Shown in pieces: positions 1 through 21,702 of a DNA stretch of 21,702 nt. Positions within the stretch are counted from its first letter, which is position 1, and the number at the start of each line of letters is the position of its first letter. The notes beneath the pieces were generated by a model that ran no database searches, was not told where the DNA came from, and was given only the letters and a program-made list of their open reading frames with translations. Source of the stretch: a virus; the IMG/VR virus record IMGVR_UViG_3300030099_003984, positions 1 to 21,702 of that record; one strand, 5' to 3'. Made by a program: the position numbers and the translations under genes.

Positions 1-2
1 TT

Positions 3-380
3 CAAATAATTAGAGCTAATATGGACTATCTTTTAAGCCAAGGTATTATTAAAGAAGATGATAGTTTTAATAGAATTACACAACTAAAGGCTTACGAAGG
101 TCTGATGAATAAAAAATTAGGCTTTAATAGTTTTAAAAACAGTATGTCTAGTGCCACAACAGACGATGAAAAATTAAAATTATCAGAAGGTTTTCTTTTA
201 AATATAGCAAAAGAGTGGGCTGCAGTACCTATACCTTTTGATTTACCTAATAGAAAAAACCCTTTAACAGGTGAGGGTTTAAAAAAGGGTGACAGTTATT
301 ATGAAGGTCGATCTGGAAATACAACTAAACATAATAAACTAAAAACAGACGATTATATTAAAATACTAATGAGGTTTTAA
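3..380 (+). CDS. C-terminal part of a probable phage lysozyme/transglycosylase-like protein (5' end outside window)
   Basis: The frame is open from base 3 with no stop before the first ATG at 21, so this is most likely the 3' end of a longer gene that begins left of the window. The visible 119 residues from that ATG end in a pattern I associate with phage murein-degrading glycosidases: a helix with KEWAAVPIP (about residues 65-73), then GDSYYEGRSGN (about 90-100) and a final helix. The family resemblance is from memory and no catalytic residue can be named. The holin-like gene 5 bases downstream fits a lysis pair, but a murein-digesting domain of a virion protein is equally possible. Lysine, asparagine and AT content is higher than in the following genes. 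Confidence 0.5.
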   Translation, partial: QIIRANMDYLLSQGIIKEDDSFNRITQLKAYEGLMNKKLGFNSFKNSMSSATTDDEKLKLSEGFLLNIAKEWAAVPIPFDLPNRKNPLTGEGLKKGDSYYEGRSGNTTKHNKLKTDDYIKILMRF

Positions 381-385
381 CAATA

Positions 386-829
386 ATGTTTGGATTACCA
401 TTAGAACTAATCACAATGCTCTTCTCCACTATACTAGGTGGGGTCATGTCTATCTGGGGTCAGTCAATGAAGAACCGCCAGATGCAGCAAGAGATGTTGA
501 TGCAACGTGCAGAGTTCAACCGTAGTGCTGTAGCTGACGCAAGAGATGCAGGTAAGAATGACAAGCACTTTGCATGGACACGTAGGCTTATAGCTTTATC
601 TGCTGTATTTTCTATAATCGTATTGCCTAAATTAGTAGCTGTGTGGTATCCTGAAGTTAGTGTTTATGTAGGATACACTGAGGCTACTGGTGGTTTCTTT
701 AGCTGGATGTTTGGACCAGATGAAGCCATTAAATGGAAAATGGCACAAGGCTTTGTTATTACACCACTAGACACACATATCGTATCAGCCATAGTAGGAC
801 TATACTTTGGCGCTGGATTTACTAAATAG
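386..829 (+). CDS. Holin-like membrane protein with about three membrane segments
   Basis: 147 aa. Hydrophobic segments are visible at about residues 5-24 (LITMLFSTILGGVMSIWG), 67-88 (IALSAVFSIIVLPKLVAVW) and 131-147 (IVSAIVGLYFGAGF). A charged, Gln/Met-rich amphipathic helix lies between the first two (about 26-57). This order matches the 3-TM holin type known from gene transfer agents and marine phages. A holin would sit in the host inner membrane and open it to release the lysozyme at the end of infection. The gene starts 5 bases after the lysozyme-like gene and is followed by virion genes, so it is read as part of the late transcript. The alternative is another small virion-associated membrane protein; no family search was possible. 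Confidence 0.5.
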   Translation: MFGLPLELITMLFSTILGGVMSIWGQSMKNRQMQQEMLMQRAEFNRSAVADARDAGKNDKHFAWTRRLIALSAVFSIIVLPKLVAVWYPEVSVYVGYTEATGGFFSWMFGPDEAIKWKMAQGFVITPLDTHIVSAIVGLYFGAGFTK

Positions 830-840
830 GATATAATAAG

Positions 841-1395
841 ATGGCATCATTTTTTGAAGCACCAATACCAGGACAGTCTCTTACAGACGAACCTAAGAAC
901 TGGCCTTGGGAGAATCCACCTGAGATGGTTGATCCAGATGAAGCTGCTAAATACTATATTAACAGGCTAGCCAATGAAGATGTAATGGATGATTTGTCCG
1001 TTCTTTTTGATAACGACATGCCTGTTGCCCCCTTCGTTAAAACACTGTTAACTACAGGTGTAATGAATGGGTTGCACAGTGTAGACGTAAGTATAATCAT
1101 TGCCCCTGTCATTCACGAATTTATCAAAGCTTCGATGACTACGTATGGAATAGATGTGCGTGATGACATTGAAGACCCTGAAGAACAAATAAAAGAGCGT
1201 GAGAGAAACAGACTGTCTCTTGCAATAGAGCTAGCAGTTGCTAATGCTAAAGGTAAAGAAGGGGATATAGGATTAGACTTACTAAAAACAATAGAGGGTA
1301 CACTCAATGAACCTGACGATGATGTACCACAAGAAGAAGAAATGGAAGTAAGCGAAATGGCTGAACCCCAAGGACTGATGGCAAGAGGAGCTTAG
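841..1395 (+). CDS. Acidic hypothetical protein of the virion module
   Basis: 184 aa. The N-terminus is Pro/Trp-rich (FEAPIPGQSL, then PKNWPWENPP at about residues 18-27), a mostly helical middle runs to about residue 155, and a very acidic tail follows (DDDVPQEEEMEVSE at about 158-171). The start follows an AGGA motif 10 bases upstream. I believe similar N-termini occur in proteins next to internal virion proteins of marine phages, but I cannot name a function. It sits between the holin-like gene and two long probable virion proteins with only 3 bases to the next gene, which suggests a small structural or assembly factor made late. The strong negative charge could serve as a scaffold-like or partner-binding tail; that is inference. 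Confidence 0.6.
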   Translation: MASFFEAPIPGQSLTDEPKNWPWENPPEMVDPDEAAKYYINRLANEDVMDDLSVLFDNDMPVAPFVKTLLTTGVMNGLHSVDVSIIIAPVIHEFIKASMTTYGIDVRDDIEDPEEQIKERERNRLSLAIELAVANAKGKEGDIGLDLLKTIEGTLNEPDDDVPQEEEMEVSEMAEPQGLMARGA

Positions 1396-1398
1396 ATA

Positions 1399-3306
1399 AT
1401 GAAGCCAAAAATGGGATTTGATTGGAGAGCTTTTGCCGAAGGGTTTGCAGAGACAGCAGTTGCTAACATAAAGGACAAACAAAAAGAAGCTCGTAAGTTT
1501 TCATTAGAGCAAGAGCAGTTAGCTAAAGATAACATTATGAAGATCTCTAGGCGTAACTCTGTAGTAAATGAGGTGCTAGGTCTTACTAACTACTTAGAAG
1601 ATCAAGGTGTGAGCACAGCACAGATGCAAGCGGCAATATCAAGTGGACCACAAGCTATACAAGACTTAGCAACCAAGGTTAAATCAGCAGTTGAAGCTAA
1701 TGGCGGTAGACCCATAAGCGATACAGAGCTAGATACTATTATAAGAATGCCTGAAGGGTTTAAGCCTCTTGATATAAGCATGGATGAATACGTAAGAAAA
1801 ACGTATGGCCTTGGATTAGAGACAAAAGGTATTACCACAGAAAAACCAGACATAGGTTTCTTTGATAGACTCACTGGTGATTCGGCTATGATGAGAGCCA
1901 AGTATAAGCTTGATAGTAATATTATTTATGATGGATACACTGCTGATGACATAAACACTTTAGCAAGACAGCAGGATTACGAAGCTTTGCAGCCTTCTAC
2001 TTACGCAGTGATAGCAGATTTAAAACGCTACGATTTAAAAGCTAAGAAGTTTGTACTTGATAGTATTGTCTCTTTGAAGAATGACAGAAAAGAGTTAGAC
2101 AGTGAGTATAAAACTGCCTTAGAGACATTAGAAACATTTGATGAGAGAGGTGGATTAAGTAGGCTCGAAAGTGACCTGAAAGCTAGTCCTGATAGTGCAA
2201 ATATAAAACAACAAATAGCTGCGTATAAAGCAGCACAGAACAAAGTAAAATCTATAGAAACACCCCTCTATCAAATGGTGTATGATGACGCTGTAGATAC
2301 ATATGGTGTATCAGCATTTGAAGATTTAGAGACTAGTATGTTAGCCAATGTAGGCGAAGAGTATGTAGAGCAAATGCGTGAATTGCTTGGCTTGCAAAAA
2401 AGTGATGCAGATACAGACAGTGTAGTTGATACAGAAACCATAGAGGCACTAGGAGAAGTACCTACAGAACCTATAAAAATATTTGAGGACATTAAGTTTA
2501 CCATAACAAAGTCTGATTCAGAAGGTAATCCTCTTGAAGTTAAAACTGATGGTGGCAATACTTACACACCAGAGAGTGAAGGGTGGGATGTACTAGTACA
2601 GCATCTAAACAAGAAAGAAACACCTGTAGGTCCAGTAGAAAAGCAAGCCCTCAAAAAATTAAACCTAGAAGAGATAGATCCTACAGAGAATGTAGTAACT
2701 AGCGAACCTAAAAAAGAAGATCCTGTAGAAAAAATGCTTGAGCTAGAGCCTCCTAAGACTGATGTTAAAATAGAAGCCCCAACCGAAACTGCAGAAGAAA
2801 TGGGTATCCGTAAAGCTGCACTGTACATGGATAGAGATAGAGTTACCTTTGAAGAGTGGGAAGAGATGGGTCCAAACGCTAGGAAGCTACTTGGTCTACC
2901 CACATCTAAGGTTGGTGCACAGAACGCTACAGAGAATGGCTTTATAGAGTTGCCTCAAGGTAAAGTAAAGCGTGAGACTATTGCTGCACGTATGGCAGAG
3001 CTAGAGCCAGGTTCTAAAAAGGTATTAAGCTTAAGAGATAAACTAAAGAAACTATTCCCCAAAACTACCGATGAAGAAATAGAAACAGGTATAGATACAG
3101 GTACTATTACAGAATTAGATATATCTGTAATGGCTGAGTTTGGTGAAGACATATTCAGGTATATGCAAGAGCAGGGTCTAGATGAAAACGCAGAAGCCTT
3201 TGACATCATGAGAGCACTCAGTGAGTGGGCAGATGCAAACAATAAAAGACTGCCATACAACATGGGATTCCTAACCATACAATTTCAAAAAGCACTAAGA
3301 GGATAG
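1399..3306 (+). CDS. Probable internal virion/structural protein, 635 aa
   Basis: Starts 3 bases after the previous gene, with GAGGAG 9 bases before the ATG. The N-terminus (FDWRAFAEGFAETAVANIKD, residues 7-26) leads into a long charged, helical stretch to about residue 100 that looks coiled-coil-like. A second helical region covers about 200-300. Residues 330-470 form a low-complexity, Glu/Pro/Thr-rich linker, and the last 160 residues are again helical. There are no membrane segments or enzymatic motifs that I can see. Size, composition and position directly before a 1168-aa protein resemble the T7 gp15/gp16 pair of ejection proteins, but no homology to them is claimed. Confidence that it is a real gene is very high; that it is virion-associated, moderate. 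Confidence 0.65.
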   Translation: MKPKMGFDWRAFAEGFAETAVANIKDKQKEARKFSLEQEQLAKDNIMKISRRNSVVNEVLGLTNYLEDQGVSTAQMQAAISSGPQAIQDLATKVKSAVEANGGRPISDTELDTIIRMPEGFKPLDISMDEYVRKTYGLGLETKGITTEKPDIGFFDRLTGDSAMMRAKYKLDSNIIYDGYTADDINTLARQQDYEALQPSTYAVIADLKRYDLKAKKFVLDSIVSLKNDRKELDSEYKTALETLETFDERGGLSRLESDLKASPDSANIKQQIAAYKAAQNKVKSIETPLYQMVYDDAVDTYGVSAFEDLETSMLANVGEEYVEQMRELLGLQKSDADTDSVVDTETIEALGEVPTEPIKIFEDIKFTITKSDSEGNPLEVKTDGGNTYTPESEGWDVLVQHLNKKETPVGPVEKQALKKLNLEEIDPTENVVTSEPKKEDPVEKMLELEPPKTDVKIEAPTETAEEMGIRKAALYMDRDRVTFEEWEEMGPNARKLLGLPTSKVGAQNATENGFIELPQGKVKRETIAARMAELEPGSKKVLSLRDKLKKLFPKTTDEEIETGIDTGTITELDISVMAEFGEDIFRYMQEQGLDENAEAFDIMRALSEWADANNKRLPYNMGFLTIQFQKALRG

Positions 3307-3315
3307 AGTATTAAT

Positions 3316-6300
3316 ATGAGTGATTCATTCCTAGACTTGATGGATCAGTATGGCGTTACAAAGGATGACATACTTGCGCCCAGTCGTATCGAACCACCAA
3401 CCGTAGAACAAACAGAGCCTGTACCTGTAAGTAGTCAGAACGAACTTGTTGATAAAGGTGGTAAGCTTAAGAAGAAAGACTTGTACGAGGCTTCTAACTT
3501 ACGCACTATACGTAGATACATGGTGTCTCGCAGAGGCGTACAGTATAACGACAAGAGTGACGAAGATGTTGTGGAAGAGTTTATGGATCATATGCGTAGC
3601 TTCAACACCAACATCATAAACACAGGTGGCGAAGTGAGACACATCACAAATGCTAGTCAACAAGATAAAGCATTAGCAGGTGACGCATATAAGCTATACG
3701 ATCAGCTAGGCAATGTGTTTGTAAACGATGGATTCTATGGTGCAGTAGATGGTGTGTTTGACTATATCCAAGCTGCAGCTACAGATCCCTCCAATTACAT
3801 TGGTCTACTTACTGGTGGTTTAGGAAAAGCTGCATCTCTAGGTATAACAAAGGGTGGTAAAGAACTAGTTAAGAAAGCCGCCATAGAAGCAGGACAAAGA
3901 GCAGCAAAGTCTGGTGCTACAACACAGGGTGCTAAGAAAGCAGCAGATGAAGCAGCAGAACGTGTAGCCCAACGCATAGTAGAATCAAGTATAAAAGGTC
4001 CAGCAGCTAAAAAGTTACAAGAACGTGTGGCTCTACAAGAACAGCGTAACTTTATATATAACGCCAAGAAGAAAGCACAGAAAGAGTTCTTAGATGAAAG
4101 AGCTAGGAAAGGTGTGCGTGGTTCTCTATTAGCTACTACAGGTATTGATGGATCACTAGCTATGCTGCACGACAACATGATACAGAATGTCATGCTAGAT
4201 GCAGGAGCACAAGAAGAGTACAGCATGTTACAAACAGGATTTAGTTCTGCTCTAGGTCTTGTTGGCGGTGGTGCTCAACTTGTAGGTGGTAAACTCAAGG
4301 GTGTGAGTGGACTAAAAGACACTAAAGGTAAGCTTGTTGCAGGTAAACGTAAAGCAGAACTAGAAGCTGACATTGAAGGTAAGCTTTTGGTTCCGCTATC
4401 TGATAAGTCTATGAAGAAGTTTACGACTGATGTAAACAAAGCATTAGACTCTTGGGAGCAGAAGTGGAAGCGTGGAGATAATATGTTCCAAGCAGGTGTT
4501 ATGCCTGCAGAGTTCTTGGATAATATTATGCGTGGCGAAGATGGTAAGGGTGGCATAGCTAAGATATACTTAGATGAAGTTGGTAAACCTCTACCTAAGA
4601 ATGTACGTGTCACAGATGTAATGACTAACACATTAAGACAAATGCCTGAAGATGAACTACAAGCTATATCCAAGCGTATGCAACCTTTGGTTGGTTACAC
4701 TCTAGGTGACACAACAGAAATAGCACAGGAGATAGGTGATTACATTGCGTCCAATGTTCGTAGAGGTATGACGTATGGTGCAGTAATGTCAGCTACACGT
4801 AGAACAGTAGATGCAGGTCTTGTGGCAGGGCATAATGCCATGATTAACTTAGTGCGTACTCCACAGCTAAAAGAGCAGATGGAAGAAGAAATACTCAAAG
4901 CTACAGGAAAAGTAAAACGTCCTAAGTATGGAGCGTATTCACAAAGTGTATGGCGTAGATTGCTTATATCTTCACCTGCTACAACAGGTTTAAACATTGC
5001 AGGTTTCTCACAGTTTTATGTAGGTTCTACATTAGCTGATGTAGCGACAGGCAGTATGTATATGCTTGGTGGCCTAGCTACAGGCGGTAAATTTACAAAG
5101 ACAGGATCAGAGTTACTACGTAAAGGTAAAGTGTTTCATCAGATACAAGCACAGAAAATGCGTAACTTGATGGACCCATACACTACACACGATGCTTACA
5201 TGGACTTCTTGTCTCAAAACAAAGACATAGAAAAAGTTTTATTTGAAAGTGTTACTGGTGGTATCGAAAGATCAGGTAAACGTTTTGATATTGATCCTAA
5301 TGCTAAGTGGTTTAAAGGTGTAGAAGCTGTAGCTAATGGTGCTAACCGTCTAACAGGTGTACGAATACAAGATACGTTTACTAAGTCTCAAATGTTTATG
5401 ACTGAGTTAGACAAACGGCTACGACTCAAGCACGACACATCTTTAACAGACGTTCTTAACTCAGGAAATATAGATCTAGTAGATGATAGTGTAGTTGGTG
5501 GTGCTATCGATACTACGCTCAAGTCTGTATTCTCAAAAGATTACACTACAGATGATCAGCTTCTAAGAGGTGCAGCTAAGTTAACAGAGAGCATCTCTAA
5601 CATACCGTTGTTTGGTACTGTGTTACCTTTTGGTAGATTCTTTAACAACGTTGTAGCCACATCTTATCAATGGTCTGTAGGCGGTGGTGTGCAACTTATG
5701 TCTGCTATAGCTAAGTCAGAGAAGCGTAATGTTGAAACTTTAGAAGCTGCATCACGTAGTCTTGTGGGTGTAACTGCAATTAGTCTAGCTATGCAATACG
5801 ACAAAGAGAGAAGCGAAAAAGGTTTAGACGTATTTGAGATTGAAGGAACTGGCGGTGCTATAATAGATGCTCGTAATACATTTCCATTCTCCCTATGGTT
5901 GGCAGCAGGACGTATTGGTAGACTAAGAGCAGAAGGTGAAGTTGTACCAAAAGAAATGATGATCAAGTTTGGTGAACAGGTAGCTGTAGGACAGCTTGCT
6001 ACAGACTTACAGTTTGGTAATGACATCACTAGAATCATGGACACATTGATAAACCAAGATGTAGATCTAGCCCAGGCTTCTTTCAAAGAGATAGGCAAGT
6101 TCACAGGTAACTATGCTGCAGGTTTTACTAGACCACTTGATGCAATAAACAAACTTACTGGATATGTCACAGACACAGATGCTGCTAGAGACATACGACA
6201 AGCTGAGACAGGCGGTCAGATGTTTACACAGGGTGCAACAAGGTACTTTGATAACGTCATAGAAGCTATCACAGACAGAGCAGAAACAGTTTCTGGTGAA

Positions 6301-6822
6301 GAATTAAGGGTTGCAAGTAGGCAAGGTAAAGTACAGGATGCAAACCCTATGGCTAGGATCTTTGGCATAACAGTTAAACCTGCACGTACATCTACAGAGC
6401 AAGCATACTCAATGGCTAACATGCAAGATTGGACAGCCAGTGAACGAACAAGTATGGCTGCTTACGATACAGTATTCAATGAGGCTGTGGCTCCTGAGCT
6501 AGAAAGAGCTACGGATAACTTACTTAGAGATAAGAAGTTTATAAACGCTGATCTTGTAGGCAAACGTGCTATGCTTAAGTCAGTTGTGTCTGAGATTAAG
6601 AAAGACTTACGTAAAGTGCTAAAGAAGTATGGCACTAGTGAGACTAAGCTAGGTGCAATGAGGGCTAAAGCTTCAGAGCATGGCAACAAAGAACTACGTA
6701 GCAAGGCTATGAAAGCAATGAAAGAACGATATGGCTTTGAAGGAGGTATACGTGATATGACAATCACAGAGTTACACTACTTCATGGACTACGTAGATTA
6801 CTTAAAAGATTATTACAAATAA
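3316..6822 (+). CDS. Large probable internal virion (DNA-ejection) protein, 1168 aa
   Basis: This is the largest gene of the window and the last one on the + strand, with AGAGGA upstream of the ATG. The protein opens with a short helix (SFLDLMDQYGVTKDDILAP) and a Pro/Glu linker, then has an Ala/Lys-rich helical region at about residues 170-265. Non-polar, Gly-rich stretches lie at about 550-600 and 763-800, and the C-terminus is charged and helical. Long helical proteins with scattered hydrophobic segments at the end of a podovirus late operon are typically internal core proteins that leave the capsid and form a channel across the envelope. I see no lytic transglycosylase motif. It ends at the shared terminator 2 bases downstream. 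The role is inferred from size, composition and place. Confidence 0.6.
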   Translation: MSDSFLDLMDQYGVTKDDILAPSRIEPPTVEQTEPVPVSSQNELVDKGGKLKKKDLYEASNLRTIRRYMVSRRGVQYNDKSDEDVVEEFMDHMRSFNTNIINTGGEVRHITNASQQDKALAGDAYKLYDQLGNVFVNDGFYGAVDGVFDYIQAAATDPSNYIGLLTGGLGKAASLGITKGGKELVKKAAIEAGQRAAKSGATTQGAKKAADEAAERVAQRIVESSIKGPAAKKLQERVALQEQRNFIYNAKKKAQKEFLDERARKGVRGSLLATTGIDGSLAMLHDNMIQNVMLDAGAQEEYSMLQTGFSSALGLVGGGAQLVGGKLKGVSGLKDTKGKLVAGKRKAELEADIEGKLLVPLSDKSMKKFTTDVNKALDSWEQKWKRGDNMFQAGVMPAEFLDNIMRGEDGKGGIAKIYLDEVGKPLPKNVRVTDVMTNTLRQMPEDELQAISKRMQPLVGYTLGDTTEIAQEIGDYIASNVRRGMTYGAVMSATRRTVDAGLVAGHNAMINLVRTPQLKEQMEEEILKATGKVKRPKYGAYSQSVWRRLLISSPATTGLNIAGFSQFYVGSTLADVATGSMYMLGGLATGGKFTKTGSELLRKGKVFHQIQAQKMRNLMDPYTTHDAYMDFLSQNKDIEKVLFESVTGGIERSGKRFDIDPNAKWFKGVEAVANGANRLTGVRIQDTFTKSQMFMTELDKRLRLKHDTSLTDVLNSGNIDLVDDSVVGGAIDTTLKSVFSKDYTTDDQLLRGAAKLTESISNIPLFGTVLPFGRFFNNVVATSYQWSVGGGVQLMSAIAKSEKRNVETLEAASRSLVGVTAISLAMQYDKERSEKGLDVFEIEGTGGAIIDARNTFPFSLWLAAGRIGRLRAEGEVVPKEMMIKFGEQVAVGQLATDLQFGNDITRIMDTLINQDVDLAQASFKEIGKFTGNYAAGFTRPLDAINKLTGYVTDTDAARDIRQAETGGQMFTQGATRYFDNVIEAITDRAETVSGEELRVASRQGKVQDANPMARIFGITVKPARTSTEQAYSMANMQDWTASERTSMAAYDTVFNEAVAPELERATDNLLRDKKFINADLVGKRAMLKSVVSEIKKDLRKVLKKYGTSETKLGAMRAKASEHGNKELRSKAMKAMKERYGFEGGIRDMTITELHYFMDYVDYLKDYYK

Positions 6823-6823
6823 A

Positions 6824-6853
6824 TAGGGGCGCATTTAGCGCCCTTACTTTTTT
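6824..6853. terminator. Bidirectional intrinsic terminator between the two convergent modules
   Basis: Bases 6824-6832 pair with 6838-6846 around an ATTTA loop; the core is GGGCGC/GCGCCC. On the + strand a run of six T follows at 6848-6853. On the - strand the hairpin is followed by a weaker T-rich stretch (CTATTTATTTG). It begins 2 bases after the stop of the 1168-aa gene and overlaps the stop codon of the opposing 68-aa gene. It should therefore end the late transcript efficiently and the early transcript less so. Confidence 0.85.
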
Positions 6854-7050
6854 ATACCATTGAGTCTTGAGCTACGCTCTGCCCACATTTTAACTATGAC
6901 TAAATGTTTTATAGCCTCCCTTGTTTCAGTAGTGTGATACAGATTGTCAGCTATATATTTGTCTAACGATTCTATACGTTCCTGTATCCCTTCTTTGAAA
7001 TGATCGTGTCTCCTAGATACAAAGTCTTTCGCTTCTTTTTCTAGGCTCAT
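6844..7050 (-). CDS. Small helical protein, candidate Acb2/Tad1-hairpin-like protein
   Basis: 68 aa, predicted to be nearly all helix: a charged N-terminal helix, a break around YHTTETRE (residues 38-45), then a second helix containing KMWAERSSR. The layout, with a RE pair followed by a helix ending in MWA plus a basic tail, resembles the short helical-hairpin family of Acb2 (formerly DUF7681), whose members bind cyclic nucleotides and block CBASS and Thoeris signalling. The spacing between RE and MWA is about three residues shorter than I remember for that family, so this is a lead, not an identification. AGGAGGT lies 10 bases before the ATG, inside the end of the upstream gene. It is the last gene of the minus-strand block and is served by the promoter at 7458-7486. 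Confidence 0.6.
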   Translation of the reverse strand: MSLEKEAKDFVSRRHDHFKEGIQERIESLDKYIADNLYHTTETREAIKHLVIVKMWAERSSRLNGIKK

Positions 7051-7056
7051 ACTTGG

Positions 7057-7248
7057 CTATACCTCCTGTGGAATCTCTGTGCAGTAAGCGAGTACATTAG
7101 AGTTAGGCGATGGTCTAGTGTTCATAAGATCATTGCGAATAATTGAAGCACTTGTTTTGCAGTCTTCTATAGTAGAATAGATTACATTAACTGCTTGGAC
7201 TTGTACATAACTACCTCCAATAGAAAGTATAAACACTAAGACATACAT
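7057..7248 (-). CDS. Small exported protein with two cysteines
   Basis: 63 aa. Residues 1-19 form a hydrophobic signal-like segment ending in VQVQA, a plausible signal peptidase I site. The remaining 44 residues hold exactly two cysteines (C30 and C56), which could form a disulfide in the periplasm. No lipobox is seen, and there is no Lys/Arg before the hydrophobic core, which is unusual for a signal peptide. The ATG overlaps the stop of the upstream gene as TAATG, so the two are probably translationally coupled. Function unknown. It shares a layout with the 57-aa protein at 20664-20837. Possible roles are an envelope or superinfection-exclusion factor or a lysis accessory; neither is shown by sequence. 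Confidence 0.6.
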   Translation of the reverse strand: MYVLVFILSIGGSYVQVQAVNVIYSTIEDCKTSASIIRNDLMNTRPSPNSNVLAYCTEIPQEV

Positions 7249-7430
7249 TATTCTGACTCTACAGGAATAGGATCGTCAGTAGTTATATCTTTAATAACGT
7301 CTACACTTTTCTCATAAACAACTACACCTGTTTCCCAAGATGCTTTAGCCACAGGTTTAGCTACATCATTATAGCCACCATAAATTGTTAAAACGTACAC
7401 TACAGGTACTAATAAATTAAATAATAACAT
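7248..7430 (-). CDS. Small membrane protein, 60 aa
   Basis: A single hydrophobic segment at residues 2-19 (LLFNLLVPVVYVLTIYGG) is followed by a 40-residue, mostly helical and acidic tail (ends TTDDPIPVESE). It looks like an N-terminally anchored inner-membrane or exported protein. GGAG stands about 6 bases before the ATG, and the promoter at 7458-7486 would give a leader of only about 20 bases, making this the first gene of that transcript. Its stop overlaps the start of the next exported protein (TAATG), so the two probably act together at the envelope. No family recognised. Confidence 0.55.
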   Translation of the reverse strand: MLLFNLLVPVVYVLTIYGGYNDVAKPVAKASWETGVVVYEKSVDVIKDITTDDPIPVESE

Positions 7431-7457
7431 TATTAACTCCTTTTATTATTTATAAAA

Positions 7458-7486
7458 ATTATAACATAGCGATTATACTATGTCTA
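7458..7486 (-). promoter_or_regulatory. Sigma70-type promoter, TAGACA-17-TATAAT
   Basis: On the minus strand TAGACA (7486-7481, five of six consensus bases) is followed after exactly 17 bases by a perfect TATAAT (7463-7458). Transcription would start near 7451 and read the three small genes 7248-7430, 7057-7248 and 6844-7050 up to the hairpin terminator. The -35 box lies within the last codons of the 7473-7928 gene. Dependence on host RNA polymerase fits the absence of any phage RNA polymerase gene in this window. Confidence 0.7.
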
Positions 7487-7928
7487 CTATTTGTGCTTCT
7501 TGATATGGAATATGATAAAATGTTTCACCTTTTGGTATCCTATAGGTAGGACCAGTAGCTTCTTTAATAATAGTATCTACCATTTGTGTGCCCTTTATCT
7601 TCCAAGCTTGATCGTAATATTTGTTAAAAACATAAAAGTATAAGTTCTCCAACTGATCTTTATATTTTTCTATAAGTCTTCTTTTCCTCCCTGGTATCCT
7701 TATCTCTAACCAATACGTAGGCCATTCCTCTTTCCATTGTGCTTTTCTTTCAGCTTCGTGAAAGTAAGTAACACCATCTTTTTTTGATACAACATCGGCA
7801 TAGTAATCTTCTTTTTGGCTGACAATTTTATGTCCTTCTGATTGTAAATACTTAATCAAAGCTTCCTTAGATGGTCCGTCTACTTTATCGTAAACTTCTT
7901 TTTGGAATGGCCTAGTATATACTTTCAT
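7473..7928 (-). CDS. Hypothetical protein with a possible PD-(D/E)XK nuclease core
   Basis: 151 aa. After an N-terminal helix (about residues 17-32) comes strand-like KIVSQ, then YYADVVSKK with D45, then FHEAERKAQW with E60 and K62 spaced as E-x-K. A strand (WLEIRI) and helix follow. A D...ExK pattern on neighbouring strands after an alpha helix is how the PD-(D/E)XK nuclease fold looks in sequence. I cannot place it in a named family, and a non-catalytic member is possible. It starts 3 bases after the end of the ribonucleotide reductase gene, in the same transcript. If active it could act in host DNA breakdown or in DNA packaging and repair. Confidence 0.55.
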   Translation of the reverse strand: MKVYTRPFQKEVYDKVDGPSKEALIKYLQSEGHKIVSQKEDYYADVVSKKDGVTYFHEAERKAQWKEEWPTYWLEIRIPGRKRRLIEKYKDQLENLYFYVFNKYYDQAWKIKGTQMVDTIIKEATGPTYRIPKGETFYHIPYQEAQIVDIV

Positions 7929-7931
7929 TAA

Positions 7932-9830
7932 TTATGCCCCTATATCCACCACTTCACATACATCACCAGTACAAGCTATAGACTGCATAGCAACTGTATT
8001 ATCCTCTTGTTCATACTCACTAAGCTTAGACCAGTCAATAGACTTTGGCATTATAGCTAAAAGCTTTTTATAATCATCCTTCGTGCAATCTTGATAAGGT
8101 GCTTGCTGATAAGTGTGATCTGAGTGTGGCAAAAATGATACACCTGACATTTCATCAAAGTGTTTATAAACAAATGCACCTACCTCCATCCATTCATCAG
8201 GCTTTACAGTACAGGTTATACTTGGTTTGTGCTCACACCAATGTCGTTGATAAGTTAACCACATCTCCAACTGTTCAATGGCTGTCATGTCGTTTCGAGT
8301 TACAGCTTTATCTGGTGACTTCACTGGGAAGCTAAATACTGTGGTGCTATCTGGTTTCATAACACAAGGTGCATTAGGTATACCTTGATCTTTCATCATC
8401 TGTGTTAGTGGATCTTTGTTGTCACCTCGCACAGTCCTGATATAATGACGTGCGTGACGTGCATGTATACCGCTTGCACAGTCTACTAATTGGGATACAG
8501 TTCCACTAGGTTTGACTGTTGAAATCGATGATGATTGTGGAATGCCAAGGCGGTCAGCCCAAGTATTATTAGTCCGAACAGCAACTTCTCGTAAGTGTTC
8601 AAGGGTCTTCTCCAATCCTTTGTTTTTTGATGTCATAAGAGGGTTATCTTGGATGCCGCTTAACGACACCCCTAACAATCGTTCTTCTTCTGTGTTGGTT
8701 GTCCAGACTTTTCTGAGGTATGGGAACTTTGTGAACGTGCTTTGGATCGTCCCAAGTATTGTGGCGAGTCTGACTTTTCTAGCCAAGTCTTCCACCGTGT
8801 CCGTGGCTCGTACCACAACTTCTGTAAGATTGCAGAACTGATAAGGGCGTAAGATAATTTCACTACAAGGATTAGTTCCAAACTCAAAGTTAGGATCACG
8901 CCTATCATACTTCGCAGCTTGTTTCTTAGATGCTTCACGATTAAATATGCCTCTCTCTCCTGATTTACTTTCTACTAAGGCTAACCACTCACGCATAAAC
9001 GTTTCCGAATCTGGCTTCTCTGAGTAGCATACTGAGTTATTAGCTAAAGCTCTGTGTGCAGCTTCGTTCCACCACTGTCCTGACTTAGCGTGACGCATAC
9101 GATCATCACTGAGGTTAGACAAACTAATCATTGCACTACGTCTAACGCCACCTACAACAACTATCTGACCAATGAAACACATTAGGTCATGGCATTCTAA
9201 GCTAGAAAGCTTACGCCCCTGAGCATCCTTGAATGTCTTTACTGCAAAGTTGAATAGCTCAACAAGAGGCGCAGGGCCACTGGCTCTACCACCAAATGTT
9301 TTTAGCCTTGCACCTGCAGGGCGTACTCTGCTAACATCCCACTTAGGAATCTCACCTGCCCATAAGAGTGCTAATACTTGTCTGAACGCTTTAGCCCACC
9401 CCTCCTTGCTGTCCTTTACCACAACGGTAGTATCACTATCGAACAATTCAGGTACTTCGGGAAGCTTGCTAATGAACTGCCTCTCGACACTGAAGCCAAC
9501 ACCAGTACCACAGAGCAAGATGTACATAGCTTCATCGAAGGACTTTGGGTCATCTACAGGTAAATAACTACAGTTGTAACCTGCAGTGTTGTCTCTATCT
9601 AATGCTGCCCCTGCTGTCATCATTGCTCTCATGCTAGGCATAATTTCTAAGTTAAGTATAGCAAACATTAATTCATCTTTAGTATCTGCATCTACTTTAT
9701 TACCTACAACATTTTCCATATAACGATCTACAGTTTCAGACCAAGACTCCCTGCCTTTACCATCAATGTATTTAGCATAACGTGACTTGTGTATAAAACT
9801 TTGGTAGTCGGTTGGTAAGTAGTTATTCAT
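7932..9830 (-). CDS. nrdJ: Adenosylcobalamin-dependent (class II) ribonucleoside-triphosphate reductase
   Basis: 632 aa. Reduces ribonucleotides to deoxyribonucleotides for phage DNA synthesis, with adenosylcobalamin as radical generator, so no second subunit or oxygen is needed. The active-site motif NPCSE is at residues 320-324, with C322 matching the thiyl cysteine and E324 the catalytic glutamate. C87 (NCSYLP) and C333 (FCNL) fit the redox pair; C322 and C333 have the same 11-residue spacing as C408 and C419 of the Lactobacillus monomeric enzyme. PSGT is at 441-444 and a C-terminal CTGDVC pair is at C620/C625. The block containing KTFGGRASGP (about 177-186) is typical of the monomeric RTPR type. 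It is somewhat shorter than the 739-aa Lactobacillus enzyme and has no intein. A GAGGTGA Shine-Dalgarno precedes the ATG. Confidence 0.93.
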   Translation of the reverse strand: MNNYLPTDYQSFIHKSRYAKYIDGKGRESWSETVDRYMENVVGNKVDADTKDELMFAILNLEIMPSMRAMMTAGAALDRDNTAGYNCSYLPVDDPKSFDEAMYILLCGTGVGFSVERQFISKLPEVPELFDSDTTVVVKDSKEGWAKAFRQVLALLWAGEIPKWDVSRVRPAGARLKTFGGRASGPAPLVELFNFAVKTFKDAQGRKLSSLECHDLMCFIGQIVVVGGVRRSAMISLSNLSDDRMRHAKSGQWWNEAAHRALANNSVCYSEKPDSETFMREWLALVESKSGERGIFNREASKKQAAKYDRRDPNFEFGTNPCSEIILRPYQFCNLTEVVVRATDTVEDLARKVRLATILGTIQSTFTKFPYLRKVWTTNTEEERLLGVSLSGIQDNPLMTSKNKGLEKTLEHLREVAVRTNNTWADRLGIPQSSSISTVKPSGTVSQLVDCASGIHARHARHYIRTVRGDNKDPLTQMMKDQGIPNAPCVMKPDSTTVFSFPVKSPDKAVTRNDMTAIEQLEMWLTYQRHWCEHKPSITCTVKPDEWMEVGAFVYKHFDEMSGVSFLPHSDHTYQQAPYQDCTKDDYKKLLAIMPKSIDWSKLSEYEQEDNTVAMQSIACTGDVCEVVDIGA

Positions 9831-9987
9831 ATTTCTTCACCTCTATCTTTCTAATTACTGCACCATCAATATCATAAATAATATCTTGGAATAACTCAGT
9901 AACTGCCTCCTCGTGCATCTCTGCAACTATTGGTAGTATCCGTTCTTCCTCGTCTATTTCTATTGTTAGTTTAATCTTAAACTTCAT
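9823..9987 (-). CDS. Small hypothetical protein, 54 aa, between mazG and nrdJ
   Basis: This frame begins MKFKIKLTIEIDEEER and ends KIEVKKYE. Its first strand-like segment is followed by a helix (about residues 20-35) and a second strand, as in a small beta-alpha-beta protein. The ATG overlaps the mazG stop codon as ATGA, and the 3' end overlaps the nrdJ start by 8 bases and carries the nrdJ Shine-Dalgarno. These tight junctions on both sides, plus the absence of any other gene in the 150-base gap, are the reasons to accept it. Rich in Glu, Ile and Lys. No family recognised. Confidence 0.65.
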   Translation of the reverse strand: MKFKIKLTIEIDEEERILPIVAEMHEEAVTELFQDIIYDIDGAVIRKIEVKKYE

Positions 9988-10340
9988 CTTTTATCGCCAC
10001 TGCCCTTAATAGTTCCTCTCTCCATACGACTGTGAAGTTTGTCTAAGTTACACCTAGCTATGTATCCCATGTCAAAGTTTAGGTCACGACATAAAGCTGC
10101 AATGTACCACAAGCAGTCACCCACCTCTGCAGCTACATCTTCCCTTTTAAAATTCCCATCCCTTAACATCTTCTTTACTTTGTTGGCTACTTCACCTGCT
10201 TCACCTGCGAGTCCCAACGCAGGATAAACTATCTTGTGTTCATCAGGATATATGGCAGTCTTACGTGCCTCTATCTGATAATCACCAAATGTCATTTCAT
10301 ACATATCTTTCCAAGCATTTATGTCATCTGCTGTTATCAT
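9984..10340 (-). CDS. mazG: MazG-like nucleotide pyrophosphohydrolase
   Basis: 118 aa. The all-helical MazG/dUTPase-type core is recognisable by E47-A-G-E50 (GLAGEAGEVANKVKK) and E72-V-G-D75 (AAEVGDCLWYIAALC), the ExxE...ExxD signature that binds magnesium. Such enzymes split nucleoside triphosphates to monophosphates plus pyrophosphate. In marine phages they have been proposed to clean the nucleotide pool or lower the alarmone ppGpp; which applies here cannot be read from sequence. The gene is coupled on both sides: ATGA overlaps with the DUF3310 gene upstream and with the 54-aa gene downstream. Its place directly ahead of the ribonucleotide reductase fits a nucleotide-metabolism role. Confidence 0.88.
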   Translation of the reverse strand: MITADDINAWKDMYEMTFGDYQIEARKTAIYPDEHKIVYPALGLAGEAGEVANKVKKMLRDGNFKREDVAAEVGDCLWYIAALCRDLNFDMGYIARCNLDKLHSRMERGTIKGSGDKR

Positions 10341-10603
10341 TTATGCATCTCCTTATAACGCTCTTCTAGCCTATCAAGATACCATTTTGCTTTTCTTATA
10401 TCTTCTAAGCCATTCTTATACTCATGTCGCCAAATGTATTTTAACACATTAGCAGCGTGTGGCGCTGTAGCTCCTGACATATTTTCTGTCATTGCTTCTA
10501 TGGCTTCGATACATTCTATGCCACTATGATTGTAATGCATTGGATTGTTTACTTGATCGTGATTTAAAGTTGTATCACCAGTTAATGTTATTGTGGCATC
10601 CAT
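10337..10603 (-). CDS. DUF3310 (SaV-like) family phage protein
   Basis: 88 aa from the chosen start. The motifs PMHYNHSGIECIEAIEAM and LKYIWRHEYKNGLEDIRKA, then WYLDRLEE, are the standard DUF3310 pattern seen in many tailed phages. T7 gene 1.7, a nucleotide kinase, contains this domain, so a nucleotide-related role is possible but unproven for the short form. I chose the ATG at 10603 because it overlaps the upstream stop as TAATG and has AAAAGGAAA ahead of it. An in-frame ATG at 10630 would add nine residues but has no ribosome binding site. It is followed by mazG with an ATGA overlap. Confidence 0.85.
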   Translation of the reverse strand: MDATITLTGDTTLNHDQVNNPMHYNHSGIECIEAIEAMTENMSGATAPHAANVLKYIWRHEYKNGLEDIRKAKWYLDRLEERYKEMHK

Positions 10604-10938
10604 TATGCATTTCCTTTTGTTTTTGTCCATTTGCTAAGTGTATATACATTGCCTTCTTTTGTTACAACAGGTTTTTCATTCTCTTCATCCATAGCTATTA
10701 GATTATCTCTGTGTTCTTTTACTAAAGCGTATAGATAGGGTTGCTCGTGTGCCATATCCAAGAAAGCTGACATCATAGTAGCCACATCTACTATACCATT
10801 AATTATAGGGTCAGGTAAATTATGTTCAGGAGATATAGCTATAGATACATTTGTTTCACCTTCCCAATTATTAGCATCTTTATAATTTATTGGGCTTATA
10901 ACTATTGCTATTTCATCATTTTCTAAGCTGTGACCCAT
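10603..10938 (-). CDS. Hypothetical protein, 111 aa
   Basis: Begins with a beta-rich half (EIAIVISPINY, then TNVSIAISPEHNLP at about residues 29-42), followed by helices (about 44-85) with a conserved-looking MMSAFLDMAHEQPYL, and a Lys-rich C-terminus. No motif I can assign. AGAGGA lies 8 bases before the ATG, right at the end of the endonuclease gene, and the 3' end overlaps the DUF3310 gene as TAATG. It is part of the same early replication and nucleotide operon. The gene is real by context and start signals; its function is unknown. Confidence 0.7.
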   Translation of the reverse strand: MGHSLENDEIAIVISPINYKDANNWEGETNVSIAISPEHNLPDPIINGIVDVATMMSAFLDMAHEQPYLYALVKEHRDNLIAMDEENEKPVVTKEGNVYTLSKWTKTKGNA

Positions 10939-10940
10939 TA

Positions 10941-11357
10941 TTATTTCCTCTTTGTTTTTAACTGTATCTTCTTAACTGTAATCTCTTTACCTTTTTCTTT
11001 TAACCAATCTTCAGGTATTATACGATTAGCCCACTTAAACTTATATCGCTCACACCAATGGCAATATCTAGACTTAGCACCCTTGTATAGCTTGGCATTT
11101 GCGTTGCTGAATACAAACCGTATGTCTAACTCAGGATGCTGTCTCTGTATCTCACGATGTTTACGTCTATCTGAACTATCAAAGATACCCTTAGTCTCAA
11201 TAATAATACCATTGTCTAAAATAAAATCAGGAGTGTAAGTACGATAACGTAGATCCTCCCATTCTATCTTGAGCACTTCATATCTAACTTTTGTTTGTTT
11301 CTTCCTTAGATAAGAAGCGATATTTTTTTCTAGACCGCTACGGTATTTTACAGCCAT
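10941..11357 (-). CDS. T7-type endonuclease I (Holliday junction resolvase)
   Basis: 138 aa. Cuts branched DNA such as four-way junctions; in T7 the enzyme (gp3) also degrades host DNA and resolves replication intermediates. The family pattern is clear: RSGLE (E10), then YTPDFILDNGIIIETKG with D44, E54 and K56 at the same 10- and 12-residue spacing as T7 D55, E65 and K67. Further on come HPELDIRFVFS, AKLYKGAKS and WCE...KW. Length is close to T7 gp3 (149 aa). The first 10 bases overlap the exonuclease gene. The position next to the exonuclease, as in T7-like early regions, supports joint work in DNA breakdown and maturation. Confidence 0.93.
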   Translation of the reverse strand: MAVKYRSGLEKNIASYLRKKQTKVRYEVLKIEWEDLRYRTYTPDFILDNGIIIETKGIFDSSDRRKHREIQRQHPELDIRFVFSNANAKLYKGAKSRYCHWCERYKFKWANRIIPEDWLKEKGKEITVKKIQLKTKRK

Positions 11358-12118
11358 TTGGGTAAATCAATAACGCTATAATTACCCCACCCTGTTCCAT
11401 AATCTAAAGAAAGATCAGCGAAAGCTATTTGATCTAACGTGTCATGCATACGATTCGTAGCGTTATTCAAAAGATCTGAACTGACTACATGCATATGTGA
11501 AACATAAGGGCTAGATTTTTCACAAGCTATAAAAGAAAACTCTTTGACTTCAATACCTGCTAATTCTATTACGTATTTGTAAAACGCTGCTTGAATATCG
11601 TATGCATATTTAAAACACTCTTTAGAAAAACCTGCAGGAGAAGCGTCTATGGTTGTCTTAACGTCATAGACTGCACCCTCTTTGGTTATCATGAGGTCAG
11701 GCCTTGTCTTTAACTCTAGTCCTGATCTAGGACATCTTTCAAAAATACTAACTTCGTTAACTCTATCTTTGTGTCTTAATGCTTTACCGCATTTGTTATT
11801 TTCTAAAGCAGACTTAGCCATCTTGTGTGCCATGTAATATTCTGTTTCACTAAGAAGAATCTGATCTTCCTGTAATTCTTTTTCTAGCTCTTTAAAAGCT
11901 TTAGATGTTTTAGTTTTTGGACCCTTTACAACTAAGTCTTTATCTTCTTCTAAGAGTAATGCATGAACTGCACTACCTAAATTAAAAGCTGAGGATTGTT
12001 TTTGTTTTTGTCCTCTCCAGTGTGCTAGTGATTTTTTATACACTGTCTTGACTGCCGAAGAAGAGATACCACCCATTGAATGATACCTCGTATTCGATAA
12101 GTCTTTGATTATACCCAT
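11348..12118 (-). CDS. RecE/lambda-exonuclease-like PD-(D/E)XK 5'-3' exonuclease
   Basis: 256 aa. The nuclease core is visible: GSAVH (H52) in the N-terminal helix region, KTRPDLMI with D141, YDVKTT with D152 and K154 (the D-x-K pair), and YDIQAAFYKYVI with Q176 and Y180. H, D, D-x-K and QxxxY are the hallmarks of the RecB/RecE exonuclease family. It would resect duplex DNA ends in the host cytoplasm, serving phage recombination or host DNA recycling. It sits directly after the probable ssDNA-binding protein (TAATG overlap) and overlaps endonuclease I, the arrangement expected of a resection and strand-processing set. Confidence 0.88.
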   Translation of the reverse strand: MGIIKDLSNTRYHSMGGISSSAVKTVYKKSLAHWRGQKQKQSSAFNLGSAVHALLLEEDKDLVVKGPKTKTSKAFKELEKELQEDQILLSETEYYMAHKMAKSALENNKCGKALRHKDRVNEVSIFERCPRSGLELKTRPDLMITKEGAVYDVKTTIDASPAGFSKECFKYAYDIQAAFYKYVIELAGIEVKEFSFIACEKSSPYVSHMHVVSSDLLNNATNRMHDTLDQIAFADLSLDYGTGWGNYSVIDLPKWL

Positions 12119-12975
12119 TAGTCTGCCTCTTCTACGTTGACGAACTCAGCCACGATAGCAGCGTCATCATCAGAAATAGCGTCCTTATTCTTTTCATCCC
12201 ATTGTTCTAAGATGTTAGAGTTTTGCGCAGTAATATAAGCTAAGAAGTTATGTAAAGTATCTTGGTCTTCAGGTTGTAACTCTAACTTGTCAACATACTC
12301 TAAAGATATAATAACATAATTTTCACCACCAGGTTCATGTCCTAGTTTAAATGTACATTGAATAGGTAATATATTTTTACGCCTTAACGCATTTACTGCC
12401 AGATCTAAAGGCTTGATGCTTGAAGGTGGTAGCTCTAATGAAAAAGGCATATCAGTAATTGCATCTACTGGATTACCTGATTCGTCAGTCACACCTGTTG
12501 CAGTCATTAAACCAAAAATAATCTTCTTACGATTGATAGTGCGAATTAGCTCTTTTGTTTTTTCAGGCACACTATCCCAATCTTCTATGTAACCTGATGG
12601 TCTTCCTAAATTAAATGTACCAACATTATCTTTTAAATCACCTTTGAGATCGTTAGCCATGACGGTTTTCATCATCATATTTTCTTTAGCATCCCACTTT
12701 GACCACTGTTGTCGGATTGCAAAGATACGTATGGTAGGACTAGTTGCGTAGACAACATCATCTTCACCTCTTGTAACCTTGTATGCACCTGCAGGTACAA
12801 CCTCAGTCTTGATAGGCTTACCGTTAACTTCAATCTCACCCATAATACCCGTGTGCATCAAGTTAACTCTAGCTAAAATGGAACTCTTTCTTTCTCCACC
12901 GTTTTGAGAATTTACACCTACTGCCTCTGCAAGAGACATACCTAAATCTTTTTGTATTGCTAATTCTGTATTCAT
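12118..12975 (-). CDS. Probable ssDNA-binding (or annealing) protein
   Basis: 285 aa. The middle is mixed beta/alpha and the C-terminus is strongly acidic (DAISDDDAAIVAEF then EEAD, last 21 residues), as in T7 gp2.5-type and other ssDNA-binding proteins that use the tail to contact polymerase and helicase. No OB-fold motif can be proved by eye. Position is the best clue: first gene after the DNA polymerase and directly before the exonuclease. A single-strand annealing protein paired with a RecE-type exonuclease is the main alternative. AAGGAAG lies 10 bases before the ATG, and a strong promoter (13011-13038) precedes it, suggesting high output, as expected for a stoichiometric DNA-coating protein. 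Confidence 0.5.
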   Translation of the reverse strand: MNTELAIQKDLGMSLAEAVGVNSQNGGERKSSILARVNLMHTGIMGEIEVNGKPIKTEVVPAGAYKVTRGEDDVVYATSPTIRIFAIRQQWSKWDAKENMMMKTVMANDLKGDLKDNVGTFNLGRPSGYIEDWDSVPEKTKELIRTINRKKIIFGLMTATGVTDESGNPVDAITDMPFSLELPPSSIKPLDLAVNALRRKNILPIQCTFKLGHEPGGENYVIISLEYVDKLELQPEDQDTLHNFLAYITAQNSNILEQWDEKNKDAISDDDAAIVAEFVNVEEAD

Positions 12976-13010
12976 TTTTTTTATACTTCCTTGAAAGTTA
13001 AAGATGGTTA

Positions 13011-13038
13011 GTTATACTCTAAACGTCAATTGTGTCAA
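13011..13038 (-). promoter_or_regulatory. Sigma70-type promoter, TTGACA-16-TATAAC
   Basis: On the minus strand a perfect TTGACA (13038-13033) is followed by a 16-base spacer and TATAAC (13016-13011, five of six consensus). The -35 box lies inside the last codons of the DNA polymerase gene and the -10 box just after its stop. Transcription would begin near 13004 with a leader of about 30 bases and drive the ssDNA-binding protein gene and the genes behind it. Confidence 0.7.
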
Positions 13039-15067
13039 GCCAATTATTACCAATTTTGGCTTCTAATAATAGAGGCACATTCATTTCTATATCATATGCG
13101 TCTTTTATGACACAGTTTAGATTAGCGTTGATAGTCTCAACAATAGTCAAGACTTTTTTTACTTCGTCAGGGTGTACATCTATCACCATAGAATCATGTA
13201 CAGTGTTGACTAAGCATGACTGTAGAGGCTCAAGCAATCGCTCAAACTCTAGTAGTACCACAGGTACGATGTCACCTGTAGCAAATCCTTGGACAGGATA
13301 ATTCTTTATCATGGTAAAGTGTGACACACTACCATTACTCCTACGAGTTACATCAGGGAATGCATACTGTCTGCCACTCACGTTGGTAATCTTGAGAAAC
13401 CTCATAGCTTCGTCACCTAACTTCTTGTGCCATTTAGCTACGCCTTTGTACTTCTGCGTAAAGTGTTCATAGTATGCAGCTACAGCCTTTGGTCTACCAT
13501 ATCCAGTAGCACCAAAGAGAGGGGCGAATGTATGCTCCTTTGCTGCTTGGCGCTGTGTAGGTTGCCCTGCATCACTGATAACCTTTGCTGTGTAGGAGTG
13601 TACATCAAATCCTGTATCGATCTCCTCCATTGCTGTCCTGTCCTGTGAGAGGAATGCAGCAACTCTAAACTCCAATTGTGCAAAGTCACACTCACATATC
13701 TGTCCACCCTCCCATCGTGATATGAACACACGTTTTACTGGAAATGTTCCTCCTCTTGGCATGTTTTGCATGTTGGGATTACGTCCAGAGAATCTACCTG
13801 TACTGGTAACACTTTGGGTAAGGTTGACGTGAAGGATTCCGTTGGGCTTAGTAAATATGTCGATACCATCCACGAAGCTACTAAGGTAACTGCTGATAGC
13901 AGAGAGGCGCTTAAGATCAGTAAGAAAAGCAAGAGCAGAATCCATACCGTTGCTTGTAGCGGTAGCCATAAGACTTTCAAGATTACCCTTACTAGTACTA
14001 AAACCATTTGCGCTTATCCATTTTTTGTTTGGCGCAGAGAAGCACAGTCCTGCCACTTGTTTTGTTTGCCTCAGAATATAACCTTTACCTTCACACTTTT
14101 TACATATGTTTGGTATCTTGTACAGCGTGCCATCTTTTCTTGTTCTCCAAACTTTACCACCACCGTTACAGTTAGTGCAGGTAGATGCTTTAGTCTTTCT
14201 AATGATAGAACTGTTTGCATCTATGGCATCCCTAAACTCTTGTTGTGTCTCAGTGTAGTCAAACAAGTCAGCCCATTCTTTCTTGTTGTGTATGCGTCTA
14301 CTGAATATAACTTGAGATGCTTGCTCAGGACTGTTGAGATTGATAGGTGTGTCACCCATAAGATCACGAGTCTTGCGCTGCAGTCTATCTTCTATCTCAG
14401 CTTTCTCTTTCTCAAACTCTATTCGGACTTGCTGAAGGGCGGCTCTATCCACACGGATTCCTGACATATACATTCTGGTGAGGGCTTTACAGGTGCGGAA
14501 GGTAATGTCTCTGACATTATGTAAGGACTCTGCTTCTGGCTTTGCGTAGTCTTGTTCCAAGGCAAAGAACAACTCACGAGTAATGTCGAGGTCACTCCTA
14601 AGATAAAAAAGAAGATCTTGTAAAGGTATCTCATTGGTGTTGTATCCTTTCTTGTAATACTCTTTGAGAGTGTCTTGCTTCTGGTAGTTTAGATTCCTAC
14701 GTTCAGCACAAGCCTCAAGACTTATAGGTTCTTTCTGCCCACGTTGTAACAAATACTCAGCTAACATAGTGTCATAGATGTCACCATCATACTTGAATCC
14801 TGACTCCCATAACCACATCAAGTCATGCTGTGCATTGTGCATAATCAGTAATGTTGTATGGTCTAGTAGGATTTGTATGTTTTTAGCTCTTGATCCACCT
14901 ACGTCTTGATCTTCCTTATGATTGAGCGTGAACAAGTGTGTCTCGTCTGCATTGTCTACGTTCTGTACACCCACTTGTACAAGTTCAAGGCCAGGTTCAA
15001 ATGGATCAAGTATGTTTTTATTATCTCGTTTAGTTATTGTATTTTCTACATCAAGTACAAGTCTCAT
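13019..15067 (-). CDS. polA: Family A DNA polymerase with inserted DnaJ-type zinc fingers
   Basis: 682 aa; replicative polymerase with proofreading. Exonuclease domain: D6-x-E8 (Exo I), HNAQHD with D82 (Exo II) and Y155-x3-D159 (Exo III). Polymerase domain: STGRFSGRNPNMQNMPR (422-438), motif A CDFAQLEFR with D461, motif B RQAAKEHTF with R506, K510 and F514, and motif C VHDSM with H624/D625. F514 occupies the site of E. coli F762 and T7 Y526. Two C-x-x-C-x-G-x-G fingers (C297/C300 and C322/C325) sit between INLNSPEQ (242-249) and STSKGNLESL (357-366), in the thumb. This insertion is the reported hallmark of phage HMO-2011. The start overlaps the helicase stop as ATGA, so replication enzymes are translationally coupled. 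Confidence 0.95.
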   Translation of the reverse strand: MRLVLDVENTITKRDNKNILDPFEPGLELVQVGVQNVDNADETHLFTLNHKEDQDVGGSRAKNIQILLDHTTLLIMHNAQHDLMWLWESGFKYDGDIYDTMLAEYLLQRGQKEPISLEACAERRNLNYQKQDTLKEYYKKGYNTNEIPLQDLLFYLRSDLDITRELFFALEQDYAKPEAESLHNVRDITFRTCKALTRMYMSGIRVDRAALQQVRIEFEKEKAEIEDRLQRKTRDLMGDTPINLNSPEQASQVIFSRRIHNKKEWADLFDYTETQQEFRDAIDANSSIIRKTKASTCTNCNGGGKVWRTRKDGTLYKIPNICKKCEGKGYILRQTKQVAGLCFSAPNKKWISANGFSTSKGNLESLMATATSNGMDSALAFLTDLKRLSAISSYLSSFVDGIDIFTKPNGILHVNLTQSVTSTGRFSGRNPNMQNMPRGGTFPVKRVFISRWEGGQICECDFAQLEFRVAAFLSQDRTAMEEIDTGFDVHSYTAKVISDAGQPTQRQAAKEHTFAPLFGATGYGRPKAVAAYYEHFTQKYKGVAKWHKKLGDEAMRFLKITNVSGRQYAFPDVTRRSNGSVSHFTMIKNYPVQGFATGDIVPVVLLEFERLLEPLQSCLVNTVHDSMVIDVHPDEVKKVLTIVETINANLNCVIKDAYDIEMNVPLLLEAKIGNNWLDTIDV
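14093..14179 (-). other. DnaJ-like double zinc-finger insertion within the DNA polymerase thumb
   Basis: Codons for C297 to C325 of the polymerase. The two halves read CTNCNGGG and CKKCEGKG, separated by 21 residues containing several Lys/Arg, which matches half of the four-repeat cysteine-rich region of DnaJ. The four cysteines can hold one zinc ion. In ordinary Pol I-type enzymes the flanking motifs are only some 20 residues apart; here they are about 100 apart. A DNA-grip or partner-docking module is inferred. Confidence 0.85.
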
Positions 15068-16293
15068 GCTAAATACTGACTCCTGTCTCCATCTAACTCA
15101 CAGTGAATAGTACCATGCCATCCACCCTTAAGTTTGTTCTTTGCTATACAAAGATGTCTCTGATTAGTTTCATCTTCGTCTTGCCCCTCTACTACTTTGT
15201 TCTTTGATATGAGTATCATCAGGTCAGCCTCTGCTGCTTTACCAGTACGACTACCTTCAAGCATTGATTGATCAGGATGCACCAAACCTTCTGCTGCTGC
15301 ACTCAACTGTGACATCCATATGATTGCACACTTATGTTCCTTGGATATGTTACGTGCGTGTATGGCTGCTTCCTTAAGATAGATGTCAGACTTATCACTT
15401 GTCTTGGACGCAAACTTGTCACCCATATCAAGCACTACAATGTCAGGCTCATATGCTTTAACTACAGCCTCAACCCAAGTCATGTCTTTACCTGTACTGT
15501 CTTTGATGAATACGTTTTTATCTATTGGATCATAACGCAGTGCAGCTACTGCCATATTAGTTTTGACTTCATCCATACTCATGCTTGTAGCAGCACTAAG
15601 GTATCTTGCACCTACACGTTCATAGCTTTCTTCATTACAAAGAATTATACACTTAGCACCTTGTGCTGCAAACCCATCAGGTGCAGCTATTGCACTAGCA
15701 TGAAAGCTAGTCTTACCTGTGTTAGGTCTAGCACCTACAACAATTAGGTGTCCTGCACTTATGCCCTCTGTCCTACGTTTAAGTGTAGATATGTTCCACT
15801 TCCATTGTGACTGTATGTCATTGGCTTTTAATAATGTATCGATACTTGTATCATCCCACTCCACCTTGAGGTTGGGTAGAAAATCATCTTGGTAATTACT
15901 CAGTATGTTTCTCAGGGGTTCAAGGCTAGACTGTGATCCGTTAACGTAGTCAAATCCAAGGTTAGCAATCTCTTCACCTACCACCTGTTGAAATAACTTA
16001 GACAGCACATCATCAGCTATCTCTGTAGACAGTGGCTTTTCTCGTGCAACCTTTTGAAACAACTCACTAAAAACTAGCTTGTTAGCTGTAGTCATACTGG
16101 TGTTGTTAACAAAGAATAAAGATTCTAACTCTGTGGGTGTAATGCTCTTACCATATGTGTCCATAGCGTAGTCAAGAGTCTGCTTGATCTTACGTGCATC
16201 TTTACTAAATATCTTGTCAGGACAACGTATTCCTTTGTGATTATCGTAGAACTCTTTGTCCAACATAGTGCGGATCAATGCTAGTTCCATCAT
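15064..16293 (-). CDS. DnaB-like replicative DNA helicase (RecA fold)
   Basis: 409 aa from the chosen ATG. An N-terminal helical domain (about residues 1-150) is followed by a RecA-type ATPase: Walker A GARPNTGKTS (about 187-196), a conserved ILCNEES strand, Walker B IVVLDMGD (about 285-292), and IIWMSQLS (about 324-331), which carries the sensor glutamine. A C-terminal KNKLKGG follows. The primase is a separate gene (17034-17825), so the T7 gp4 functions are split here. The ATG at 16293 has GAGAGGA 7 bases upstream; an earlier in-frame TTG at 16311 lacks a ribosome binding site. The stop overlaps the polymerase start as ATGA, so helicase and polymerase are probably made in step. Confidence 0.88.
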   Translation of the reverse strand: MMELALIRTMLDKEFYDNHKGIRCPDKIFSKDARKIKQTLDYAMDTYGKSITPTELESLFFVNNTSMTTANKLVFSELFQKVAREKPLSTEIADDVLSKLFQQVVGEEIANLGFDYVNGSQSSLEPLRNILSNYQDDFLPNLKVEWDDTSIDTLLKANDIQSQWKWNISTLKRRTEGISAGHLIVVGARPNTGKTSFHASAIAAPDGFAAQGAKCIILCNEESYERVGARYLSAATSMSMDEVKTNMAVAALRYDPIDKNVFIKDSTGKDMTWVEAVVKAYEPDIVVLDMGDKFASKTSDKSDIYLKEAAIHARNISKEHKCAIIWMSQLSAAAEGLVHPDQSMLEGSRTGKAAEADLMILISKNKVVEGQDEDETNQRHLCIAKNKLKGGWHGTIHCELDGDRSQYLA

Positions 16294-16307
16294 GTTTGTT
16301 TCCTCTC

Positions 16308-16469
16308 TCAATCAAAACTTGTCTCCTTGTTGTACACCTTACCCAACTCTTCATCAAAAGCTTTATCTGAGGCATACCTCTTACACGCCTCTAACACTTC
16401 GTCTACTGTCAAGTCAACGTATACTTTACCTAAAGGCACACGATTATCTATTATTGCTGTCTTTGCCAT
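16308..16469 (-). CDS. Small hypothetical protein, 53 aa
   Basis: The frame reads MAKTAIIDNRVPLGKVYVDL, then a helix with VDEVLEACKRYA, ending in KETSFD. A short beta hairpin followed by a helix is suggested. It lies between the 49-aa membrane protein (4 bases upstream) and the helicase (14 bases downstream), and its end abuts the helicase Shine-Dalgarno. Codon use looks coding and it fills a gap that would otherwise be empty, which is why I accept it despite a weak GGTG ribosome binding site. Function unknown. Confidence 0.6.
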   Translation of the reverse strand: MAKTAIIDNRVPLGKVYVDLTVDEVLEACKRYASDKAFDEELGKVYNKETSFD

Positions 16470-16473
16470 ATTA

Positions 16474-16623
16474 TCACCACATTGGATTCATTAAGTTAAA
16501 CTTGTCGTACCAACTACTACCCTCTAAGGCTAACCACATCAGTACTGGCACACCTAGTATAAAGATTATACAAACTAGGAATGCCCATCCTAAACCTTTT
16601 GTTGTACAGTAATGTTCAGCCAT
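16474..16623 (-). CDS. Small single-span membrane protein, 49 aa
   Basis: Residues 10-32 (LGWAFLVCIIFILGVPVLMW) form one clear membrane helix with a short charged tail (WYDKFNLMNP). Its ATG overlaps the end of the 71-aa gene by 8 bases (ATGGCTGA), so translation is probably coupled. Within 400 bases this is the second one-helix membrane protein of the replication operon, next to the oxidase-subunit-like one. No family recognised. Confidence 0.55.
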   Translation of the reverse strand: MAEHYCTTKGLGWAFLVCIIFILGVPVLMWLALEGSSWYDKFNLMNPMW

Positions 16624-16831
16624 GCTTTACTCTGTACTTTTTGGGGAAGTTTTCCATGTTCATTCCCCTGTTAACTTGCTCTGCTGCCCACGAGTAATCC
16701 ACTTTCCAATGCCTCGCTGCATCAGCTATACTCTTGAAATCTTTACCGTGTAAACGACAAGCCCTGCCTCGTTGCTTAACTGTTGGCTCTACTTTGATAC
16801 GGATATGTACTGGTACGTTCTTTGGTTGCAT
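16616..16831 (-). CDS. Small basic protein with a possible NUMOD1-like helix-turn-helix
   Basis: 71 aa with many Lys, Arg and His. The central part, HGKDFKSIADAARHWKVDYS then AAEQVNRG (about residues 28-57), has the form G-x-x-F-x-S-I-x-x-A-A followed by a second helix. This is the pattern of NUMOD1-type DNA-binding modules found in homing endonucleases and some phage regulators. No nuclease domain is attached. AGGAGACA precedes the ATG, which overlaps the upstream stop as TAATG. It may bind DNA in the replication region; the match is by eye only. Confidence 0.6.
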   Translation of the reverse strand: MQPKNVPVHIRIKVEPTVKQRGRACRLHGKDFKSIADAARHWKVDYSWAAEQVNRGMNMENFPKKYRVKHG

Positions 16832-17034
16832 TATTTGTCTCCTATATTTCTTGGTGCATATACTTCACCGTTGTATTGGCTACCTGTTTCAGTATCTGTT
16901 CCGAAGTTGAAGTATGCTAGTAATACTAACAATGCCATTATCCAGTAGAAGGTAACCTTAACCCACTTGATAAATGCTTCGTATGTTTGCTTTGCTTCTA
17001 GCTCTGCTGCTTCTCTTGGTTGCATACCCTTCAT
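16831..17034 (-). CDS. One-helix membrane protein resembling bacterial aa3-type cytochrome oxidase subunit IV
   Basis: 67 aa. Residues 9-43 read as an amphipathic lead (ELEAKQTYEAFIKWVKV) followed by a membrane helix (FYWIMALLVLLAYFNF). The pattern TF/Y-x-x-F-I-K-W just before a single helix ending in LA-x-FN is that of the small subunit IV of alphaproteobacterial aa3 oxidases (COX4_pro_2 family, about 45 residues). The C-terminal 20 residues are extra and polar. It lies between the primase and a small DNA-binding protein with TAATG overlaps on both sides, so it is expressed with replication genes. The match could be coincidental because the family is short and of low complexity. Confidence 0.55.
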   Translation of the reverse strand: MKGMQPREAAELEAKQTYEAFIKWVKVTFYWIMALLVLLAYFNFGTDTETGSQYNGEVYAPRNIGDK

Positions 17035-17825
17035 TAAACTATCTCCTCTAGTTTCTTTATGTCTGCATCTACTTTATATTTAATATCATCATACAGTCTT
17101 AACGCTATAGTTTCTAACCCTGTGTAAGCCTCTATCTCTCTCTTATATTGTAGTGTCTTGTGTGCTGCGTCAGGGTCTAACGCTACGACAACCTTATAGA
17201 AATTATCTAAGTGTTGCATATCTGCCACACTAAATGACGTACCCAGTATAGCTAAACCTGTCAAACCAGGAAATAGTTTAGCTGCTACAGTTGCACTAAT
17301 AACATCCTCCACTAATATTACTACACCAGTGGGTTTACCTACCACACGAGTAAAGACTGTAGGTGTTTTGTCATAGCGTAACCATTTGACTTGGCTTGCG
17401 TATGATATGCTTCTACCTATCGCTCCTACAAGTCTGCCCTTCTCATAAATAGGAAACACCACACGTTCATCTTTAACATCGTACATCAAGTCTTCACCAT
17501 ACAATCCCCACCTACCTACAAATCTTTCGTAGTCTCTATGTTCAACCGTGGGATTAACTACGTACTCAGGATAAACAAAAGGCTCATGCTCTAACTCTGG
17601 CTCTTCATATCTTGGGTCTAGCTTACGTTGTATTTCCTCTGCTGTCATACCTAATGACACTACTCCCTTAGTAGTACAGTCTAGCTTGTAACAATTGTAA
17701 AGCAACGCATTACCATCACGTCTAGCAGTGAATGTGTTTTTACCTTTGCATTGAGGACAGTCACCTCTATGTGTAACATCCTCTTTTAAATCAAGGTCTT
17801 GCAAGTAGTTCTTAATGTTTATCAT
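17034..17825 (-). CDS. DNA primase (T7 gp4 primase-like: zinc finger and TOPRIM)
   Basis: 263 aa. Makes RNA primers for the phage polymerase. The N-terminal zinc-binding domain has C23-P-Q-C26 and, 18 residues on, C45 and C50 (YNCYKLDC). The TOPRIM core shows VILVEDVISA with E173 and ALDPDAAHK with D217 and D219, the metal ligands. Between them lies the RNA polymerase domain (VVFPIYEKGRLVGAIGRS). No helicase domain follows; that is a separate gene. The ATG at 17825 is preceded by GGAGGAAAG with good spacing; an upstream TTG at 17855 is less likely. The first 14 bases overlap the HNH gene and the stop overlaps the oxidase-like gene (TAATG). Confidence 0.9.
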   Translation of the reverse strand: MINIKNYLQDLDLKEDVTHRGDCPQCKGKNTFTARRDGNALLYNCYKLDCTTKGVVSLGMTAEEIQRKLDPRYEEPELEHEPFVYPEYVVNPTVEHRDYERFVGRWGLYGEDLMYDVKDERVVFPIYEKGRLVGAIGRSISYASQVKWLRYDKTPTVFTRVVGKPTGVVILVEDVISATVAAKLFPGLTGLAILGTSFSVADMQHLDNFYKVVVALDPDAAHKTLQYKREIEAYTGLETIALRLYDDIKYKVDADIKKLEEIV

Positions 17826-18165
17826 ATAAGTCTTTCCTCCAATGTTTCTCCTCAAATGTTACTCTGGCGTGGCAGTTAGCGCATAAAACTTCACACTTAC
17901 CCATTTCTTTTTTAAGTCTAAGTTTAGATTTACTATACCTTCCAAACCCCATCTTCCCTACTTGATCTCCTATCTGAAAACTTTTTTTAACAGGGTTCTT
18001 ATGATGGAAATGTAAAGAGGCATGATGCTCATTGAAGCCACAGCGTTTACATCCCTTAATTACTTTAAACCTACGTAATACGTTTATACCATACTGATAC
18101 CTTCTCCTAGACCTGTCTCTCCATATTTTTCTTTGTACCTCCTGAGACATTTCACTTCTACCCAC
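17812..18165 (-). CDS. HNH endonuclease
   Basis: 117 aa. A basic N-terminus is followed by C39-K-R-C42, then LHFHHKNP with H54/H55, and CEVLCANCHARV with C95-A-N-C98-H99: the zinc-ribbon form of the HNH nuclease motif. Such enzymes make nicks or double-strand breaks; free-standing ones in phages are often homing endonucleases, and others take part in packaging. No terminase gene is nearby here, so homing or host DNA attack are more likely. I use the GTG at 18165 (AAGGGA upstream, 8-base overlap with the integrase stop); an ATG at 18150 would drop five residues. It overlaps both neighbours. Confidence 0.88.
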   Translation of the reverse strand: MGRSEMSQEVQRKIWRDRSRRRYQYGINVLRRFKVIKGCKRCGFNEHHASLHFHHKNPVKKSFQIGDQVGKMGFGRYSKSKLRLKKEMGKCEVLCANCHARVTFEEKHWRKDLYDKH

Positions 18166-19072
18166 TGTGTTTATCCCTTCTTTTTTCTAGTGCATTACTT
18201 GCGCCACTAAATGTATTGACTAGGTAAGGCTTGACTGACTCAGGATTCACATGCCCTGTCACTTGCATCAACTCAAGAGTCTCAACACCTGCCTCTACCA
18301 TCTCAGTGATCGCAGTCCTGCGTAGATCCATAGCTGTAAGTTTCTTTGGTAGTCCTGCAGCTTCCTTGACTTCATTGATTGCGTCATCGATGTGATCAAT
18401 AGCGTAAGGTACATATGCCCCTGCCACTGGTGTAGTCTTGGGTGCTACATAGTCTTGGAATCCAAAGTCCTGACTCTGTTGCCTGAGCATAGAAAGTAGA
18501 TCATCAGGTATCGGCAAGTGCACATCAGCACCACGTTTACTTTGTGTTAAATCAACACGTTGTGCGCTGAAGTTAATGTTATCCCAAGTCAAGGTACGCA
18601 TGTCTCCAACACGCTGCGCCCACTCGTATGCCATGTGTACAATCAATCCAATACTACGCCACTTGAAGTTACCGTATGCTGTATCAAGAAAAGACACTAC
18701 TTGATCACGAGTCCACTTGACCTTGCGTGGCTTAGTGCTCTTCGTCTTGATCAAACGTACTGGGTCATTGTCCATTACGTCTAACCTCATGCTGTATTTC
18801 CATGCCGTAGACAGGACAGCCTTGCGATAGTTAGCTGTGCGTACACCAGACACAAGCCACTTCTCGTAAGCCAGGTTAGTGTGTCTAGCTTTGATGCTGC
18901 GTACTGTGTAGTTACCTAAAAGCCTACCCTCTACGTTAGTCTTAAGTATTACATCCAAGTGTGTCTCGTAGTCTTTCTGTGACTTAGCACTCAAGTTGCG
19001 AAAGTTATTACTGTGTAAATAGAAGTCTACAATAGCTGACAACTTCGATGTGTGTTTAGGTATGTCTACCAC
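18158..19072 (-). CDS. int: Tyrosine recombinase / phage integrase
   Basis: 304 aa from a GTG at 19072. The N-terminal SAM-like core-binding domain (about residues 8-110) is followed by the catalytic domain: R154 (AQRVGDMRTL), K179 (TQSKRGADVHLPI), R251 in the box normally written HxxR (here M248-D-L-R251), H274 (TGHVNPES) and nucleophile Y283 (PYL). It would join phage DNA to a host attachment site or resolve phage DNA multimers. The GTG has GTGAGG five bases upstream; an in-frame GTG at 19099 would add nine residues without a clear ribosome binding site. I could not find an attP or tRNA fragment nearby. The first catalytic histidine is replaced by methionine, seen in some active recombinases as a tolerated position. 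Confidence 0.88.
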   Translation of the reverse strand: MVDIPKHTSKLSAIVDFYLHSNNFRNLSAKSQKDYETHLDVILKTNVEGRLLGNYTVRSIKARHTNLAYEKWLVSGVRTANYRKAVLSTAWKYSMRLDVMDNDPVRLIKTKSTKPRKVKWTRDQVVSFLDTAYGNFKWRSIGLIVHMAYEWAQRVGDMRTLTWDNINFSAQRVDLTQSKRGADVHLPIPDDLLSMLRQQSQDFGFQDYVAPKTTPVAGAYVPYAIDHIDDAINEVKEAAGLPKKLTAMDLRRTAITEMVEAGVETLELMQVTGHVNPESVKPYLVNTFSGASNALEKRRDKHSG

Positions 19073-19131
19073 TTTCTCCTCACTTTCCAATACACCCACG
19101 ATTCCATGCAGTGATCTTTGCCAATTAACAT
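19066..19131 (-). CDS. Possible 21-aa leader peptide before the integrase
   Basis: A 22-codon frame from the ATG at 19131 encodes MLIGKDHCMESWVYWKVRRK followed by W and a TAG that overlaps the integrase GTG start (GTGGTAG). It is rich in Trp, Lys and Arg. No Shine-Dalgarno is seen close to the ATG. If translated it would couple to integrase translation; otherwise this is simply the integrase leader. Low confidence. Confidence 0.25.
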   Translation of the reverse strand: MLIGKDHCMESWVYWKVRRKW

Positions 19132-19150
19132 ATCAATCAAATAAACTATG

Positions 19151-19333
19151 TTAAGTCTTCCCTCTTTTTGCCATTGATGATTTCTTGCGCTGAACGTTTG
19201 ATTTGTTTGTCCTCCTAGTATCACGTTTATCAAGACGCTTATCGCTATCATCACTCGTTTTAGGTAACTCCGCAAGCCTGTCGGTAATGTCATCATGGGG
19301 ATCGTCTTTCGGATCAATTTCGTCATCTGTCAT
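19151..19333 (-). CDS. Small highly charged hypothetical protein, 60 aa
   Basis: Starts MTDDEIDPKDDPHDD and ends in SSMAKRGKT. The N-terminal half is acidic (Asp-rich) and the C-terminal half basic (DKRDTRRTNKSN, QRKK), with hardly any hydrophobic residue, so it is probably disordered. AGGTG precedes the ATG, which overlaps the stop of the 28-codon membrane ORF as ATGA. A competing frame through the same bases (19066-19326) gives an unconvincing protein without a ribosome binding site. Function unknown; a DNA-mimic-plus-basic-tail adaptor would be speculation. Confidence 0.5.
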   Translation of the reverse strand: MTDDEIDPKDDPHDDITDRLAELPKTSDDSDKRLDKRDTRRTNKSNVQRKKSSMAKRGKT

Positions 19334-19416
19334 AGCACACCTATGTGTACCAAGAATATGTAGATAAAAGGCCAAAGAATAAACAAAGACCAAAGGTAAC
19401 TAAAAAAGGGGTTCAT
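19330..19416 (-). CDS. Possible 28-aa single-helix membrane peptide
   Basis: The frame MNPFFSYLWSLFILWPFIYI followed by FLVHIGVL is almost entirely hydrophobic and aromatic, with no charge at all, so it would be one membrane helix. The ATG lies within the last codons of the 68-aa gene after GGATGAG, and its stop overlaps the next ATG (ATGA). These overlaps on both sides argue for a real mini-gene. A chance frame in AT-rich DNA remains possible because it is so short. Confidence 0.4.
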   Translation of the reverse strand: MNPFFSYLWSLFILWPFIYIFLVHIGVL

Positions 19417-19606
19417 TGTTCTCATCCAGTACATCGCGTCTAAAATAATTAGTATCAATTTTCCAAGGTAACAGTATATCGTTTACCCCATCATCTTCAT
19501 GTGACACAGGTAATAAACCCATAGCCTCCATATGATTCAGTAAACTAACTGGCAACTGAGGTATCTCCATATTTGGTAGACTGCCTATAAATTTCTTTGT
19601 CTTCAT
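19400..19606 (-). CDS. Hypothetical protein, 68 aa
   Basis: From the ATG at 19606, which has TTGGAGAG 6-8 bases ahead, the protein reads MKTKKFIGSLPNMEIPQLPV onward, with a short helix (SLLNHMEAMGLL), an acidic loop (HEDDGVND) and WKIDTNYFRRDVLDE near the end. Nothing resembles a family I know. Its first 62 bases overlap, in a different frame, the end of the gene at 19545-19754; both have good start signals, so a true long overlap is likely. A longer in-frame start at 19654 is not supported by a ribosome binding site. Confidence 0.6.
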   Translation of the reverse strand: MKTKKFIGSLPNMEIPQLPVSLLNHMEAMGLLPVSHEDDGVNDILLPWKIDTNYFRRDVLDENNEPLF

Positions 19607-19754
19607 CTGTCTCTCCAAAACACTCCTTGATGTAAATAAATTCATTCTTAGCATATAGATCTTTTAAATACAATATATCTCTACGACTGTCACTTGAATG
19701 ATAAGCAAACATCTTCTTTGTTGTCTTACTATATATGTCTAGTGCATAGTACAC
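19545..19754 (-). CDS. Hypothetical protein, 69 aa (GTG start)
   Basis: Begins at a GTG with a near-perfect AAAGGAGG five bases upstream, the strongest ribosome binding site in this part of the window, immediately after the stop of the PAPS-reductase-like gene. The protein starts MYYALDIYSKTTKKMFAYHS, with strand-like segments, then a helix (RRDILYLKDLYAKN) and a charged, probably flexible end. Tyr is unusually frequent. It shares 62 bases out of frame with the next gene. No family recognised. Confidence 0.6.
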   Translation of the reverse strand: MYYALDIYSKTTKKMFAYHSSDSRRDILYLKDLYAKNEFIYIKECFGETDEDKEIYRQSTKYGDTSVAS

Positions 19755-19765
19755 TATTTCCTCCT

Positions 19766-20551
19766 TTATAATAATTTAAGTTGTACTGGTTCTTTGTACA
19801 CTTCATCTAATCTAGGATGCAACACATCTCCAAATTCTATATCACAAAAGTTACCACAATCAGGCATGATCATCTTTTGTTTGCGCCCTGCGTTTGGATC
19901 TAGTTCATCCAAGAATACCCCTCTAATACAGCTATTGCCCACCTCTCTTTCTGCTTTAGCCATTCTGTCAAACGTTTCAGGAAAGTCTGTCCTTATTTTG
20001 TTCCAGTATCCCATGCCACCTTTGACACAGCCAATACAATTATTGTTGCCATAACCTAACTCATACATCTTAGGTCTTTTTATTCCTTGCTTCTCAAGAT
20101 AGTAAAGACTAGCAGGTTTATCCATCCTCTGTTCTATCAAAGGAAAGATAGGTTTAGCAGAAGGATACTGCTCTTGAAAACGTATGGCTCTGTTTACTTC
20201 TTTCTTTGTGTATTCAAAGCCAAATACCTGTGCACTATATTCTTCTTCTCTTTCAATCCTTTGTCTTACCATCTTCTTTAGTACAAGCGTACATCTTGCA
20301 CCCCCAGGTCCGTTCACATATTTATCTTTCAATATAACCTCGAACTGATCTTTATGTTTAGGTGCTCTATCTACCCTTATCTCCTTCCCATACCAATCTT
20401 CACACTGTTCCTTAAATCTTTTGTTATCGTCATGAGCACTATCAATGGCAAAGTATATAGGTTCAACATTATCTATACCGTATTCATCAATAGCTAACTT
20501 AGTAGCTACTGCACTTGTTACACCTGCACTCCACCACGCTATGACTTTCAT
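19766..20551 (-). CDS. PAPS reductase-like PP-loop (adenine nucleotide alpha-hydrolase) protein
   Basis: 261 aa. The N-terminal loop WWSAGVTSAVATKLA (S8-A-G-V-T-S) is the PP-loop that binds ATP or PAPS. ARCT (C87), NNCIGC (C172, C175), C208 and DCGNFC (C232, C236) give six cysteines, more than needed for a classical PAPS reductase. No ECGLH-type C-terminus with the reductase active cysteine is present. Phage proteins of this class are usually labelled phosphoadenosine phosphosulfate reductase family; relatives include DndC (DNA phosphorothioation) and tRNA thiolases, and the cysteines suggest an iron-sulfur cluster. Sulfate reduction, base or backbone thiolation, or nucleotide activation are all possible. 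The start overlaps the 35-aa gene as TAATG. Confidence 0.75.
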   Translation of the reverse strand: MKVIAWWSAGVTSAVATKLAIDEYGIDNVEPIYFAIDSAHDDNKRFKEQCEDWYGKEIRVDRAPKHKDQFEVILKDKYVNGPGGARCTLVLKKMVRQRIEREEEYSAQVFGFEYTKKEVNRAIRFQEQYPSAKPIFPLIEQRMDKPASLYYLEKQGIKRPKMYELGYGNNNCIGCVKGGMGYWNKIRTDFPETFDRMAKAEREVGNSCIRGVFLDELDPNAGRKQKMIMPDCGNFCDIEFGDVLHPRLDEVYKEPVQLKLL

Positions 20552-20658
20552 TACTTCCTCCTCTTCTTAGCGAAGCTTTCTACTATTCTTTTGTTTCTGC
20601 ATATGACAAGGACATACCCATCTTTGTCATACGCTACCCATTTCTTCTTGCGCTTCAT
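20551..20658 (-). CDS. Tiny basic hypothetical protein, 35 aa
   Basis: Reads MKRKKKWVAYDKDGYVLVIC, then RNKRIVESFAKKRRK. A hairpin of two strands (WVAYDKDGYVLVIC) is flanked by strongly basic ends. The stop codon overlaps the start of the PP-loop gene as TAATG, and only 5 bases separate its ATG from the upstream stop. The tight packing supports a real gene, although no good Shine-Dalgarno is seen. A nucleic-acid contact is plausible from charge; function unknown. Confidence 0.5.
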   Translation of the reverse strand: MKRKKKWVAYDKDGYVLVICRNKRIVESFAKKRRK

Positions 20659-20663
20659 AATAA

Positions 20664-20837
20664 TTAATTTATCTTTAGCTCTAGGCACGCTAGTGTCTCA
20701 CTGTTGTTTGATACTAACACAGCAGCCTCACTCAATGCTGCAACGCATTCTTCTTCGCTAGTGTATGTCTCAACATGATAGTATTTCACTGTTTGAGAAT
20801 TAACTAGTAGCTGCATCCATACCAACGCCCAAACCAT
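20664..20837 (-). CDS. Small two-cysteine protein, possibly exported, 57 aa
   Basis: The N-terminus MVWALVWMQLLV is hydrophobic and could act as a short signal or anchor, followed by YYHVETYTSEEEC and ETLACLELKIN with C31 and C51. The layout (hydrophobic start, Y-x-T/S-x-E-x-C, a helix, then LA-x-C-x-E near the end) repeats that of the 63-aa protein at 7057-7248. The ATG overlaps the stop of the HTH gene as TAATG. There is no basic residue before the hydrophobic segment, so export is not certain. Confidence 0.55.
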   Translation of the reverse strand: MVWALVWMQLLVNSQTVKYYHVETYTSEEECVAALSEAAVLVSNNSETLACLELKIN

Positions 20838-21055
20838 TATGCTGCTTCCTCTATCAATACGTAACGTGTGTAGCGTTGGCCTGTCACTGGGTGTGAACTC
20901 TTTACACCATCAATGCGGTAACCTAGCTTGCGTAACTCACTGATACGAGCAGTGAATGACTGTATGCTGTAGTCAAGCAATGCCTCACGTTGTGTCAAAC
21001 CTTTGGTTGCTTTGAGGTGGTTAATTATCTTTGAATATTGTGTAGTTTTAGCCAT
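20837..21055 (-). CDS. Small winged-helix/HTH DNA-binding protein (HTH_39-like)
   Basis: 72 aa. KIINHLKATKGLTQREALLD, then YSIQSFTARISELRKLGYRI, forms the classical three helices, with the recognition helix at about residues 30-42. It is followed by a wing (GVKSSHP, TGQRYTRYVL). The combination TQREA...AARISELRK-x-GY-x-I is typical of short phage winged-helix proteins. It could regulate early transcription or act as an excision factor for the integrase 1.8 kb downstream; sequence alone does not decide. AAGGAGACA precedes the ATG inside the previous gene. Confidence 0.75.
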   Translation of the reverse strand: MAKTTQYSKIINHLKATKGLTQREALLDYSIQSFTARISELRKLGYRIDGVKSSHPVTGQRYTRYVLIEEAA

Positions 21056-21302
21056 TGTCTGTCTCCTTTTTATTTAACTTGGCTTCGTTTATGCGTGACA
21101 TAATATCGTCACATATGTCCATCAATGTTCTCGTGGACTCAGGTGGTAAACTTAGTGTTTCACCAGTGGCGTCATGTGTGATTACGAGTCGATCATTATC
21201 CCACAATGTGGCTCGCCATCCGTAACCTAAGCTTACATCTTTTAATACCATAGTGTATCCATCATCTGATATGATTGCACCTTGTTTTGTTTTGTAGTTC
21301 AT
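21048..21302 (-). CDS. Hypothetical early protein, 84 aa
   Basis: From the ATG at 21302 (AAGGAGACA upstream) the protein has a beta-rich first half (GYTMVLKDVS, WRATLWDNDRLVITHDATG) and a helix (STRTLMDICDDIMSRINEAK) at the end. An upstream TTG at 21329 in the same frame is less likely. It overlaps the upstream gene as ATGA and the HTH gene by 8 bases. No family recognised; gene reality is well supported by start signals and packing. Confidence 0.65.
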   Translation of the reverse strand: MNYKTKQGAIISDDGYTMVLKDVSLGYGWRATLWDNDRLVITHDATGETLSLPPESTRTLMDICDDIMSRINEAKLNKKETDNG

Positions 21303-21511
21303 TCTAGTGTCTCCTTCAATGTACCCCAAGAGTGATATAGATAAAGTTTATCTAACTTACTATCCAACAAATCACGATAAGCATTTTTATATGCGTAGGA
21401 ATATGTGCTATATCTTGTTGTCTGTCTTTCTATCTGCCCATCAAGTGCAATTACTTGTCTAGTATACTTCCAAGGCTCTTTACCTTTTTCTTTATACACT
21501 TCTGCTATCAT
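21299..21511 (-). CDS. Hypothetical early protein, 70 aa
   Basis: Reads MIAEVYKEKGKEPWKYTRQV, then a Tyr/Ser-rich stretch (TTRYSTYSYAYKNAYRDLLD) and KLDKLYLYHSWGTLKE. Unusually rich in Tyr and Lys. The first half looks like a beta hairpin and the middle like a helix. AAGGAGACA lies 5 bases ahead of the ATG, and the start overlaps the stop of the edge gene as ATGA. No function can be given. Confidence 0.65.
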   Translation of the reverse strand: MIAEVYKEKGKEPWKYTRQVIALDGQIERQTTRYSTYSYAYKNAYRDLLDSKLDKLYLYHSWGTLKETLE

Positions 21512-21702
21512 TGCTGTGTCTCCTTCTGTTTTTCTGCAATGTCGTGTACTCTTTCCATGAATATAGCTAATGCCACATTAAAATCTGTAAGGCTACAGTT
21601 TTCCGCAACATCTCTAATATTATCCCAGAAATCATACTTGTGTGGTTTTCTTGCCACAGTTCCAGGATCTGGCTTGCTGTCTATAACTTCCTTAGCTGCA
21701 TC
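21508..21702 (-). CDS. Hypothetical protein, C-terminal 64 residues (5' end outside window)
   Basis: The minus-strand frame is open from the right edge of the window to a TGA at 21510-21508, so only the C-terminal part is seen. It contains DPGTVARKPHKYDFWDNIRD, then a helix (LTDFNVALAIFMERVHDIAE) and a polar end. The stop overlaps the next start as ATGA, in keeping with the coupled early operon. Not recognised. Confidence 0.6.
   Translation of the reverse strand, partial: DAAKEVIDSKPDPGTVARKPHKYDFWDNIRDVAENCSLTDFNVALAIFMERVHDIAEKQKETQQ

Follow-up and report, generated by a model that had tools for sequence, protein, structure and literature searches.

A basic, putatively zinc-binding finger at the thumb tip of an HMO-2011-type phage DNA polymerase and its possible role as a DNA grip

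Introduction

The replicative polymerases of HMO-2011-type phages carry a partial DnaJ central domain between their exonuclease and polymerase domains, in which two CXXCXGXG repeats are presumed to bind zinc; the available sections of the papers describing this hallmark report no functional test of it (PMC9038755, PMC6918029, PMC8528129). These phages are described as a dominant and broadly distributed marine viral group (PMC9038755), and their polymerase serves as a marker gene. What this domain contributes to replication is the question raised by the locus analysed here, a virus record whose entire 21,702 bases are hereafter called the window. A sequence-only reading of the window had described a DnaJ-type module in the polymerase thumb, citing HMO-2011 as precedent, and had proposed that it acts either as a built-in clamp or as a dock for a partner protein. 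The precedent is indeed published (PMC9038755, PMC6918029), and the finger itself was already known in the HMO-2011 group, of which the present polymerase is one more member. New here are its thumb-tip position, the one-zinc reading, its basicity, its confident placement in a structural model, and the acidic-tailed SSB-like neighbour.

Results

Three genes of the window's replication module are central to the argument:

13019-15067, minus strand: 682-aa family A DNA polymerase that has a 3'-5' exonuclease domain and a thumb insert (Pfam, AlphaFold2, Foldseek)
15064-16311, minus strand: DnaB-like replicative helicase, a possible alternative partner, overlapping the polymerase start (Pfam DnaB_C, E=1.7e-18)
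12118-12975, minus strand: SSB-like protein, 285 aa, with an acidic C-terminal tail, a candidate partner directly downstream of the polymerase gene (position, model)

The polymerase matches Pfam DNA_pol_A (E=1.8e-48) and exo1 (E=1e-7), and shares 72% identity with its counterpart in Roseobacter phage CRP-603 and 56% with that of HMO-2011. It resembles the polymerases of HMO-2011, CRP-1/2/3, and HTVC033P (34-72% identical) in domain order, insert, and gene order, with a partial DnaJ domain between the 3'-5' exonuclease and family A polymerase domains, two CXXCXGXG repeats (residues 297-304 and 322-329), and a primase-helicase-polymerase order flanked by HMO-2011-like neighbours. The full series of primase, helicase, polymerase, SSB-like protein, exonuclease, and endonuclease I resembles that of HMO-2011 (compared with L087). 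Motif C of the polymerase (residues 624-626, 13190-13198, minus strand) reads HDS instead of the usual family A HDE, and is invariant in a 92-sequence alignment. Elsewhere in the window, an ORF between integrase and primase (17812-18165, minus strand), overlapping the listed primase start, has a weak HNH-endonuclease match and is possibly a homing endonuclease, and a PAPS-reductase-like gene (19766-20551, minus strand) weakly matches, in PADLOC, the DNA phosphorothioation protein SspD (E=1e-5).

The cysteine-rich part of the insert comprises two elements:

14081-14179, minus strand: putative zinc-knuckle pair, C297-x2-C300-x21-C322-x2-C325 through G329 (cysteine invariance, 1exk match)
14138-14146, minus strand: basic turn between the knuckles, with R308 and R310 (basic in 97% and 100% of relatives, respectively)

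Translation places C297 at 14179 and the end of C325 at 14093, in two CxxCxGxG motifs (C297/C300 and C322/C325) flanked by INLNSPEQ and STSKGNLESL, all as first described. The interval originally given for the module, 14093-14179, is exact from cysteine to cysteine, but the finger proper is larger (residues 289-338, 14203-14054). Shuffling the polymerase protein 20,000 times never produced two such motifs. The best PDB sequence match of the finger was the Cys-rich domain of E. coli DnaJ (1exk, E=0.006) over motifs 2+3, which share with it the pattern TCxxCxGxGxV...CxxCxGxGxxx and which form zinc site 2 (E. coli C161/C164/C183/C186), while Pfam PF00684 (DnaJ_CXXCXGXG) matched at E=1.9e-5, below its curated gathering cut-off (25.2 vs 32.7 bits). 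By analogy with DnaJ, the two CxxC pairs would form a single four-cysteine zinc site, hence one finger, not two, and this finger looks like motifs 2+3 of the DnaJ domain, its inner half. The designation "DnaJ-type" therefore describes its look but not its membership: the finger has two repeats and one putative zinc site instead of the four repeats and two zinc sites of DnaJ (Hsp40), its turn is longer and more basic, its signature glycines drift, it belongs to a different protein, and no J domain was found by Pfam in the ten window proteins scanned.

All four cysteines are kept in each of the 302 polymerases covering the region (114 non-redundant at 90%). Of these 114 sequences, only 47 have both DnaJ signatures intact, whereas the other 67 have lost at least one signature glycine yet retain all four cysteines; conservation thus falls on the putative zinc ligands and not on the DnaJ signature. 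The four cysteines, together with G302, G329, G340, G355, and F356, are invariant to the same degree as the catalytic residues, and from the cysteine invariance we infer that the finger binds zinc.

The insert and the elements surrounding it are arranged as follows:

14303-14329, minus strand: thumb helix after INLNSPEQ, residues 247-255, corresponding to helix H1 of Pol I thumbs (DSSP on the model, Pol I alignment)
14006-14296, minus strand: full extent of the thumb-tip insert by comparison with E. coli Pol I, about residues 258-354 (Klenow and E. coli Pol I alignments)
14180-14200, minus strand: residues 290-296 of the predicted first ribbon strand, which spans residues 286-296 in the model (model; residue 291 basic in every relative)
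14054-14080, minus strand: predicted second ribbon strand, residues 330-338 (model)
13952-13990, minus strand: helix H2 of the thumb, residues 360-372, following the FSTS motif (model)

The thumb location first proposed is borne out by both alignments and model, which place the insert between helices H1 and H2. The finger follows the INLNSPEQ helix, which corresponds in the alignment to FNLSSTKQL of E. coli Pol I. The Klenow alignment stops at residue 258 and restarts at 391, such that residues 259-390 face about 38 Klenow residues. E. coli Pol I residues 590-613, reportedly the segment removed in a thumb deletion of that enzyme, align to residues 254-362. This position, at the tip between H1 and H2, is that of an Ins1-like thumb-tip insert, the likeness being one of place. 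The AlphaFold2 model, which includes neither zinc nor DNA, is confident overall (mean pLDDT 92.6, pTM 0.85, 92 sequences) and across the finger region (pLDDT 84-92), and its Foldseek matches include Bst and Klenow fragments (E from 1e-28 to 1e-25) as well as phage polymerases. Its elements run from helix 247-255 through two extra helices belonging to the insert (262-271 and 275-285), strand 286-296, knuckles 297-329, and strand 330-338 to helix 360-372. The model thus reads as a pair of knuckles capping a two-stranded ribbon at the thumb tip, if the strands pair as the order of elements suggests.

In T7-type polymerases, thumb helix H and the NPSS helix are separated by an insert of about 70-76 residues; here the polymerase reads TRDLMGDTPINLNSPEQ and the site before the INLNSPEQ helix is empty, which confirms that a T7-type thioredoxin-binding insert is absent. 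The idea that the finger replaces thioredoxin dependence calls for caution, as the two inserts are not positional equivalents: the thioredoxin insert of T7 gene 5 precedes FNPSS at 334, whereas the finger follows the corresponding helix. A MAFFT alignment that set the T7 insert opposite the finger was rejected as an artefact, since the FNPSS motif is misaligned there. Both are basic thumb inserts of phage family A polymerases; the T7 insert binds thioredoxin and has no CxxC motif pair.

The finger is also the most basic 49-residue segment of the polymerase, residues 290-338 carrying a net charge of +11 vs -14 for the remainder of the protein. Across the 302 relatives its net charge averages +7.9 and never falls below +3, and the most basic segment overlaps the finger in 200 of 293 relatives. 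Positions 291, 308, and 310 are basic in 97-100% of relatives, and position 321 mostly so. Among 15 close sequences, dN/dS was higher in the finger than anywhere else in the polymerase (0.24 vs about 0.11), a pattern in which putative ligands and charge are kept while the other residues drift. This is compatible with a loose, electrostatic, non-specific contact to the DNA backbone, and also with a co-evolving protein interface.

Outside HMO-2011-type polymerases, no such finger was found in 50,697 phage records, barring a weak match in an unrelated protein of CcrColossus (E=0.5). In GTDB genome contigs, finger-bearing matches came from phage-like contigs in marine metagenome-assembled genomes (MAGs) and from one single-cell genome, and the finger was absent from more distant polymerases. 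HMO-2011-type contigs (L339-L346) were binned in MAGs labelled Euryarchaeota, Flavobacteriales, Neomarinimicrobiota, and Maricaulis, and two of them occur in two MAGs each (identical names and lengths), so that these bin labels are unreliable as hosts.

In two relatives, StenR_269 and L157, a short linker is all that takes the place of the insert; StenR_269 used as a query retrieved only one relative. A thioredoxin-domain gene lies two genes upstream of the StenR_269 polymerase (L090:2385-2651), which itself has no T7-type insert. Zobellviridae-type relatives (e.g., ICP2 and MEP402) are close to the HMO type (hhalign E=4.5e-49) and have at the same place a Cys-free insert of about 45 residues (YGGTIKE..FKTGxRxGEVKYK), but differ in having no CxxC pairs, a polymerase encoded by two genes, and an SSB-like neighbour without detectable homology. 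Given this insert, the finger may be a thumb-tip hairpin that has been elaborated and stapled by zinc. In four of these relatives (L085, L086, L089, and L091) the polymerase is split after RLSSS..NLQN, a split already reported for MEP401/402, whose polymerases have also been described as devoid of the partial DnaJ domain (PMC10580990).

Discussion

Given the constraint on the cysteines, glycines, and F356, the finger fold between two strands, and the missing T7-type insert, we give slightly better than even chances to the finger being an intrinsic basic grip on duplex DNA that raises processivity. A single zinc-stapled basic beta-ribbon would lengthen the thumb tip, lie along the newly made duplex, and hold its phosphate backbone by charge, and the polymerase could then remain template-bound with no need of a processivity factor of the thioredoxin type. 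Analogy with other family A polymerases argues for such contact and for its effect on processivity. With a truncated thumb, E. coli Pol I is less processive and has lower fidelity (Minnick 1996, cited in PMC10061031). Insertion 1, at the thumb tip of Pol theta, Pol nu, and plant organellar polymerases, contacts DNA or is modelled on it and affects DNA binding and processivity (PMC13365964), and is lysine-rich in the plant organellar enzyme (PMC7699545). The finger resembles insertion 1 in its thumb-tip place, in basicity for the plant enzyme, and in the role proposed here; the two are not known to share sequence ancestry, and the available sections of both papers describe no zinc ligands in insertion 1.

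Clamp and dock remain the right pair of hypotheses, and charge and thumb-tip position favour the clamp. As a dock, the main rival, the basic finger would bind the acidic tail of the phage SSB (12118-12975), or else the helicase/primase, and keep the polymerase in the replisome. The protein adjoining the polymerase had no significant Pfam or PHROG match, and other sequence searches likewise yielded no identification. Its AlphaFold2 model (pLDDT 88.8) has T4 gp32 as a weak top Foldseek match (E=0.03, prob 0.69), and it probably represents an unannotated SSB family conserved directly after the polymerase in the HMO-2011 group. All 86 HMO-type homologues checked have the acidic tail. Finger and downstream gene also switch together: in the zinc-less relatives MEP402 and QDWS535, the gene downstream of the polymerase has no homology to the 12118-12975 protein by hmmsearch and its product ends in SDIPF/DDIPF, a tip of the bacterial SSB type. 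There are precedents, too, in the T7 SSB tail, which binds the thumb insert of T7 polymerase (PMC7699545), and in a Clostridium perfringens PolA, predicted to bind its own SSB at the thumb tip (PMC10061031). The raised dN/dS of the finger fits this reading as it does a DNA contact and to that extent counts against the grip, as do the basic charge, which would fit an acidic protein tail no less than DNA, and the relatives StenR_269 and L157, which by their sequences manage without any insert. However, the SSB assignment draws on a weak fold similarity and on gene position, and the co-switching is confounded with phylogeny; we consider docking rather unlikely.

It is less probable still that zinc only steadies an enlarged thumb-tip hairpin and that the finger has no direct contact function. 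The Cys-free Zobellviridae-type insert, itself a hairpin as far as its sequence suggests, would suit such a staple, but pure folding would not need the basic residues that persist at surface positions 291, 308, 310, and mostly 321. Ranked last, and very improbable, is a redox or zinc sensor or a recruiter of the host DnaK/DnaJ machinery, for which the DnaJ Cys-rich domain as best solved-structure match by sequence and a literature mention of DnaJ in lambda replication (PMC9038755) would speak, against a single putative zinc site, the loss of DnaJ glycines in most relatives while the cysteines stay, and the lack of a J domain in the ten window proteins scanned.

For HMO-2011-type phages, these results narrow the "partial DnaJ domain" to a basic thumb-tip module with one putative zinc site, and name the residues for mutation. 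The published two-CXXCXGXG criterion is stricter than nature, and a literal reading of it would overlook or misdescribe many members of the group. The module sits where processivity is controlled in other family A polymerases, and if the finger works as proposed it would offer a portable processivity module for engineered polymerases. More tentatively, and with clearly less than even confidence, a zinc-stapled thumb-tip clamp may provide processivity without any accessory factor, as a second phage solution that lies across the helix from the T7 insert.
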